Source: Methylopila capsulata (GTDB lineage: Bacteria > Pseudomonadota > Alphaproteobacteria > Rhizobiales > Methylopilaceae). Taken from it: 64,000 nt of DNA. The notes beneath the pieces were generated by a model that worked only from the letters and a program-made list of their open reading frames with translations, was not told the origin of the DNA and made no database searches. The translations under genes and the position numbers were made by a program. Every line of letters begins with the position of its first letter. Within the stretch, counting starts at the first letter, position 1. Location of the stretch: the NCBI RefSeq assembly GCF_016907975.1, contig NZ_JAFBCY010000003.1, forward strand, positions 186,001 through 250,000. The letters run 5' to 3'. Of the stretch, positions 1 through 64,000 are shown piece by piece.

Positions 1-1
1 G

Positions 2-253
2 GCGATGGCGCTGGCGGACGCGGCCGTGATCGTCCTGTCGGCTTCGGTCCACGTCAACGGCCTCGAGCGGTTGCCGCCTGACTCCGGACTCCCCGAACTG
101 CCGGAGGTCGACATCATGCTCTGGCGGCGAATGCAGGGACTGTCCCAGGCCGCCGAACACTTCGCTCGCCACATCGAGCTCGGGGTTTCAGGCGCGGCCG
201 CCGACGACCGCCAAGACGAGGATGAGACCGCCCGCAGCCCAGCCGCCGAATAG
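2..253 (+). CDS. LysR-family regulator, C-terminal fragment (cut by window edge)
   Basis: An open frame enters from the left edge and stops at 251-253. Its 82 visible residues resemble the end of a LysR substrate-binding domain: an alternating hydrophobic strand, the stretch LPELPEVDIMLWRRM, and a terminal helix ending FARHIEL. The tail after that is Asp/Glu-rich and low in complexity. The DNA-binding half lies outside the window, so the family call rests on the tail only. It converges on the EamA gene, whose stop is 1 nt away. The internal ATG at base 5 is probably not the start. Confidence 0.55.
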   Translation, partial: AMALADAAVIVLSASVHVNGLERLPPDSGLPELPEVDIMLWRRMQGLSQAAEHFARHIELGVSGAAADDRQDEDETARSPAAE

Positions 254-254
254 G

Positions 255-1127
255 TCAGGCGGACTTCGCTCTCCGGACGATCACGAGCGCTACGCCCGTC
301 AGCGTCAGAGCCAGCGCCACGAGATCCTGCACGGTGAGCGCGACGCCGAGGATCGGCGCAGAAGCTAGCACGCCGACGATCGGCGCCAGCAGCGACCCTG
401 TGGTCGCGACGATCGGGGGCAGACGCCGCACCGCGCCGAACCATGCGAGATAGCAGAGCCCCATCGGCACCGTCGCCATATAGGCCCAGGCCACGAAGCC
501 GAGGCCGGAGAGGCGGGCGGGATGCGGCTGCTCGAAGGCGAGGCTTAAGCCGACCATCGGGACCGAGCCAAGCAGCACCTGCCATGCGGTCGACACGACG
601 GGCAGCATCGGCCGTGTCTCGCTCGCGGCCACCGTGCCGAGCGCGAACAGGACAGCGGCCGCGAGGGACAGCAGGATGCCGGGAAGCTTGTCGCCGGACA
701 GCGTCGCGACGCTGTCCGAGAACAGCACCAGCGTCCCGGCGAAACAGAGGCCAAGCGCCATGATCGCCCGCGCGCCCGGCCGAGCGCCACGGATTGGCCA
801 GGCGATGAGCGTCGCCCAGAGCGGCATCGTGTAGACCAGCAGCGCGCCTTCGCCCGGCGTCAGCCAGAGCAGCGCGATGGCCGAAAAACCCATGAAGGCG
901 AAGACGTTGGTGAAGGAGAGGACGATCAGCTTGCCCCAGGAGCCTGCGGGCACGCCGAGCCGGTCGCGCTTCAGCGCCGCATAGGCGAAGAGGGCCGCGG
1001 CCGCCAACAGGCCGGCGGAGCCACGAGAGAACAGCGGCGGCCAGTCGCGCAGAAGCAGCTTGATGATCGGCCAGTTGAGGCCCCAGCCGATCGCCGCGAA
1101 CAGCAGGCAGCCGATCCCTGCGCGCAT
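255..1127 (-). CDS. EamA/DMT-family drug/metabolite transporter
   Basis: Inner-membrane protein of about 290 residues with roughly ten hydrophobic segments in two EamA repeats, the usual size of the family. The frame stays open to 1370, but the extra N-terminus is Arg/Ser-rich and lies antisense-like inside the upstream gene. The start at 1127 puts MRAGIGCLLFAAIGWG at the first membrane segment. It is the last gene of the minus-strand operon, about 40 nt after the crotonase gene. By position it may export an intermediate or product of this pathway; the substrate is unknown. Confidence 0.8.
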   Translation of the reverse strand: MRAGIGCLLFAAIGWGLNWPIIKLLLRDWPPLFSRGSAGLLAAAALFAYAALKRDRLGVPAGSWGKLIVLSFTNVFAFMGFSAIALLWLTPGEGALLVYTMPLWATLIAWPIRGARPGARAIMALGLCFAGTLVLFSDSVATLSGDKLPGILLSLAAAVLFALGTVAASETRPMLPVVSTAWQVLLGSVPMVGLSLAFEQPHPARLSGLGFVAWAYMATVPMGLCYLAWFGAVRRLPPIVATTGSLLAPIVGVLASAPILGVALTVQDLVALALTLTGVALVIVRRAKSA

Positions 1128-1167
1128 GTCGCCTGAAGCGCTGCGCGACGCGGTCGAAGTTTGAGCC

Positions 1168-1880
1168 TCAGCGGTGTCCGGCACGATAGCGGGCGATGCG
1201 CTCATGCAGACCGGACGGCGCCAAGGAGCGGACGAGATCCGCCAGATCGGCGTCGCGTGTGTCGGGCGTCGTGAAGGTGAGAATTCTCGCCGTCGACTCC
1301 GCCGAGAGGCCACGATGAGCCTCCAGCAGCGCCGCGGCGGTCGCCTCGAATTCGCTCTGCTCGACGACATGGGTGACGAGGCCGAGCTTCAGCGCCTCCT
1401 CCGCCGTCACCGTCTTGTTCTCAAGCAGGATCGCGCGCGCGGTGTCGGTCCCGACGAGGTTTAAAAGCCGCCGCGTGCCGAGAGCGACGCCAAAACGGAA
1501 GCCTGGAAAGCGGAACGTCGCGTTTGGAGACGCGATCCGATACGTGCAGGCGGCGGCAAGGTCTGCGCCGGCCCCGAAGGCCGCGCCGCCCACCAGCGCG
1601 ATAGTCGCCACCGGCGCATAGGCGACCGCCTGCAACAGCGCCTCGATATCGACGAAGCGCTTCAGCAGATCGCCGTGACTCTGGTTCTCGACGTCGGTGA
1701 AGTCGAAGCCGCCGCAGAACACCTTGCCATCGCTCGCCAGGGCGAATGGCGACGCAGACCGGCTGGCTTCCACGACGGCTTCTCGCAGAGCCTCGACGGT
1801 CAGGTCGTCGAGGGCATTCGCCTTTTTCGGGCGGTCGATCTTGAGCGTGCGGAGCGCGCCGTCGGCTGTGATCGCGATGC

Positions 1881-1884
<4 letters not shown>
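1168..1884 (-). CDS. Enoyl-CoA hydratase/isomerase (crotonase)-like protein
   Basis: Crotonase-fold protein of 238 residues. The oxyanion-hole regions are visible (ASDGKVFCGGFDF and GGAAFGAGADLAAAC). The usual catalytic glutamates of true hydratases are not kept: the GGGCEL-type Glu is Asp here, and the QPEI-type Glu position reads FPGF. A hydratase reaction is therefore doubtful, and a different acyl-CoA reaction is likelier. I chose the GTG start at 1884 because GTGA overlaps the stop of the CaiB gene, implying translational coupling. The in-frame ATG at 1914 would extend into CaiB. Confidence 0.75.
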
Positions 1885-3079
<1,195 letters not shown>

Positions 3080-3083
<4 letters not shown>

Positions 3084-3577
3084 GCCGCCACCCTCTCGTC
3101 GAGCGCCGCATAGGCCCCACGGTGATAGAGCAGCGGCTCGCCGCCGTGGATGTGGACCTTCTCGACCTGGCCGATGATGATCGTGTGGTCGCCGCCCAGG
3201 CACATCTCGGCGAGGCTGCATTCGGCCGCGGCCAGCACGCCGGAAATGATCGGGCTGCCGTTCTCGCCGGCGACGTAATCGACCTCGGCGAATTTGTCCG
3301 CGCTCTTCGAGGCGAAGACCCGCGAGACCTCGGTCTGGCCCTTGGCGAGGAAATGGATCGCGAACTTGCCGCTCGAGAGCACCGCGCCCAGCGTGTTCGA
3401 CTTGTGGTCGAGGCAGATGAGGAACAGCGGCGGCGTCAGCGAGAGCGACGTCACGGCGTTGATGGTGACGCCGGCGAGCTCGCCTTCGCTGCTCTTCGTG
3501 GTGACGACCGCGACGCCGGTCGCGAATTGTCCCGCGAAGGTTCGAAGATCGGTCGCGGTGATGGCCGAGGCGGACAT
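3080..3577 (-). CDS. Flavin reductase family protein (copy 1)
   Basis: 165-residue flavin reductase-like FMN-binding protein (HpaC/RutF type) that would supply reduced flavin to a two-component monooxygenase. Family features seen are FAGQFATGVAVVTT at the N-terminus, SLTPPLFLICLDHKS, RVFASKSADKF and GGEPLLYHRGAY at the C-terminus. The frame remains open to 3805, but the start at 3577 has a strong AGGAGG 8-10 nt upstream and is the first codon of conserved sequence. The 51-bp shared element lies about 100 nt upstream. It is a close paralogue of the next gene upstream. Confidence 0.9.
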
Positions 3578-3680
3578 GGGAGAACTCCTCCTGATACGGC
3601 GCGCCGTCTTGAGGCGGCGCTTCTGCGGGCCGGATTCGGGCTGTCCGATCCGGCGTTGAGGAAATGTTATTCGACGAGGA

Positions 3681-3731
3681 TTTCGATTGAAAACGAGAGT
3701 TTTCGATCGAGTTTGTTCGACAAACTCGATG
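3681..3731 (-). promoter_or_regulatory. 51-bp shared operator-like element, copy A
   Basis: This element starts TTTCGATTGAAAACGA and ends CTCGATG on the + strand. It aligns without gaps to 5502-5552 and 7204-7254. It contains interrupted TTTCGAT/ATCGAAA-like half sites and T-N11-A patterns of the kind LysR regulators bind. It lies in the gap between the two flavin reductase genes and upstream of copy 1, CaiB, crotonase and EamA. It is inferred to be an operator for the LysR protein at 7271. Confidence 0.65.
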
Positions 3732-3743
3732 TCCGAGGAGCTG

Positions 3744-4274
3744 TCAGGAACCGCCTTCGAGCGCCGCATAGGCGCCGCGGTGATAGAGCAGCGGCTCACC
3801 GCCATTGACGGTCGTGGCCTTCACCTCGCCGACGACGATGGTGTGGTCGCCTATGGCGGTGATCCGCAAGACGACGCATTCGGCAGCCGCCAGAACGCCA
3901 TGGATGATCGGGCTTCCGGTCTCGCCGATCGCATGGCCGACGCCCGAGAACTTGTCGGCCTGCTTCGAGGCGAAGACGCGGGAGATGTCTGATTGGTCCT
4001 TCGTCAGGAAATGCAGCGCGAAGGCTTTGGCCTCGCGCACGAGGCCGAGCGTGTTCGAGCCGTTGTCGAGGCAGACGAGATAGAGCGGCGGATCGAGCGA
4101 GAGCGAGGTGACGCCGGTGATGGTGACGCCCGATTTCTCACCCTCGGGTCCGCTTGCGGTCACGACCGCGACGCCGGTCGCGAACTGGTCGGCGAAGCTG
4201 CGGAAGTCGGACGGGCTGACGGCCGGCTCTTCGTCCGCCGGGACGGACGCCCCGGCGGAGACCTGCGCGTCCAT
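3744..4274 (-). CDS. Flavin reductase family protein (copy 2)
   Basis: 176 residues, same family as copy 1, with matching blocks FADQFATGVAVVTA, SLDPPLYLVCLDNGSNTLG, RVFASKQADKF and GGEPLLYHRGAYAAL. The start at 4274 follows the monooxygenase stop by one base (TGACATG), so the two genes are coupled and this copy is the likely partner reductase of that monooxygenase. The short Ala/Ser-rich N-terminal extension before SPSDFRSF is not in copy 1. Copies 1 and 2 look like a local duplication that later gained a separate promoter region. Confidence 0.9.
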   Translation of the reverse strand: MDAQVSAGASVPADEEPAVSPSDFRSFADQFATGVAVVTASGPEGEKSGVTITGVTSLSLDPPLYLVCLDNGSNTLGLVREAKAFALHFLTKDQSDISRVFASKQADKFSGVGHAIGETGSPIIHGVLAAAECVVLRITAIGDHTIVVGEVKATTVNGGEPLLYHRGAYAALEGGS

Positions 4275-4275
4275 G

Positions 4276-5421
4276 TCAGGCCGCGGCCGCAAGCGGCGTG
4301 TCGAGCCGTAGTCCGGCCTGGCGCATCAACGGCAGCACGCGCTCGCCGAAAAAGGTCAGGTCGGGGATGAAGTCGTAGAAATTGACTTGCACGCCATCGA
4401 TGCCGGCCGCCTGCAGCCGCTTGAAGCCGTCGACCACCTGCGCCGGCGTGCCAACGATGTGGACGTTGCCCCCGACGGTCCAGTCGTCCTTGGTGGCCCC
4501 GCGCCACGACGCCTGATCGCCGCCCGTGAACGTCTGGTAGAAGTTCTGGGCCGCGACGGGATCGGCGTTGTTCAGGATCGAATGATACTGCGCCCAGGCC
4601 TCTTCCTCGGTCTCCTGGCAGATGACGTGCGGGTTGAGCAGGATCTTTACGTCGCGCCCCATGTCCTTTGCGGCGGCCTTGATCTTGGCCGTATGCGCGG
4701 GAAGCGCCTCGCAGGCGCGGTCGAGATTAGCCCCGGCCGGGCTTGTCACGAAGATCAGGTCGGAGTGCTTGACCGCATAGGCGAGCCCCGCTCCGGACGA
4801 GGACGCGTTGACCAGGATGCACTTTGCGCCCGCGGGCTTCGGGGCGATGAAGGCGTCGTTCATCTTATAGAACTGGCCGTGATGGGTGAGGTTTTCGTCC
4901 TCGGCCCAAAGCCGCTTCATCATGGTCACGAACTCGTCGGCCATGACGTAGCGGTGGTCGTGCTCGATCTGATCGAGCCCGAACATTTCGAACTCGCTCT
5001 TCTTGTAGCCTGTCACCATGTTGAGGCCCCAGCGCCCCCCGCTCATCTCGGAGATGGTGGCGCCGAACTTGGCCAGATGCAGCGGGTGCCAGCCGTAGAG
5101 GATGTGCACCGTCGAGACGAGCAGGATTCGCTTGGTGATGGCTGCGAGGCCAGCCGTAACGAGCAGTGGGTCGGTGGCGTTCTCGCGGAACTTCATCTCG
5201 CCGCCATATCCGCCCTTGCCCATCCATTGCGCGAGGCCGAACACGAGGTCGAAGCCGAGATTCTCGGCCATGACCGTGCAACGGGCGTTGTAGTCGAACG
5301 TCCAGGACGTCTCGCGCGGTGCGAGCGATGGGCTCCAGGCGCCCTGCTGGATCGGCAGGAATAGGCCCAGCATCATCGGCTGCCGCAGGGCCGCGTCGAG
5401 CGGCGAGAGTGTGTCGGTCAT
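4276..5421 (-). CDS. RutA-like LLM-class flavin-dependent monooxygenase
   Basis: About 381 residues of the bacterial-luciferase-like fold, closest by eye to RutA (pyrimidine oxygenase) and the related SfnG/DszA group. RutA-like blocks include GLFLPIQQGAWSPS, AENLGFDLVFGLAQW, GLAAITKRI, ISEMSGGRWGLNMVTG and GQFYKMND. RutA-type enzymes use FMNH2 from a partner reductase to cleave C-N, C-S or C-halogen bonds. The substrate is unknown: no rutB-F genes are present, so uracil is not supported. I chose ATG 5421 over 5433 because GGAG sits 9-10 nt before it. The shared 51-bp element begins about 80 nt upstream. Confidence 0.85.
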   Translation of the reverse strand: MTDTLSPLDAALRQPMMLGLFLPIQQGAWSPSLAPRETSWTFDYNARCTVMAENLGFDLVFGLAQWMGKGGYGGEMKFRENATDPLLVTAGLAAITKRILLVSTVHILYGWHPLHLAKFGATISEMSGGRWGLNMVTGYKKSEFEMFGLDQIEHDHRYVMADEFVTMMKRLWAEDENLTHHGQFYKMNDAFIAPKPAGAKCILVNASSSGAGLAYAVKHSDLIFVTSPAGANLDRACEALPAHTAKIKAAAKDMGRDVKILLNPHVICQETEEEAWAQYHSILNNADPVAAQNFYQTFTGGDQASWRGATKDDWTVGGNVHIVGTPAQVVDGFKRLQAAGIDGVQVNFYDFIPDLTFFGERVLPLMRQAGLRLDTPLAAAA

Positions 5422-5501
5422 GAAGTTCTCCATGCGTCGCGCTCAAAAGCAGCGGCGCTTTCCGGTCGGCCGGGGCGTTCAACGAGCCTAGGCGTCAGCT
5501 T

Positions 5502-5552
5502 TTTCGATTGAAAACGAGAGTTTCCGATCAGTTTTCTTCGAGAAATTCGATG
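5502..5552 (-). promoter_or_regulatory. 51-bp shared operator-like element, copy B
   Basis: It shares the first 22 bases with copy A (TTTCGATTGAAAACGAGAGT and the following TT). After one substitution it keeps CGATC, TTCG and the terminal TTCGATG at the same spacing. It lies upstream of the monooxygenase and flavin reductase 2 genes, in the same orientation relative to its target as copy A. Function is inferred from position and conservation only. Confidence 0.65.
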
Positions 5553-5611
5553 CGGACAAAGGCGCTGGCGGTCGACGGGGACGCCGTCGACCGCCAGCCT
5601 GACGCGACCTG

Positions 5612-7003
5612 TCAGACCGTCTTTGGACGGACGAGCGTTGAGGGCGCGGATGTCGGGGCGGACGCTGAGTCGTCCTCCCGGTCCCAGCCTTCATCGGTCG
5701 CGTAGTCGGTTTTCGAGCGATCCTTCAGCAGCATCGCGGACACGAGGCTTATGGCCGCGATCACCGCGATGTAGACGCTGAGAGCCGTCGAGGTGCCGTA
5801 GGTGTGCAGCAGGTAGGCGCAGATCAGCGGAGCCGGTCCGCCCGAGGTCAGCGAGGCTAGGTGGTACCCGATCGAGGAGCCCGAATAGCGCACGCTCGGC
5901 GGGAAGCTCTCGGTCGTGAAGGCCGCGAGCGGCGCCCACTGCATGTCGTGGATCGGGATCGAGATGACGATCGCGAAAATCACCAGCGCCGGGATCTTGC
6001 TGTCGAGCATCCAGAAGTAGGGGAACGCGAAGGCGAGCATCGTCGCCGCCCCGATCACGTACATCCGCTTGCGGCCGATTTTGTCCGACGCCCAGCCGAA
6101 GAACGGATTGGCGAAGAGCGAGAACACGCAGGCGACCAGCACGCAATTAAACAAGAACTGTCGTTCAAAACCGAGCTGCTTCGTGCCGTAGGACAGTAGG
6201 AACGTCGTGAAGATCACGAACGGCGCCTGCTGGCCGGTGCGGATAAGGCAAGTCAGGAGGATCTGCTTCCAGTAGCCGCGGATGGCCTCCATCACCGGCG
6301 CCTGGGCGAGCTTGTTCTCCTTCTGCATCTTCTGGAACACCGGCGTCTCGAGCACGCCAAGGCGGATGTACAGCCCGGCGCCGATCAGCACGGCGCTGAT
6401 CAGGAACGGGATTCTCCAGCCGATGCGTTCGAACCAGGCGGCGTCGCCGAACTGGGCCGTGAGCGTCAGCGCGCCGACCGCCATCAGCATGCCAAGCGGA
6501 GAGCCGAACTGCGGCCAGCTGGCCGCGAGGCCGCGGCTCTTGTTGAACTTCGACCATTCGGTCGCGACCGCGACCGCGCCGCCCCATTCGCCGCCGACGC
6601 CGATGCCCTGGAACACGCGAAGGACCACGAGCCCGACTGCGCCCCAAACGCCGATCGTTTCGTAGGTCGGCAGCAGGCCGATCATCACGGTGCTGACGCC
6701 CATGAGAAGCAGCGTGACGACGAGCGTCGTCTTGCGGCCGATGCGGTCGCCCCAATGGCCGAACAGGATGGCGCCGAGCGGGCGCGCCACGAAGCCAACG
6801 AACATGGTGGAGAACGACAGCAACGTCGCCGAATAGGGGTCGCTCGAAGGGAAATAGAGCTTGCTGAACACCAGCGCGGCCGCGAGGCCGTAAAGATAGA
6901 AGTCGTACCACTCGATCATCGTGCCGACCGTCGACGCGATCACGGCCCGCCTTGCTTGTTTGTCCGTGTCGCCGTCAGCCACGGCTGCTGGCTGCGCTGC
7001 CAT
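5612..7003 (-). CDS. MFS transporter, metabolite:H+ symporter (MHS) type
   Basis: 463-residue major facilitator with about twelve hydrophobic segments. The MHS-type N-terminus GTMIEWYDFYLYGLAAALVF is clear, as is the loop 2-3 motif GHWGDRIGRKTTLV. The centre carries GVGGEWGGAVAVATEW, typical of ProP/ShiA/KgtP relatives that import organic acids, betaines or aromatic acids. The start at 7003 has GGAGG 8 nt upstream; the frame continues to 7078 without conserved sequence. It is divergent from the LysR gene with one 51-bp element in the gap, so it probably imports the pathway substrate. The last 40 residues are polar and acidic. Confidence 0.88.
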   Translation of the reverse strand: MAAQPAAVADGDTDKQARRAVIASTVGTMIEWYDFYLYGLAAALVFSKLYFPSSDPYSATLLSFSTMFVGFVARPLGAILFGHWGDRIGRKTTLVVTLLLMGVSTVMIGLLPTYETIGVWGAVGLVVLRVFQGIGVGGEWGGAVAVATEWSKFNKSRGLAASWPQFGSPLGMLMAVGALTLTAQFGDAAWFERIGWRIPFLISAVLIGAGLYIRLGVLETPVFQKMQKENKLAQAPVMEAIRGYWKQILLTCLIRTGQQAPFVIFTTFLLSYGTKQLGFERQFLFNCVLVACVFSLFANPFFGWASDKIGRKRMYVIGAATMLAFAFPYFWMLDSKIPALVIFAIVISIPIHDMQWAPLAAFTTESFPPSVRYSGSSIGYHLASLTSGGPAPLICAYLLHTYGTSTALSVYIAVIAAISLVSAMLLKDRSKTDYATDEGWDREDDSASAPTSAPSTLVRPKTV

Positions 7004-7203
7004 AGAGTCCTCCTCACGTCCCCGCAGGGACCGTATCCTCACCCAGGCGCCGCAGTTCTCGGGGTCGCGAGGTCGCACGAACTCAGGCCGGCGCGCGGGC
7101 GCGACGGCACAGCTTCCGGCGGCAATGCAGAAAGAACGGGCGTGCGTCTCTCATGATCAGGTCGTTCAGTCGCCTGATCTGACAAAACCTTATGATCCGA
7201 AAA

Positions 7204-7254
7204 TTTCGATTGAAACCGATTAATTTCGATCCTTATGCTTCGGGATATTCGATG
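7204..7254. promoter_or_regulatory. 51-bp shared operator-like element, copy C (divergent promoter region)
   Basis: Same length and register as copies A and B: TTTCGATTGAAA at the left, TTTCGATC in the middle, TTCG, and TTCGATG at the right. It ends 16 nt before the LysR start codon and about 200 nt upstream of the MFS start. This is where an autoregulatory LysR site controlling a divergent target is usually found. Conservation against A and B is lower in the centre. Confidence 0.65.
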
Positions 7255-7270
7255 TTAGGCGTCGCTCTTC

Positions 7271-8167
7271 ATGAACTTCCGTCAGCTTCAGACATTCGTC
7301 GAAATCGTTAGCCTCGGCAGCTTTGCTGCGGCTGCGAAGAAACTTAATGCGACGCAGTCGACAATCTCCGCGCGCATCCAAGAACTCGAACAGGATCTCG
7401 GAGTCACGCTGTTCGACCGCAGCCAGCGCAAAGCAACCGTTACAGCCAAAGGTCGTGAACTCGTCGGCTACGCCGAACGCGCGCTCGCTCTTCAGGACGA
7501 CATCCGCAGGCACATCGGGCCGAGCCAGGAATTGTCCGGCCTCGTTCGGGTCGGCGTCGCCGAGTTGGTCGCCATGACGTGGCTGCCGCGTTTCGCCGCG
7601 ACGCTGCGTGAGCGCTATCCCCAGGTCACGCTCGAGCTGGACATCTCGCTGACCAGCCCGCTGCGCAGTCGGTTGGTCTCTGGCGATCTCGACATCGCGT
7701 TCATTCCGGGACCGGCCTTTGACGTCGGGCTGATCACGCGCTCGCTCGGCGAGGTCCAGTTCACCTGGATGGCGGGAAAAGGTTTTCCTCTTGGCGAACG
7801 ACCAATGGTCGCGTCGAATTTCGCCGAACTGCGCATTCTGTCGCTCGGCGAGAATTCGGTTCATTTCGAAACCGTGTCGTCATGGCTGGCGGAGAGCGGC
7901 TCGACCCAGCGGCCGGACCTCTGCAACTCCATGACGGTGCTGGCGATGCTGACCGCCGCGGGCGTCGGCGTGAGCCTCCTGCCACCGATGTGCTACGCGT
8001 CCGAACTCGCCTCTGGCGAACTCGTGATCGTGCCGTCCAGCCCCAAACCACCGAGAATGCCGTTCTCGGTGGTCTACAAGGCCCGCAAGATGACGGCGTT
8101 GCAATCCGCGATCGCGGAGCTTGCGGCGGAGGTCAGCACATTCGATCCCACAGAGCCGAACGCTTGA
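7271..8167 (+). CDS. LysR-family transcriptional regulator
   Basis: 298 residues, full length for the family. The N-terminal winged helix-turn-helix is standard (MNFRQLQTFVEIVSLGSFAAAA, then ATQSTISARIQELEQDLG). The effector-binding domain follows from about residue 90 (SGLVRVGVAELVAMTWLPRF). It is transcribed away from the MFS gene, and the 51-bp element lies directly before its start. It is the obvious candidate regulator of the three units that carry that element. The ligand is unknown. Codon use is less GC-biased than in genes right of the tRNA. Confidence 0.92.
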   Translation: MNFRQLQTFVEIVSLGSFAAAAKKLNATQSTISARIQELEQDLGVTLFDRSQRKATVTAKGRELVGYAERALALQDDIRRHIGPSQELSGLVRVGVAELVAMTWLPRFAATLRERYPQVTLELDISLTSPLRSRLVSGDLDIAFIPGPAFDVGLITRSLGEVQFTWMAGKGFPLGERPMVASNFAELRILSLGENSVHFETVSSWLAESGSTQRPDLCNSMTVLAMLTAAGVGVSLLPPMCYASELASGELVIVPSSPKPPRMPFSVVYKARKMTALQSAIAELAAEVSTFDPTEPNA

Positions 8168-8210
8168 GATCCTGCTCGCGGCGTTCGCGGCGGCCAGGAT
8201 CTCCGAACAT

Positions 8211-8562
8211 TCACCGTGGCGCGAAAGGGATTTCGAGAACGCCGGTTCCCTTGGCTTTCTTCGGCGGATGCGTCGCGCCAGATAATCGGGGATTACCTTG
8301 CGGTCCTCGCCCTCGAGCTTCCGGCATCCCGTGCTTGTCGGGCATGAGCGTCATGGTCTTGTCCCACCGCTCCCGGCTCATGGCCCGCGCCGCCACCAGC
8401 TTGTAGGCGTGGCAAGCCGAGCACATGCCGAAGGCCTCGTCCCAGCCGGGGCCGGCCGGAAACTGTTCGGCGCTTTCCTCCGCGGGCCGTCGATTGCGCC
8501 ATGGTGGGTCCCGGCGCGCCGAGCATGAGCGCGGCAGCGAAAAAGGCGTCGCGGTATCGCAT
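8211..8562 (-). pseudogene. Remnant of sulfite dehydrogenase cytochrome c subunit (sorB-like)
   Basis: An ATG at 8562 opens a signal-peptide-like start (MRYRDAFFAAALMLGAPGPT). The frame is then lost. A second frame carries the haem-binding stretch MCSACHAYKLVAARAMSRER followed by W and D. Near HGMPE the reading shifts again: the expected EGEDRKVIPDYLARRI lies in another frame, and the C-terminus IPFAPR returns to the second frame. At least three frameshifts are needed to read one protein, so no functional cytochrome is made. It lies 4 nt after the sorA remnant, the usual sorA-sorB order. Confidence 0.75.
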
Positions 8563-8566
8563 CGGC

Positions 8567-9370
8567 TCAGCCCACCATCACCGCGATGCGATGCTGCGCG
8601 TCGCCGCCATAGCCCTGCGGGTTCCAGTTGGTGGCGAGCGTCGGTTGGGTCTTGCCGTTCGCGTCGGTCGCCCGCGCAAAGACCTCGAAATAACCCTCCT
8701 ATGGAAGCGTCACGTCGAGCGTCCAGCGGTTTCAGTCGTAGCGGTTCTTCACCGGCGTGAGCTTGGCCTCGATCCAGGTCTGGCCGCCGTCGATCGTGAC
8801 GTCGGTGCGCTTGACGGGCACGTCCCACCCCAGGCGACGCCGCACAGCTTCAACCCACGCGCCCCGGCGGGCATCTGGGTTCCGTTCGCAGGCGAGGTCG
8901 TCGCCGCCCGGATCGGCGTCGACTCCAGGATCTTGAACTTCACGCCGTCGCCCTTCGAGCCGGGGATCAGCGGCTGCTCGGGCATACCGTAGTAGCGGCC
9001 AGTCATGCCCTGCCCGTCATGCTCCTTGTCGCGCAGCGTGATCCGCGTCAGCCACTTGTGAGAGGCCGACGCCGGCCAGCCGGGCACGACGAGGCGCAAT
9101 GGGCCGCCATGGATGTTGGGCAACGGCTCGCTGTTCATGGCGAAGAGCAGCGTGTGCTCCTCCATGGCCTTGGCGACCGAATGCTCTCCGGGGTCAACGT
9201 CCGCACCTGTCAGGCCTACGCGGCCGACCGGACCCAGCCGACGCGGAAGGAGAAGGGCGGACGCGCCGCCCGTCCAGGACGCGCTCGCCGCGACCTTAAG
9301 GATCTCCGAGCCGCCATCGCTCACCGCGAAGACAAAGGGCTTCATCCGACAGTCGGGTAAGTGCTTGATT
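8567..9370 (-). pseudogene. Remnant of sulfite dehydrogenase/oxidase molybdopterin subunit (sorA-like)
   Basis: Only the C-terminal two thirds is recognisable: PNIHGGPLRLVVPGWPASAS, HKWLTRITL, ILEST..SPANGTQMPAGARGLKL, then after a frameshift near 8828 DVPVKRTDVTIDGGQTWIEA and NWNPQGYGG. In that last frame there are in-frame stops at 8732-8734 (TGA where Trp is expected) and 8699-8701 (TAG). The N-terminal molybdenum-cofactor domain with its catalytic Cys is missing, and the remnant breaks off just before the tRNA 3' end. The gene is dead. Confidence 0.8.
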
Positions 9371-9375
9371 TGAAA

Positions 9376-9452
9376 TGGTAGGCCCGGCCGGACTTGAACC
9401 GACAACCAGACCGTTATGAGCGGTCGGCTCTAACCAATTGAGCTACGGGCCC
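9376..9452 (-). tRNA. tRNA with CAU anticodon, probably tRNA-Ile2 (lysidine type)
   Basis: 77-nt cloverleaf read on the minus strand. The acceptor is GGGCCCG against CGGGCCU with an encoded CCA. The D arm is GCTCAATTGGTTAGAGC, the anticodon stem ACCG/CGGT surrounds loop CTCATAA, and the T arm contains GGTTCAAGTC. CAU could mean elongator Met or Ile2. The C4-G69 and C5-G68 pairs match known TilS determinants of tRNA-Ile2 and differ from E. coli elongator Met, so I favour Ile2. Its 3' end marks the visible compositional change. Confidence 0.9.
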
Positions 9453-9663
9453 CCGGCGCAGACATACGCCACAGCGGGGCGTTTTGTCATCGGCCTGATG
9501 AGGGAGCCGGAGCGACGCCGGCAACGCCCTTGTTCCACGCGTCACCACATCAATTTGTTGTTTCGTGTGGATTTACGTTGACTTTAAGCCGACGCCACGA
9601 GAGGAACGTCGACGTGCGCCGCGGCGGGCGGCGCGCGAGACCTTTCCACGGCAGGGCGCGCGC

Positions 9664-12111
9664 ATGGCGGATTTCCCGACTCAGGCTCAGATCGTCATCG
9701 TCGGCGGCGGCATCATCGGAGCCTCCACGGCCTACCACCTGGCGAAGCTCGGCCTGAAGGACGTCGTGCTGCTGGAGCGGCACAAGCTAACCTCCGGCTC
9801 GACCTTCCACGCCGCCGGCCTCGTCGGGCAGCTGCGCTCGAACGCCAACATCACCCAGCTGCTCGGCGAAAGCGTGAAGCTCTACCAGACGCTGGAGCAG
9901 GAGACCGGGCTCGCCACCGGGTGGAAGATGAACGGCGGCCTGCGGCTTGCGTGCACGCAGGAGCGCTGGACCGAGGTGAAGCGGCAGGCCACGACCGCGC
10001 GCTCCTTCGGCCTCGAGATGCACCTGCTGAGCCCGCAGGAGGCGCAGGACCTCTGGCCGCTGATGGACGTCTCCGACGTCATCGGCGCGGCCTTCCTGCC
10101 GACCGACGGCCAGGCCAACCCCTCCGACATCACCGGCTCGCTCGCCAAGGGCGCGCGCATGCACGGCGCGCGCATCCTCGAGGACACGGAGGTGACGGGC
10201 TTCCGGATCGCGAACGGCCGCGTCACGACCGTCGAGACCGACCGCGGCCCGATCGCCTGCGAGATCGTGGTGAACTGCGCGGGCCAGTGGGCGCGCAAGG
10301 TCGGCCGCATGGCGGGCGTCAACGTGCCGCTCGTCTCGGTCGAGCACCAGTACATGATCACCGACCGCATCGAGGGGGTGACCTCGACGCTGCCGACTCT
10401 GCGCGATCCCGACCGGCTCACCTACTACAAGGAGGAGGTCGGCGGGCTGGTCATGGGCGGCTACGAGCCGAACCCGATCGCGTGGGGCCTCGACGGCTTC
10501 CCGAAGGGCTTCAACTTCCAGCTGCTTCAGTCGAACTTCGATCACTTCGAGCAGTTGATGGAGCTGGCGCTCGGCCGCGTGCCGGCGCTGGAGACAGCGG
10601 GCGTCAAGGAGCTGATCAACGGGCCGGAGAGCTTTACCCCCGACGGCAACTTCATCCTCGGACAGGCTCCGGAGCTGACGGGCTTCTTTGTCGGCGCCGG
10701 CTTCAACGCCTTCGGCATCGCCTCGGGCGGCGGCGCGGGCAAGGCGCTGGCGGAGTGGATCGCCGGCGGCCGCGCGCCCTACGATCTCGCGCCCGTCGAC
10801 ATCCTGCGCTTCGGCCGCAATCATCAGGACGTGGCCTGGGTGCGCGAGCGCACGCTGGAGGCCTACGGCAAGCACTACACCATCGCCTGGCCGCACGAGG
10901 AGCACGCAAGCGGCCGGCCGCTGCGGCGCTCGCCGCTCTACGACCGGCTGAGGGCGCAAGGAGCGGTGTTCGGCGAGAAGCTCGGCTGGGAGCGGCCGAA
11001 CTGGTTCGCTCAGCCCGGCGAAGAGGCCAGGGATCGCTACACCTTCGGCCGGCCGAACTGGACCGACGCGGTCGCCCGCGAGCACGCCGCGGTGCGCGAG
11101 GCGGTCGGCCTGTTCGACCAGACCTCCTTCGCCAAGTTCCGCATGGTGGGCCGCGACGCCGAGGCCGCGCTGTCCTGGCTCAGCGCCGCCGACCTCGCCT
11201 ACGCGCCGGGGACGATCACGGTCGCGCCGATGCTGAACGCCCGCGGCGGGGTCGAGTGCGATCTCACCGCGGTCCGCGTCGCGCCCGACGACTACTACCT
11301 GGTCGCCGGCACGGGCGCGGCCACCAAGGACTTCGACTGGCTCCGCCGGAACACGCCCCAAGGTCTCGACGCCCACCTGATCGACGTGTCCTCGGCCTAC
11401 GGCGTGCTCAGCCTGATGGGCCCGAACGCGCGGCGCACGCTGGAGCGCGTCTGCTCCGACGACGTCTCGAACGACGGCTTCCCGTTCGCCCGCGCCAAGA
11501 GAATCAACGTCGCCGGCGCGCCGACGCTGGCGCTGCGCGTCACCTATGTCGGCGAGCTCGGCTTCGAGCTGCACCTGCCGGTCGAGTTCACCGCCACGGT
11601 CTACGACGCGCTGATGGCGGCGGGGGCGGACCTCGGGATCGCCAACGCCGGCTACCGGGCGATCGAGACGCTGCGGCTGGAGAAGGGCTACTGGGCGTCA
11701 GGTTCCGACGTCGGGCCGGACCACACCCCGTTCGAAGCCGGATTCGGCTGGGCGGTCGCGCTCGGCAAGACCGCCGACTTCCTCGGCCGCGACGCGCTGC
11801 GCGCCGCGCAGGGCCAGCGACTGAAGAAACGGCTCGCCGGATTCACCGTCGACGACCCGTCGATCGTGCTGCTCGGCCGGGAGACGATCTACCGGAACGG
11901 CGAACGGGTCGGCTGGCTCTCGAGCGGCGGGTTCGGGCACACTCTCGGCAAGCCGATCGGCTACGGCTACGTGCGCCAGCCGGAGGGCGGCCTCGACGAG
12001 GCCTTCGTCCTGTCCGGCGCCTACGAGCTCGACGTCGCCACCGTGCGCGTGCCGGCGACGGTCCATCTCGCGCCGCTGTACGATCCCGAGATGCGGCGCA
12101 TGCTCGCGTAA
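9664..12111 (+). CDS. Dimethylglycine dehydrogenase-like FAD oxidoreductase with GcvT domain
   Basis: 815 residues in the order of DMGDH/sarcosine dehydrogenase. An N-terminal FAD-binding DAO domain (IVIVGGGIIGASTAYHLAK) runs to about residue 370, then an FAO middle part, then GcvT (tetrahydrofolate-binding) and GcvT C-terminal domains to the end. TFHAAGLVGQLRSN carries the His that holds FAD covalently in the family. The reaction would be oxidative N-demethylation of a methylated glycine, with the one-carbon unit passed to folate. ATG 9664 directly precedes the dinucleotide fold; the frame is open to 9565 but the extra 33 residues are Arg-rich. It precedes a betaine-type ABC transporter, which fits catabolism of imported betaine. 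Confidence 0.85.
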   Translation: MADFPTQAQIVIVGGGIIGASTAYHLAKLGLKDVVLLERHKLTSGSTFHAAGLVGQLRSNANITQLLGESVKLYQTLEQETGLATGWKMNGGLRLACTQERWTEVKRQATTARSFGLEMHLLSPQEAQDLWPLMDVSDVIGAAFLPTDGQANPSDITGSLAKGARMHGARILEDTEVTGFRIANGRVTTVETDRGPIACEIVVNCAGQWARKVGRMAGVNVPLVSVEHQYMITDRIEGVTSTLPTLRDPDRLTYYKEEVGGLVMGGYEPNPIAWGLDGFPKGFNFQLLQSNFDHFEQLMELALGRVPALETAGVKELINGPESFTPDGNFILGQAPELTGFFVGAGFNAFGIASGGGAGKALAEWIAGGRAPYDLAPVDILRFGRNHQDVAWVRERTLEAYGKHYTIAWPHEEHASGRPLRRSPLYDRLRAQGAVFGEKLGWERPNWFAQPGEEARDRYTFGRPNWTDAVAREHAAVREAVGLFDQTSFAKFRMVGRDAEAALSWLSAADLAYAPGTITVAPMLNARGGVECDLTAVRVAPDDYYLVAGTGAATKDFDWLRRNTPQGLDAHLIDVSSAYGVLSLMGPNARRTLERVCSDDVSNDGFPFARAKRINVAGAPTLALRVTYVGELGFELHLPVEFTATVYDALMAAGADLGIANAGYRAIETLRLEKGYWASGSDVGPDHTPFEAGFGWAVALGKTADFLGRDALRAAQGQRLKKRLAGFTVDDPSIVLLGRETIYRNGERVGWLSSGGFGHTLGKPIGYGYVRQPEGGLDEAFVLSGAYELDVATVRVPATVHLAPLYDPEMRRMLA

Positions 12112-12127
12112 CAGGCGCGTGATCGGC

Positions 12128-12154
12128 CGGGGCGCCGCAGGACGAGGCGCCCCG
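12128..12154. terminator. GC-rich hairpin after the DMGDH-like gene
   Basis: A perfect 9-bp stem CGGGGCGCC/GGCGCCCCG with a 9-nt loop lies 16 nt after the stop codon. No T-run follows, so it may be a pause or 3'-end stabiliser more than a full intrinsic terminator. The rest of the gap up to 12304 is promoter-like and has no ORF. Confidence 0.5.
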
Positions 12155-12304
12155 AGCTGAATTGCCCTGCGCGCGAACTTTTTTCTTCGGAAGAAAGCCT
12201 CGGACGTCAACAGAAACCCTCGTCCGGTGTGGAGTTTCCTTCCCTCTGGCATCGAACCTGCATTACGCTGCTGGCCAAGTCCGGACGTCCCGAGGAGGAC
12301 CGAC

Positions 12305-13249
12305 ATGCGACGCATTCTGACGAGCCTGATCGCGGCCAGCGCGGTGGCCTTCGCCTCCGCCGCGGCCGCCGCCGCGCCCGAGTCCAAGGACCCGATCAAG
12401 ATCACACTGAACGATTGGACCGGCCAGCTCCTCACCGCGCACATCATGGGCGGCGTGCTCGAGAAGGCCGGCTACACCGTCCAGTACGTGCCGGCGGACT
12501 ATCTCGCGCAGTTCGCGGGGATGCGAACCGGCGACCTCACCGTCGCGATGGAGGTCTGGGCGACCACCGCCAAGGAGGCGATGGACGCCGCGATCGACGC
12601 CGGCGGCGTGGAGAACGTCGGCGAAACCGGCATGCAGGCGCGCGAGGACTGGTGGTACCCGTCCTACATGAAGGAGAAGTGCCCCGGCCTGCCGGACTGG
12701 AAGGCGCTGAAGGACTGCGCCGAGGCCTTCTCGATGCCCGAGACCGCGCCCAAGGGCCGCTACCTCGGCGGCCCCGTGACCTGGGGCGGCTACGACGAGG
12801 AGCGCATCCAGGCGCTCGACCTGCCGTTCGAGGTGGTGCACGCCGGCACCGACGCGGCCCTCTTCGCCGAGCTGAAGAGCGCCTATGAGCGCAAGGCGCC
12901 GGTGCTGCTGTGGATCTACGCGCCGCACTGGGCCCCCATCAAGTACGAGGGCGAGTGGGTCGAGTTCCCGAAGTACGAGAAGGCCTGCTACGAGGACCCC
13001 GCGTGGGGCTCCAACAAGGAGGCCAAGTACGACTGCGCCAAGCCCGTCGGCCCGATCTACAAGGCGGTCTGGACCGGCATGAAGGACAAGTGGCCGACCG
13101 CCTACAAGGCGGTGAAAGCCTACGCCTTCGACAACAAGGGCATCGGCGAGCTCGCGGCCCGCGTCGACATCGACGGCGAGAAGGTCGAGGCGGTCGCGGC
13201 CGACTGGGTGGCCAAGAACGAGGCCGTCTGGAGCGCGTGGCTGAAGTAG
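12305..13249 (+). CDS. ABC transporter substrate-binding protein, glycine betaine/choline (OpuAC/ProX) type
   Basis: 314 residues with a Sec signal peptide (MRRILTSLIAASAVAFASAA, cleavage near AAA-APES). The mature part starts ITLNDWTGQLLTAHIMGGVL, typical of quaternary-amine binding proteins. Many Trp/Tyr residues (EDWWYPSYM, VTWGGYDEE, LLWIYAPHWAP) could form the aromatic cage for a trimethylammonium group. The start at 12305 follows GAGGAGGA by 7 nt. It is the first gene of the ABC operon. Betaine, choline or a relative is inferred from the family and the DMGDH-like neighbour. Confidence 0.88.
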   Translation: MRRILTSLIAASAVAFASAAAAAAPESKDPIKITLNDWTGQLLTAHIMGGVLEKAGYTVQYVPADYLAQFAGMRTGDLTVAMEVWATTAKEAMDAAIDAGGVENVGETGMQAREDWWYPSYMKEKCPGLPDWKALKDCAEAFSMPETAPKGRYLGGPVTWGGYDEERIQALDLPFEVVHAGTDAALFAELKSAYERKAPVLLWIYAPHWAPIKYEGEWVEFPKYEKACYEDPAWGSNKEAKYDCAKPVGPIYKAVWTGMKDKWPTAYKAVKAYAFDNKGIGELAARVDIDGEKVEAVAADWVAKNEAVWSAWLK

Positions 13250-13274
13250 GCTCTTCGCCTCGATCGTAACGCGT

Positions 13275-13308
13275 GTCCCCGCCCGGCGTCGCAGGATCCG
13301 GGCGGGAC
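13275..13308 (+). terminator. Intercistronic hairpin between binding protein and ATPase genes
   Basis: GTCCCCGCCCGG and CCGGGCGGGAC form an 11-bp stem with one bulged C and an 11-nt loop in the 87-nt gap. Hairpins here are common after binding-protein genes, where they lower downstream expression or protect upstream mRNA. There is no T-run. Confidence 0.5.
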
Positions 13309-13336
13309 GTGTCAGCAGCCGTCGCGGGAGCTGTCG

Positions 13337-14371
13337 ATGAGCCACCCCATCCTCGCCTGCAGAGGCGTCGCCAAGCTCTACGGAGCCAAGGCCTCGCGCT
13401 TCGTTCGCGACGGGCGTTTCGCCGGCGCGCCGGAGGAGCTTTCGGCCGCGGGCGTCGTCTCCGCCGTCCGCGACGTCGACCTCGAGATCGCCCGCGGCGA
13501 AACCTTCGTGATCATGGGGCTGTCGGGATCGGGCAAGTCCACGCTGGTCCGCTGCCTCTCCGCCCTCACGCCCCCGAGCGCCGGGGAAGTGCTGTTCGAA
13601 GGCAAGAACCTCAACGCGATGGCCGAGGGCGACCTCCTGCAGATCCGCCGGCACCAGATGGGCATGGTGTTCCAGAACTTCGCGCTGCTGCCGCATCTTA
13701 CCGTGCTCGGCAACGTGGCCTTCCCGCTCGACGTGCAGGGCGTGAGGAAGGCGGAGCGCGAGGCCAAGGCGCTGGAGATGATCCGGCTCGTCGGCCTCTC
13801 CGGCCGCGAGGGCCGCTTCCCGCGCGAGCTCTCCGGCGGCCAGCAGCAGCGGGTCGGCATCGCCCGCTCGCTCGCGGTGAAGCCCGACCTCTGGTTCCTC
13901 GACGAGCCGTTCTCGGCGCTCGATCCGCTGATCCGCCGCGAGATGCAGGACGAGGTGCTGCGGCTGCAGGGCCTGCTCAAGAAGACGATCGTCTTCATCA
14001 CCCACGACTTCGATGAGGCGGTGCGCATCGCGGATCGCATCGCCATCATGAAGGATGGGCGCATCGAGCAGATCGGCACGGCCGAGGAGCTCGTGCTCCA
14101 CCCCGCGACCGACTACGTCCGCGCCTTCACCCAGGAGGCGCCGCGCGCCAAGATCCTGACCGCGCGCGCCGTGATGGCCCCCGCGCCGTCCGGGGCCGAT
14201 TTCGCCGGCCGCGTCGAGGCCCGCGCGCGCATCGCCTCCTTCGCCCACGAGGTCGAGGCCGCCGACCGGCCCTTCGCCGTGGTCGACGGCGGCGCGGTGA
14301 TCGGGGTGGTCGACCGGCTCGCGATGATCGACGTTCTGGTCGGCCGCGAGCGGAAGGCCGCCGCGGCATGA
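13337..14371 (+). CDS. ABC transporter ATP-binding protein, ProV/OpuAA type
   Basis: 344 residues with Walker A GLSGSGKST, Q-loop MVFQNFALLPH, signature LSGGQQQR, Walker B LWFLDEPFSALD and switch His in FITHDFDEA. The first 45 residues form the extended N-terminal helix typical of ProV-like ATPases. After residue 260 there is a short, degenerate CBS-like regulatory tail (RPFAVVDGGAVIGVVDRLAM). It powers uptake through the following permease. The stop overlaps the permease start as ATGA. Confidence 0.9.
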   Translation: MSHPILACRGVAKLYGAKASRFVRDGRFAGAPEELSAAGVVSAVRDVDLEIARGETFVIMGLSGSGKSTLVRCLSALTPPSAGEVLFEGKNLNAMAEGDLLQIRRHQMGMVFQNFALLPHLTVLGNVAFPLDVQGVRKAEREAKALEMIRLVGLSGREGRFPRELSGGQQQRVGIARSLAVKPDLWFLDEPFSALDPLIRREMQDEVLRLQGLLKKTIVFITHDFDEAVRIADRIAIMKDGRIEQIGTAEELVLHPATDYVRAFTQEAPRAKILTARAVMAPAPSGADFAGRVEARARIASFAHEVEAADRPFAVVDGGAVIGVVDRLAMIDVLVGRERKAAAA

Positions 14372-16389
14372 GCGTCGCCGCCGCGACGCATCCGGCGCCG
14401 GCGCCGCGTGCGGGCGTCCCCCTGCTGCGCTTCGCCGTTCCGCTGGCGCTCGTCCTCGTCACCGCGGTCCTCGTCTCGCTGCCGACGAGCGCGCTGCCGG
14501 CCTGGGCGTGGAAATACCCGCTTGCATGGCAGGCGCCGCTGCCGGCGTGGATCTCGGCCTTCATGAAATGGCTGATGGAGACCGCGTCACTCGGCCTGTT
14601 CACCGTGCGCGACCTCACCCGCGGCGTCGCGAGCGCGCTCGACGCGGTGCTGTTCGCGGCGAAGGCGGTGCTCGCGACCGGCGTCGTGCAGGGCGCGGGC
14701 GCGAGCGCGACGACCATCGCGCCGCCGATCCCGTGGTTCGCGATGATCCTGGCGAGCTCCGCCGCGGCCTACGCCGTCGGCGGGCGCAGGCTCGCCTTCG
14801 GCATGGCGGCCGGGCTGCTGTATCTCGCCGTCTTCGGCCAGTGGGCGAGCGCCATGATCACGCTCGCCTCGGTGCTGGTCGCGAGCGTGATCGGGGCGGC
14901 CAGCGGCCTGCTGATCGGCCTCGCCTGCGTCCGCTGGCGAACGCTCGAGCGGCTGATGTCGCCGCTGCTTGACATGGCGCAGACCATGCCGGTCTTCGCC
15001 TACCTGCTGCCGATGCTGATCCTGTTCGGCTTCGGCCCCGCCTCCGCGATGGTCGCGACGGTGATCTACGCCCTGCCCCCGATGGTGCGGGTGACGATCG
15101 TCGCGATCCGCGCCGTCCCGGTGGAGATCCGCGAGCTCGGGATCATGTCCGGCTGCACCCGGCGCCAGATCACCTGGAAGATGCTCGTGCCGAGCGCGCT
15201 GCCGGCGCTGATGGTGGGCGTGAACCAGGTGATCATGCTCTCGCTCAACGTCGTCATCATCGCCTCGATGATCGGCGCCGGCGGCCTCGGCTGGGACGTG
15301 CTGGCGGCGCTGCGGCGGCTCGACATCGGCGGCGGGCTGGAGGCGGGCCTCGCCATCACGGTGCTCGCCGTGCTGCTCGACCGCTTCGCGCAGGGGATGG
15401 CGCAGCGCGCCGAGCGCGTGGCGAAGGAAGACGGCGCCGGGGCGGGCGGCCGGCGTCTCGCGGTGAGGGCCGCGCTCGTCGCCGCGCTCGGTCTCTGGAT
15501 CGCCGCGGCGGTCTGGCCGGAGATCGCGCTCTACCCCAACGGCTGGAAGCTCTCCACCGCGCCGTACTGGAGCCAGCTCGTCAGCTGGATCAACGTCAAC
15601 TTCTTCAGCGTGCTGGACGCGATCCGCACCGCGGCGCTCGTCAATGTGCTGACGCCCGTGAAGCGCTTCATGCTCGCCCTGCCCTGGCCCTGGGTCGTGG
15701 CGCTGGTCACGCTCGCCGGCTGGCGGCTCGGCGGACTCCGGCTGGCGCTGACCACCGGCGCGATGACGCTGTTCCTGGCGGTCGTCGGCCTGTGGCAGAC
15801 CTCGATGCTGACCGTCTACCTCTGCGGGGTCGCGGTGGTCATCTCCCTCGCGATCGGCGTGCCGATCGGCGTGGCCGCCGCCAATCGCCCTCGGCTGTGG
15901 CGCGTGGTCGAAGCCGTCATCGACACGCTGCAGACGCTGCCGGCCTTCATCTACCTGATCCCGATCGTGATGCTGTTCCGGGTCGGCGACTTCACCGCGC
16001 TGATCGCGATCGTGCTCTACGCCGTCGCGCCGGCGATCCGCTACACCGCCCACGGCGTGCGCCGCGTACCCGTCGCGCTGATCGAGGCGGGCCAGATGAC
16101 CGGCTGCAGCCGCCGGCAGCTGCTCACCCGCATCCGCCTGCCGCTGGCGGCGCCCGACATTCTGCTTGGCCTCAACCAGACGATCATGCTGGCCTTGTCC
16201 ATGCTCGTGATCACCGCGCTCGTCGGCACGCGCGATCTGGGCCAGGAGACTTACATGGCGCTGTCGAAAGCCGACGTCGGCCGCGGGCTGGTCGCCGGCG
16301 TCTGCGTCGCCTTCATCGGCATGGTGGCCGACCGGCTGATCTCGGCGGCCGCCGAACGCCTGCGCCGGCGCACGGGGCTCGCCGCGTGA
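14368..16389 (+). CDS. Tandem (double-length) ProW-type ABC permease
   Basis: 673 residues, about twice the usual ProW length. Two binding-protein-dependent permease domains occur in one chain: the first around residues 165-345 with EAA-like loop IRELGIMSGCTRRQITWKML, the second around 460-660 with IEAGQMTGCSRRQLLTRIRL. Each half starts with a periplasmic stretch and hydrophobic helices (PAWAWKYPLAWQAPLPAW; LYPNGWKLSTAPYWSQLV). The fused form would replace a ProW homodimer. The frame is clean, so this is a genuine fusion. It overlaps both neighbours by 4 nt. Confidence 0.88.
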   Translation: MSVAAATHPAPAPRAGVPLLRFAVPLALVLVTAVLVSLPTSALPAWAWKYPLAWQAPLPAWISAFMKWLMETASLGLFTVRDLTRGVASALDAVLFAAKAVLATGVVQGAGASATTIAPPIPWFAMILASSAAAYAVGGRRLAFGMAAGLLYLAVFGQWASAMITLASVLVASVIGAASGLLIGLACVRWRTLERLMSPLLDMAQTMPVFAYLLPMLILFGFGPASAMVATVIYALPPMVRVTIVAIRAVPVEIRELGIMSGCTRRQITWKMLVPSALPALMVGVNQVIMLSLNVVIIASMIGAGGLGWDVLAALRRLDIGGGLEAGLAITVLAVLLDRFAQGMAQRAERVAKEDGAGAGGRRLAVRAALVAALGLWIAAAVWPEIALYPNGWKLSTAPYWSQLVSWINVNFFSVLDAIRTAALVNVLTPVKRFMLALPWPWVVALVTLAGWRLGGLRLALTTGAMTLFLAVVGLWQTSMLTVYLCGVAVVISLAIGVPIGVAAANRPRLWRVVEAVIDTLQTLPAFIYLIPIVMLFRVGDFTALIAIVLYAVAPAIRYTAHGVRRVPVALIEAGQMTGCSRRQLLTRIRLPLAAPDILLGLNQTIMLALSMLVITALVGTRDLGQETYMALSKADVGRGLVAGVCVAFIGMVADRLISAAAERLRRRTGLAA

Positions 16390-17264
16390 CGACGACCGCG
16401 CTCGACCGCATCCGCGCGCTGCCGCTGTGGACGGGCAAGGTCGACCCGCAGCCGCTCGCGGGCGGCATCACCAACAGCAACTTCATGGTGGAGGACGGCG
16501 GCGCACGCTTCGTGGTGCGGCTCGGCGAGGACATCCCGGCGCACAACGTCATGCGCTTCAACGAGCGCGCGGCGGCGCTGGCGGCGGAGCGCGCCGGCGT
16601 CTCGCCCGCGCTGCGCCATTTCGAGCCGGGCCTGATCGTCATCGACTACATCGAGGCCCGCACCTTCACCGAACAGGACGTGCGGGACCACCTGCCGCGG
16701 GTGGCCGAGCTGGTCCACCGCGCCCACCGGGAGGTGACGCGCGAGATCCGCGGGCCGGCGCTGGCCTTCTGGACCTTCCACATCCTGCGCTCCTACGTCC
16801 ACGCCCTGCGCAACCGCGCCCACCGGCTGGCGGGCGATCTCCCCCGCTACGCGGCCGTCGCCGAGCGGCTCGAGGCGACGCTCGGACCCACCGAGATCGT
16901 CTTCGGCCACAACGACCTGCTGCCCGGCAACTTCCTCGACGACGGCGAACGGCTCTGGCTGATCGACTGGGACTACGGCGGCTTCAACACGCCGCTGTTC
17001 GACCTCGGCGGCCTCGCCTCCAACAACGGCTTCAGCCCGGCGCAGCGCGACGAACTGCTCGCGATCTACTACGGGCGCGCGCCCGACGACCGCCTGCGGC
17101 TGCGGCTGCAGGCGATGCTCGTCGCCTCGCTGCTGCGCGAGGCGCTGTGGAGCATGGTCTCCGAGAGCGAGTCGAGGATCGACTTCGACTACCGCGCCTA
17201 CACCGCCGAAAACCTGGCGCGGTTCGAGCGGGCGCACGCCGAGTTTGAGGCCATGGCCGGCTGA
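16386..17264 (+). CDS. Choline/ethanolamine kinase-like phosphotransferase (APH fold)
   Basis: 292 residues from a GTG start that overlaps the permease stop (GTGA). The sequence shows the APH/choline-kinase catalytic loop FGHNDLLPGNFL and the metal-binding LIDWDYGGFNTPLFDL. The N-terminal nucleotide loop is GGITNSNFMVEDGGARFVVRLG. By family it would phosphorylate a small alcohol such as choline. Being the fourth gene of a betaine/choline-type ABC operon suggests that the imported compound, or part of it, is phosphorylated in the cytoplasm. Aminoglycoside resistance is unlikely in this context. Confidence 0.82.
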   Translation: MTTTALDRIRALPLWTGKVDPQPLAGGITNSNFMVEDGGARFVVRLGEDIPAHNVMRFNERAAALAAERAGVSPALRHFEPGLIVIDYIEARTFTEQDVRDHLPRVAELVHRAHREVTREIRGPALAFWTFHILRSYVHALRNRAHRLAGDLPRYAAVAERLEATLGPTEIVFGHNDLLPGNFLDDGERLWLIDWDYGGFNTPLFDLGGLASNNGFSPAQRDELLAIYYGRAPDDRLRLRLQAMLVASLLREALWSMVSESESRIDFDYRAYTAENLARFERAHAEFEAMAG

Positions 17265-17382
17265 ACCCGCGCATCGCCACGCAATCCGGCGCCCGGTACG
17301 ACGTTTTGGCTGTCGGCGACGAGGCTTTGCGCCTAGGTTCTGGGGAAAGCGTCGCCCCGCTCAGAGCCCCGCGAGACCTGCA

Positions 17383-18147
17383 ATGTCGCTGAAGCGCCAG
17401 AACGACATCCTGCAGGCCGTCCGGGCGAACGGCAGCTTCAGCATCGCCGAGCTCGCCGTGCGGCTCGCGGTCTCTACCGAGACGATCCGGCGCAACGTCC
17501 AGCCGCTGATCGACGACGGCGCCCTGCTGCGCTTCCATGGCGGCGTCATGCTGCCGGAAGCGGTGGACGAGCCGCCGTTCCAGCGACGCATGCAGGTGAA
17601 CCACGAGGCCAAGTGGGCCCTCGCCCGCATCGTGCGCGATCGGGTCCGCGACGGCGACAGCCTGATCCTCGACAACGGCACGACCTCCGCCTACGTCGCC
17701 GATGCGCTCGCCTCGCACTCCCGCCTGACGGTCGTCACCCATTCGGTCCAGATCGCCTATCGCCTGGCCTCGCGGAACGGCAACCGGGTGTTCTTCGCCG
17801 GCGGCGAGCTCTCGGGCGAAGACGGCTCGGCGATCGGCCCCTCCGCGATCGAGTTCGTCCGGCAGTTCCAGGTGCGCTACGCCTTCATCTCGGTCGGCGG
17901 CATCACGCTCGGCGGCGAACTCGGCGATTTCCATCTGTTCGAGGCCGAGTTCGCCCGCGCGGCCCTGCAGCAGGCGCAGGAGACCTGGATCATCGCGGAC
18001 GCCACCAAATTCGGCCGCGAGGCCCCGGTAAAGGTCTGCCAGCTCTCGGCTGTCGACGCGATCGTGTCCGACGGCGCGCCGCCGCCCGAGTTCGCGGCGA
18101 AATGCCGGGCCGGCGGCGTCCGCGTGCTGACCCCGCAGACGGGATAG
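17383..18147 (+). CDS. DeoR/GlpR-family transcriptional regulator
   Basis: 254 residues. The N-terminal helix-turn-helix runs MSLKRQNDILQAVRANGSFS and continues IAELAVRLAVSTETIRRNVQ. The C-terminal sensor domain has the family motif DNGTTSAYVADAL and later FISVGGI and IIADATKFGREAPV. DeoR proteins normally bind phosphorylated metabolites. Next to a kinase gene, the effector could be the phosphorylated substrate of that kinase; this is inference. ATG 17383 begins the conserved domain; the frame continues to 17245 without support. Confidence 0.9.
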   Translation: MSLKRQNDILQAVRANGSFSIAELAVRLAVSTETIRRNVQPLIDDGALLRFHGGVMLPEAVDEPPFQRRMQVNHEAKWALARIVRDRVRDGDSLILDNGTTSAYVADALASHSRLTVVTHSVQIAYRLASRNGNRVFFAGGELSGEDGSAIGPSAIEFVRQFQVRYAFISVGGITLGGELGDFHLFEAEFARAALQQAQETWIIADATKFGREAPVKVCQLSAVDAIVSDGAPPPEFAAKCRAGGVRVLTPQTG

Positions 18148-18154
18148 CCGCTGC

Positions 18155-18170
18155 ATTGTCGTACGACAAT
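18155..18170. promoter_or_regulatory. 16-bp perfect palindrome upstream of the chemoreceptor gene
   Basis: ATTGTCGTACGACAAT is fully self-complementary and lies 8 nt after the DeoR stop, 80 nt before the chemoreceptor start, in an AT-rich stretch. A second inverted repeat, TACGGACA/TGTCCGTA, spans 18202-18236. Either could bind a dimeric regulator. No known factor is assigned. Confidence 0.5.
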
Positions 18171-18250
18171 AATACTTGGATACACGGACTTATTAACTGT
18201 TTACGGACAGATTATCGCGCTTAAGAGATGTCCGTAGACAGGCAAATTCC

Positions 18251-19933
18251 ATGCTGGCGAAAGTAAATATTCTTTATAAGTTGACGGCCGTCATCGCCCT
18301 GATCGGCGCCGTGATCGCTGGCTGCATATGGTTTGCGGCGTCGCAGATGACGTCGATCGACGACAGCTACCGCGCCTTCATCGCCCAGGAAACCAAGGCG
18401 GCCTCTTCGGCCCGCCGGGTGAATCGCGCCGTCTTCGAGATGAACTACGCGCTCTATCGCGCCATCGCCGAGACGGAAACGGCGCAGGTCACGGCCGCGG
18501 AGGCCCGTTTCGCGGCCGCCAAGGCGCTCGGCGCCCAGATTCTGACGAGCATCCGCGACCAGGCTCCGTCGTTTGCAGGAAGGGTGGACGATCTTCAGAA
18601 GAACTTCGATCTGTTCTCGACGAGACTGACGAAGGCTTGGGAGCTATCGCGCACGGATCAAACCCAGGACGCGCTTAACATGGTGCATCGCGAGGTAGAT
18701 CCGGTCTTCGAGGAGCTCACGCAGTCGTCCACGAAGCTGGGCGACGACATCGCGGCCTATGTCGACGAGGGCTCCGACAGGTTGAACGCTCAGACGAACT
18801 CCACCCGCTGGACGCTGATCTCGGTGAGCGGAGCCGGCGTGCTTGCGGGCTTCGCCATCGCTGTGATGGTCGTCTTGAGCATCACGAAGCCGCTCGGCCG
18901 TCTCGTGGACGTGCTGCAGCGGATGGCCCGCGGAGATGTCGGCGCGTCGATCGACGAGGCACGTCGCGGCGACGAGATCGGCGCGGTCGGACGCGCAGTC
19001 GAGGGCATTCGCGAGATGGTGGCGACAAAAGCCGCCGAGGACGCGGAGCGTCAGCGCATCGCGGCGGACGCTGCGGCGCAGGAGCGCAAGCGCACGTCGA
19101 TGAAGCTCGCAGACGACTTCGAGAAGGCGATCGGCGGCGTGGTCAACATGGTGTCCTCCGCCGCGACCGAGATGCAGGCGACAGCCCAGCAGCTCACCGC
19201 GACCGCCCAGCAGACCTCCTCGCAATCCGCCGTCGTCGCCTCGGGAGCCGAGGAGGCCGCCGCCAACGTCACCTCGGTCGCGGCGTCCGCCGAGCAGCTC
19301 GGCGCCTCGGTCAGCGAGATCGGCCGGCAGGTCGAACGCTCCGCCCACATGTCGCACTCGGCGGTGGGCGAGACCGAGCAGACCGCGGCGATCGTCTCCG
19401 AGCTGTCGGAGGCCGCGGCCCGCATCGACGGCATCGTCGCGATGATCTCCGACATCGCCGCGCAGACCAACCTGCTGGCGCTGAACGCCACCATCGAGGC
19501 GGCGCGCGCGGGCGAAGCCGGCCGCGGCTTCGCGGTCGTGGCGGCCGAGGTCAAGGAGCTCGCCAACCAGACGGCCAAGGCGACGGCGGAGATCGGCCAG
19601 CAGATCTCCGGCGTCCAGCTCACGACCGGGCGCGCGGTGAAGGCGATCGAGGCCATCTCGGGGACGATCCGCGACATCAGCGAGACGGCGACCGCGATCG
19701 CCTCCGCCGTCGAGGAGCAAGGGGCGGCGACGCAGGAGATCGTCAAGGCGGTCTCCCAGGCCTCCGTCGGAGCGGGCGAGGTCACGGCCAACATCGCCGG
19801 CGTCTCCCGCGCCGCCGACGAGACCGGCGCCGGGGCGAGCCAGGTGCTCTCCGCCGCATCCGAACTCGCGACCCAGTCGGAGACGCTGCGCCACGAGGTG
19901 CAGACCTTCCTGGCGGGCGTGCGCGCCGCCTGA
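18251..19933 (+). CDS. Methyl-accepting chemotaxis protein
   Basis: 560 residues. TM1 lies at about 10-31, then a periplasmic four-helix-bundle-type sensor domain, TM2 at about 187-211 ([20 protein letters not shown]), a HAMP domain to about 265, and a cytoplasmic coiled coil. The signalling tip is clear ([20 protein letters not shown], then [18 protein letters not shown]). No C-terminal CheR-docking pentapeptide is seen; the chain ends FLAGVRAA. The ligand is unknown. It follows the betaine/choline cluster, so sensing of a related compound is possible but not shown. The first 40 bases of the gene are AT-rich. Confidence 0.93.
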
Positions 19934-19953
19934 GAGGCCCCCTCCGCTCGAAC

Positions 19954-19985
19954 CAGAACGCCTGGGCTCGCGCCCAGGCGTTCTG
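19954..19985 (+). terminator. Intrinsic terminator after the chemoreceptor gene
   Basis: A perfect 14-bp stem CAGAACGCCTGGGC/GCCCAGGCGTTCTG with a 4-nt loop is followed by CGTTTTC. It starts 20 nt after the stop codon. Confidence 0.85.
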
Positions 19986-20079
19986 CGTTTTCACAGGACC
20001 CCGTCGGGCGGCGGGCTGGACGGGCGGCTTCCGCGCCCCACGTCGAAACGCGACCCGCTTCCGCCCAGAGGACCCGACG

Positions 20080-20475
20080 ATGGCCGCTCTCATCCCCACC
20101 CCGTCGCGCCGCGACGCGGAGATCGCCTCCACGGCGCTCGGCTGGCTGACCCTCGCCCTCGCGGCGGTGGAACTGGCCGCCCCGGGCCGGCTGTCGCGCT
20201 CGCTCGGCCTGTCGGCGAACCACCAGTTCCTGAAGGGCTTCGGCGCCCGCGAAATGGCGACCGGCGCGGGCCTGTTCGGCTGGCGGCGGGGCCGCGGACG
20301 CTCGCTGTGGATCTGGGCGCGCGTCGCCGGCGACGCGATGGACATCGCGACGATCGCGCCCGCGCTCGGCCGCGACAACCCGAAGCGCAAGGCCGCGATC
20401 GCGGCCTTCGCGGTCGTGGTCGGCGTCACCCTCGTGGATGTGCTCTGCGCCCGCGCTCTCGACGACCGCGACTAA
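20080..20475 (+). CDS. Small conserved-type membrane protein
   Basis: 131 residues with about three hydrophobic segments (ALGWLTLALAAVELAAP, MATGAGLFGW, IAAFAVVVGVTLVDVLCARA) and the block FLKGFGAREMATGAGLF. Proteins with this layout are often annotated from the N-terminal part of cyclase/dehydrase-like proteins, but no catalytic residues are evident. The function is unknown. It stands alone between the MCP terminator and a convergent aminotransferase gene. Confidence 0.75.
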   Translation: MAALIPTPSRRDAEIASTALGWLTLALAAVELAAPGRLSRSLGLSANHQFLKGFGAREMATGAGLFGWRRGRGRSLWIWARVAGDAMDIATIAPALGRDNPKRKAAIAAFAVVVGVTLVDVLCARALDDRD

Positions 20476-20509
20476 CGCCGAGGGCCATCGCCCCGCGCGG
20501 AGAGACCCG

Positions 20510-21667
20510 TCACCGCAAAAATCGACCGAGCCGCTCCAGCGCGGCGTCGAGCACCGCGTCATCCTTGGCGAAGCAGAACCGGGCGACGGTCGTCACCTTG
20601 TCCTCGGCGTAGAACGCCGAGAGGGGAATCGCGACCACCCCGCCCTCGCGCGCCAGCCGCGCGCAGAAGGCGACGTCGTCGGTCACGCCGAGCGGCGCGA
20701 GGTCGATGTTGAGGAAGTAGGTTCCCTGCGTCGGAAGGGCTTTGAAGCCGGCGCTCGCGAGGCCCTCCGCGAACCGGTCGCGCTTGGCCTGCAGCCCCGC
20801 CCGCATGGCGTGGAACCACGCGTCCTCCTTGCCCAGCCCATAGGCCACTGCGGCCTGCAGGTTGGGCGGGGTGGTGAAGGTGAGATACTGGTGAGCCTTC
20901 GACAGCGCGCCCATCAGCGGCGGGGGCGCGCAGACGAGGCCGACCTTCCAGCCGGTCATCGCGAAGATCTTGCCGGCCGAGCCGATCTTCACCGTGCGGT
21001 CTTTGAGCCCTTCGACGCCGAGCGCGGAGACGTGGGCCGCGCCGTCGAAGGTGACGTGCTCCCAGACCTCGTCCGAGATCACCACCACGTCCGTCCCCTC
21101 CACCGCGCGGGCCACCGCCTCCAGCGTCTCGCGGCCATAGACGGCGCCCGCGGGGTTGAGCGGGTTGTTCAGCAACACGGCCTTCGTGCGCGGGCCGATG
21201 GCGGCTTTCAGCGCGGCCTCGTCCAGCCGCCAGTCCGGCGGCGAGAGCTTCACGAACCGCGGCGTCGCGCCGGCCCGCAGCGCGAGCGGCAGATAGGCGT
21301 CGTACATCGGCTGCAGCAGCACGACCTCGTCGCCGGGCTCGACCAGCGCGAACAGCGCGCCGGCGAGCGCTTCGGTCGCGCCCGAGGTCACCATCACCTC
21401 CGCATCGGGATCGAGATCGAGCCCCTGCCAGCGGGCATAATGGGCGGCGGCGGCGGCGCGCAGCTCCGTCAGCCCCATCATCGGCGGGTACTGGTTCCAG
21501 CCGTCGACAACGGCTTCCGCCGCCTTCGCCCGCACGTCGGCGGGACCGGGGCCGTCGGGAAAGCCCTGGCCGAGGTTGATCGCGCCGGTCTCCCGCGCGA
21601 GCCGGGACATGGTTTCGAACACGGTGACGGGCAGGTCAGCGAAGACGGGGTTGAAGCGAGGCGACAT
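20510..21667 (-). CDS. Class I/II pyridoxal-phosphate aminotransferase
   Basis: 385 residues, fold type I aminotransferase. Seen are INLGQGFPDGPGPADV, MVTSGATEALAGAL, the Asn-Pro block NNPLNPAGAVY, ISDEVWEHVTFDG and the PLP lysine in SAGKIFAMTGWKVG. It resembles the methionine/kynurenine/aspartate-like aminotransferases (YbdL-like), but the amino donor cannot be fixed. The start at 21667 lies at MSPRFNPVFADL, the normal N-terminus; the frame extends to 21808 without conserved sequence. It is monocistronic and convergent with the small membrane protein. Confidence 0.9.
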   Translation of the reverse strand: MSPRFNPVFADLPVTVFETMSRLARETGAINLGQGFPDGPGPADVRAKAAEAVVDGWNQYPPMMGLTELRAAAAAHYARWQGLDLDPDAEVMVTSGATEALAGALFALVEPGDEVVLLQPMYDAYLPLALRAGATPRFVKLSPPDWRLDEAALKAAIGPRTKAVLLNNPLNPAGAVYGRETLEAVARAVEGTDVVVISDEVWEHVTFDGAAHVSALGVEGLKDRTVKIGSAGKIFAMTGWKVGLVCAPPPLMGALSKAHQYLTFTTPPNLQAAVAYGLGKEDAWFHAMRAGLQAKRDRFAEGLASAGFKALPTQGTYFLNIDLAPLGVTDDVAFCARLAREGGVVAIPLSAFYAEDKVTTVARFCFAKDDAVLDAALERLGRFLR

Positions 21668-22093
21668 GCTGGGGAGCGACACGCGGGACTTGGAGAGATC
21701 GAGAAGACGGCCGGGGAAGCGGACGCCTAGCTTACGCGACTTCAGGCCGGCGTCAACGACGGCGCGGCTCTTCGCGGGGAGCCCCTGGGGTCTATCGCCG
21801 AATTCCAAATGATCGTAGTTACAATCTACAAAATCTATATGATTTTCGATTGACCTTTTTCGACGCGGCGGGCATGGTGCCGGCTAACGGCCGCATCGCG
21901 CGAAGCGTCGTCGCTTCGCCAACGCGTAGCGCCGGCTCCTGCGCCTTCCGGACGACGACCGGGGACACGCCGAATGACGACCCCGTCGAAACGCGGATGC
22001 TGTTGACGAGTACGTCGTAAGGCGCTGTCGCCGCGCGCCGCGTCTCCTCTAGAATGCATGTCGCCGGCGCGAACGCCGGCCTCGAGGCCCGCC
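21668..22093. other. Divergent intergenic region, no gene
   Basis: About 425 nt between the aminotransferase and MetN-like starts. Around 21800-21860 it is strikingly AT-rich for this genome (runs such as AAAATCTATATGATTTTCG), a likely promoter area. No coding sequence, riboswitch or tRNA is recognised. A hairpin-forming GCCGGCGCGAACGCCGGC lies at 22062-22079. Confidence 0.5.
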
Positions 22094-23170
22094 ATGAACG
22101 TTCCTCTCCGCGCTGCGCCGCTCGCCGCGGCGCCCGAGCCCTCGGTCGTCGTTCCGTCGGACCACATCCTGTTCGAGGACGTGCGCCTGACCTACCGCGC
22201 CAGCGACGGCGCGGAGATCGTCGCGCTCGACGGCGTCAGCTTCTCGGTGCCGCGCGGCGGCGTGGTCGCGGTCATCGGTCCCTCGGGCGCCGGAAAGTCG
22301 TCGCTGCTGCGGCTCGCGGAAGGCCGCGAGCGCCCGACTGCGGGCCGCGTGGAGATCGTCGCCTCGGGCGGCGCCGCGCCGTCCGTTGGGGTGCTCGCGC
22401 CGCACGCCGCCCTGGATCCCGACCTGACCCTCGCCGAAAACCTGGCCGCGCCGCTCCGCCGCTCCGGCCGGCCGGAGCCGGAAATCGCGCGCGAGATCGA
22501 ACAGGCGCTCCACTACGCCGGCCTCGACGACGAGCGAAACCGGCGGCCCGGCGAGCTCGCCACCGGCGAACGTCGGCGCGCGGCGCTCGCGCGCGCCCTC
22601 TCCGGCGGACGCGACGTGCTCCTGCTCGACGAGCCTACCTCCGCCCTCGATCCCGACAGCGCCCAGGAACTGCTCGCCGCTGTGACGCGGGCGAGCGAGG
22701 AGCGCGGCGCGACCGTGCTGCTTGCGACCCACGACATGGCGGCCGTGACGACGCTCGCCGGCGCCGTCGTCGTCATCGATCAGGGCCGGGTGGTCGAGAC
22801 CGGCCGCACCTCGCGCATCTTCTCACGACCCGAGCACCGGGTGACGCGCCGGTTCGCGGCCGCAGCCCCCGGCGCCGCTCTCCCGCCGTTCCTTCGGGGA
22901 AAGCTCAAGACCTCTCCCTCGCCGCAGGGCAAGGCGCTGCTTCGCCTCGGCTTCGAAGGCCCCGCCGCGACGCGGCCCGTCCTCACCCATGTTGCGCGGG
23001 AGCTCGGCTTCGACCTCGGCATCGTCGCGGGCTCGATGGGGGCGCTGAGCGGCGACCCTTTCGGCGTCCTGATCGTCGCGGCCCCGTCCGACGAGCCCTA
23101 CTTCACGGCGGCCGTCGAGCGGCTCGAGGACAACGGTCTGGCGGTCGAGACGCTCGGCTTCGTCAGCTGA
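22094..23170 (+). CDS. Orphan MetN-like ABC ATPase with NIL domain, degenerate motifs
   Basis: About 358 residues. The N-terminal ATPase domain has intact Walker A GPSGAGKSS and Walker B VLLLDEPTSALD with switch His in LLATHDM. A C-terminal NIL-type ligand domain (from about residue 265) is typical of MetN. Two motifs are off consensus: the Q-loop reads VGVLAPHAALDPD (no Gln), and the signature reads LATGERRRAALARAL in place of LSGGQ. No MetI or MetQ gene is adjacent. It may be a non-transport or repurposed ATPase. The start could also be ATG 22058; 22094 has a weak purine-rich site upstream. Confidence 0.78.
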   Translation: MNVPLRAAPLAAAPEPSVVVPSDHILFEDVRLTYRASDGAEIVALDGVSFSVPRGGVVAVIGPSGAGKSSLLRLAEGRERPTAGRVEIVASGGAAPSVGVLAPHAALDPDLTLAENLAAPLRRSGRPEPEIAREIEQALHYAGLDDERNRRPGELATGERRRAALARALSGGRDVLLLDEPTSALDPDSAQELLAAVTRASEERGATVLLATHDMAAVTTLAGAVVVIDQGRVVETGRTSRIFSRPEHRVTRRFAAAAPGAALPPFLRGKLKTSPSPQGKALLRLGFEGPAATRPVLTHVARELGFDLGIVAGSMGALSGDPFGVLIVAAPSDEPYFTAAVERLEDNGLAVETLGFVS

Positions 23171-23177
23171 CGGGGCT

Positions 23178-25028
23178 TCAGGCGACCCGTCCCGCCGCGC
23201 CGAAGAAGCGCCACGTGCCGCGGCCCGCCTTCTTCGCCGCGTAGAGCGCCCGGTCGGCGCGGACCACGAGATCGTCGTCGACCTGCGCCCCGACGCCCGC
23301 GACCGCCACGCCGATCGAAACGCTCGGCGTCACCTCGAAGCCGACGCCGAAGACGGGCTCCGCGAGCACTGCGCAGAGGCGCTCCGCCAATGTGTCGAAC
23401 TCCGCCGCCGTCTGGCCGGAGGCGATGATCGCGAACTCGTCGCCGCCGAGGCGCGCGACGAGGTCGTCGGCGCGGGCGGAGGTGCGCAGGCGGATCGCCG
23501 TTTCCTGAAGCAGCGCGTCGCCGGCGGCGTGGCCGAAGGTGTCGTTCACCTGCTTGAAGTGATCGAGGTCGATGAGCACCACCGCGATGCGCCCCCCCAT
23601 GCGGTCGAGCCGCGCGGAGGAGCGCAGGAGCCCCCGTTCGAACACGCCGCGGTTGGCGAGGCCGGTGAGAGGGTCGTGGGTCGCGAGATGCTCGAGCGCC
23701 TGCTCGAGGTTCTTGCGCTCGGAAATGTCCGTGAGGGTGCCGACCGCGCGCACCGCATGGCCCTGCGCGTCACGCTGGACAATCTTGCCGCGATCGAGCA
23801 CCCAGACCCAGTCGCCGGTCTTGTGGCGACACCGCATCTCCGCTTCGTAGAACGCGGTCTGGCCCGCCGCATGGGCGCCGAAGGCCGCCCGCGCCTTCGC
23901 GAGATCGTCGGGGTGGACCAGCGCGTCCCAGGCGCTCGCGCGGGCGAACTCCGCCGGCTCGTAGCCGAACATCCGGCACGCTCTGGGGCTGAAGAACCCC
24001 TCGCCCATCGGCACGTGCCAATCCCAAAGACCGTCGTTCGCGCCTTCGAGCGCGAAGGCCAGACGCTGGGCGTCCCGATCCAGCGCCGCGAGCTCTCGCC
24101 GGCGCTCCGACATGATGACGGCGACCAGCAGCGCGGGAACGGTGGTGAGCGCCAGCATTGCTTGAAGCGGCAGCAGGACCGAGGAGCGGTTCAGGTCCGT
24201 CACGTCGGGCCAGAAGTCGAAAAACGCCGCGCCGGTGACGCAGACGGCGAAAATGGTCGCGGTGAGCGCGGTCGCGAACGCGCCGAAGCGCAGCGCGAAC
24301 CACAGCAGCACGGTCGCGCTCAGTTCGATCAGCGCTAATTCGCCCGTGATCGGCACGAGCACGCCGGCGACGGCGAGCGCGATGGACGCCGCGCCGAGCT
24401 CAAGCCTGCGCAGCCGACGACGGCGCGTGTCCTTCCGCCGGGTCCCCCACCCGCCGAGCCGGGCGGCGAGCCGCTCCCGCCGGAGGCGCCAGAACAGGAA
24501 CGGCGGCACCAGCAGGATGAAGTTCACCGCCTCCACCAGCCACCAGGCCACCGTTGCGTGAAGCGGGTCGGCGGCCGCCTGGACCGACGCCGTCGCGACG
24601 CCGCCGATCAGCGCTCCCGGAATCGGCGCGGCGGCGGCGACGAAGAACAGGCGCACCACCTTGCGCACCGTGGAGTGAGCCCCTGTCCCGACCTTCGTCC
24701 AGCGCAGGCCGATGCAGGTCGTCAGCACGGTCAGCCCATTCGCGACGCCGTGCACGGCCGAGAAAAGCAGCTCCCCGTCGAGCGCGTAATGGACGGACGC
24801 GTTGGCGAGGCCGATGGCGCAGACCTCCGGCCATGGGCGGGGGCGACCCCAAACGATGAGCATGCCGATGGCGACGGCCGTGGCGGGCCACACCACGGCG
24901 ACGCCCATCTGGCGTCCAAACACCAACGTGGCGTACGCAAGACCGCCGTAGACGCACGTGAGCGCTACGATATCGACCGCGCGTTTAGCCCCGGATCCCA
25001 CCATGGAGCGAGCGACCCTTCTGCACAT
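23178..25028 (-). CDS. Diguanylate cyclase with MASE1 and PAS domains
   Basis: 616 residues. An N-terminal MASE1-type membrane sensor of about eight helices (to about residue 300), a PAS/PAC domain (FALEGANDGLWDWHVPMGEG ... WVWVLDRGKIVQRD) and a C-terminal GGDEF domain make up the chain. The active site ARLGGDEFAII is intact, and RADD five residues before GGDEF matches the inhibitory I-site. It should make cyclic di-GMP at the inner membrane under feedback control. ATG 25004 is an alternative start. It lies downstream of a CHASE3 protein gene that lacks an output domain. Confidence 0.9.
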   Translation of the reverse strand: MCRRVARSMVGSGAKRAVDIVALTCVYGGLAYATLVFGRQMGVAVVWPATAVAIGMLIVWGRPRPWPEVCAIGLANASVHYALDGELLFSAVHGVANGLTVLTTCIGLRWTKVGTGAHSTVRKVVRLFFVAAAAPIPGALIGGVATASVQAAADPLHATVAWWLVEAVNFILLVPPFLFWRLRRERLAARLGGWGTRRKDTRRRRLRRLELGAASIALAVAGVLVPITGELALIELSATVLLWFALRFGAFATALTATIFAVCVTGAAFFDFWPDVTDLNRSSVLLPLQAMLALTTVPALLVAVIMSERRRELAALDRDAQRLAFALEGANDGLWDWHVPMGEGFFSPRACRMFGYEPAEFARASAWDALVHPDDLAKARAAFGAHAAGQTAFYEAEMRCRHKTGDWVWVLDRGKIVQRDAQGHAVRAVGTLTDISERKNLEQALEHLATHDPLTGLANRGVFERGLLRSSARLDRMGGRIAVVLIDLDHFKQVNDTFGHAAGDALLQETAIRLRTSARADDLVARLGGDEFAIIASGQTAAEFDTLAERLCAVLAEPVFGVGFEVTPSVSIGVAVAGVGAQVDDDLVVRADRALYAAKKAGRGTWRFFGAAGRVA

Positions 25029-25098
25029 ACCCGCGGCAGGATAGCCTGAACGCTCTTAGGATTGGTTGATTGATCACTTCAAACAGCGAACAAGCCGA

Positions 25099-25824
25099 TC
25101 ATGGCTCGTTCATGGAGTGTGGACCAGCGGCCTTGCGAGCCTCCCCCGCGCGCCTCAGCTGACGCCGGCGCCAGGCCGCGACAAGCAGGGTGGCGGCGAC
25201 GCGCCCCGCGAGCGAGAGCGCGGCGCCGAGCGCCGCAATCCAGACGATCGCCCGCTCGATCCGCGCCGTCTCCTGCGACCGGCGCGCCAGCAGGTCGCGT
25301 TCGGCGCGGTCCATGGCGCCGACGATGGCGCGAAGCTCGTCCATGGTGCGCTTGCCGTCGTCGGTCGCGACCGCCGCTCGCGCGGCGTCGTAGCCCTCGG
25401 TCGCGCGCAGGTCCGTCGTGCGGGCCAACTCCTCGAGCTTGCGCGCGGAGACGCGCGTCGCCGCCGCCAACCGTTCGCTCTGCTCGGCGCTGTCGGCGAC
25501 GAGATCGCCCAGCGCCGCCAAGGCCGCGGGCTCCGCCGCCACGGCCGCCTCGTAGGGCCGGAGGTAGCCGCGGTCGCCTGTGATCACGTAGCCGCGCTGG
25601 CCGGTCTCGGCGTCCTGGAGCACCGACAGCAGCCGGTCGATCGCGAGCAGCACGCGGTAGGTGTGGACGACGAGGTCGCGCTGGTCCCGCACCGCCTGAT
25701 TGTAGCGCCAGGACAGACCTGCCGCGGCGGTCATCGCCAGCGCGAGCGGCAGCGCGGCGATCAGCATCGCCGGCGTCACGAGACGGGCGAGCCGCCGCAG
25801 CACGCCCATCCCGCCCCCGGTCAA
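25099..25824 (-). CDS. CHASE3-domain membrane protein without output domain
   Basis: 241 residues. TM1 is at about 15-37, a periplasmic helical CHASE3 domain follows (LLAIDRLLSVLQDAETGQRG, then YVITGDRGYLRPY), TM2 at about 195-217, and a short basic cytoplasmic tail. CHASE3 normally feeds a kinase, cyclase or chemoreceptor module, which is absent here; the chain simply ends. The TTG start at 25824 overlaps the SDR stop (TTGA); ATG 25809 is an equally good start. The next gene, 70 nt on, is the MASE1-GGDEF cyclase, a possible partner. Confidence 0.8.
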   Translation of the reverse strand: MTGGGMGVLRRLARLVTPAMLIAALPLALAMTAAAGLSWRYNQAVRDQRDLVVHTYRVLLAIDRLLSVLQDAETGQRGYVITGDRGYLRPYEAAVAAEPAALAALGDLVADSAEQSERLAAATRVSARKLEELARTTDLRATEGYDAARAAVATDDGKRTMDELRAIVGAMDRAERDLLARRSQETARIERAIVWIAALGAALSLAGRVAATLLVAAWRRRQLRRAGEARKAAGPHSMNEP

Positions 25825-26594
25825 CCCCGGTTGACGTCGAAGGCGGAGAAGGCCTGCTGCGTCGGCATGACCTGCAGCCGGTTGATGTTGACGTGGCGCG
25901 GCAGCGTCGTCGTCCAGAAGATCGTCTCGGCGACGTCGTCCGCCGTCATCCCCTCCATCCCGGCGTAGACGTTCGACGCCTTGTCGACGTCGCCCTTGAA
26001 CCGGGTGAGCGAGAATTCGGTCTCGACCATGCCGGGCTCGATGTTGGTGACGCGGACCTTCTTGCCCTGCACGTCGGAGCGCAGCGCGAGCGCGAACTGC
26101 TTCACGAAGGCCTTGGTGCCGGCATAGACGTTGCCGCCCGGATAGGGGTAGTCGCCCGCGACCGAGCCGATGGTGACGATGTGGCCGCCGTCGCGCGCGA
26201 TCAGGCCCGGCAACGAAGCCCGCACGGTGTTCACGAAGCCGGTGACGTTGGTGTCGATCATCGTATGCCAGTCCGCAATGTCCGCGGTCTGCGCCGGGCC
26301 GAGGCCGAGCGCGAGGCCGGCGTTGGCGATCACCACGTTGACGTTCCTGAACGCCTCCGGCAGGCCTTCGAGCAGCGCTTCGGTCGCCGGGAGATCACGG
26401 ACGTCGAGGGCCGCGACGTGCAGCGCGTCGCCGAGCTCGGCCTTGAGCGCGTCGAGCCGCTCGACGCGCCGGCCCGTCGCCACCACCTTGGCGCCCTCCG
26501 CCACGTAGCGGCGCGCCAGCGCCTCGCCGAAGCCGGAGGTCGCCCCGGTGATGAGCACGACGAGGGTCTTGGGGTCGATCAGGGCGTAGGACAT
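25821..26594 (-). CDS. Short-chain dehydrogenase/reductase (YdfG-like)
   Basis: 257 residues with the NADP-binding TGATSGFGEALARRY, NNAG-equivalent IANAGLALG, catalytic Ser in TIGSVAGDYPYPGGNVYAGTK (with Tyr and Lys in YxxxK), and C-terminal RHVNINRLQVMPTQQAFS. This pattern is close to E. coli YdfG (3-hydroxy acid/serine dehydrogenase). The true substrate is uncertain. The start at 26594 opens a 261-nt divergent gap to the DUF2189 gene. No operon partner explains its role. Confidence 0.9.
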   Translation of the reverse strand: MSYALIDPKTLVVLITGATSGFGEALARRYVAEGAKVVATGRRVERLDALKAELGDALHVAALDVRDLPATEALLEGLPEAFRNVNVVIANAGLALGLGPAQTADIADWHTMIDTNVTGFVNTVRASLPGLIARDGGHIVTIGSVAGDYPYPGGNVYAGTKAFVKQFALALRSDVQGKKVRVTNIEPGMVETEFSLTRFKGDVDKASNVYAGMEGMTADDVAETIFWTTTLPRHVNINRLQVMPTQQAFSAFDVNRG

Positions 26595-26855
26595 CGGCGG
26601 GCGTCTCCAGACGGCGGCCGGCCGCGCGCGTGCGCCGCCGGTTCGGAACCGATCGCCGAGATAGCGCAGCGAGAGCCCCGCGCCAACGTCGCGGCGCGCG
26701 GGGCGCCCGCGCGATTTCTGCTGACGCCTGAAGTCATCGGGCGTAGCCTTCGATCCAAAGGGAGTTCGCGGCGCGTTCGTGACTTCTGATCAACTGTCAC
26801 GTTCGGCTTGCTCACACGCAGCGGCTCCCGACACAACGTCAGGGAGGGTACGAAC

Positions 26856-27722
26856 ATGACCGGAGCTATCCGGAATCCCCTGCAATGGGGCGTCGACGGA
26901 CTGGGCGAAAGCGTCGAGGCCTTCGGGGCCGCCAACCACAGCCTGCGACGGCCCGCGACGGAGTGCGAGACCACGCGGCCGCGCGTGCGCAGGATCGGCC
27001 TCGGCGATCTCGGGATCGCGCTCCGCCTCGGGCTCGACGACTTCCTCGCGGCGCGCACCGACGTGCTGTTCATCGGCCTGATCTACCCGCTCGCGGGCCT
27101 CATGCTCTGGGCGATGACGCTGCACGAGAACATGATCCCGCTGCTGTTCCCGCTGACCGCGGGCTTCGCGCTGATGGGACCGTTCCTGGCGCTTGGTCTC
27201 TACGAGCTCAGCCGGCGCCGCGAGGCGGGCGAGATCGCCACATGGGAAGCAGCGATGGGCGCCTTCGCCACCCCCTCGGGCGGCGCGATCCTCCGGCTCG
27301 GGCTGATCCTCACCGCGCTGTTCGCGGCCTGGCTGCTGACGGCGATGGCGATCTACGCGAGCATCTATGGATGGGAGACGCCGACCTCGCTCCGCGCCTT
27401 CGCGGAAGACGTGCTCGGCACCCGTCGCGGCGGGGAGCTCATCCTCTACGGCTGCGGCGCCGGCTTCCTGTTCGCGCTCGCGGCGCTGTCGATCAGCGTG
27501 ATCTCGTTCCCGCTGCTGCTCGACCGCAAGCTCCGCGTCCGCACCGCCGTCGGCGCCTCGGTGCGCGCGGTGGCGAAGAACCCGGTTCCCATGCTCGCCT
27601 GGGGCGCGCTGGTGGCGGCCCTGCTCGTGCTCGGGTCGCTGCCGCTGCTGATGGGGCTGATCCTGGTGCTTCCGATCCTCGGGCACGCGACCTGGCATCT
27701 CTACCGCCGCGTCATCGTCTGA
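26856..27722 (+). CDS. DUF2189 family integral membrane protein
   Basis: 288 residues with about six hydrophobic segments and the DUF2189-type start VRRIGLGDLGIALRLGLDDF. The motif GPFLALGLYELSRRREAGE is also typical. The family function is unknown; some members sit near respiratory genes. ATG 26856 is favoured because GGGAGGGT lies just upstream. A strong bidirectional terminator follows the stop. Confidence 0.85.
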   Translation: MTGAIRNPLQWGVDGLGESVEAFGAANHSLRRPATECETTRPRVRRIGLGDLGIALRLGLDDFLAARTDVLFIGLIYPLAGLMLWAMTLHENMIPLLFPLTAGFALMGPFLALGLYELSRRREAGEIATWEAAMGAFATPSGGAILRLGLILTALFAAWLLTAMAIYASIYGWETPTSLRAFAEDVLGTRRGGELILYGCGAGFLFALAALSISVISFPLLLDRKLRVRTAVGASVRAVAKNPVPMLAWGALVAALLVLGSLPLLMGLILVLPILGHATWHLYRRVIV

Positions 27723-27740
27723 CGGGGCCCCGAAACGACG

Positions 27741-27772
27741 AAGGCCGCGCGTCCAGTGGGACGCGCGGCCTT
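27741..27772. terminator. Bidirectional intrinsic terminator
   Basis: AAGGCCGCGCGTCC/GGACGCGCGGCCTT is a 14-bp stem with a 4-nt loop, flanked by A and T residues on either side. It separates the convergent DUF2189 and sorbosone-dehydrogenase-like genes. Confidence 0.85.
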
Positions 27773-27804
27773 TGAACGAGAGCGGCGGCGTGGGAGGCCG
27801 ACCG

Positions 27805-29151
27805 TTACCGGGAGGCGGTCGCGGCCCCGGCCGTCACGCGCCACACCTTGTCGCCGACGTCGTCGGCCACCAGCAGCGCGCCGGCCTTGTCGAAGGCCAC
27901 GCCGACCGGGCGGCCCCAGGCCGTGCCGTCGGTCATGAACTCGGTCAGCACGTCCTTGGGTTCGCCGGCGGGCTTTCCGCCCGAGAACGGCACGAAGATC
28001 ACCTTGTAGCCCGACGGCGGGTTGCGGTTCCACGACCCGTGCTGCCCGACGAAGGCGCCGTTGCGGAAGGCCTCCGGCAGCGCCGTCCCCTCGACGAAGG
28101 CGAGGCCGAGCGAGGCGGTGTGCGGCCCGAGCGCGTAGTCCGGCTTGATCGCCTTGGCGACCAGCGCCGGCTGCTGCGGCTGCACCCGCTCGTCCACGTG
28201 CTGGCCATACCAGCTGTAGGGCCAGCCGTAGAAGCCGCCGTCCTGCACCGAGGTCATGTAGTCCGGCACGAGGTCGGAGCCGATCTCGTCGCGCTCGTTG
28301 ACGGCGGTCCAGAGACGGCCGTCCTCCGGGTTCCAGGCGAGGCCGTTGGGGTTGCGAAGACCGGAGGCGAACAGACGCGAGGTCTTGGCCGCGGGATCGA
28401 CCTCGAGGATCGCCGCGCGGTTGGTCTCATGCTCCATGCCGTTCTCGGCGACGTTCGAGTTCGAGCCGACCGTCACGTAGAGCTTCGCCCCGTCCTTCGA
28501 GGCGATGACGTTCTTGGTCCAGTGGTGGTTGATCGGGCCGCCCGGCAGGTCCACGACCTTCTCCGGCTTGGCCGTGATCTCGGTCGCGCCTTCCGCGTAC
28601 TGCACCGCCACCAGCGCGTCGGCGTTCGCCACGTAGAGCCGGTCGCCGACCAGCGCCATGCCGAAGGGCGACATCAGGTCCTTCATGAAGACCGTCTTCA
28701 CCTCGGCCTTGCCGTCGCCGTCCGCGTCGCGCAGCAGCATGATCTTGTTGGGGCTCTCGACGCCTGCGCCGGCCTGGCTCTTGACGAGGCCCGCGACCGC
28801 GTCCTTGGCCCGGGCGAACAGGCCCTTCTGCCCGGCGCCCTCGTCCTTCGGCGGCGCGTTCGACTCCGCGACGAGGATGTCGCCGTTCGGCAGCTTGTAG
28901 AGCCAGCGCGGATGGTCGAGCCCTTCGGCGAACGCCGTGACCGTGAAGCCCGGCGCGGCCTTTGGCGTCTTGCCCTCGGGCCAACCCTTGGCGTCGGCGA
29001 CCTTTACGGTCGGGATCCAGCTCTGCTTCGGCTGGGAGAGCACCGGATCGGGCCCGTAGGTCTTCGCCAGGGGGACCGTCGCCTCCTCGCCGCAGGCCGC
29101 GAGCGATAGGCATGCGACGGACAGCAGAAGGGCTTTGGAGTGGGGAAGCAT
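27805..29151 (-). CDS. PQQ-dependent sugar (sorbosone-type) dehydrogenase, lipoprotein
   Basis: 448 residues. A lipoprotein signal ends at LSLAACGEE, so the protein is anchored on the outer face of the inner or outer membrane. The rest is a six-bladed beta-propeller of the soluble aldose/L-sorbosone dehydrogenase family: [72 protein letters not shown] and [19 protein letters not shown]. The His and Arg residues of the PQQ pocket appear kept. The frame continues open to 30393 only because the opposite strand is coding there. It is an orphan gene. Confidence 0.87.
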
Positions 29152-29349
29152 GTCAGGGCCTTTCAAGGCGCGCGACGGCGTATCCCCGACGCGACGCAAG
29201 GGGAACTCAAGGCGGAAACGTGGCGGGCCGAAGGAGGTTCCGCACATGCACGACGGCGTGATGACCGCCCGGCATCGCGACACGCGCGCTTCGTTAATGC
29301 GATGTCCTTTACTATGCGCCGATCTAACGCCGGCCCCTATCCCGACCGC

Positions 29350-30480
29350 ATGTTTCCGACGCCCGACTTCAACACGCTCCGCCTTTGCAGTCTGGTCGCG
29401 AGCGTCGCCTACGCCGGGGTGTTTCTTTCGCTCTGGCGCGGCCGCGCCAGCGAAAGCCACCTGCTGTACTGGGCCACGAGTTCCGCGGTCTACGCCGGCG
29501 TCCTGATGACATTTCCGGCAGTGGAGGATCTCGCCTCGCCCCTGCCCGGCGCGGCGTTGTTCGCCATCGTCGCCGTCAGCAACACGCTGCTGCACGCGGG
29601 CGCGCGGCGGTTCGACGAGCGAACGCCCGTCGTGTGGTGGATGGCGCTGCCGCCGCCGCTCGCCGCCATCGGGTACGCGACGCCGGCGTTTCTCGGTCCG
29701 ATCCCGGGCGTGACCGCCAAGGCCGCGATGGAGACCGGCGCCGCGTTGGGACTGACGGTCAGCGTGACGATGACCGGCCTCGCCCTGCTGTTCGAGCGCC
29801 AGGCGACGCCCATGATCGGGCGCCGCATCGCAGGCGTCGCGATCCTCGCTTACCTGCCGAGCTACTTCGTCGGCATGGCGGCCCAGTTCTACGCCGGCTG
29901 GTTCGAGAAGGCCTCCGCGGTGCTGGCGTTGCTGTCGGATCAGGCGCTTCTGGTGGCCATGTACGTCGGCCTGATCGCCATGTCCGGCGAGCGCGCGCAG
30001 CAGGCGCTGCGCGAGGCGGCGCTGCGCGATCCGCTCACCGGCGCCTGGAACCGCGCCGCGCTTGACGCCAGGAGGTCGGAGCTGGCGGCGGCCCAGTCCG
30101 CCGTCATCCTGATCGACGTCGACCAGTTCAAGGCGATCAACGACCAGCACGGCCACGCCGCCGGCGACGCCGTGCTGGCGGCCTTCGCCGCGGCGGTGAT
30201 GGCGCTGAGCGTCGCCGCCCGGGGCGCGACGCTGGTCCGGCTCGGCGGCGACGAGTTCATGGCGGTGCTGCCGCGGGCGACCCCGCTCAGAACGCAGCGG
30301 TTCGCCGAGCAGGTGCTGGCCGCGGCGAGGGCCGGCGCGCCAGGCCTTCCGGCCTGGACGGTGAGCGTCGGCGTCAGCGCGGTCGACATCCACGAAACCG
30401 ACCTCGCGCCGGCGATGGCTCGCGCCGACCTCGCGCTCTACCGGGCGAAAGCCCGCGGCCGCAACTGCGTGGCGGCCTGA
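29350..30480 (+). CDS. Membrane-bound diguanylate cyclase (GGDEF)
   Basis: About 376 residues. Six or seven hydrophobic helices (residues 10-200) of no named sensor family precede a GGDEF domain starting [20 protein letters not shown]. The signature [13 protein letters not shown] is intact. No I-site is seen: the residues before it read RGAT, not RxxD. The domain is short, with compact insertions. ATG 29302 and 29314 are alternative starts; none has a clear ribosome site. It converges on ureG with only 10 nt between stops. Confidence 0.85.
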
Positions 30481-30490
30481 CGTCCGCCCC

Positions 30491-31116
<626 letters not shown>

Positions 31117-31120
<4 letters not shown>

Positions 31121-31812
31121 GTGCGGAACAGCCTCGTGCGTTGGGTTTCGTGACGCATGGACGCGATGTCGGAACGGAACGCCGCGCCGGACACGTCGTC
31201 GAGCGGCGTTCGCGCCGCGCGGGCGGCCGCCGCGAGCACCGCCGGCTCCAAAGCCGCGAGCGCCTTGAGCCCGTCGGTCTGGCCCAGCGGCACCAGCCGC
31301 ACCGCCGCCGAGATCAGATTCGCGACGCCCGCGTGCAGGAAAGCGGCGAGCGCGGGATCGCGCGGCAGGCCGTGACCGGCGCTCGCGAGCGCCACCGCGA
31401 CGGGATAGGCGACCGGACCGTCCCAGCCCCGGGCCAAGTCGAGCGCTGAGGTCGGCGCCGAGGCGCGGATCGCGGTGAGGAACGCGGTCCCTTGCGCGAA
31501 GCTCTCGAGCCGCCGTTCGCGCGACGGCTGGAACGCCGCCGCAAGCTCGGCCACGGCGACGAGCCCCGCGGCGTCGCCCTCGGAGACCGCGTCGTGGGCG
31601 CGGGCGAAGAACACCGCGTCAGACCCGAGCCCGCCGTGCTCGAGCAGCGCGTCGAGCCAGTCGACGAGCGCCGGGCGGGTCGTGACATCGCCGGTCTCGA
31701 CCGCCCACTCCAGCCCGTGGCTGTAGGAGAAGGCGCCGATCGGGAAGGCCGGCGACAGCCAGGTGAGCAGCTTCAGGAGGCCGGCGTCGGCCGCGTCGAT
31801 CCGCGCCAGCAT
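31117..31812 (-). CDS. ureF: Urease accessory protein UreF
   Basis: 231 residues with the UreF hallmarks [28 protein letters not shown], and C-terminal [20 protein letters not shown]. UreF bridges UreG and the urease-UreD complex and gates GTP hydrolysis. The C-terminal tail conserved for UreG binding ([18 protein letters not shown]) is complete. It starts directly after the ureE stop. UreD, its normal partner, is not encoded in the window. Confidence 0.96.
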
Positions 31813-32259
31813 CTAACCGTGGCCGTGGGCGTGGTAGGCGCCGCGTTCCGGGGTGAAGGGACGCGTCACCTCCGTCACCGTCGCGCCGAGCCCGCGCGCC
31901 ATGTCGGCGAGCACGTGGTCCGGCTCGATGTAGATCGCATCCTCGCGGATCTCCGCCGGCGTGTGGCGGTTGCCGACGTGCCAGGCGAGCCGCGCAAGGC
32001 GGAGCGGCGACGCGGCGGTGATCGCGAGCAGCGGCTGGGCCGCGGCCCTCACCAGCACGAGCCGTCCGTCCTCCAGCGTGAGCGCGTCGCCGTCTTCGAG
32101 GGCCATCGGCTTCTCGAGGTCGAGCAGCACGTCGAGCCCGCCCTCGCAGGCGAGCGCGATGCGGCGGCGCTGGCGGCCTTCGTGATCGAGCGTCACGACG
32201 TCCACGGTCCGCTCGGGGCGCACGGCGGCGCGGCGGAGAACGGAGACGGCGCGGATCAT
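31813..32259 (-). CDS. ureE: Urease accessory nickel chaperone UreE
   Basis: 148 residues. The C-terminal domain has the metal-binding WHVGNRHTPAEI with the conserved His, and a short tail ending YHAHGHG. That tail is much poorer in His than the poly-His tail of Klebsiella UreE. The N-terminal peptide-binding domain carries DVLLDLEKPMALEDGD. It is the first gene of ureEFG, divergent from the guanidine-type transporter genes with a 505-nt gap. Confidence 0.95.
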   Translation of the reverse strand: MIRAVSVLRRAAVRPERTVDVVTLDHEGRQRRRIALACEGGLDVLLDLEKPMALEDGDALTLEDGRLVLVRAAAQPLLAITAASPLRLARLAWHVGNRHTPAEIREDAIYIEPDHVLADMARGLGATVTEVTRPFTPERGAYHAHGHG

Positions 32260-32415
32260 GGGGCTTCTCGACCAGGGAACGGGATGCGGGAGGGCGCGAC
32301 TATGGCGGAGCGGCGGCCGGCCTGTCCACGGCGCCGAGGGCGCGGATCACAGGCGAGCGCCGCCTACAATTTAGGCGTCTGCCGCAAGTTGGGCCGTCCG
32401 TCCGCGTGCCGCCCC

Positions 32416-32442
32416 CCGGCCGGGACCTGTAGCCCCGGCCGG
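32416..32442. repeat. 9-bp inverted repeat in the ureE/transporter intergenic gap
   Basis: CCGGCCGGG at 32416-32424 pairs with CCCGGCCGG at 32434-32442. It lies about 90 nt upstream of the sigma-54 motif, within the range where activators bind, but it does not match the NtrC site consensus. Apart from this and the two regulatory elements that follow, 32260-32530 shows no gene. Confidence 0.35.
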
Positions 32443-32530
32443 TCCGGATCGACGCTCGAACATCTTCCCCCGCGGGGCCGTTGCGTTTGCGGGTCCCGAC
32501 CGACGGCGCGGACGCCTTTGGGCTTGCCCA

Positions 32531-32546
32531 TGGCACGCGCCTTGCT
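32531..32546 (+). promoter_or_regulatory. Sigma-54 (RpoN) promoter, -24/-12 elements
   Basis: TGGCACGCGCCTTGCT matches the TGGCACG-N4-TTGCW consensus at every defined base, with GG and GC separated by 10 nt. A start 11-12 nt after the GC would fall at about 32556, at the front of the guanidine-I aptamer. RpoN control, usually through NtrC in nitrogen-starved alphaproteobacteria, fits a nitrogen-scavenging operon. No clean NtrC site is visible upstream. Confidence 0.8.
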
Positions 32547-32550
32547 GCAA

Positions 32551-32670
32551 GCTCGGGGTGCAGTGCGTCTAGGGTTCCGGCCGTCCGATCAGGGCGGCGC
32601 TGGTCCGAGAGACGCACTCTCCGCCAGCATGCGGGGAGACACGGCGGGGCAAAATCCCGGGAGGTCACTG
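32551..32670 (+). promoter_or_regulatory. Guanidine-I (ykkC subtype 1) riboswitch
   Basis: The conserved blocks appear in order: TCTAGGGTTCCG at the 5' side, CTGGTCCGAGAG in the middle, and ACACGGCGGGGCAAAA followed by TCCCGGGAG at the 3' side. This is the guanidine-I aptamer consensus. CAGTG (32551-32555) can pair with CACTG (32666-32670) to extend P1. Guanidine binding stabilises this fold and turns on downstream genes in known cases. It precedes the ABC transporter and GdmH genes. Confidence 0.93.
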
Positions 32671-32698
32671 CACGGGTTCGTCGCCGCGAACCGACCTC
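32661..32698 (+). promoter_or_regulatory. Candidate expression-platform hairpin of the riboswitch
   Basis: GAGGTC (32661-32666) pairs with GACCTC (32693-32698), and GGTTCG pairs with CGAACC inside it. The 5' arm overlaps the 3' strand of aptamer P1, so hairpin and aptamer cannot coexist. No T-run follows, so the switch may act through Rho, a pause or RNA structure more than a classic terminator. Confidence 0.55.
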
Positions 32699-32764
32699 CA
32701 TGATTCGTGCGCGGCGGACTCCGAGGACACCACGGCCCACATGGCCGACCGAGGAGCGTTCCGC

Positions 32765-33823
32765 ATGCTACGCAGGCTCATCGCCGCTCTCGCCCTCTCC
32801 GCGACCATCTTCGCGCCCGCCGCCGAAGCCGCGCCGAAAAAATCCTTCGAGGTCGCCTGGACGATCTACGTCGGCTGGATGCCGTGGCCCTACGCGGCCG
32901 ACAGCGGCATCGTGAAGAAGTGGGCCGACAAGTACGGCCTCGACATCAAGGTCACGCAGATCAACGACTACGTGGAGTCGATCAACCAGTTCACCGCCGG
33001 CAAGTTCGACGGCGTGACGCTGACCAACATGGACGCGCTGACGATCCCCGCCGCCGGCGGCGTCGACACCACAGCCCTCATCGTCGGCGACTTCTCCAAC
33101 GGCAACGACGGCGTCGTCTCGAAGACGGCGAAGTTGGTCGCCGAACTCAAGGGCAAGAGCGTCAACCTCGTCGAGCTCTCGGTCTCCCATTACCTGCTGG
33201 CCCGCGCGCTGGACGGGGCGGGTCTGGCCGAAAAGGACGTCAAGGTCGTCAACACCTCCGACGCCGACATGGTCGCCGCGTTCAAGGCGCCGGACGTCGA
33301 GACCGTCACCACCTGGAACCCGCTGCTCGCCGAAGTGAAGGCCGAGCCCGGCGCGACCGCGATCTTCGACTCCTCCAAGATCCCCGGAGAGATCATCGAC
33401 CTTCTGAGCGTCAACACCGAGACGCTCAAGGACAACCCGGACTTCGGCAAGGCGCTGGTCGGCATCTGGTACGAGACGCTCGCCCTGGTCGTCGACCCCG
33501 GCGAGAAGGGCAAGGCCGCGCGCGAGGCCATGGGGAAGCAGTCCGGCACCGACCTCGCCGGCTTCGAGGCCCAGCTCGCCGCGACAAAGCTGTTCGCGAC
33601 GCCGGCCGAAGCGGTGGCCTTCGCCGAGAGCCCGGAGATCGTGAAGACGATGGATCTGGTGCGCACCTTCTCCTTCGACCACGGCCTCCTCGGCGAGGGC
33701 GCGAAGTCGAAGGACGCGGTCGGCATCGGCTTCGCCGGCGGCAAGACGCTCGGCGACGCGGGCAACGTGAAGCTGCGGTTCGACCCGAGCTTCATGAAGA
33801 TGGCCGCCGACGGGAAGCTGTGA
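32765..33823 (+). CDS. Guanidine-type ABC transporter substrate-binding protein
   Basis: 352 residues with a Sec signal (MLRRLIAALALSATIFAPAA, cleavage at AEA-APKK). It belongs to the periplasmic proteins long annotated with urea carboxylase genes (YVGWMPWPYAADSGIVKKWA; VESINQFTAGKFDGVTLTNM; LVELSVSHYLLARAL). Those transporters often sit behind guanidine-I riboswitches, so guanidinium is the likely ligand. ATG 32765 is chosen because GAGGAG is 8-9 nt upstream and the signal peptide starts there; ATG 32741 has no such site. It heads the operon. Confidence 0.88.
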   Translation: MLRRLIAALALSATIFAPAAEAAPKKSFEVAWTIYVGWMPWPYAADSGIVKKWADKYGLDIKVTQINDYVESINQFTAGKFDGVTLTNMDALTIPAAGGVDTTALIVGDFSNGNDGVVSKTAKLVAELKGKSVNLVELSVSHYLLARALDGAGLAEKDVKVVNTSDADMVAAFKAPDVETVTTWNPLLAEVKAEPGATAIFDSSKIPGEIIDLLSVNTETLKDNPDFGKALVGIWYETLALVVDPGEKGKAAREAMGKQSGTDLAGFEAQLAATKLFATPAEAVAFAESPEIVKTMDLVRTFSFDHGLLGEGAKSKDAVGIGFAGGKTLGDAGNVKLRFDPSFMKMAADGKL

Positions 33824-33914
33824 CGGCGCAGCGTCTTCGCGCCGTCTCCGTCGAACGATCCCGGATCGGCCGTCGGCCGTCCGGGATGACGGCCTGATCC
33901 CAAGGGGAGCCCCC

Positions 33915-34736
33915 ATGCGTCGCGCCATGAACATCCGTCCGAGCCCGGGCGGCCGCCTGCTGCTCGCGATCATCCCCTTCGTGCTGCTGGCGCTCGTCTA
34001 CGTGCTGGGCTCGGCGGAGCGTCGGGCGGTCAACCCCAACGACAAGCTGCTGCCGCCCTTCTCCGAGATGGCGACCACCGCGACGCGCATGGCGACCGAG
34101 CCGGACAAGCGCACCGGCGAGATCACACTGGTCGCCGACACCGCCGCCAGCCTGCAGCGGCTCGCGCTGGGGCTCGGCCTCGCCACGCTGATCGGCCTCT
34201 CGCTCGGCGTCGCGATCGGGATCCTGCCGGTCGCCAACGCCGGCGGCGGCCCGCTGGTCGGCGTGCTGTCGATGATCCCGCCGATGGCGATCCTGCCGAT
34301 CCTGTTCATCGTGTTCGGGCTGGGCGAGGTGTCGAAGGTGGTGCTGATCGTGATCGGCATCACGCCCCAGATCGTGCGCGACATCGCGATGACCGTGCAG
34401 GCGATCCCGGTCGAGCAGCTTGTGAAAGCGCAGACGCTGGGCGCCTCCACCTGGCAGACCGTGGTGCGGGTCGTCCTGCCGCAGGCGCTGCCGCGGCTGA
34501 TCGAGGTGGTGCGGCTGCAGATCGGGCCGGCGTTCCTGTTCCTGATCGCGGCCGAGGCGATCGCGGCCGACAGCGGGCTCGGTTACCGCATCTTCCTCGT
34601 CCGCCGCTATCTCGCGATGGACGTGATCCTGCCCTACGTCGCCTGGATCACGCTGCTCGCTTTCATCATGGACTGGGCGCTCGCCAAGCTGTCGCGCTCG
34701 GCCTTCCCCTGGGCCTACGCGGGAGAACGCCGATGA
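33915..34736 (+). CDS. Guanidine-type ABC transporter permease
   Basis: 273 residues with about six membrane helices of the nitrate/taurine-type permease fold. The EAA loop is visible as LVKAQTLGASTWQTVVRVVL with P following. Conserved GVLSMIPPMAILPILFIVFG and ADSGLGYRIFLVRRY are present. The protein would form a homodimeric channel. An AAGGGGAGC site precedes ATG 33915. The 91-nt gap from the binding protein gene holds a small inverted repeat (CCCGGATCGGCC...). The stop overlaps the ATPase start (ATGA). Confidence 0.9.
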   Translation: MRRAMNIRPSPGGRLLLAIIPFVLLALVYVLGSAERRAVNPNDKLLPPFSEMATTATRMATEPDKRTGEITLVADTAASLQRLALGLGLATLIGLSLGVAIGILPVANAGGGPLVGVLSMIPPMAILPILFIVFGLGEVSKVVLIVIGITPQIVRDIAMTVQAIPVEQLVKAQTLGASTWQTVVRVVLPQALPRLIEVVRLQIGPAFLFLIAAEAIAADSGLGYRIFLVRRYLAMDVILPYVAWITLLAFIMDWALAKLSRSAFPWAYAGERR

Positions 34737-35497
34737 GCGCGATCTCCGTCCGCGACGTCTGGGTCGAGTTCGGCGACCAGATCGTCATCGAGAACCTCAA
34801 CCTCGACATCGCCTCGGGCTCCTTCGTCTCCGTGGTCGGCCCCTCCGGCTGCGGCAAGAGCACCTTCCTGCGCATGGTGCTGGGCCAGGACCGTCCGACG
34901 CGCGGGAGCATGACGCTCGATGGCAAGCCGCTGCCGGACGAGCCGGGCGCCGACCGCGGCGTGGTGTTCCAGCGCTACTCGGTGTTCCCGCACCTCACCG
35001 TGCTCGGCAACGTGCTGTCGGGCTACGAGTTCGCGCAGTCCCCGCTGCTCGGGAAGCTGTTCGGCGCCAAGCGCCGGGCCGCGATCGAAAAGGCCGAGGA
35101 GCTGATCGTCGCCGTCGGCCTCGGGGCCCATCGCGACAAATATCCGAGCGCCCTGTCCGGCGGCATGCAGCAGCGCCTCGCCATCGCCCAGGCGCTCGCG
35201 AAGGACCCGAAGGTGCTGCTGCTCGACGAGCCCTTCGGCGCGCTCGACCCAGGCACCCGCGCCCAGATGCACGCGCTGCTGAAGCCGCTGTGGGCGCGGC
35301 TCGGCATGACCGTGATCATGGTCACCCACGACCTGAAGGAGGCGTTCACCCTCGGCACGCGGGTGATCGCCTTCGACAAGACCCGCCATGATCCGCAGGC
35401 CCCCGGCCGCTTCGGCGCCCGGATCACCTACGACCTCGACCTCACCCGCGACGTCGCGGTGCCGGTGCTGGGGTTCGAGAAGAGGGCTGCGGAGTGA
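34733..35497 (+). CDS. Guanidine-type ABC transporter ATP-binding protein
   Basis: 254 residues with Walker A GPSGCGKST, Q-loop VVFQRYSVFPHL, signature LSGGMQQR, Walker B VLLLDEPFGALD and switch MVTHDLKEA. The sequence fits the urea-carboxylase-associated ABC ATPases. Its C-terminus ends with an aspartate-rich strand before VPVLGFEKRAAE. With the two genes before it, it completes an importer under riboswitch control. Confidence 0.92.
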   Translation: MSAISVRDVWVEFGDQIVIENLNLDIASGSFVSVVGPSGCGKSTFLRMVLGQDRPTRGSMTLDGKPLPDEPGADRGVVFQRYSVFPHLTVLGNVLSGYEFAQSPLLGKLFGAKRRAAIEKAEELIVAVGLGAHRDKYPSALSGGMQQRLAIAQALAKDPKVLLLDEPFGALDPGTRAQMHALLKPLWARLGMTVIMVTHDLKEAFTLGTRVIAFDKTRHDPQAPGRFGARITYDLDLTRDVAVPVLGFEKRAAE

Positions 35498-35540
35498 TGC
35501 GGGGCGACAGGTCGCTCTCCGATGACTTCGCCGCAGCGGG

Positions 35541-35700
35541 CGCGGGGATCCCTCCTCACGCGAAGCGTGGGGAGGGTGGCCCTTGGCGAAGCCAAGGGTC
35601 GGGTGGGGCCTTCGGCGTCGAGCGCAACGCCGCGCCCACCCCACCCGACCCCGCTGTCGCGGGGCCACCCTCCCCTGTCCCAGGGGAGGGATTCCCGCGC
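35541..35700. repeat. Large imperfect palindrome with nested hairpins
   Basis: The left arm begins GCGGGGATCCCTCC and the right arm ends GGAGGGATTCCCGCG. Inside are smaller hairpins (ACGCGAAGCGT; CCCTTGGCGAAGCCAAGGG; CCCCGCTGTCGCGGGG; TCCCCTGTCCCAGGGGA) and GGGTGGGG against CCCCACCC. It occupies most of the gap between the ABC genes and gdmH. It looks like a dispersed alphaproteobacterial intergenic element and could attenuate or process the mRNA. No ORF is credible here. Confidence 0.7.
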
Positions 35701-35837
35701 TTCATCCTGAACACGCTCCCGGCCCACCGCTCCGCGGCGGCCGGGATGACGCCGACTGTCGCGTTTTACCCGCTGATGACGTTCCCGCGCGCTCAGGCGC
35801 CCGGGAAGACGGCCAGCCTTACCCAAGGAGAAGCCGA

Positions 35838-37043
35838 ATGACCTCGACGCCAATGCGCCGCCGCCGCCTCGCAGGGCTGAGCGCCTCGCGCGAACGCCTG
35901 CGCCGCCACCATCCCGACTTCACCAAGATGGACACGCAGGGCTGGAAGGCGCTCGACGCCGAAAGCCGCCTGCCGGAGACCATGTGGCGCAAGGAGCAGC
36001 AGTGGGCGCTCGACATGGGCCTGCCCGGCGCGGACAGCATCACCGACAAGTCGATCCCGACCTTCGCCCGCGGCGAGCTTCCGCACTTCGCCGGCATCAA
36101 CACCTTCATGAAGGCGCCCTACGTCGAGAACGTCCGCGACGTCGGCAACTACGACGCCGCGGTGATCGGCATCCCGTTCGACAGCGGCACCACCTACCGC
36201 CCGGGCACCCGCTTCGGGCCGCAGGGCGTGCGCCGCATCTCGGCGCTCTACACGCCCTACAACTACGAGATGGGCATCGACCTGCGCGAGCAGATGACGC
36301 TGTGCGACGCCGGCGACGTGTTCACGATTCCCGCGAACCTCGAGAAGAGCTTCGACCAGATCACCCGGGGCGTCAGCCACATCGCCTCGTCCGGCGCGCT
36401 GCCCATCATGATCGGCGGGGACCACTCGATCGGCTTCCCCTGCGTGCGCGGGATCGCGGACGTCACCTCCAAGCGCATCGGCATCATCCACTTCGACCGG
36501 CACATCGACTGCCAGGAGAAGGACCTCGACGAGCGCATGCACACCACGCCCTGGTTCTGGGCGACCAACCTGCCGAACGTGAAGCCCACCAACCTGGTGC
36601 AGCTCGGCATCGGCGGCTGGCAGGTGCCGCGCTACGGCGTCAGCGAGGCGCGCAAGCGCGACACCAACGTGCTGACCATCGACGACATCGAGAAGTTCGG
36701 CCTCGAGAAGACCGCGGAGATCGCGCTTGAGCTCGCCTGGAAGGACGCCGACGCGGTCTACATCTCCTTCGACGTGGACTGCATCGACTGCGGCTTCGTG
36801 CCGGGCACCGGCTGGCCGGAGCCGGGCGGCTTCCTGCCGCGCGAGGCGCTCAAGATCCTCGGCCTCGTCTGCGCGCCGGGCATCTGCGGGCTGGAGGTCG
36901 TCGAGGTCTCCCCGCCCTACGACACCTCCGACATCACGGCGCTGTTCGGCACCCGCGTGATCGTGGAGGCGCTCGGCTCGATGGTGGCCCACGGCACGCT
37001 CGGCAAGCACAAATCGATCATCGACAAGCCGGTGAGCTTCTGA
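35838..37043 (+). CDS. gdmH: Ni-dependent guanidine hydrolase-like ureohydrolase (GdmH)
   Basis: 401 residues of the arginase/agmatinase fold, about 80-90 longer than agmatinases because of an N-terminal extension (residues 1-100). Metal-ligand candidates are His196 (GGDHS), Asp220, His222 and Asp224 (FDRHIDCQ), and Asp312 and Asp314 (FDVDCID). DERMHTTPWFWATN and CGFVPGTGWPEPGG resemble the guanidine hydrolase group represented by cyanobacterial Sll1077; ordinary agmatinases have DAHTD-like and DPxxAPGTG motifs instead. The reaction would be guanidine plus water to urea and ammonia. AAGGAG precedes ATG 35838. A guanidine-I riboswitch, transporter and nickel permease in the same run support the call. 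Confidence 0.88.
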   Translation: MTSTPMRRRRLAGLSASRERLRRHHPDFTKMDTQGWKALDAESRLPETMWRKEQQWALDMGLPGADSITDKSIPTFARGELPHFAGINTFMKAPYVENVRDVGNYDAAVIGIPFDSGTTYRPGTRFGPQGVRRISALYTPYNYEMGIDLREQMTLCDAGDVFTIPANLEKSFDQITRGVSHIASSGALPIMIGGDHSIGFPCVRGIADVTSKRIGIIHFDRHIDCQEKDLDERMHTTPWFWATNLPNVKPTNLVQLGIGGWQVPRYGVSEARKRDTNVLTIDDIEKFGLEKTAEIALELAWKDADAVYISFDVDCIDCGFVPGTGWPEPGGFLPREALKILGLVCAPGICGLEVVEVSPPYDTSDITALFGTRVIVEALGSMVAHGTLGKHKSIIDKPVSF

Positions 37044-37091
37044 TGGGCGCGCACCGGACATCGCCGGCGGGCTTCGGGACGCGCGCGCGTC

Positions 37092-37221
37092 TCACCTCTC
37101 CCCTGTGGGGAGAGGTCGGCCCGCAGGGCCGGGTGAGGGGGCGCGCGTCATCCGGACAGCCTGCAAGCCCCCTCACCCGCTCGGCTTCGCCTTGCGACCG
37201 CTCCCCGCTGGGGAGAGGTGA
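37092..37221. repeat. Palindromic intergenic element between gdmH and the His-rich gene
   Basis: TCACCTCTCCCC at the left mirrors GGGGAGAGGTGA at the right. Internally CCGGGTGAGGGG faces CCCCCTCACCCG. Smaller hairpins (CTCCCCTGTGGGGAG; GGCCCGCAGGGCC; CTCCCCGCTGGGGAG) are nested. It is similar in design, not identical, to the element at 35541. The remainder of the 217-nt gap has no gene. Confidence 0.7.
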
Positions 37222-37260
37222 AGGCGGCAGCCTGATCGAGAGCTGCTGAAGGAGATCGCC

Positions 37261-37776
37261 ATGCACGACGGACATGACCACCCCCACGAGCACATGGGCG
37301 GCCACTCCCACAGCCACGCGCACGCCGGCCCCGGCCACAACGCCGGGCCCGGGCGGAACGTGCAGTGGCAGACGCCGCACCTGCCGCACGGCCATGCACC
37401 GCAGCCGGAAGACCCGCGGACGACCGACCTCGACCTCGTCGAGGCGGCGTTCGTGGAGGCCTTCTCGGCGGCCTCCGACCCGACGAGCTTCCTGCGCGTC
37501 GCCGGCATCCCCTTCGTCGGCGAGGACGAGACGGGCCGGCGCTTCCACCTGCTGCGCGTCGAGGTGGAGGACCGCGTCGACGTCGGCGCCGTCGCTCCGC
37601 TTCTGGGCGGCGCGGGCGTGCGCTACGATCCGCTGCCGGCTAAGATGACCTCGCGCCGCCGGGCGCTCGCCTTCCTGTTCCACGACGGCCGCGCCGTCGT
37701 CCGCCTCGACTTCGCCGCCGCGCGCGCGCTCAGCGACCGCTCGGCGGCCTCCCGCTTCGACACGCCCTCGGCATGA
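37261..37776 (+). CDS. His-rich protein, putative nickel chaperone
   Basis: 171 residues. The first 45 residues hold 13 His in alternating patterns (DHPHEH; HSHSHAHAGPGH; HLPHGHA), a classical nickel- or zinc-binding tail moved to the N-terminus. The remainder (residues 55-171) resembles no family I recognise; it has VEAAFVEAFSAASDPTSFLR and VGEDETGRRFHLLRVEVEDR. AAGGAG lies 6-7 nt before the start. It lies between gdmH and a HupE/UreJ permease with ATGA overlap to the latter's frame. It may hand nickel to GdmH, where cyanobacteria use HypA/HypB-like GhaA/GhaB; this is inference. Confidence 0.75.
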   Translation: MHDGHDHPHEHMGGHSHSHAHAGPGHNAGPGRNVQWQTPHLPHGHAPQPEDPRTTDLDLVEAAFVEAFSAASDPTSFLRVAGIPFVGEDETGRRFHLLRVEVEDRVDVGAVAPLLGGAGVRYDPLPAKMTSRRRALAFLFHDGRAVVRLDFAAARALSDRSAASRFDTPSA

Positions 37777-37796
37777 TCCCCTCCGGAGACAGACCC

Positions 37797-38390
37797 ATGC
37801 GCCGTTCCCTCCTCCGCGCCGCGCTCGCCGGCGCATCCGTCCTCGCCCCCACGCTCGCGCTCGCCCACCCGGGCCACGGCGACGCCTTCGGCTTCGCGGC
37901 GGGCGTCGGCCACCCCGTGGGCGGGCTCGACCACTTGCTCGCCATGGTGATGGTGGGCGTGTTCGCCGCCCAGCTCGGCGGCCGCGCAATGTGGGCCGTG
38001 CCGGCCACCTTCGTCGCCGTGATGGCGCTTGGCGGCGGGCTCGGCATGGCGGGCGTCGCGCTGCCCTTCGTCGAGACCGGCATCGCGCTGTCGATCGTGG
38101 TGCTCGGCGCCGCCGTCGCGCTCGGCGTCAAGGCGCCCGTCGCCGCCGCCATGGCGCTGGTCGGCGTGTTCGCGACCTTCCACGGCTACGCCCACGGCGC
38201 CGAAGCGCCGGAGACCGCGAGCGGAGCGGCCTACGCCGCCGGCTTCCTGCTCGCGACCGCGGCGCTCCATGCGGCGGGCGTCGGCTTCGGCCTGCTCACG
38301 GCGAAGCTCTCGGCCGCGAACGGCGGCTTGGTCGCCCGCGCGGCCGGCGGCCTCGCCGCGCTTGCCGGCGTCGTGATCCTGCTGGGCTGA
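37797..38390 (+). CDS. HupE/UreJ family nickel permease
   Basis: 197 residues with a signal-like N-terminus (LLRAALAGASVLAPTLALAH) and six hydrophobic segments. The family motif HPVGGLDHLLAMVMVGVFAA with the His and Asp of the metal path is complete, and HGYAHGAEAP carries the second His cluster. HupE/UreJ proteins take up nickel for hydrogenase or urease. The start at 37797 has GGAG 9 nt upstream; ATG 37773 overlaps the His-rich stop and is an alternative. It closes the guanidine-type run. Confidence 0.9.
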   Translation: MRRSLLRAALAGASVLAPTLALAHPGHGDAFGFAAGVGHPVGGLDHLLAMVMVGVFAAQLGGRAMWAVPATFVAVMALGGGLGMAGVALPFVETGIALSIVVLGAAVALGVKAPVAAAMALVGVFATFHGYAHGAEAPETASGAAYAAGFLLATAALHAAGVGFGLLTAKLSAANGGLVARAAGGLAALAGVVILLG

Positions 38391-38483
38391 GGTTCAGGGA
38401 AACGCCAAACCCGGACGGCGCACGCGCCGTTCGGAGGGACCTCGACAGCGTCCTCAACGACGCCGTCCTCCACGCCGTCAAGG

Positions 38484-38555
38484 TCCGGCTTGACCGGACC
38501 ATCCATGTCCAACGATGTGCTAGACGTCGCCGGTGGGTCCTCCGGTCAAGCCGGA
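38484..38555. repeat. Inverted repeat between hupE and mltB-like genes
   Basis: TCCGGCTTGACCGGA (38484-38498) mirrors TCCGGTCAAGCCGGA (38541-38555), each itself nearly palindromic. The surrounding 230 nt contain no gene. This style of GC-rich hairpin recurs in alphaproteobacterial intergenic repeats and may end the hupE transcript. Confidence 0.6.
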
Positions 38556-38620
38556 GGACGACGGCGCGCTCTATGTCAGGCGGCGGGACGCGCGTGACCG
38601 GTCACTAACGCGCCAGCCCC

Positions 38621-39841
38621 TCAGCCGCCCGAGGCCGCCAGCGCCTGGAGCACCTCGAGCGTGGGGTAGCCGTCTTGGGGAAGGCCGAGCTTGGCCTGCG
38701 CCTTCCGCGTCGCCTTGCGGGTGTCGCCGCCGAGCTTGCCGTCGGGCGCGCCCGTGAGAAACCCGTCCTTCGCCAGCAGACGCTGCAACTCGTGCAGTTC
38801 CTCGGTCGTCAGCGGCCGCACCGGCGCGGCGCCGATCGAGACCTCTGGCGCGCCGTCGAAGCGGGTGGCGAGATAGGCCGCGGTCGTCGCGTAGATGAAC
38901 GACTGGTTCCACTTCCGGTAGACGTCGAAATTGTCGTAGGCGAGGAAGGCTGGCCCGTTGCGGCCCATGGGAAGCAGCAGCGCCGCCTTCGACTCGTCCG
39001 GCGGCAGCGTCCCGTTGCGCGGCTTCACGCCCCAGCCCGCCCACTGCCCCACGGGGTGCTTGACGTCGATGTCGGCCTCGACCCACGGCATCTCCGCCGG
39101 GACGACGACCTCCTGCAGCCACGGCTCGTCGCGCTTCCAGCCCATGTCGGAGAGGTACTTGCCAGCCGACATGATGGCGTCGGGCACGCTGCGCATCAGG
39201 TCGCGCTTGCCGTCGCCGTCGCCGTCGACCGCGTCGCGGAGGTAGTCGATGGGCATCATCTGGGTGTGGCCGAGCTCGCCCGCCCAGGCGCCGCGCATGT
39301 CGGCAGGCGCGAGATCGCCGCGGTCGACGATCTTGAGCGCCGCGATCAGTTGCGGGCGGAAGAAGTCGGGCCGGCGGCAGTCGTGGGACAGCGTCGCCAG
39401 CGCGTTGCGGGTGTCGAACTTGCCGAGATTGGCGCCGTAGTCCGTCTCCAGCCCCCAGAAAGCGGTAATGACCGAGGCCGGGACGCCGTAGTCGGCCCTT
39501 ACCCGTTCGAACAGCGCCGCGTTCTGCTTGATGACCTGCGGCCCCTTCGTCAGCCGCTGGCCCGCCACCATGCGGCTGGCGAACTGCAGGAAGGTCTGCT
39601 GGAACACCGCCTGGCCGCGGTCGAGCGCCAGAACCTTGGGGTCGATCACGACGCCCGCGAGGCCGTCCGCGATCGCGCGCTCCGAGACGCCCTGCGCGCG
39701 GGCTTCAGTGCGGACGCCGTCGAGCCAGGCGGCGAAATCCCCGCCGCAGGGGGCGGTCTGGACGGGAGCTGTCTGCGCCAAGGCGCCGCCGCAGGCGACG
39801 ATCATGGCGAAGGCGCAGGCGCTGCGAAGAAGGTGCGTCAT
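38621..39841 (-). CDS. Lytic murein transglycosylase (MltB/SLT_2 family) with peptidoglycan-binding domain
   Basis: 406 residues. A signal peptide (MTHLLRSACAFAMIVACGGA) precedes a lytic transglycosylase domain with catalytic Glu in ITAFWGLETDYGANLG and the family AGELGHTQMMPIDYL. The last 65 residues are a PG_binding_1 domain (LHELQRLLAKDGFLTGAPDG). It would cleave glycan strands to 1,6-anhydro ends in the periplasm. A Cys at 15-17 of the signal is not in a good lipobox, so a soluble form is likelier. The frame runs to 39874, but 39841 begins the signal peptide. Confidence 0.92.
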   Translation of the reverse strand: MTHLLRSACAFAMIVACGGALAQTAPVQTAPCGGDFAAWLDGVRTEARAQGVSERAIADGLAGVVIDPKVLALDRGQAVFQQTFLQFASRMVAGQRLTKGPQVIKQNAALFERVRADYGVPASVITAFWGLETDYGANLGKFDTRNALATLSHDCRRPDFFRPQLIAALKIVDRGDLAPADMRGAWAGELGHTQMMPIDYLRDAVDGDGDGKRDLMRSVPDAIMSAGKYLSDMGWKRDEPWLQEVVVPAEMPWVEADIDVKHPVGQWAGWGVKPRNGTLPPDESKAALLLPMGRNGPAFLAYDNFDVYRKWNQSFIYATTAAYLATRFDGAPEVSIGAAPVRPLTTEELHELQRLLAKDGFLTGAPDGKLGGDTRKATRKAQAKLGLPQDGYPTLEVLQALAASGG

Positions 39842-39923
39842 AGGCTCGTCGGCTTCGACTTCGAATGGCGACACATCGACCGAAGGGGCGCGCGGGTCAA
39901 GCCGAAGTGGTGGGCGGCGCGCC

Positions 39924-40967
39924 TCAGCCGCCGGCCTTCATCCGCCGCACGAGCCGCGCAAGCGCCGTCTCCGCCTTGCGCAGGCCGGGCTTCGCCCGCG
40001 CGCCCTCATAGGCCTTCTTCAGCGCGCCGGAGGCGAAGGCCTCGACCACCACGGCGTGGACGTAGGACTTGCGCACCACGGCGGGGGTGTTCGCGAGCCG
40101 GTCGGAGACGGCGCGCATGACGGCGGCGAGCTGGCGCCGGCGGCCGGTCTCGCTCTGCGCGGGCGCGACCTCGAACAGCTGCTCGGCCGCCGCGGCGCTG
40201 GCGCCCAGCATGCGCAGGTCCTTCGCCGTTACCGGCAGGCCGGTGACCTCGCGCAGGTACGCGTTGACGTCGACGGACGTGATCCGCCGGACCTTGCCGT
40301 CGGCGTCGCGGTACTGGAACAGCCGCCGCCCCGGCAGCGAGCCGACGCGGCCGAGCGCGCGGGCGAGCCGGCCTGAGCGGATGCGGGCGGCGACGTCCTT
40401 GCCGCCCTTGCCGCGGAAGGCGAGCTCCACAGTCTCGCCCGTCACCGTCACGTGCCGCTTCAGCAGCGTGGAGGCGCCATGCGCCTTGTTGGAGCGGACG
40501 TAGGATTCCGACCCCACCCGAATGTGGGTTTCGTCGATCAGCGCCACCGCGCTCGCGAGCGCCTTGGTCTTGCTGAGCTTCGGGCTCGCCATGTCGCGGG
40601 CCAACGCGCGGCGCAGCTTCGGCAGCGACTCGATCACCTTGTCGAGCCGCTCCACCTTGCGCGTCTCGCGCACCACGTCCCAATCGGGATGGTAGCGGTA
40701 CTGCGTCCGGCCGGCCTCGTCGCGGCCGACGGCCTGGAGGTGCCGGTTCGCCTGCGCCGCGATGCGGACCTCCTCATAGGCCGGCGGGATCGCGAGCGAA
40801 CGGATTCGGGCGAGCGTCGCCTCGTCCGCCACGCGCTTGCCCCGGCCGTCGAGATAGGTGAACCCCGTCCCGGCGCGGCGTCGGACGATCGAGAGATCGC
40901 GCGCCGCCGTCAGCTTGAGGCCGGCTTCCTTCGCGAGCGTTTCGAGCGCGACCTCGTCGTCGGCCAT
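39924..40967 (-). CDS. DNA topoisomerase IB
   Basis: 347 residues of the poxvirus-like bacterial topoisomerase IB family. The N-terminal domain includes GTGFTYLDGRGKRV and IPPAYEEVRIAAQANRHLQA; the catalytic domain has Arg-rich RVGSESYVRSNKAHGASTLL, the Lys loop and the active-site Tyr in VVRKSYVHAVVVEAF. It would relax supercoils without ATP. The start overlaps the upstream stop by one base (TGATG). The coupling to a small Rho-N-like gene is unusual but clean. Confidence 0.92.
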   Translation of the reverse strand: MADDEVALETLAKEAGLKLTAARDLSIVRRRAGTGFTYLDGRGKRVADEATLARIRSLAIPPAYEEVRIAAQANRHLQAVGRDEAGRTQYRYHPDWDVVRETRKVERLDKVIESLPKLRRALARDMASPKLSKTKALASAVALIDETHIRVGSESYVRSNKAHGASTLLKRHVTVTGETVELAFRGKGGKDVAARIRSGRLARALGRVGSLPGRRLFQYRDADGKVRRITSVDVNAYLREVTGLPVTAKDLRMLGASAAAAEQLFEVAPAQSETGRRRQLAAVMRAVSDRLANTPAVVRKSYVHAVVVEAFASGALKKAYEGARAKPGLRKAETALARLVRRMKAGG

Positions 40968-41290
40968 CAGTGCGACCGCAGCGCGTGGATGAGATCGCCC
41001 TTGGACGCCTTCGAGAGGCCCGAGAGCCCGATCTCCTTGGCCTTGCCGTAGAGCTCGTTGCGGCTCCACTCCTCGTAGTCCGGCGTCTTGCCGCCCTTGT
41101 GCGACGGCGACTTCGGCCCCGTGTCGCCGTACTTCGCCTTGGCGTTGGCGATGCGCGCCGCCTTCTCCTTGCTGGCCCCCTGCTCCCGCAGCGCCTCGTA
41201 GACCTCGGCGTTCTTGATGGAGGGGTTTTCGTCAGCCGGCGGGCGGGACGCCTTGCTCCCCGCCTTGGCCTTTGTCTGCTTCGCAGCCAT
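40967..41290 (-). CDS. Small basic protein with Rho-N-like C-terminus
   Basis: 107 residues. The Lys/Ala-rich N-terminus is followed by SIKNAEVYEALREQGASKEK, AARIANAKAKYGD, and a C-terminal helix-extended-helix, RNELYGKAKEIGLSGLSKAS, ending LIHALRSH, as in Rho termination factor N-terminal domains. It probably binds nucleic acid. Similar small proteins are found beside topoisomerase and ku/ligD genes in related bacteria; its role is unknown. Translation is coupled to the topoisomerase gene. Confidence 0.8.
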   Translation of the reverse strand: MAAKQTKAKAGSKASRPPADENPSIKNAEVYEALREQGASKEKAARIANAKAKYGDTGPKSPSHKGGKTPDYEEWSRNELYGKAKEIGLSGLSKASKGDLIHALRSH

Positions 41291-41418
41291 GATCGGCTCC
41301 TCGTGGATGCGCCTATTTCAGCGGTCTCTCGCCGTGCGGCGCCGAACGTGCTGTGTGAACACGCCACCCTCGGGCCCGGTTCCTGCCCCGCGATCCATCT
41401 TTCAACCAAAGGCCCCGC

Positions 41419-42432
41419 ATGACCGCTTCCGCTTTGCTCGCCGAGGTGACGCGGGGCGTCGCCGTGGAGAGCCGTCACTATGGCGCGCTCGCCGTCTCCG
41501 ACGCTTCGGGCCGCCTGCTGCTGGCACTGGGCGACGTCGAGCGGCCGGTCTTCGGCCGCTCCGCGGTCAAGGCGCTGCAGGCGCTGCCCCTGGTGGAGAG
41601 CGGTGGGGCGGAGCGCTTCGGCTTCAGCGACCGCGAACTGGCGCTCGCCTGCGCCTCCCACGGTGGCGAGCCGGAGCATGTGGAGACCGCCGCGGGCGCC
41701 CTCGCACGCCTGGGTCTCGGCGTGGAGACGCTGGAATGCGGCGCGCACTGGCCGACGAACGACGCCGCGGCGCGGGCGCTCGCCGCGAGCGGCGCAGGGC
41801 CGATCGCGCTTCACAACAACTGCTCCGGCAAGCACGCGGGCTTCCTCTGCCTCGCCTGCGCCATGGAGACGGACCCCGCGGGCTACGTCGAAGCGGAGCA
41901 CCCCGTGCAGCGGGAGGTGACGGCGGCGCTCGAGGGCGCGTTCGGGCTGTCGCTGGCGGACGCCGCCTTCGGGATCGACGGCTGCGGCATCCCCACCTAC
42001 GCGGCGCCGCTGGCGTCGATCGCGCGCGCCTTCGCCCGCTTCGGTTCGGGCGAGGGATTCGGACCCGAGCGCGCCCGCGCGGCGCGGCGGCTGCAGCAGG
42101 CGGGCTGGTCCGCGCCGTTCGAGATCGCGGGCACGGGCCGCTTCGACACCGAGGCGATGCAGGTGCTGAACGGACGCGCCTTCGTGAAGATGGGCGCCGA
42201 GGGCGTGCACGCCGGAGCGCTGCCGGGGCTCGGGCTGGGCGTCGCCATCAAGATCGACGACGGCGCGACCCGCGGGGCGGAAGCCGCGATGGCGGCGGTG
42301 CTCGCGCGCTTTCTCAGGCCGGAGGGCGACGCCGCAACGTGGCTGGCGTCGCGCGAGCGTCGTTCGCTCAGGAACTGGGCCGGCGCCGAGGTCGGCGAGG
42401 TCCGCGCGGCGGGCGAGCTGGCGGGCGGCTGA
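41419..42432 (+). CDS. L-asparaginase, rhizobial ReAV (zinc) type
   Basis: 337 residues. The residues defined in Rhizobium etli ReAV occur at the same numbers: Ser48 and Lys51 in FGRSAVKALQ, Cys135 and Lys138 in HNNCSGKHAGF, and Cys189 in GIDGCGIPTY. Cys135, Lys138 and Cys189 hold zinc in that enzyme. It converts asparagine to aspartate and ammonia in the cytoplasm. It is unrelated to the E. coli type I/II fold. It is monocistronic, divergent from the Rho-N-like gene, and convergent with the SphA-like gene. Confidence 0.93.
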   Translation: MTASALLAEVTRGVAVESRHYGALAVSDASGRLLLALGDVERPVFGRSAVKALQALPLVESGGAERFGFSDRELALACASHGGEPEHVETAAGALARLGLGVETLECGAHWPTNDAAARALAASGAGPIALHNNCSGKHAGFLCLACAMETDPAGYVEAEHPVQREVTAALEGAFGLSLADAAFGIDGCGIPTYAAPLASIARAFARFGSGEGFGPERARAARRLQQAGWSAPFEIAGTGRFDTEAMQVLNGRAFVKMGAEGVHAGALPGLGLGVAIKIDDGATRGAEAAMAAVLARFLRPEGDAATWLASRERRSLRNWAGAEVGEVRAAGELAGG

Positions 42433-42510
42433 CGGAACGTTTTCCGACGCCCGCGCTCCGCGGCCGGTTTCAAACGGCTGCAAACGAACGTGCGTCGTCG
42501 CAAACGAAAA

Positions 42511-42534
42511 CGGGGAGCGCCGAAGCGCTCCCCG
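42511..42534 (-). terminator. Intrinsic terminator of the SphA-like gene
   Basis: A 10-bp stem CGGGGAGCGC/GCGCTCCCCG with a TTCG-type loop, followed on the minus strand by TTTTCG. It lies 34 nt after the stop of the gene on the minus strand and may also stop asparaginase transcription. Confidence 0.85.
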
Positions 42535-42567
42535 TCCCGAACAGTCCGAAAGGACCGAAGACTTTGC

Positions 42568-43410
42568 TCAGTACTTGGTGACGAGCGGGGTCATCGGGGT
42601 CTCGGGGGTCCACAGCGGCACGATCAGACGGACCCAGCCGCGCGTGTCGTCGTCGGAGTTCTTGGAGTAGATGCTGGTCGTCAGCGCGGCCTGGGCGATC
42701 ACCGGACCGAAGTTGTAGCCGACGAGCGGACCGACGGCGAAGCCCTCGACCTTGCCGCCGTTCAGGCGCCGGTCACGACGGGAGACGTCATACTGGGTCG
42801 AGCCGAAGCCGATCGCGCCGATTTCCCACTTGCCGAAGGTCTTGGTGGCCGTGAGGTCCAGGTTGAAGCCGTCGCGGACGTCGTTGTCCTTGATGCCCCA
42901 GATCAGGTTGGCGGTCAGGTTCCAGCCGTCGGCCGTGTAGCTGATCGCGAAGTCCTGACGCCAGGTGGTGGCGTGAACGCGGATGTTCTTATCGCCGGCG
43001 TTGAAGTAGACGCCCGAGAGGTAGCTGACGCCGAAGCCGTTGCCGAGGTCGAAGGCGACCTTGGCGGCCAGGAAGGGGTTGTAGAGGCCAGCGTCGTCAA
43101 AGGCGGCGCCGGGGCCGTCGTTGTGGATCATCGGCAGCGCGCCGAGCAGCTGGAAGTTCGCGCCGAGCGGATGCCACGGGGTCGACCAGGCAATGACCGG
43201 AATGTTGACGCCGCTGCGCGTGTCTCCGCCGCGGGTGTCGGTGACGCCCCAGTCGAGCGTGTTCACGAAGTACACGCCTTCCGGGAGGGGGGCGCCCATC
43301 GCGAGGCCGGCGGTCTCGCCCGGCTGGGCCGTGGCGTTCGCATACGCCGCAGTAGCGGAGGCGCTCAGCGCGAGAGCGCCGGCAGCCGCAATCTTGATCA
43401 CGTTCTTCAT
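42568..43410 (-). CDS. SphA-like outer-membrane transport protein (phenol MetA family)
   Basis: 280 residues. A signal peptide (MKNVIKIAAAGALALSASAT) precedes alternating short strands rich in aromatic residues and Gly (GFGVSYLSGVYFNAGD; LTANLIWGIKDND; KWEIGAIGFGSTQYD), typical of a beta-barrel of the SphA/Phenol_MetA_deg family. These are thought to form outer-membrane channels for hydrophobic or aromatic compounds; ligands are largely unknown. A good terminator and a long upstream gap suggest a single highly expressed gene. Confidence 0.82.
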   Translation of the reverse strand: MKNVIKIAAAGALALSASATAAYANATAQPGETAGLAMGAPLPEGVYFVNTLDWGVTDTRGGDTRSGVNIPVIAWSTPWHPLGANFQLLGALPMIHNDGPGAAFDDAGLYNPFLAAKVAFDLGNGFGVSYLSGVYFNAGDKNIRVHATTWRQDFAISYTADGWNLTANLIWGIKDNDVRDGFNLDLTATKTFGKWEIGAIGFGSTQYDVSRRDRRLNGGKVEGFAVGPLVGYNFGPVIAQAALTTSIYSKNSDDDTRGWVRLIVPLWTPETPMTPLVTKY

Positions 43411-43815
43411 TTCGATCTTTTCCTCCGATCGACGCGTTGCTCACGCGTCGCCCTACCCGAGCTCTTTCGTTTGCGCTTTCGACTGGGTTTCTAAACGCCC
43501 CGAAATCGAAACCCGCCGAAAGTCGATACTTAAAGCGGAACAGCGTCGGTGAGTCGACGCCGTCACCAGCAGAGGACAGTTTTTCCTCGACGAATGCTAG
43601 AGGAACAGCGGCTCTCGACACCGATCTGCAGGCGGTGTCTCCGAAATGTCGCATCCTCGCCACCCGCCGCCACGATTCACCTTGGGCGATGCCGCATTGC
43701 GGCGAACAACGCGAGTTTTGTGCAAATTCTAAAAACTTCAAACGGTTACGTGATCGGGCGCCCGGAATTCGGGCGCCGCTGAGCACCGACTGGGCGCTCG
43801 AAGGTTAACGAAAGA
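43411..43815. other. Intergenic region upstream of the SphA-like gene
   Basis: 405 nt without a credible gene. The part near 43411-43560 is lower in GC and should hold the SphA-like promoter and leader. A hairpin GGCGCCCG/CGGGCGCC at 43757-43777 lies downstream of the Tat-protein stop and may end that transcript; it lacks a T-run. Confidence 0.5.
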
Positions 43816-45189
43816 TTAACGGACGGTGTTCTGCCCCACCGTCAGCGCGGGCAGGCCGCCAGACCCGCCGACGCCAAGTTCCGGCGTGGCGATCTCAGTC
43901 CAGCGGTATCCGAGAACCGCGCCCCGCCGGGATCCGGTGATCGTGTTGCCGACGATCGTCGCCGCGCCGACGCCGTCGACGACGGAAACGCCGATTCCCA
44001 CCTCGCAACTCCGCACCACATTACCACTGATGCTGACGTCCCGAAGGTAGGGACCCCACCCGGCGTGGATCCCGAAACTCGGCGCGCCCTCGATCACGTT
44101 GCCGGTGACCGCGACGTCGGCTTCGACGCCGATCCCCTGGCCGTAGCTGTCGCCGGGCCCGTCGAGCTTCTTGCGTCGAAAGAGGTTGCGCACGACGTTG
44201 CCGACGATCGCGCCGAGGCGGCCGCCCTCGTTGAAGTTCGCCACTGAGATGCCGTTCGCGGCGCCGTCCACGAGGTTGCCGGAGATGACCGCGCCGGCGA
44301 AGCCGAACTCGGCGTAGAGCGCGGTCTCCCCGCAATCGAGGCACATGTTGTCGGCGATCTGCACGTCGTCCGATTCGTGCGCCCGCACAGCGGTGAAGGC
44401 GGACCGCCGGATGGCGTTGCCCGACACGATCACGCCGCTCGCCTTGGAAAGGTTCACGGCGTTTCCGTTCCAGCCGAGACCGCCGTCGAGCGCGCCGGTG
44501 CCCTCGATTCGGTTCCGCGACACGATCGAGCCGTCCTCGCCCTTGGCCGAGCGGCGGATCACCACCCCGTTGTTGCGGCAGCCTCGGATCAGGTTGTCGG
44601 TCACGGTCAGCCCGCGCCCGTCCAGGGCGAACAGCGCCGCATGCCGGGCGTTCTCGACCCGGCTCGCCCGCACGACGCCGCCCGAGCGCAGCATGACGAT
44701 CCCGGAGCCGCCGGCGTCGACCACCGCGACCTCGTCCAGAAGCGCGGCGGCGACGTCCTCGAACTGGACGACGCCGAGCTGCGGCTCTCCGGGAATGTTC
44801 CCGCCGTCGAGCGCCAGTCCGCGCAGCGCGACCCGCGCGGCGCCGCGCGCGACCAGCAGCGGCCCGGGCTCGCTCAGCTCGAGCCGGGTGGCCTCGGGCG
44901 CGCCTATAAAGGTGGCTCCGTCCGGCAGGCTGAGCCGCGCCGCGCGGTAGACGCCGGGACCCAGGGCGAGCGGCCGTCCCTCGCGGACGGCCCGGGTGAG
45001 CGCGCGGGCGAGCGCGCGCGTCTGGTCGCCGTCGCCGGGCTTGACGCCCATCGTCGCCGCGTCGAGCGCGCCCGGCAGGGCGTCGGCGAAGCTCGGCGCG
45101 AGGCCGGCGGCGGCCGCGCCGGCGATACCGCCGAGGAGCCGGCGTCGATCGATCTGGCGCTCGTCGGGAGCGGAACCTCCTGTCGGCAT
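43816..45189 (-). CDS. Tat-exported right-handed parallel beta-helix repeat protein (TIGR03808-like)
   Basis: About 457 residues. An N-terminal twin-arginine signal reads [16 protein letters not shown]. It is followed by a pectate-lyase-like beta-helix with about ten degenerate repeats of the type VSGNAIRRS, ITGSRRGAV and VTGNVIEGA. The pattern matches the alphaproteobacterial twin-arginine repetitive family of unknown function. ATG 45189 is preceded by GGAG; ATG 45216 is an alternative. The gene is alone, divergent from tlyA. Confidence 0.82.
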   Translation of the reverse strand: MPTGGSAPDERQIDRRRLLGGIAGAAAAGLAPSFADALPGALDAATMGVKPGDGDQTRALARALTRAVREGRPLALGPGVYRAARLSLPDGATFIGAPEATRLELSEPGPLLVARGAARVALRGLALDGGNIPGEPQLGVVQFEDVAAALLDEVAVVDAGGSGIVMLRSGGVVRASRVENARHAALFALDGRGLTVTDNLIRGCRNNGVVIRRSAKGEDGSIVSRNRIEGTGALDGGLGWNGNAVNLSKASGVIVSGNAIRRSAFTAVRAHESDDVQIADNMCLDCGETALYAEFGFAGAVISGNLVDGAANGISVANFNEGGRLGAIVGNVVRNLFRRKKLDGPGDSYGQGIGVEADVAVTGNVIEGAPSFGIHAGWGPYLRDVSISGNVVRSCEVGIGVSVVDGVGAATIVGNTITGSRRGAVLGYRWTEIATPELGVGGSGGLPALTVGQNTVR

Positions 45190-45293
45190 GCGGCGTCTCC
45201 ATGGGGCGTCGGCCATACGATCCGCCTCACGATGCCGGACGCCGCGTTAAACTCACGTGTCGTGTGGGCGCGGCTTTGCTAAAGACTGCGCCG

Positions 45294-46070
45294 ATGCCCC
45301 CTTCGCCCTCCGCCTCTCCCCGCCGCCGCGCCGACCTGCTTCTGGTCGAGCGCGGCCTGTTCGAAAGCCGCGCGAAGGCGCAGGCCGCGATCGCGGCCGG
45401 CGGCGTCGTGGCGGACGGCGTCGCCGTCGCGCGCGCCTCGGACATGCTGGCCCCTGACGCTGCGATCGCGGCGGAGCCCGCCCACCCCTACGTCTCGCGC
45501 GGCGGCGTGAAGCTCGCCCATGCGCTCGATGTCTTCGCGCTCGACGTGGACGGCCTGCACGCGCTGGACGTCGGCGCCTCCACCGGCGGGTTCTCCGAGG
45601 TGCTGCTCGCCCGCGGCGCGGCGCACGTCACCGCCGTCGACGTCGGGCGGGACCAGCTGCATCCCCGCCTGCGGGGCCATCCGCGGCTGACGAGCTTCGA
45701 AAGCCTCGACATCCGCGCGCTCGACGCGGGCGCCCTGCCCCAGCCGCCCCAGCTCGTCGTCATGGACGTGAGCTTCGCGCCGCTAGCGGTCGTCCTGCCG
45801 GCGGCGCTCGCGCTCGCGGCCCCGGCGGTGACGCTGGTCGCGCTGGTGAAGCCGCAGTTCGAGGCGGGGAAGAAGGACATCGGCAAGGGCGGCGTGGTGA
45901 AGGACGAGGCGGCGCGCCGGCGCGTGGTCGAGGCCGCTGAGGCTCTGGTCCGCGGGCTGGGGCTAAACGTGCGCGGCGTCGTCCCCTCCCCGATCGCCGG
46001 CGGCGACGGCAATGTGGAGTATCTGCTGGCGGCGGGCCGCGATCCCGGCGCGGGGGGAAGCCGACCATGA
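45294..46070 (+). CDS. tlyA: TlyA family rRNA 2'-O-methyltransferase/hemolysin-like protein
   Basis: 258 residues. An S4 RNA-binding domain (RRADLLLVERGLFESRAKAQ) is joined to a SAM methyltransferase domain with HALDVGASTGGFSEVLLARG. The catalytic Lys-Asp-Lys-Glu-like set (DVGASTGG; DVSFAPL; LVKPQFEAG) fits the FtsJ/TlyA fold. It methylates ribose in 16S/23S rRNA in characterised members. ATG 45294 begins the conserved domain. The stop overlaps the next start by ATGA. Confidence 0.92.
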   Translation: MPPSPSASPRRRADLLLVERGLFESRAKAQAAIAAGGVVADGVAVARASDMLAPDAAIAAEPAHPYVSRGGVKLAHALDVFALDVDGLHALDVGASTGGFSEVLLARGAAHVTAVDVGRDQLHPRLRGHPRLTSFESLDIRALDAGALPQPPQLVVMDVSFAPLAVVLPAALALAAPAVTLVALVKPQFEAGKKDIGKGGVVKDEAARRRVVEAAEALVRGLGLNVRGVVPSPIAGGDGNVEYLLAAGRDPGAGGSRP

Positions 46071-47320
46071 GCGAGCCCGCCCGGGTCCAGACCCTCGCCG
46101 TCGCCCGCCTCGGCCACCGCGGCGACGGCGTGGCCGAGACGCCCGAGGGCGCGGTGTTCGTCGGCCGCGCGCTCGGCGGCGAAACCGTCGAGGTCGAGCG
46201 GCGAGGCGAACGCGGCCGCCTGCTGCGTGTGATCGAGGCCTCCCCCGACCGCGTCGAAGCCTACTGCCCCGAGGTTCCCCGCTGCGGCGGCTGCGCGATC
46301 CAGGAGTTCGCCCAGCCCGCGGCGCTCGCCTGGAAGCGCGGGCTGCTGATCGACGCGTTCCTGCGCGAGGGGCTCGACGTGGCGGAGCGGGTGGCGCCGA
46401 CGCTGGACGCCCACGGCGCCGGGCGGCGGCGCGCCACCTTCCACGCCCGGGCCGACGCCACGGGCCGCATTCATGTGGGCTTCGCGGAGGCGCGCAGCCA
46501 CGCGATCACGCCGATCGCCGCCTGCCCGCTGCTCGCGCCCTCGCTCGCCCGCGCGCTGCCCGTCGCCCGCGCGGTCGCGGCCGCGCTGTCCTCCCGCAAG
46601 AAGCCGCTCGACATCGTCACCACGGGCACGAGCGGCGGGCTCGACGTCGACGTCCGCGGCTCCGGTCCGCCGCCCGAGGCGCTGCGTCTCAAGCTCGTCG
46701 CGCTGGCCGAAAGCCTCGATCTGGCGCGGCTCGCGATCCACGGCGACGTCGTCGTCGAGCGCCGGCGGCCGGAGATCGCGATGGGCCGCGCGCTGGTGGC
46801 ACCGCCGCCCGGCGCCTTCCTGCAGGCGACCGCGGAGGGCGAAGCCATTCTCGCCGCCCTGGTGACGGACGCCGTCGGCAAGGCGAAGCGGGTGGCCGAC
46901 CTGTTCTCGGGCGTCGGCACCTTCGCGCTCAGGCTCGCCGAGGCGGCCGAGGTTCACGCCGTCGAAAGCGGCCGAGAGGCGATCGCCGCGCTGGAGGCTG
47001 CGGCGCGCCGCGCCTCAGGCCTGAAGCGTCTGACGACCGAGGCGCGCGACCTGTTCCGGCGCCCCTTGCTGGCGGCGGAGCTCGCCCGCTTCGACGCCGT
47101 CGCGTTCGATCCGCCGCGGGCGGGCGCCGAGGCCCAGGCGCGGATGCTGGCGGAGTCGAAGGTTCAGAAGGTGATCGCGGTGTCGTGCAGCGTGGCGACG
47201 CTCGCCCGCGACGCGGCCATCCTGACGCGCGGCGGCTACGCGCTGGAGCGCGTCACGCCGGTCGACCAGTTCAGGCATTCCGCGCACGTGGAGGCGGTGG
47301 CGACGTTCACGCGCCGCTGA
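46067..47320 (+). CDS. RumA/TrmA-family uracil-5 RNA methyltransferase
   Basis: 417 residues. An N-terminal TRAM-like domain (LAVARLGHRGDGVAETPEGA) is followed by Fe-S cluster cysteines (YCPEVPRCGGCAIQEF and a later ITPIAACPLLAP). The SAM domain has VADLFSGVGTFALRLAEAA, FDPPRAGAEAQ and nucleophile Cys in IAVSCSVATLARD. It would methylate U in 23S rRNA (RlmD-like) or tRNA; the exact target is not fixed. It is coupled to tlyA, which gives a two-gene rRNA-modification operon. Confidence 0.9.
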   Translation: MSEPARVQTLAVARLGHRGDGVAETPEGAVFVGRALGGETVEVERRGERGRLLRVIEASPDRVEAYCPEVPRCGGCAIQEFAQPAALAWKRGLLIDAFLREGLDVAERVAPTLDAHGAGRRRATFHARADATGRIHVGFAEARSHAITPIAACPLLAPSLARALPVARAVAAALSSRKKPLDIVTTGTSGGLDVDVRGSGPPPEALRLKLVALAESLDLARLAIHGDVVVERRRPEIAMGRALVAPPPGAFLQATAEGEAILAALVTDAVGKAKRVADLFSGVGTFALRLAEAAEVHAVESGREAIAALEAAARRASGLKRLTTEARDLFRRPLLAAELARFDAVAFDPPRAGAEAQARMLAESKVQKVIAVSCSVATLARDAAILTRGGYALERVTPVDQFRHSAHVEAVATFTRR

Positions 47321-47349
47321 TCGCGACGGATCCTGACGGCGGCCATGAA

Positions 47350-47381
47350 AAAGGGCCGGAACGCTGAAGCGCCGGCCCTTT
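47350..47381. terminator. Bidirectional intrinsic terminator
   Basis: AAAGGGCCGG pairs with CCGGCCCTTT, with an inner CGC/GCG extension. It lies between the methyltransferase stop and the convergent gstI stop. A-rich and T-rich edges let it work in both directions. Confidence 0.85.
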
Positions 47382-47436
47382 CAATCGCAATTCGTGAGGT
47401 GCGGATCGACGCTGGAAGCATCGTATCCGTCGGAGA

Positions 47437-47634
47437 TCAACTCTTCCGTCCCTTCTGGGCGTCCTGAACCGCTTCGTCGTGGTACCAGGCCCCGGTCTGC
47501 ACGACGGGAGCCTGCGCGGCGAGACGCATCTCGGCGGCGAACTGCGCCTTCCGGCGCGCGTCCGCGGACGCCATGTGGCTCTGGGGGAACGCGTAGATCT
47601 TGGCGGTCGGCTGCGGGTGGTGAGCCGGTGTCAT
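47437..47634 (-). CDS. gstI: DUF2735 protein, glutamine synthetase translation inhibitor GstI-like
   Basis: 65 residues: TAKIYAFPQSHMASADAR at the start, and GAWYHDEAVQDAQKGRKS at the end. TAxIYxFP and WYHxxAV are the conserved blocks of DUF2735/GstI. In Rhizobium leguminosarum gstI lies divergent from glnII and its product blocks glnII translation when nitrogen is ample. The same arrangement is seen here. The open frame continues upstream to 47763, but only the part from 47634 is conserved. A strong terminator follows. Confidence 0.9.
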   Translation of the reverse strand: MTPAHHPQPTAKIYAFPQSHMASADARRKAQFAAEMRLAAQAPVVQTGAWYHDEAVQDAQKGRKS

Positions 47635-48170
47635 TGAGAAAACCCTTTCGTCCTCTGCGCGAGCCGCGCGGCTCGCTTCGTCTTTCAATATGGGAAGACT
47701 GAGTAGTTTTTGATCGGTTTGCCTAGTAAAAAAGCAGAAATTGGCTAAACTATCAGCATGCACGCTTCAGCCGCGCTTTTTGCCGCGGCTCGCCCACTCC
47801 GCACGCACGCACATTAGGCAGGCGCGCGCCATGCGGACCGGAGGGGTTGACAGCCGCGCCCGCCGCACGCTCCGGCGAAGCCGTCCTGACAGGGGCGCGG
47901 CCCGCCGTCGCCCCGCACCATCCGCCAAGGCCTTGATTCCAGAAGCGCTTCGCCGGGGACGCCATCGCCCGTCGGCTGCGCGCGGCGCGCCTTGCGCAAG
48001 CTGAGATGGCGCGGAAGCCCGGGACGCCCAGCCCGCCCCGAGACCCCGCCTCGTTAACTGGCATGTTTAATGCTTTTGCAGAGTGCGGTCGTCGACGTCT
48101 GCGTCGGCGGGCGACCGGCCGCGCCGAGATTCTGGACCCCTCGCGTCATACGCTTTCTGAGAGGCTCGAA
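47635..48170. other. gstI-glnII intergenic regulatory region
   Basis: 536 nt. The part next to gstI (47680-47770) is AT-rich, with runs such as TAGTAAAAAAGCAGAAATTGG, and probably holds the gstI promoter. The central 47780-48050 is GC-rich with no credible gene. The glnII-proximal part holds a sigma-54-type promoter (listed separately) and a leader of about 85 nt, where GstI could act on the mRNA. No clear NtrC site was recognised. Confidence 0.6.
48059..48074 (+). promoter_or_regulatory. Sigma-54-type promoter for glnII
   Basis: TGGCATGTTTAATGCT has GG and GC separated by exactly 10 nt, as in the -24/-12 pattern. It is weaker than the guanidine-operon site, since the -12 box reads ATGCT, not TTGCT. 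It lies about 97 nt before the glnII start. glnII genes of rhizobia are known to use RpoN/NtrC. Confidence 0.65.
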
Positions 48171-49211
48171 ATGACGAAGTTTAAGCTCGAGTACATCTGG
48201 CTCGACGGCTACACCCCGGTGCCGAACCTCCGCGGCAAGACCCAGATCAAGGAGTTCGACTCCTTCCCGACTCTCGAGCAGCTGCCGCTTTGGGGCTTCG
48301 ACGGCTCGTCCACGCTGCAGGCCGAGGGGCACTCGTCCGACTGCGTGCTGAAGCCGATCCGGCACTTCGTCGACCCGGCCCGCACCAACGGCGTGCTGGT
48401 GCTCTGCGAAGTCATGATGCCGGACGGCGTCACCCCGCACTCGACCAACAAGCGCGCCACCATCCTCGACGACGACGGCGCCTGGTTCGGCTTCGAGCAG
48501 GAGTACTTCTTCTACCAGGACGGCCGCCCGCTCGGCTTCCCCGAGCAGGGCTACCCCGCCCCGCAGGGTCCGTACTACTGCGGCGTCGGCTCCTCGAACG
48601 TCGGCCCGCTCGCCCGCAAGATCGTCGAGGAGCACCTCGACCTCTGCCTCGAGGCCGGCATCAACCACGAGGGCATCAACGCGGAAGTCGCGAAGGGCCA
48701 GTGGGAGTTCCAGATCTTCGGCAAGGGCTCCAAGAAGGCCGCCGACGAGATGTGGATGGCGCGCTACCTGCTGCAGCGCCTCTGCGAGACCTATGAGATC
48801 GACATCGAGTATCACTGCAAGCCGCTCGGCGACACCGACTGGAACGGCTCGGGCATGCACTGCAACTTCTCGACCGAGTACCTGCGCACGGTCGGCGGCA
48901 AGGACTACTTCGAAGCGCTGATGGCGGCCTTCGACAAGAACCTGATGGACCACATCGCCGTCTACGGCCCGGACAACGACAAGCGTCTCACGGGCAAGCA
49001 CGAGACCGCGCCGTGGAACAAGTTCAGCTACGGCGTGGCCGACCGCGGCGCGTCGATCCGCGTGCCGCACTCCTTCGTCAAGAACGACTACAAGGGCTAC
49101 CTCGAGGATCGTCGCCCGAACTCGCAGGGCGACCCCTACCAGATCGCTTCGCAGGTGCTGAAGACGATCTCGGAAGTCCCGACCGCCAAGTCCGCCGCCG
49201 CCGCGGCCTGA
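48171..49211 (+). CDS. glnII: Type II glutamine synthetase (GlnII)
   Basis: 346 residues, the eukaryote-like GSII size. Beta-grasp start YIWLDGYTPVPNLRGKTQ; active-site blocks WGFDGSSTLQAEG, WFGFEQEYFFYQDGRPLGFP, INHEGINAEVAKGQWEFQIF, GDTDWNGSGMHCNFSTEYLR and RGASIRVPHSF are all complete. It makes glutamine from glutamate and ammonia. ATG 48171 begins the family sequence; the frame runs to 48006 but crosses the sigma-54 promoter. Two GC-rich hairpins follow the stop. It would assimilate ammonia from guanidine or asparagine breakdown. Confidence 0.97.
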   Translation: MTKFKLEYIWLDGYTPVPNLRGKTQIKEFDSFPTLEQLPLWGFDGSSTLQAEGHSSDCVLKPIRHFVDPARTNGVLVLCEVMMPDGVTPHSTNKRATILDDDGAWFGFEQEYFFYQDGRPLGFPEQGYPAPQGPYYCGVGSSNVGPLARKIVEEHLDLCLEAGINHEGINAEVAKGQWEFQIFGKGSKKAADEMWMARYLLQRLCETYEIDIEYHCKPLGDTDWNGSGMHCNFSTEYLRTVGGKDYFEALMAAFDKNLMDHIAVYGPDNDKRLTGKHETAPWNKFSYGVADRGASIRVPHSFVKNDYKGYLEDRRPNSQGDPYQIASQVLKTISEVPTAKSAAAAA

Positions 49212-49219
49212 TCGGCTCC

Positions 49220-49251
49220 GTCCGGCCGGGACGTCAGCGTCCCGGCCGGAC
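49220..49251 (+). terminator. Terminator hairpin after glnII
   Basis: GTCCGGCCGGGACG pairs with CGTCCCGGCCGGAC around a TCAG loop, followed by CTTCCGCTCTTTC. A second hairpin, AACGCCGACGGG/CCCGTCGGCGTT, lies at 49266-49294 followed by GGTCGTTCT. Together they should end the glnII transcript. The remaining 200 nt to the next gene show no other element. Confidence 0.8.
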
Positions 49252-49507
49252 CTTCCGCTCTTTCGAACGCCGACGGGCCCCGCCCGTCGGCGTTGGTCGT
49301 TCTGGGGTGCGGATGGAGCGAGAACCAGCGGGGCTCAGGTCGGCGCGCTAGGCGCTTCAGCGCTTTGGGGCGCATGAAGAGCAAACCGCGCTTGCGAAAC
49401 GTCCAAAAGCAGGCTCACCAACGCTCTGGGCAATTGCGAAGTTTTACTGTGCAATCGAGACTAGGTCGTCTGATTCATCGCACGCTGAGAAATTGGGGGA
49501 AGAGCGC

Positions 49508-49855
49508 ATGAAGCTTGTTGAAGCGGCGGGCATCGCCGCTTGCGTCCTGTTGTTGGGGGGATGCGCAACGACCGTCGATCCTAAAACGTTCGCAGCGGGA
49601 CGCGAGGTCTTGATCGGGAGTCCTGCGGCCGTGCGACATGTCACGGCCGATTGCGCCGCCAAGGTACGCCGCAACCCGCAGCTCCATCAATCCATCAACC
49701 TTTTGGTGAGTTTGCCCCCCGATCGCTCGCCTGATGTCTTCTGCGAACGCTTCATAAAGGCCTACCGCGACGGCAGGATCACCTATGAGAAATACTTGGA
49801 GAGTTCGAAAAAGATCGTAGATCCGGATTTAGTCCGGATAGCGCAAGGCCGTTAG
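49508..49855 (+). CDS. Small lipoprotein of unknown function
   Basis: 115 residues. A lipoprotein signal with lipobox LLGGC (VEAAGIAACVLLLGGCATT) is clear, then a mature domain with two Cys (HVTADCAAKVRRNPQ; DVFCERFIKAYRDGRI) that could form a disulfide. No family is recognised. GGGGGAAG lies 6-8 nt before ATG 49508. The gene is visibly less GC-rich than its neighbours, including AT-rich third positions, suggesting recent acquisition. It is alone between glnII and a palindromic repeat. Confidence 0.75.
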   Translation: MKLVEAAGIAACVLLLGGCATTVDPKTFAAGREVLIGSPAAVRHVTADCAAKVRRNPQLHQSINLLVSLPPDRSPDVFCERFIKAYRDGRITYEKYLESSKKIVDPDLVRIAQGR

Positions 49856-49967
49856 TCGCCCGCGTTCAATGTCGAAGCGGCGGGGGCAGGCTCATTGACG
49901 GTGCGCCGAGGCCGGCATGGTCGCTGCCCCGCCGCGCAAAGCCCGATCCGCTCAGGATCGATCACCC

Positions 49968-50057
49968 GTCATGCCCGCGACTTAGCCCAGGTATCCACGA
50001 CTTGTGCGCAAGCGCTTGACTGCCAAGTCGTGGATACCCGGCTTCGCCCGGCATGAC
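49968..50057. repeat. Long inverted intergenic repeat (AAGTCGTGGAT type)
   Basis: GTCATGCCCG at the left mirrors CGGGCATGAC-like CCCGGCATGAC at the right, and GTATCCACGACTT mirrors AAGTCGTGGATAC. A related half-copy, AAGTCGTGGATGCCCG...CGGGCATGAC, occurs at 58077-58112. The pair indicates a dispersed palindromic element family in this genome. It also fills the gap between convergent genes and may terminate transcription. Confidence 0.75.
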
Positions 50058-50075
50058 GCCGCGCCCCGACGCGCC

Positions 50076-50660
50076 TTACGACGTCCAGCGCCAGCCGGCG
50101 TCGTCGAACACGATCGCGCGGCCCTGCACGATCGCCATGTCGGGCACGGCCGCGCGGTCGACGCCGCCCCTCAGCGCCAGCAGCACGCGCGAGACGCCGC
50201 CGTGGGCGACGAGCACGGTCGGCCCGTCGAGCCCGTCGACGGCTTCACCGACCCGCAGCGACAGGTCCGCGTAGCTCTCGCCCTCGGGCGGGCGGAAGTC
50301 CCAGATGGCCTTCGTGCGGCGGGCGACGCTCGCCGGGTCGCGTCGCTTGAGCTCGCGGAAGGTCGCGCCCTCCCATGTCCCGAACGAGAGCTCCTTCAGG
50401 CGTGGATCGCGGTCGAAGGCGTCGGGGTCGAGCCCGAGAACGGCCCGCAGGCGCCGCATGGTCTCGGAGGCGCGCGACAGCGGGCTCGCGACGAAGCGGT
50501 AGCCCGCGGCGTCGCCGAGCGCCGCCTTCAGCGTGCGGCCGACGGCGTCCGCCTGGTCGCGGCCGCGGCCGTTCAGCGGAATGTCGGTCTGGCCCTGCAG
50601 CCGGCCCTCGGCGTTCCAGTCGGTCTCGCCGTGGCGGACGACGACGAGCGGAGCCGTCAC
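50076..50660 (-). CDS. Histidine phosphatase (phosphoglycerate mutase-like)
   Basis: 194 residues from a GTG start that overlaps the fabI stop (GTGA). The catalytic His block is VVVRHGETDWNAEGRLQGQT, with FVASPLSRASETMRRL, ELSFGTWEG and VLVAHGGVSRVLL completing the active site. It is a broad-specificity phosphatase or cofactor-dependent mutase; the substrate is not shown. Coupling to fabI is common in related genomes. Confidence 0.9.
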   Translation of the reverse strand: MTAPLVVVRHGETDWNAEGRLQGQTDIPLNGRGRDQADAVGRTLKAALGDAAGYRFVASPLSRASETMRRLRAVLGLDPDAFDRDPRLKELSFGTWEGATFRELKRRDPASVARRTKAIWDFRPPEGESYADLSLRVGEAVDGLDGPTVLVAHGGVSRVLLALRGGVDRAAVPDMAIVQGRAIVFDDAGWRWTS

Positions 50661-51472
50661 CCCGCGACCGACATGTCCGGCGCGTCTGGGTTCTTCATGC
50701 CGACGATGTGGTAGCCCGCGTCGACGTGGTGCACTTCGCCGGTCACGCCGCGGCCCATGTCGGACAGCAGGTAGAGCGCCGAGTCGCCCACCTCCTCGAT
50801 GGAGACGGTGCGACGCAGCGGCGCGTTGTACTCGTTCCACTTCAGGATGTAGCGGAAGTCGCCGATGCCGGACGCGGCCAGCGTCTTGATCGGGCCGGCG
50901 GAGATCGCGTTGACGCGGATGCCGCCCGGGCCGAGGTCGGCCGCGAGGTAGCGCACGGAGGCCTCCAGCGCGGCCTTCGCGACGCCCATGACGTTGTAGT
51001 GCGGCATCCACTTCTCGGCGCCGTAGTAGGTCAGCGTCAGGATCGAGCCGCCGTTCCCCATCAGCTTCTCCGCCCGCTGCGCGACGGCGGTGAGCGAATA
51101 GCAGGAGATGAACATGGTCTTGTGGAAGTTCTCGGCGGTGGTCTCGACGTAGCGGCCGTCGAGCTGGTCCTTGTCCGAGAAGGCGATGGCGTGGACCACG
51201 AAGTCGAGCCCGCCCATCAGCTCGCCGGTCTTCTCGAACACGGCGTCGATGCTCGCGGGGTCGGTCACGTCGCAGTGGCCGACGACATGCGCGTCCAGTT
51301 CCGCCGCCAGCGGCTCCACGCGCTTCTTCAGCGCGTCGCCCTGGTAGGTGAAGGCGAGCTTCGCCCCGGCCTTCGCCGCGGCCTTGGCGATCCCCCAGGC
51401 GATGGATCGGTTGTTCGCGACGCCCATCACGAGGCCTCGCTTGCCGGCCATCAAGCCTTGGACATCGGTCAT
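50657..51472 (-). CDS. fabI: Enoyl-[acyl-carrier-protein] reductase FabI
   Basis: 271 residues. The divergent FabI nucleotide motif GVANNRSIAWGIAKA, catalytic Tyr/Tyr/Lys region (LTYYGAEKWMPHYNVMGVAK) and AGPIKTLAASGI are complete. It performs the last NADH-dependent reduction step of fatty-acid elongation. ATG 51472 begins the conserved protein (MTDVQGLMAGKRGLVMG) with GAGGGTG upstream; the frame extends to 51541. It heads a two-gene operon with the phosphatase. Confidence 0.96.
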   Translation of the reverse strand: MTDVQGLMAGKRGLVMGVANNRSIAWGIAKAAAKAGAKLAFTYQGDALKKRVEPLAAELDAHVVGHCDVTDPASIDAVFEKTGELMGGLDFVVHAIAFSDKDQLDGRYVETTAENFHKTMFISCYSLTAVAQRAEKLMGNGGSILTLTYYGAEKWMPHYNVMGVAKAALEASVRYLAADLGPGGIRVNAISAGPIKTLAASGIGDFRYILKWNEYNAPLRRTVSIEEVGDSALYLLSDMGRGVTGEVHHVDAGYHIVGMKNPDAPDMSVAG

Positions 51473-51672
51473 GAAAACACCCTCACAGCGCGCGTTATCG
51501 CGGAATTCGCCCGCTATGGCATAGGGCCTCAAGGCCTTCAAGCCGCAGCGGTCGCCCGTTCATCACAGCGCGTTTCATTTCGCGCCCGCTCGCGCCGCCC
51601 CAGGCGCGTTGACGGACGTCCGGCCGCATGGTGCGCTGCACCCCGCACGCACCGAAGCGCCGGGGAGATCCT

Positions 51673-52143
51673 ATGAGCGACACGCGTCCGCCGTTGCCGC
51701 CGTTCACCTTCGAAACCGCAACCCTCAAGGCCCGCAAGGCGGAGGACGCCTGGAACACGCACGATCCCGAAAAGGTGTCGCTCGCCTACACCGAGGACAG
51801 CTCCTGGCGGAACCGCTCGGACTTCTTCACAGGCCGCCCCGCCATCGTCGCGTTCCTGACGCGCAAGTGGGCGAAGGAGCTGGACTACCGCCTGATCAAG
51901 GAGCTGTGGGCCTTTCACGACAACCGAATCGCCGTCCGTTTCCAGTACGAGTGGCACGACGCCGCCGGCGACTGGTTCCGCTCCTACGGCAACGAGCAGT
52001 GGGAGTTCGACGAGCGCGGCCTCATGCGCCGCCGCGAGGCGAGCATCAACGACGTCGTGATCAAGGAAAACCAGCGCAAGTTCCTGTGGCCCAAGGGCCC
52101 CCGCCCGGACGACTTCCCCGGGCTGACGGAGCTTGGACTGTAG
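51673..52143 (+). CDS. DUF1348 / NTF2-like family protein
   Basis: 156 residues of the DUF1348 group: [60 protein letters not shown] and [11 protein letters not shown] are hallmark blocks. The cone-shaped NTF2-like fold suggests a small-molecule binding or isomerase-like role, but none is proven. ATG 51673 has GGGGAGAT upstream. It stands alone. Confidence 0.88.
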
Positions 52144-52189
52144 GACGGCTTGCGGCGGCCTTGGAGCCGCCGCTCGCCTTCGGCGCGCC

Positions 52190-53152
52190 TCAGCCGCGCG
52201 GATCGTAGGGCGCCTCGTCGCGCAGGCGCTTGGCAAGCTCTTCGAGCTTCGGGTCGCCGCCCGGCGGCAGCGCGATGCGCAGCTCCACCAGCAGGTCTCC
52301 GGCCGAGCCGTCGGCGCCGATGCCCTTGCCGCGCAGGCGCAGCGTGCGGCCGCCGTCGGAGCCGGCCGGGACCTTGAGCTCCACCACGCCGTCGAGCGTC
52401 GGCACGCGCACCTTGGCGCCCAGCACCGCCTCGTAGAGCGCGACCGGGACCTCGACGCGCACGTCGCGGCCCTCGGCGCGGAACTGCGGGTCGGGCGCGA
52501 CGCGCACCCGCACCAGCGCGTCGCCCGGCGCGCCGCCGAGCCCGCTCGCCTGTCCCTGGCCCTTGAGGCGGATCGACTTGCCGTCCTCGATGCCCGCCGG
52601 AACCGAGACCTCGAGCTCCTTGCCCGTCGGCAGCCTCACCCGGCGTTTGGCGCCCCGCGCCCACTCGCGGAACGGCACAACGATCTCCGCCGTCACGTCC
52701 TCGCCGCGCGGCGGCTCGCCGCCGAATCCCGCGCGCGGCCGGCGACCGCCGAAGGCGCCGAGAATGTCCTCGAAGATGTCCTCGCCGCCCGCGCCGCCGC
52801 CGAAGCCCCGGCGCGCGCCGCCGAACGGCGAGCCGCCCGCGTCGAACTCGAAATGGGCGCTGCGGGGGCCAGCGCCGGGGCGCGCGGAGGCGCCCTCGAA
52901 CCCGCGGAACCGCGGCTTGCCCTCGGCGTCGATCTCGCCGCGGTCGAACTGGCCGCGCTTGTTCTCGTCGGACAGCAGCTCGTAGGCCGAGCTGATCTCG
53001 GCGAAACGCTCCTTCGCCTTGGGATCGTCGGGCCGCTGGTCCGGATGCCACGTCTTGGCGAGCTTGCGGAAGGCTTTCTTGATGTCGGCGGACGTCGCCG
53101 AGCGCGTCACGCCGAGCACGTCATAGGGATCGCGCATCGGGTCGTTCGTCAC
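52190..53152 (-). CDS. DnaJ C-terminal-domain co-chaperone (CbpA-like)
   Basis: 320 residues. A J domain (DPYDVLGVTRSATSADIKKA with WHPDQ), a Gly/Phe-rich linker (GGARRGFGGGAGGEDIFEDI), and two C-terminal substrate-binding beta domains (ITAEIVVPF-like VTAEIVVPFREWARG; LKVPAGSDGGRTLRLRGKG). There is no zinc-finger CxxCxGxG region, so it is a type II J-protein like CbpA. ATG 53137 is a possible alternative start. It assists DnaK. Confidence 0.92.
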   Translation of the reverse strand: MTNDPMRDPYDVLGVTRSATSADIKKAFRKLAKTWHPDQRPDDPKAKERFAEISSAYELLSDENKRGQFDRGEIDAEGKPRFRGFEGASARPGAGPRSAHFEFDAGGSPFGGARRGFGGGAGGEDIFEDILGAFGGRRPRAGFGGEPPRGEDVTAEIVVPFREWARGAKRRVRLPTGKELEVSVPAGIEDGKSIRLKGQGQASGLGGAPGDALVRVRVAPDPQFRAEGRDVRVEVPVALYEAVLGAKVRVPTLDGVVELKVPAGSDGGRTLRLRGKGIGADGSAGDLLVELRIALPPGGDPKLEELAKRLRDEAPYDPRG

Positions 53153-53250
53153 CGTCGTTGATGTTGGGCGCGCCGCCGCGGAGAGGCGCGACGCGTGTCG
53201 TCGTCAATGTGGAGCGGCTGTGACTGGAATGCAACAATCCGCGAGCGCGT

Positions 53251-53913
53251 TCAGAGCGAACGGCTCGCCGTGGTGCGGATCGCCACCGCCTCCCAGTAGC
53301 CGGCGGCGGTCCGGCAGGCCGTGCCTTCGAGCCGCTGCTCGCGGCCGCTCGCGCTGTGGCTCGCGACGAAGGGCCGACAGGTGGCGCCGTTGGCGTTGCT
53401 GACGGCGGCCGCGGCGACAAAGGAGCCGTAGGAGCCGCTGTCGGGGTTGGCCCAGGGCACGGAGGCGTTGACGGCGTCGGCCGTCATGGCGAGGCCGAGC
53501 GCGCCGCGGGCGTAGCCCCAGTCCGAGGCGGTCAGTCCTGGCGGGGTCGCGGCGGGCTCGACGGCGGCGGCGGGCGCATAGGCCGCAGGCTTCGGCGCCT
53601 CCGACGGCGCGGCCGAGGCGACGCCCGGCGGCGGCGCGAGCGGGGCCGAGGTCACGGCGCTCTTCGCCTCGCCTTCGTACTTGAAGTCGTCCGCCTGCCG
53701 CTCGGCGGCGGGGCGGCGGATGCTGCCGGTCTTCAGCTCGTCCGCGTCCGAGCCGAACAGCGGATAGGATACGCTGCAGCCGCCCATGAGCAGGGCGAGG
53801 CCGAACGCCGCGCCCACGCCGCCCCCGCGGCGGAGCGCCGCTCGCGACGGGCCGGCGGCTCGTGTAGACCGTTCGCTGTCGGACAAACGCTGATACAGGC
53901 TACGCATCCGCAC
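53251..53913 (-). CDS. RT0821/Lpp0805-type surface lipoprotein
   Basis: 220 residues. An Arg-rich start is followed by a hydrophobic segment and lipobox [12 protein letters not shown], then an Ala/Pro-rich linker ([20 protein letters not shown]) and a C-terminal domain with [19 protein letters not shown] and [10 protein letters not shown]. The C-terminal Cys pair and SASG element resemble the RT0821/Lpp0805 surface antigens. The function is unknown. It is divergent from pdxH with a 47-nt gap. Confidence 0.78.
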
Positions 53914-53960
53914 TCGTAAACTCCGTGATCACGGTACGAACTGAACGGCAGGAGCGGTTA

Positions 53961-54560
53961 ATGTCGAGTGACTTCCACGCCACAGACGATCCTTTCCAGG
54001 CGTTCGACGCGTGGATGGCGGAGGCCGTCGCCGCGGAGGTCAACGATCCCAACGCCATGGCGCTCGCGACCGTGGACGCGGACGGCCTGCCGGACGTGCG
54101 GGTGGTGTTGCTGAACGGCCTCGATCGGCGCGGCTTCGCGTTCTACACCAACCTCGGCAGCGCCAAGGGCCGCGAGCTGACGGCCCAGCCGAAGGCGGCG
54201 GCGGTGTTCCACTGGAAGTCGCTGCGGCGGCAGATTCGCATCCGCGGCCCGGTCGAGCGGGTGACCGAGGCCGAGGCCGACGCCTACTTCGCGACCCGGC
54301 CGCGGCTGAGCCGGATCGGCGCCTGGGCCTCGCGCCAGTCGACGCCGCTCGGCTCCCGCCGGGAGCTCGAAGACGCGGTCGCCGCCTTCGAGACTCGGTT
54401 CGAGGGCGAAGAGCCGCCGCGCCCGCCGCACTGGACGGGCTTCCGCATCGTCCCCATCTCGATCGAGTTCTGGCAGGATATGCCGTTCCGCCTGCATGAC
54501 CGCGCGACCTTCGCGGCGCAGCCGGACGGCTCCTGGACCCGCACCCGCCTCTATCCGTGA
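53961..54560 (+). CDS. pdxH: Pyridoxamine 5'-phosphate oxidase PdxH
   Basis: 199 residues. FMN- and PLP-binding blocks are complete: [71 protein letters not shown] and the C-terminal WTRTRLYP. It makes pyridoxal 5'-phosphate in the salvage and biosynthetic route. ATG 53961 lies 10 nt after AGGAGCGG; the frame starts earlier at 53925 without conserved sequence. The following SDR gene is in the same run. Confidence 0.96.
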
Positions 54561-54580
54561 CCTCCCGCCCAGGATCAGCG

Positions 54581-55474
54581 ATGAGCCCGACCGATCCGAA
54601 GCCGCAAGCGGCGCCCGGCGTCTGCCCGATGACCGGCGCGCGCCCAGGCGACCCGTCCCCGATCGCCGCCGCGCCCACGGCGACGCACGCCGCGACGCCG
54701 GCCGCCTCCCCCGCGCAGCGCCCGCGGGCGTCGGGCTCCAACGAGCCGCGCAAGACGCTGCTGCTCACCGGCGCCAGCCGCGGCATCGGCCACGCCACGG
54801 TCAAGCGGTTCTCCGCCGTCGGCTGGCGCGTCATCACCTGCTCCCGGCACCACTTTCCCGAGGAGTGCCCCTGGGGCGCGGGGCCCGAGGACCATGTCCA
54901 GGTCGACCTGTCCGACGTGGACGACACGGTGCGCGCGATCGACGAGATCAAGAGCCGGCTCGACGGCGGCCTGATCCACGCGCTGGTCAACAACGCCGGC
55001 ATCTCGCCGAAGGCCCCCGGCGGCGGTCGCCTGAACGGGCTCGAGACCGCGCTCGACGACTGGAAGACCGTGTTCCAGGTGAACTTCTTCGCGCCGATCA
55101 TGCTGGCGCGCGGTCTCTCCGCCGAGCTTACGGCGGCCAAGGGCTCGATCGTCAACGTCACCTCGATCGCCGGCGGCCGGGTGCACCCCTTCGCGGGCGC
55201 GGCCTACGCTACCTCGAAGGCGGCGCTCGCCTCGCTCACCCGTGAGATGGCCGCCGACTTCGGCCCGCTCGGCGTCCGCGTCAACGCCATCGCCCCGGGC
55301 GAGATCGACACGGCGATCCTCTCGCCCGGCACCGACAGGATCGTGGCGCAGATCCCGCTCCGCCGGCTCGGCACGCCGGACGAGGTGGCCAAGACGATCT
55401 ACTTCCTCTGCACCGAGAACTCGTCCTACGTGACGGGCGCCGAGATCCACATCAACGGCGGCCAGCACGTCTGA
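54581..55474 (+). CDS. SDR-family oxidoreductase with long N-terminal extension
   Basis: About 297 residues. The first 55 form an Ala/Pro/Thr-rich, probably disordered leader. The SDR domain then has LLLTGASRGIGHATVKRF, NNAGIS, catalytic Ser-Tyr-Lys in TSIAGGRVHPFAGAAYATSK, and NAIAPGEIDTAIL. The leader includes CPMTGARPGD; it is not an export signal. ATG 54581 has AGGA 9 nt upstream; a GTG at 54557 overlapping the pdxH stop is an alternative. The substrate is unknown. Confidence 0.88.
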   Translation: MSPTDPKPQAAPGVCPMTGARPGDPSPIAAAPTATHAATPAASPAQRPRASGSNEPRKTLLLTGASRGIGHATVKRFSAVGWRVITCSRHHFPEECPWGAGPEDHVQVDLSDVDDTVRAIDEIKSRLDGGLIHALVNNAGISPKAPGGGRLNGLETALDDWKTVFQVNFFAPIMLARGLSAELTAAKGSIVNVTSIAGGRVHPFAGAAYATSKAALASLTREMAADFGPLGVRVNAIAPGEIDTAILSPGTDRIVAQIPLRRLGTPDEVAKTIYFLCTENSSYVTGAEIHINGGQHV

Positions 55475-55498
55475 GCGGCTGGCCGCGGCCGTTCGGGC

Positions 55499-57868
55499 TC
55501 ACCGGCTCGCGAAAGCCCGCGCCCGCGTCATGGAGCCGTCGAACGACACCACCGGGCTCGGCCGCCCCACGAGATATCCCTGGATCTCCTCGCAGTTCAG
55601 CTCGGCGAGGAAGGCGCGCTGCTCGAGCGTCTCGACGCCCTCCGCGGTGATCGGCATGTTCAGGCTTTCACCGAGCGCCACGACCGCCCGCACGATGGCC
55701 TTGGCCTGCGGGCTGGTGGAGAGCTGGCGGATGAACGAGGCGTCGATCTTGATGCGGTCGAACGGGAACGACTGCAGGTACGACAGCGACGAGTAGCCGG
55801 TGCCGAAGTCGTCCATGGCGATCTGGACGCCGAGCGCCTTGAGCCGCCGCAGCGTGTGGAGCGCGCTGGAGAGGTTGTCGAGCAGCACGCCTTCGGTGAT
55901 CTCGAGCTCGAGGCGCGGCGCCGGCAGCCCGGTCTCGACCAGGATGCCGTGCACCAGCTCGACGATGTCGCCATGCTGGAACTGCACCGGCGAGAGGTTC
56001 ACCGCGACCTTGCCGGGCTTGATCCAGCCGGCCGCGTCCTGGCAGGCTCGGCGCAGCACCCACTCGCCGATCGGCACGATCGCGGCGGTCCCCTCGGCGA
56101 CGGGAATGAACACGGCGGGCGACACCACGCCGCGCGTGGGATGCTTCCAGCGCAGCAGCGCCTCGAAGCCGACGATCTCGCCGGTCTGCGTGTTCGCCTG
56201 CGGCATCCAGTGCAGGAACATCTCGTTGCGGGAGATCGCGGTGGCGAGGTCCTGCTGCAGGGCGCGGCGCTCGCGCAGGGCGAGGTCCATCTCGGGCTCG
56301 AAGCCGCGCGCTAGGCCCCGTCCCTCCGCCTTCGCCCGGTAGAGCGCGCTGTCGGCGTTGGCGAACAGCATGTCCGTGGTGGAGCCGTGGCGCGGATGGA
56401 CCGCATAGCCGACGCTCGCGCCGCAGCGGATGGTCTTGCCGGCGATCACGGTTTCGGTGTTGAGCCGCTCGGCCAGCCTCGCCGCGAGCTTGTCCACGTC
56501 GCCGGCGTCGGGGCCGGTGCCGATCACCACGAACTCGTCGCCGCCCAAGCGGAAGGTCATCGCTCCCGGGGCGGCCGAAACGATCCGGCGCGCCGCCGTC
56601 CGCAGCAGGTCGTCGCCCGCCGCGTGGCCGAAGACGTCGTTGACCTCCTTGAACTTGTCGAGGTCGACGCAGAACAGAGCGACCTCCCCTCCCCGCTTCA
56701 AGGCGGCGGCCAGCGCTTCGTTGAAGGCCGCGCGGTTGGCGAGGCCGGTCAGCGGGTCGTGGTAGGCGAGATGGCGGATCCGGTGCTCGTTGCGGCGCTG
56801 CTCGGAGAGGTCGCGCAGCGTGTAGACGCGGCGAAGCCGGCCCTCGAGCGTCATGTCGCGGCTCGCGATCTCGACCGGCACGGTCGCGCGGCCGGTGGCC
56901 TTCAGCACCGCCTCCTGCGGCTTGGCGAAGCTCGCCGACAGCAGACGATCGGGATCCGGCGCCGCGAGGAAATCGCGGAGCGCGCGGCCGCGCAGCACCG
57001 CGGGGTCGAGCCCGATCAGACGGGCGGCCGCGAGGTTGACGTCGACGATGCGCTGCTCCTCGCAGATCACCAGGCCTTCGTTGGTCAGGTCGGCGAAGGC
57101 GCGATCGCGGGCGTTCTGCTGGCTGCGGCCGGCGCCGCCGAAGCTTCCCTCCGCCATGGCGCCGGCGAAGGCGGCGACGAGCGAAACCACGCTGACGGCG
57201 GCGGCGGCGAACGCCAGCTGCATGCCGTTGATCGCGTGGGGAAAAGTCAGGAGACGGGGGTTCGGGCTGACCACGGCGGAGAAGGTCGCGACGGCGTGAA
57301 ACGCGAACAGCGCAATCCCGAGCAACGCGGCTGCGAGCGCGTATCCGGCGATGGTCCTGAGTTTCCCCGCGAGGGCGAAGGCGCCGGCGGCGCCGCCGCC
57401 GACGACGACCGTCGCCAGGAAGAACGCGGTCATGTCGAGCGACGCGCGTCCCGGCGCGCGCAGCGCGGTGACGCCGAGGAAGCCGGCCAGCGCCGCGGCC
57501 GAACCCAGGAGCGCGCCGCCGAGCGCCGCCTTCGCCACGGCGCCGCTGTTGAAGGCGGCGCCCGTGACATAGACGGCGGTCACGGCGACGACGAGCGCGA
57601 TCACCAGCGACGCGCCGAGGATGCGCAGATCGTAGGCCGCGCCCTCGACGCCGCCGAGCATGAGCAGAGCCAGCGCATGGCCGACCCACGCCGACATTCC
57701 GAGCGGCCCGCCGGCGAGCCCGGCGCGCCAAATCCGCCCCTCGTCGGAGGCCTCGTCCATGCGAGCCAGCAAGACGATCGCAAGCGCCCCGGTCAGGCAG
57801 CACGTAAGCAGAAGCGTCGCCGCCCCCGGGAGCGCCAGACCGATCGAAGCTGCGGAGAGCCAGGGCAT
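55499..57868 (-). CDS. MHYT-like membrane sensor with PAS, GGDEF and EAL domains
   Basis: 789 residues. About seven N-terminal helices resemble an MHYT sensor, though the metal motif is weak (MSAWVGHALALLML). A PAS domain spans about 260-370, followed by GGDEF (FRLGGDEFVVIG, intact) and EAL (GFEALLRWKHPTRG, ITAEGVETLEQ, intact). It could make and break cyclic di-GMP; which activity dominates is not decidable. Its gene is convergent with the SDR and alone. Confidence 0.9.
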   Translation of the reverse strand: MPWLSAASIGLALPGAATLLLTCCLTGALAIVLLARMDEASDEGRIWRAGLAGGPLGMSAWVGHALALLMLGGVEGAAYDLRILGASLVIALVVAVTAVYVTGAAFNSGAVAKAALGGALLGSAAALAGFLGVTALRAPGRASLDMTAFFLATVVVGGGAAGAFALAGKLRTIAGYALAAALLGIALFAFHAVATFSAVVSPNPRLLTFPHAINGMQLAFAAAAVSVVSLVAAFAGAMAEGSFGGAGRSQQNARDRAFADLTNEGLVICEEQRIVDVNLAAARLIGLDPAVLRGRALRDFLAAPDPDRLLSASFAKPQEAVLKATGRATVPVEIASRDMTLEGRLRRVYTLRDLSEQRRNEHRIRHLAYHDPLTGLANRAAFNEALAAALKRGGEVALFCVDLDKFKEVNDVFGHAAGDDLLRTAARRIVSAAPGAMTFRLGGDEFVVIGTGPDAGDVDKLAARLAERLNTETVIAGKTIRCGASVGYAVHPRHGSTTDMLFANADSALYRAKAEGRGLARGFEPEMDLALRERRALQQDLATAISRNEMFLHWMPQANTQTGEIVGFEALLRWKHPTRGVVSPAVFIPVAEGTAAIVPIGEWVLRRACQDAAGWIKPGKVAVNLSPVQFQHGDIVELVHGILVETGLPAPRLELEITEGVLLDNLSSALHTLRRLKALGVQIAMDDFGTGYSSLSYLQSFPFDRIKIDASFIRQLSTSPQAKAIVRAVVALGESLNMPITAEGVETLEQRAFLAELNCEEIQGYLVGRPSPVVSFDGSMTRARAFASR

Positions 57869-58076
57869 TCTGCGAAAGCCGGTGCAAGATCTGTTGTTAG
57901 CAGCCGACTAAACACCCGCTGGGATAATAAGTGATGAAACTCCACCACGGTCGCATGGGAAATGTGGCGGTCGACAGGGCTCGGACGCGGCGTCAGTCGC
58001 CCGCGTGGTCCCGCGGCGCGGCGCCCGGCGCCGGCCGCTCGACGCCTCGCCGGATCGAGGACGTCGAGCTCAGCCC

Positions 58077-58112
58077 AAGTCGTGGATGCCCGCTCGATAA
58101 GCGCGGGCATGA
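58077..58112. repeat. AAGTCGTGGAT-type palindromic repeat, second copy
   Basis: AAGTCGTGGATGCCCG is followed by a short loop and CGCGGGCATGAC. It matches the right arm of the 49968 element. It lies downstream of the corA stop on the minus strand and in the 273-nt gap beside the GGDEF-EAL gene; nothing else is seen in that gap. Confidence 0.65.
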
Positions 58113-58141
58113 CAGCGTGATCGATCTGAACGGGTAAGGCT

Positions 58142-59122
58142 CTAAAGCCAGCGCCGCCACTTGAAGACGATGTAAGGCACGATCGCGCTGACCAGCATCA
58201 GGCCGAGCGCCATGGGATAGCCGAGGCGCCATTGCAGCTCCGGCATCGCCTCGAAGTTCATGCCGTAGATCGACGCCACCAGCGTCGGCGGCAGGAAAAC
58301 CACCGCCATGACCGAGAACAGCTTCACGATGTCGTTCTGGGCGAGGCTGACCATGCCGAGCATGGCGTCGAGCAGGAAGGTGACCTTGTTGGCGAGAAAG
58401 CCGGCGTGCTCGATGAGCGAGGCCACGTCCCGCTGCATGGGGCGGAGCTGGGCCTTGGTCTCCTTCGAAGGCTTCACGCCCTCGATCTCGGCCGAGAGGT
58501 AGAGCACCACGCGCTGGAGCGTGACGAGGCTCTCGCGCGACTTCGACAGCAGGTCGCCCTTGCGGCCGATCAGCTTCAGAAGCTCCTGGTACGGCTTGCG
58601 GTAAGCCTGGGCGCCGGCGCGCTCGAAGATCAGGTGCGACAGCTCGTCGACGTCGGCCCCGACCCGCTCGAGGATGTCCGCGACGCGGTCGATGACCGCG
58701 TCGAACAGGCCGAGCAGGACGCCCTCCGGCGACCGGATCGGCTGCACGCCGTTCGCCTTGCAGGCGCGGGCGGCGAACAGCGAGAACGGCTTGGGGTCTT
58801 CGTAGCGCACCGTCACGAGCGCCTTCGGCGTCAGGATAAAGCTGACGGCGGAGAGCAACGGCATCCGCGTGTCGACGTGGCAGAGCACGGACGCCGTCAT
58901 GTAGCGCGCGCCGTTCTCCACGTAGAGCCGGCTGGACGGCTCGATCTCCACCATCTCCTCGCGGGTCGGCACGCCGGCCCCGATGGTCGCCTCGACCAGC
59001 TTATCCTCGTCGGGGGTGGGCGAGATCAGGTCGATCCACACCAGATCGCTGGGCAGCGCCTCGCCGGGAGACGGATCGACGCGCTGCAACGCGCCGTCGC
59101 GGGCGACGTAGACGATGAGCAT
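58142..59122 (-). CDS. corA: CorA-family magnesium/metal transporter
   Basis: 326 residues. The N-terminal cytoplasmic funnel domain precedes two C-terminal membrane helices, with the pore motif YGMNFEAMPE between them (GMN signature). The chain ends YIVFKWRRWL, typical of CorA. It takes up Mg2+ and possibly Ni2+ or Co2+. ATG 59122 starts MLIVYVARDGALQRV; the open frame to 59326 lacks conserved residues. Confidence 0.93.
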   Translation of the reverse strand: MLIVYVARDGALQRVDPSPGEALPSDLVWIDLISPTPDEDKLVEATIGAGVPTREEMVEIEPSSRLYVENGARYMTASVLCHVDTRMPLLSAVSFILTPKALVTVRYEDPKPFSLFAARACKANGVQPIRSPEGVLLGLFDAVIDRVADILERVGADVDELSHLIFERAGAQAYRKPYQELLKLIGRKGDLLSKSRESLVTLQRVVLYLSAEIEGVKPSKETKAQLRPMQRDVASLIEHAGFLANKVTFLLDAMLGMVSLAQNDIVKLFSVMAVVFLPPTLVASIYGMNFEAMPELQWRLGYPMALGLMLVSAIVPYIVFKWRRWL

Positions 59123-59396
59123 GACAAACGCTCCGCCGGCGGGAGGGACTGGACGATCAGCGGCCAAGCCGCGGTAGCATGCTCCGCGAGGCTTCGCCAG
59201 CGTCGCGCCGCTTCCCTGCCCTGCTTGCGGGAGAAGGTGGCGCGGAGCGCCGGATGAGGGGTCGTCTGGGGCATCCGCGACGCCCCCTGAGGAGTCGTCC
59301 GCGACATCCTGAACGGTCCTGAACACCGGGGAGGGCGTCCCAGGCGACGGAGCGAGCCTGACTCAGTTGCCTACGACCCGCGCGTTTGCCCCCACG

Positions 59397-59675
59397 TTAT
59401 CCCGGGTCGAGCGGCGAGAGACCCTTGGCCGCTCCGTCGGCGCCGACCGAGATGATCTCGACCCGGGCCTCGGCCTTGGCCAGCAGCTCGTCGCAGCGCT
59501 TCTTCAACGCCTCGCCGCGGCGGTAGATCTCGATCGATTCCTCGAGCGACGCCCGCCCCTGCTCCAGCCTCGAGACGATGCCCTCGAGTTCGCCAAGCGC
59601 GGCCTCGAAGGTCAGGGCGGCGACGTCAGGGTCGGCCGCCTGCGGGTCGGACGTTTGGGGGGCGATGTCGGGCAC
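59397..59675 (-). CDS. xseB: Exodeoxyribonuclease VII small subunit
   Basis: 92 residues. The XseB core FEAALGELEGIVSRLEQGRA followed by SLEESIEIYRRGEALKKRCD is unmistakable. The first 20 residues are Asp/Ala-rich and variable. It pairs with XseA, not in the window, in single-strand DNA degradation. It lies 42 nt after the HDAC-like gene, an order common in this class. Confidence 0.95.
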   Translation of the reverse strand: MPDIAPQTSDPQAADPDVAALTFEAALGELEGIVSRLEQGRASLEESIEIYRRGEALKKRCDELLAKAEARVEIISVGADGAAKGLSPLDPG

Positions 59676-59717
59676 GGCGCGGCTCCTCTCGTCGAGAGGG
59701 GGTGGTTTAGGCGCGGA

Positions 59718-60644
59718 TCAGCCGCGCATCAAGGCGCGGACGTGCGCCGCGGTGGACTGGCCGAGCCCCTGCAGGTCGTAGCCGCCCTCCAGCACCGAGA
59801 CCACGCGGCCGCCCGCGTGCTCGTCGGCGACGTCCATCAGCCGCTTCGTCATCCAGCTGTAGTCGTCCTCCACCAGCCACAGCCCGCCGAGCGGGTCGCG
59901 CTTGTGGGCGTCGAAGCCGGCCGAGATGACGATCAGATCCGGCGAGAAGGTCTTCAGCGACGGCAGGATGGCGTCGTCGAAGGCCTCGCGGAAGCGGTCG
60001 CCGCCGTCGCCGGCGCGCATCGGGCAGTTGACGATGTTGCCGACGCCGGTCTCCGACCGCGCGCCGGTGCCCGGAAACAGCGGCATCTGGTGGGTCGAGG
60101 CGTACATGATGCTGGGGTCGTCCCAGACGATCGCCTGGGTGCCGTTGCCGTGATGGACGTCGAAGTCGACGATCGCGACCTTCTGGGCGCCGTAGGCCTT
60201 CTGGGCATGGCGCGCCGCGCAGACGACGAAGTTGAAGAAGCAGAAGCCCATGGCGGTGGTCTGCTCGGCGTGGTGGCCGGGCGGGCGGATGCCGCAGAAC
60301 GCGTTCTGGGCGCGGCCCGCCATCACTTCGTCGACCGCGTGCGTCACGCCGCCCAGCCCGCGCAGCAGCGCCTCCCAGGTGCCGACGCTCATCACCGTGT
60401 CGCCGTCGATCCGGACCGAACCCTCGCGCGGGCGGACGCGGTCGAGCGCCTCGACGAAGGCTTCGGGGTGGGCGAGCGTCGCGACCGCGGCCTCGGCGAG
60501 CGGGGCCTCGACGCGGGCGAGCGCCTGGAACGTTTCGGCCTCCAGCGCCTGCTCCACCGCGCGCATGCGCTCAGGCCGCTCGGGATGGCCAGGCGGCGTC
60601 AGATGATCGGCGAAGGCCGGGTGCGAAACATAGAGCGTGGACAT
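59718..60644 (-). CDS. Histone deacetylase-family amidohydrolase
   Basis: 308 residues. Zinc and catalytic motifs are complete: RPPGHHAEQTTAMGFCFFNF, IVDFDVHHGNGTQAIVWDDP, ISAGFDAHKRDPLGGLWL and LEGGYDLQGL. Bacterial members act on acetylpolyamines, acetoin-linked or other acylamides; the substrate is not shown. It is cotranscribed with xseB. Confidence 0.93.
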   Translation of the reverse strand: MSTLYVSHPAFADHLTPPGHPERPERMRAVEQALEAETFQALARVEAPLAEAAVATLAHPEAFVEALDRVRPREGSVRIDGDTVMSVGTWEALLRGLGGVTHAVDEVMAGRAQNAFCGIRPPGHHAEQTTAMGFCFFNFVVCAARHAQKAYGAQKVAIVDFDVHHGNGTQAIVWDDPSIMYASTHQMPLFPGTGARSETGVGNIVNCPMRAGDGGDRFREAFDDAILPSLKTFSPDLIVISAGFDAHKRDPLGGLWLVEDDYSWMTKRLMDVADEHAGGRVVSVLEGGYDLQGLGQSTAAHVRALMRG

Positions 60645-60737
60645 CGCGGCTCCGGCGTTGACGTGAGGCTCGCCCGCGGCGCGGCGCCGCAGGCGTCTGC
60701 ACGATATGGCGCTGGTACGCCAGCCGCCAACCCGCGA

Positions 60738-62480
60738 TCAGGCGCCGAGGGCTGCGTCCACAGCTTCGCCCTCGAGCGCGCCGGCGCCCTCGGTCACGGT
60801 GCGCGCCAGCCCCGAGGCCGCGACCGCGAGGTTCTCGGCGAAGAAGCGGGCGAGCGCGACGCGGCCCGTCGCCCGGTCCTCGGCGCGCAGCCCCGCCAGC
60901 GCCTCCTCCGCGAGGCCTGCGCCGCCGGCGGCGAGCGCGAACAGGCGGAGGTAGGGCGTCGCGCCGGCGAGCGTCTCGGCTTGCGTGCGGGCCGCGCCGG
61001 TGAGCCACAGCGTCGCGTGCTCCAGCGCGTCGACCGCCTCGGCGAGCCGCGCGGCGGTCGCCCCGAAGCCCGGATCGTTGGCCTCGGCGACGCGCCGCAC
61101 GGTGTCGCGCAGCGACAGGATCACGCTCCGCACGGTCTCGCCGCCGCCGAGCGGCAGCTTGCGGGCGACGAGGTCGATCGCCTGGATGCCGTTGGTGCCC
61201 TCGTAGATCGGTGTGATGCGCGCGTCGCGCAGGTAGCGCGCGGCGCCGGTCTCCTCGACGTAGCCCATGCCGCCGTGGACCTGGATCCCGAGCGAGGCGA
61301 CCTCGCAGCCGACGTCGGTGCCGAAAGCCTTGGCGATCGGGATCAGCAGGCTGCCGCGGCGCTCCGCCGCCGCGTCGTCGTTGAGCCGCCCCCGGTCGAG
61401 CTCGACCGCCGCGCGGAAGCAGATCGCGCGCGCCGCGGCGGTCAGCGCCCGCATGGTGAGCAGCATGCGGCGGACGTCGGGGTGGGCCGCGATCGGCGCC
61501 GCGCCGTCGTGTCCCTCCGCCCGCCCCTGCCGGCGCTCCTGCGCGAAGGCCTGCGCGCCTTGCGTCGCGCCCTCCGCCGCCGCCACGCCCTGCAGGCCGA
61601 CGCCGAGGCGGGCGTTGTTCATCATCGTAAACATGCAGGCGAGGCCACGGTGCTCCTCGCCCACCAGCCAGCCCACCGCGCCGCCCGCGTCGCCATAGGC
61701 CATGGTGCAGGTGGGGCTGGCGTGGATGCCGAGCTTCTCCTCGATCCCGACGCAGGCGACGTCGTTGCGCTCGCCGGACGGCAGGATCTTCGGGACCAGG
61801 AACAGCGAGATGCCGCGGGTGCCGGCCGGCGCGTCGGGCAGCCGCGCCAGCACCAGATGGACGATGTTCTCCGCCCAGTCGTGCTCGCCGTAGGTGATGT
61901 AGATCTTCTGGCCGAACAGCCGGTAGGTCCCGTCGTCCGCACGCTCGGCCCGGGAGCGCAACAGCGCGAGGTCGGAGCCCGCCTGCGGCTCGGTCAGGTT
62001 CATGGTGGCCATCCACTCGCCGGAGACGAGCTTGGCGAGGTAGGTCGCCTTCAGCTCCTCCGAAGCGTGGGCCTCCAGCGCCTCGAGCGCGCCTTGCGTC
62101 AGCATCGGCCCGAGGCCGAAGGCGATGGAGCCCTCGTGCCAAAGCTCGGTCAGCGCCGCCCAGACCGAGAGCGGCAACCCCTGGCCGCCGTGGTCCTCGG
62201 AGGCGAGCGTCCCGTTCCAGCCGGCCTCGCGCCAGCGGCGGTAGGCGTCGGCCCAGCCCGGCGGCGTCGTGACCTTGCCGTCGGCGAAGCGCGCGCCCTG
62301 GCGGTCTCCGGCCTTCGCCAGCGGCTCCAGCACCTCGGCCGCGAAGGCGCCGGCCTGGCCGATCACGGCGGCGACGGTCTCCGCGTCGAGGTCGCCGTAC
62401 ACCCCGTCCTCCCGCGCCGCGGCGAAGCCTGCGGCGTCGAGCGCGAACAGGATGTCGGCGACGGGGGCGCGGTAGGCCAT
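60738..62480 (-). CDS. Acyl-CoA dehydrogenase (long, FadE/DmdC-like type)
   Basis: 580 residues, longer than classical acyl-CoA dehydrogenases by an extended C-terminal helical domain. Flavin and substrate blocks are MNLTEPQAGSDLALLRSRAE, GQKIYITYGEHD, VHGGMGYVEETGAARYLRDA, and the catalytic-base region PIYEGTNGIQAIDLVARKL. The pattern matches the group annotated as 3-methylmercaptopropionyl-CoA (DmdC) or long-chain dehydrogenases; the substrate is uncertain. ATG 62480 begins MAYRAPVADILFALDA, typical of the group. Confidence 0.9.
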   Translation of the reverse strand: MAYRAPVADILFALDAAGFAAAREDGVYGDLDAETVAAVIGQAGAFAAEVLEPLAKAGDRQGARFADGKVTTPPGWADAYRRWREAGWNGTLASEDHGGQGLPLSVWAALTELWHEGSIAFGLGPMLTQGALEALEAHASEELKATYLAKLVSGEWMATMNLTEPQAGSDLALLRSRAERADDGTYRLFGQKIYITYGEHDWAENIVHLVLARLPDAPAGTRGISLFLVPKILPSGERNDVACVGIEEKLGIHASPTCTMAYGDAGGAVGWLVGEEHRGLACMFTMMNNARLGVGLQGVAAAEGATQGAQAFAQERRQGRAEGHDGAAPIAAHPDVRRMLLTMRALTAAARAICFRAAVELDRGRLNDDAAAERRGSLLIPIAKAFGTDVGCEVASLGIQVHGGMGYVEETGAARYLRDARITPIYEGTNGIQAIDLVARKLPLGGGETVRSVILSLRDTVRRVAEANDPGFGATAARLAEAVDALEHATLWLTGAARTQAETLAGATPYLRLFALAAGGAGLAEEALAGLRAEDRATGRVALARFFAENLAVAASGLARTVTEGAGALEGEAVDAALGA

Positions 62481-62590
62481 GGGCTGAACTCTCCTGAAGC
62501 CTCGAAAGCCAAGGCGCTCTTGACGGCGCCGAGGGCCTTGGGGCAATGCCGGGCGGCGGCTCGGGGCCGTGCGGGCGAGCTTAGGGCGCG

Positions 62591-63598
62591 ATGACGACGG
62601 ATAAAGAGGCAAGCGCGGAGGCGCAGTCAGGCTTTCGTCGCACGGCGCGGCTTGCGCCGGCCGACGCCGCGACCGCCGGCGCGCTGCTCGCCGCGGGCCG
62701 CCTCGTCGCCTTCCCGACCGAGACCGTCTACGGCCTCGGGGCCGACGCGACCGACGCCGGCGCGGTCGCCGACCTCTACGCCGCCAAGGGCCGCCCCGCG
62801 TTCAATCCGCTGATCTCGCACGTCCCGAGCGCGCCGGACGCGATGCGGCTCGGCCGCTTCGACGCCCACGCCCGCGTGCTGGCCGAGGCGTTCTGGCCGG
62901 GCCCGCTGACGCTGGTCGTGCCCGTCACCGAGGATTGCCCGGTGTCCGATCTCGCCCGCGCCGGCCTCGCCACGCTCGCGCTTCGGGTGCCGGCGCATCC
63001 GCTGGCGCGCGCGGTGCTCGCCGCCGCCGGCCGGCCGATCGCGGCGCCCTCCGCCAACCGCTCGGGCCGCGTCAGCCCCACGACGGCCGCCCACGTGTTC
63101 GACGACCTCGCGGGCCGCATCGACGCCGTGCTCGACGGCGGCGCAACGCACGTCGGCGTTGAATCCACCATCGTCGCGTGCTTCGGGGCCGAGGTCCGCA
63201 TGCTCCGCCCCGGCGGCGTCTCCCGCGCCGAGCTCGAACGCGTCCTTGGCCGCCCGCTCGACGGCGACGTCGCCGACGACGCCGCGCGACCGCTCGCGCC
63301 CGGCCGCCTGCTGTCGCACTACGCCCCCGCAGCCCCCGTCCGGCTGGACGCGACCGAAGTCCGCCCCGGCGAGGCGCTGCTCGCCTTCGGCCCGCTCGTT
63401 CCCGGCGCGGAGAGCGCGACCGCGGTCGAAAACCTCAGCCCGACCGGCGACCTGCGGGAAGCCGCCGCCAACCTGTTCGCGGCGCTCCGCCGGCTCGACG
63501 CCGCCGGCCCCGCGGCGATCGCGGTCGCGCCGATCCCGAGCGACGGCCTCGGCGAGGCCATCCGCGACCGCCTGGAGCGCGCCGCGGCCCCGCGCTGA
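62591..63598 (+). CDS. Threonylcarbamoyl-AMP synthase (Sua5 type)
   Basis: 335 residues. YrdC domain (GRLVAFPTETVYGLGADATD, KGRPAFNPLISHV, LRVPAHPLARAVL, APSANRSGRVSPTTA) plus the extra C-terminal Sua5 domain from about 230 (LAPGRLLSHYAPAAPVRLDA). It makes threonylcarbamoyl-AMP for the t6A37 modification of ANN-decoding tRNAs. The start is divergent from the acyl-CoA dehydrogenase gene. Confidence 0.95.
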   Translation: MTTDKEASAEAQSGFRRTARLAPADAATAGALLAAGRLVAFPTETVYGLGADATDAGAVADLYAAKGRPAFNPLISHVPSAPDAMRLGRFDAHARVLAEAFWPGPLTLVVPVTEDCPVSDLARAGLATLALRVPAHPLARAVLAAAGRPIAAPSANRSGRVSPTTAAHVFDDLAGRIDAVLDGGATHVGVESTIVACFGAEVRMLRPGGVSRAELERVLGRPLDGDVADDAARPLAPGRLLSHYAPAAPVRLDATEVRPGEALLAFGPLVPGAESATAVENLSPTGDLREAAANLFAALRRLDAAGPAAIAVAPIPSDGLGEAIRDRLERAAAPR

Positions 63599-63733
63599 GC
63601 GGCGGGATCGCCGCGGGCTTAGGGGCTCCGGGACGCGGCCCGGAGCGACGCAGCGGGTGGCCCTGACGGCCGCCTAGGCCTTCAACCCTCCCGCGATCCG
63701 TGCCACATGACGCTCGATCCACGGAGGCTTCCC

Positions 63734-64000
63734 ATGTCGCCCGAGCTCGCCGCCCGCTTCGCAGCCCTGGTCTCAGCCCGCGACGTGCTGGACGCCGACG
63801 CCGCAAAACCCAAGCTCTCGGAGCCGCGCGGGCTCTACCGCGGCAAGGCGGCGCTCGTCCTCACGCCGCGCTCGACCGAGGAGGTCGCGGCCATCGTGCG
63901 GCTGGCGCATGAGACGGGCACGGTGGTGGTCCCCCAGGGCGGCAACACCGGCCTCGTCGGCGGCCAGACGCCGGACGGAAGCGGCGAGGCGATCCTGCTC
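63734..64000 (+). CDS. FAD-linked oxidase (D-2-hydroxyacid dehydrogenase type), 5' part
   Basis: The window ends after 89 codons. The visible part has YRGKAALVLTPRSTEEVAAI and the FAD-binding VVPQGGNTGLVGGQTPDGSG, typical of VAO/GlcD-type oxidases such as D-2-hydroxyglutarate or D-lactate dehydrogenases. The substrate-determining C-terminal domain lies outside. The start at 63734 has GGAGG 9-10 nt upstream. Confidence 0.88.
   Translation, partial: MSPELAARFAALVSARDVLDADAAKPKLSEPRGLYRGKAALVLTPRSTEEVAAIVRLAHETGTVVVPQGGNTGLVGGQTPDGSGEAILL

Follow-up and report, generated by a model that had tools for sequence, protein, structure and literature searches.

A probable guanidine-scavenging operon with a sigma-54 promoter, a guanidine-I aptamer and a His-rich protein that constantly accompanies GdmH

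The window analysed here is the whole stretch of 64,000 nucleotides. On its plus strand, positions 32531-38390 hold a sigma-54 motif, a guanidine-I aptamer, an ABC importer, a GdmH-type enzyme, a His-rich protein and HupE, in that order. The first-pass annotation had proposed a guanidine-utilization operon here, and all the parts it named were found in place and on that strand: the RpoN promoter, the three ABC genes (binding protein, permease and ATPase, each verified by a family match), the ureohydrolase, the His-rich protein and the nickel permease. It did not list the ureE-F-G block (30491-32259, minus strand), which stands directly divergent from the operon. The parts, their order and their families are read from the sequence itself and are as follows.

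30491-31120, minus strand: ureG (TIGR00101, 335.6 bits)
31117-31812, minus strand: ureF (PF01730)
31813-32259, minus strand: ureE (PF05194/PF02814)
32363-32379, no strand: inverted repeat CGCCTA-N5-TAGGCG, a weak candidate NtrC enhancer site (6/8 letters of TGCC-N9-GGCA)
32531-32546, plus strand: sigma-54 (-24/-12) promoter motif TGGCACGCGCCTTGCT (TGGCACG-N4-TTGCT)
32558-32665, plus strand: guanidine-I riboswitch aptamer (RF00442, 87.3 bits, gathering 63, E 2.9e-14)
32558-32674, plus strand: closing helix P0, in which GUGCAGUG (32558-32565) pairs with CACUGCAC just 3' of the aptamer
32660-32698, plus strand: competing hairpin GGAGGUC / GACCUCC, a proposed expression platform that has no U-run and would take the aptamer 3' strand
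32741-33823, plus strand: open reading frame of the ABC substrate-binding protein (TIGR03427, 555 bits, cut-off 334)
33915-34736, plus strand: ABC permease (PF00528, 70.8 bits)
34733-35497, plus strand: ABC ATPase (PF00005, 112.7 bits)
35838-37043, plus strand: GdmH-type guanidine hydrolase, a ureohydrolase (PF00491, 252 bits)
37261-37776, plus strand: His-rich protein (15 His, 13 of these within the first 50 residues)
37773-38390, plus strand: HupE/UreJ-type nickel permease (PF04955, 187 bits)

The protein encoded at 35838 scored 546 bits against 7esr/7oi1 and 522 against 9fek, the two structurally solved guanidine hydrolases, compared with at most 170 bits against other ureohydrolases among the matches listed. 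It is 64.7% identical to Synechocystis GdmH and 59.7% identical to the comammox Nitrospira enzyme. The ureohydrolase metal ligands H, D-x-H-x-D and D-x-D were all kept (H196, D220, H222, D224, D312 and D314), together with the further GdmH residues T119, H235, W326 and E356. According to the available part of PMC11410670, T97 and W305 (Synechocystis numbers) are the guanidine specificity residues, and their equivalents here, T119 and W326, were both conserved. The T97 equivalent, the second T of GTTY in structure numbering, was T in 121 of 122 rows and a gap in the remaining one, and altered specificity at this position in some loci was dropped as a candidate. The two NCBIfam agmatinase models scored the protein under their curated cut-offs (207 vs 302 and 161 vs 174 bits). 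The earlier assignment to GdmH rather than to the true agmatinases was thus borne out by the scores and the specificity residues. In the tree, the window enzyme clustered with alphaproteobacterial rows; the outgroup branches were saturated, and the root is therefore not informative. Further ureohydrolase paralogues are present elsewhere in the genome; two of the three paralogue rows in the tree were identical, probably as overlapping stretches, and the three were counted as two. GdmH-type enzymes are nickel enzymes, as described in the accessible parts of PMC11410670 and PMC11271267, and the 35838 protein is predicted from its sequence to be a nickel-dependent guanidine hydrolase.

In the importer, the likelier start of the binding protein is an in-frame ATG at 32765, ahead of a signal-peptide-like stretch. 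TIGR03427 is an NCBI model titled 'putative urea' ABC binding protein; we infer that this protein binds guanidine because the riboswitch and the enzyme point to that compound.

The sigma-54 motif satisfies the consensus TGGCAC-N5-TTGCW and was the sole perfect match in the window, whereas shuffles averaged 0.02. Of 94 leaders, 67 had a site beginning 25-30 nt ahead of the aptamer, compared with 22 of 1,880 control windows; the 27 leaders without it were chiefly from Ancylobacter and Ensifer/Sinorhizobium. This spacing implies a "nitrogen-starved AND guanidine present" gate. For NtrC, the motif TGC-N11-GCA given in the available part of PMC10746234 did not occur upstream of the operon promoter in the window, and the repeat at 32363-32379 does not fit it. 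Of 38 related leaders, 13 carried the same motif, compared with 108 of 3,800 control windows; this test came after palindromes had been seen and is not independent. A full 8/8-letter match to the palindrome TGCC-N9-GGCA was seen in 9 of 40 leaders, compared with 0.3% of 2,400 control windows, also as an after-the-fact test. The classical NtrC half sites TGCAC-N7-GTGCA were rejected, as at least 8 of 10 letters matched in 4 of 31 leaders and in 69 of 1,240 control windows, which hardly differs.

An RF00442 search recovered the aptamer claimed for 32551-32670 with a score above gathering, and relatives of it were present in 33/43 and 70/80 related loci. All six core pairs of P0 were present in 40 of 66 distinct leaders, and one of these pairs was A-U in 31 and G-C in 9. 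When the P0 partner was shifted, complete helices numbered 0/66 at ten offsets, yet 10/66 at +10. A competing helix of at least 8 bp was found in 34 of the 66 leaders vs 103 of 1,320 shuffled sequences, although the window's own helix has just 7 bp. Single-sequence folding gave unremarkable energies for the window leader (z -1.99 and -0.46), whose hairpin did not clearly exceed shuffled sequence in stability, and the mean z of the region across the 66 leaders was -1.15 relative to simple letter shuffles. No intrinsic terminator followed the aptamer in the window leader, where the next 110 nt lack any stretch of four T; such a run occurred in 4 of 42 among the leaders listed. The aptamer remains a member of the guanidine-I riboswitch class; its expression platform differs from an intrinsic terminator with a U-run.

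The His-rich protein had been listed in the first pass as just another part of the operon. Its presence stood, but it proved to be a constant companion of GdmH, carried by 37 of 40 fetched GdmH loci; conversely, 79 of the 80 loci that it retrieved from named genomes had GdmH just upstream. A survey of 397 genomes of the order located it in 39, each of which is one of the 43 that bear GdmH, and in none of the 354 genomes without GdmH. Its gene lies directly downstream of GdmH in 39/39 genomes, 1-480 nt apart and on the same strand. Four loci (L097, L113, L114 and L119) kept the pair with neither an ABC system nor an aptamer detected, and genome G031 (100% complete) kept it without a UreG match; the link is therefore independent of importer and riboswitch and, likewise, of urease.

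No Pfam or NCBIfam family matched the His-rich protein, including the HypA family PF01155. Homology to UreE was likewise not found: the profile comparison probability was 0.6%, and the Pfam families of UreE did not match. It is the C-terminal half, a domain outside the His-rich part, that is conserved, and structure prediction modelled this domain with high confidence; fold searches returned no usable or convincing PDB relative, a result that does not show a new fold. These proteins mostly begin with Met-His, as does HypA. Since the gene is found almost solely beside GdmH, it may supply the enzyme's nickel, and we propose the protein as a putative dedicated nickel chaperone for GdmH; its His-rich N-terminus, the neighbouring HupE gene and the lack of HypA here and in most GdmH genomes speak for a nickel role. 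His-rich stretches also serve in storage or detoxification, which counts against a chaperone reading.

HupE adjoins in 42 of the 80 loci found by the His-rich protein and is thus variable among loci, unlike the His-rich protein itself. HypA (PF01155) had no match in this genome and was not found in 32 of the 43 GdmH genomes. UreG was found in 40 of the 43, and ureE-F-G adjoin the operon in just 3 of the 40 fetched GdmH loci.

With the GdmH operon of Synechocystis (sll1077), the present operon shares the guanidine-I riboswitch, the ABC importer and the enzyme; it differs in the sigma-54 promoter immediately before the aptamer and in having a His-rich protein of another family plus HupE where Synechocystis has the nickel chaperones GhaA/GhaB. 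The latter are reportedly HypA/HypB-like, and the contrast with the cyanobacterial system that had been drawn earlier holds for this genome, given its lack of a HypA match. In Synechocystis, urea is handed to urease (available part of PMC12186494), as is likewise proposed here. The comammox Nitrospira guanidinase locus also combines a guanidine-I riboswitch with GdmH, but it has an APC permease instead of an ABC importer, and the accessible text of PMC11410670 reports no nickel-loading protein there. The operons for metformin/dimethylguanidine hydrolases (MefH, MetCaCb) have nickel ureohydrolase genes adjoining hupE; however, they use hypA and hypB as chaperones and two enzyme subunits (PMC11399263, in part), and these hydrolases matched the 35838 protein at only 122-125 bits. 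Guanidine carboxylase (urea carboxylase-like) operons share the TIGR03427 binding protein and control by a guanidine riboswitch (PMC12186494, same part), but follow an ATP-dependent carboxylase route, none of whose genes lie in the present operon. The nickel chaperones UreE, HypA and HypB have a His-rich segment in common with the His-rich protein, but no sequence match to it.

We consider it probable that 32531-38390 is a nitrogen-scavenging operon for guanidine, including sigma-54/riboswitch control and His-rich nickel delivery to GdmH; on sequence grounds alone, the earlier reading of the run as converting guanidine to urea and ammonia is supported. When nitrogen is limiting, sigma-54 polymerase would initiate almost exactly at the first aptamer base, probably together with NtrC. 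Bound guanidine would stabilize the aptamer and block the competing hairpin, so that the transcript would be used only with guanidine present. The ABC system would import guanidine and HupE nickel, which the His-rich protein would deliver to GdmH or insert into it, taking the place of GhaA/GhaB. Hydrolysis of guanidine by GdmH would then yield urea and ammonia, and the last step would fall to urease, which has its accessory genes divergently next door. The biochemical steps, the part of NtrC and the direction of riboswitch control are all inferred, and the nickel function of the His-rich protein most of all.

That role could be a different one within the same guanidine operon. If the His-rich protein were a mere nickel store or buffer, UreE/UreF/UreG or free nickel would load GdmH; the urease proteins could do so in its place, being encoded next door and, as judged by UreG, present in nearly all GdmH genomes, and the long His-rich N-terminus suits storage. 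A chaperone may also be dispensable: the available parts of the reports describe comammox GdmH as an active enzyme for which no chaperone is known (PMC11410670), and one of two studies saw metformin hydrolase activity in E. coli when its chaperones were left out (PMC11271267). We nevertheless regard a store as rather unlikely, because a general store would be expected in genomes without GdmH too, the conservation lies in the non-His domain, the ureE-F-G genes seldom adjoin the operon, and G031 carries the protein without UreG. The strict one-to-one linkage and order and the predicted conserved folded domain would equally suit a stable subunit or assembly factor of the GdmH hexamer that carries no metal. 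This is improbable in our view, since both structurally solved GdmH enzymes form homohexamers or single-chain assemblies with no such subunit in the available text of PMC11410670, and the His-rich tail would be left unexplained.

Another guanidino compound, such as agmatine or guanidinobutyrate, is very hard to sustain as the substrate of the ureohydrolase and the operon. Public plasmid records do annotate the enzyme as agmatinase family, and the low guanidine affinity of a characterized relative (PMC11410670, available part) leaves some room; however, the 65% identity to the Synechocystis enzyme, the conserved specificity residues, the aptamer ahead of the operon, the scores under the agmatinase cut-offs and the separate paralogues elsewhere in the genome all point to guanidine.

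The enzyme, importer and riboswitch are of known kinds, and the novel side of the nitrogen-scavenging operon is its His-rich partner and sigma-54 coupling; the open-access literature yielded no description of either, which does not in itself prove novelty. Our judgement is evenly balanced on a wider proposal. It holds that the His-rich proteins form a new enzyme-specific family of nickel metallochaperones, with a disordered His-rich Met-His arm and a conserved alpha/beta domain of unrecognized fold docking on GdmH, which would replace the HypA/HypB-type pair of cyanobacteria across the alphaproteobacterial guanidine hydrolases and be inseparable from GdmH, and that sigma-54 nitrogen-starvation and guanidine aptamer signals would act serially, with the aptamer starting from the first transcribed base.

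With a sigma-54 site just before the aptamer, guanidine use is coupled to nitrogen starvation. This speaks for guanidine as a nitrogen source that these bacteria use naturally, and not merely a poison to them. How the comammox guanidine hydrolase acquires nickel has been called unclear (PMC11410670, available part). The tight His-rich/GdmH link makes the nickel supply of GdmH outside cyanobacteria directly testable. Sinorhizobium fredii NGR234, whose genetics are established, also carries both genes on one of its replicons.

The Methylopila capsulata genome comprises 4.14 Mb in 8 contigs, with the window at C3:186001-250000. The first-pass annotation had described a guanidine-use operon at 32531-38390, and its parts were all recovered on the + strand, including a match for the guanidine-I aptamer. 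The operon in the window is thus real, and its layout is as follows:

From 32531, + strand: sigma-54 motif, operon start
After the sigma-54 motif, + strand: guanidine-I aptamer, 87.3 bits
After the aptamer, + strand: ABC binding protein, TIGR03427, 555 bits
After the binding protein, in order, + strand: permease, ATPase, ureohydrolase, His-rich protein, HupE
30491-32259, - strand: ureE, ureF, ureG, directly divergent from the operon

The proposed role in guanidine use is well supported by sequence, and the guanidine hydrolase route is already known. Apparently new, as far as we are aware, are an obligate His-rich partner of GdmH and the promoter-aptamer fusion; no description of that partner or of the sigma-54 coupling was found in the open-access literature, outside which the founding GdmH paper lies.

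The GdmH-like character suggested for the ureohydrolase held up. Against the guanidine hydrolase structures of Synechocystis and Nitrospira inopinata, the protein scored 546 and 522 bits, respectively (64.7% and 59.7% identity over 357 aligned positions), and the next-best structure entry among the matches listed reached 170 bits. In sequence comparison, the metal ligands were intact, as were both guanidine-specificity residues, the two named in PMC11410670. In NCBIfam, the protein did not reach the cut-off of either agmatinase model. The closest GdmH relatives came from Methylopila and its neighbours, and the genome has three further ureohydrolase places, the best with 165 bits to the window protein. 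The prediction of a GdmH-type guanidine hydrolase is well supported.

The His-rich protein is 171 residues long and matched no Pfam or NCBIfam family; 13 of the 15 histidines lie within the first 50 residues. A Pfam scan of 20 homologues (E up to 0.1) gave one chance-level match in each of only two, and NCBIfam matched none of the 20. The homologues form two subfamilies sharing 15 invariant positions, including H26-N27; on two Rhodobacteraceae plasmids the public records label the corresponding gene 'hypothetical protein'.

Of the 397 genomes of the order that were searched, 43 had GdmH at E 1e-90 or better. We examined 40 of the 42 loci outside the Methylopila capsulata genome, and the His-rich gene lay directly 3' of GdmH in 37, the exceptions being L073-L075. 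A family-alignment search of the same 397 genomes detected the gene in 39, all with GdmH, and always on the same contig and strand, 1 to 480 nt downstream. It was missing from four of the 43 GdmH genomes, those of L073-L075 and G081, where only part of GdmH was matched (227 residues, at 58%). None of the 354 genomes without GdmH yielded it, within searches that score only a few top candidates from each genome and could overlook a remote copy. The co-occurrence gave a Fisher exact p of 8e-50, kinship ignored.

In the reverse direction, the His-rich family was searched against named genomes; this gave 136 relatives, and the top 80 were retained. Among these 80 loci, GdmH lay just upstream in 79, the binding protein gene was present in 55, HupE in 42 (upstream in 6) and the aptamer in 70. 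In the one exception, L152 from Jiella endophytica, the His-rich gene is intact and no GdmH precedes it. The named-genome and order-wide counts are not independent, since the sets overlap and the former is mostly Mesorhizobium and Ancylobacter. The pair of GdmH and His-rich genes is also present in five S. fredii plasmid records; on the conjugative replicon pNGR234b of Sinorhizobium fredii NGR234, a GdmH 86.5% identical adjoins the His-rich gene.

Two spacers, 35540-35700 (ATPase-GdmH) and 37092-37221 (GdmH-His-rich gene), contain long inverted repeats that are imperfect (self-complementarity about 70%), with no second copy in the window by blastn. They look like insertions, because no more than 30 nt separates GdmH from the His-rich gene in 15 of 39 related genomes.

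We compared 94 leaders (the window, 70 from named genomes and 23 others, some duplicates). Of these, 67 had a sigma-54 site matching 10 or more of 11 letters ahead of the aptamer, always starting 25 to 30 nt upstream, compared with 22 of 1,880 random control windows from the same loci; the 27 leaders without one were mainly from Ancylobacter and Ensifer/Sinorhizobium. Sigma-54 transcripts begin some 12 nt downstream of the -12 element, so at this spacing the first base of the message would be approximately that of the aptamer. The rhizobial NtrC motif TGC-N11-GCA, taken from PMC10746234, occurred upstream in 13 of 38 leaders versus 108 of 3,800 control windows, and was absent ahead of the window's own promoter.

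The first six aptamer bases could form a six-pair helix with CUGCAC after the aptamer in 40 of 66 distinct leaders, and one pair of this closing helix was changed on both sides in nine. A helix of at least 8 bp between the aptamer 3' strand and the sequence beyond could form in 34 of the 66, compared with 103 of 1,320 shuffled. A competing-helix expression platform is only proposed, because the window's own helix has 7 bp, a length attained by 21% of shuffled cases, and no U-run follows its aptamer.

Urease alpha is encoded three times in the genome (C4:44218, C3:346849 and C2:30375), and UreG also three times, the window's copy included; two alpha-UreG pairs lie close together, on C3 and C2. 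The window ureE-F-G set and the C4 alpha gene may serve each other, since no UreG match was found on the C4 contig and no alpha gene near the window set.

A second guanidine-I-like aptamer lies on the - strand at C4:183634-183739 (1501-1606 of locus L002), with 41.4 bits against a gathering score of 63. Because its 3' part departs from the consensus, this aptamer may respond to a different ligand or have degenerated; the downstream ORF, read by eye, resembles an EamA-type transporter. The GdmH-like ureohydrolases of L073-L075 (53-54% identity) form a clade of their own, in which Ser replaces W305. Neither the His-rich gene nor the guanidine-I aptamer was found at these loci, and HupE lies directly downstream in two of the three; the enzymes are perhaps nickel ureohydrolases for a different substrate. 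GdmH-like genes of actinobacteria are present on two Rubrobacter plasmids (L164 and L166; 61% and 54% identity), where the listed annotation shows neither a His-rich partner nor HypA/HypB; at L164, urease genes and a gene for a sodium symporter lie nearby.
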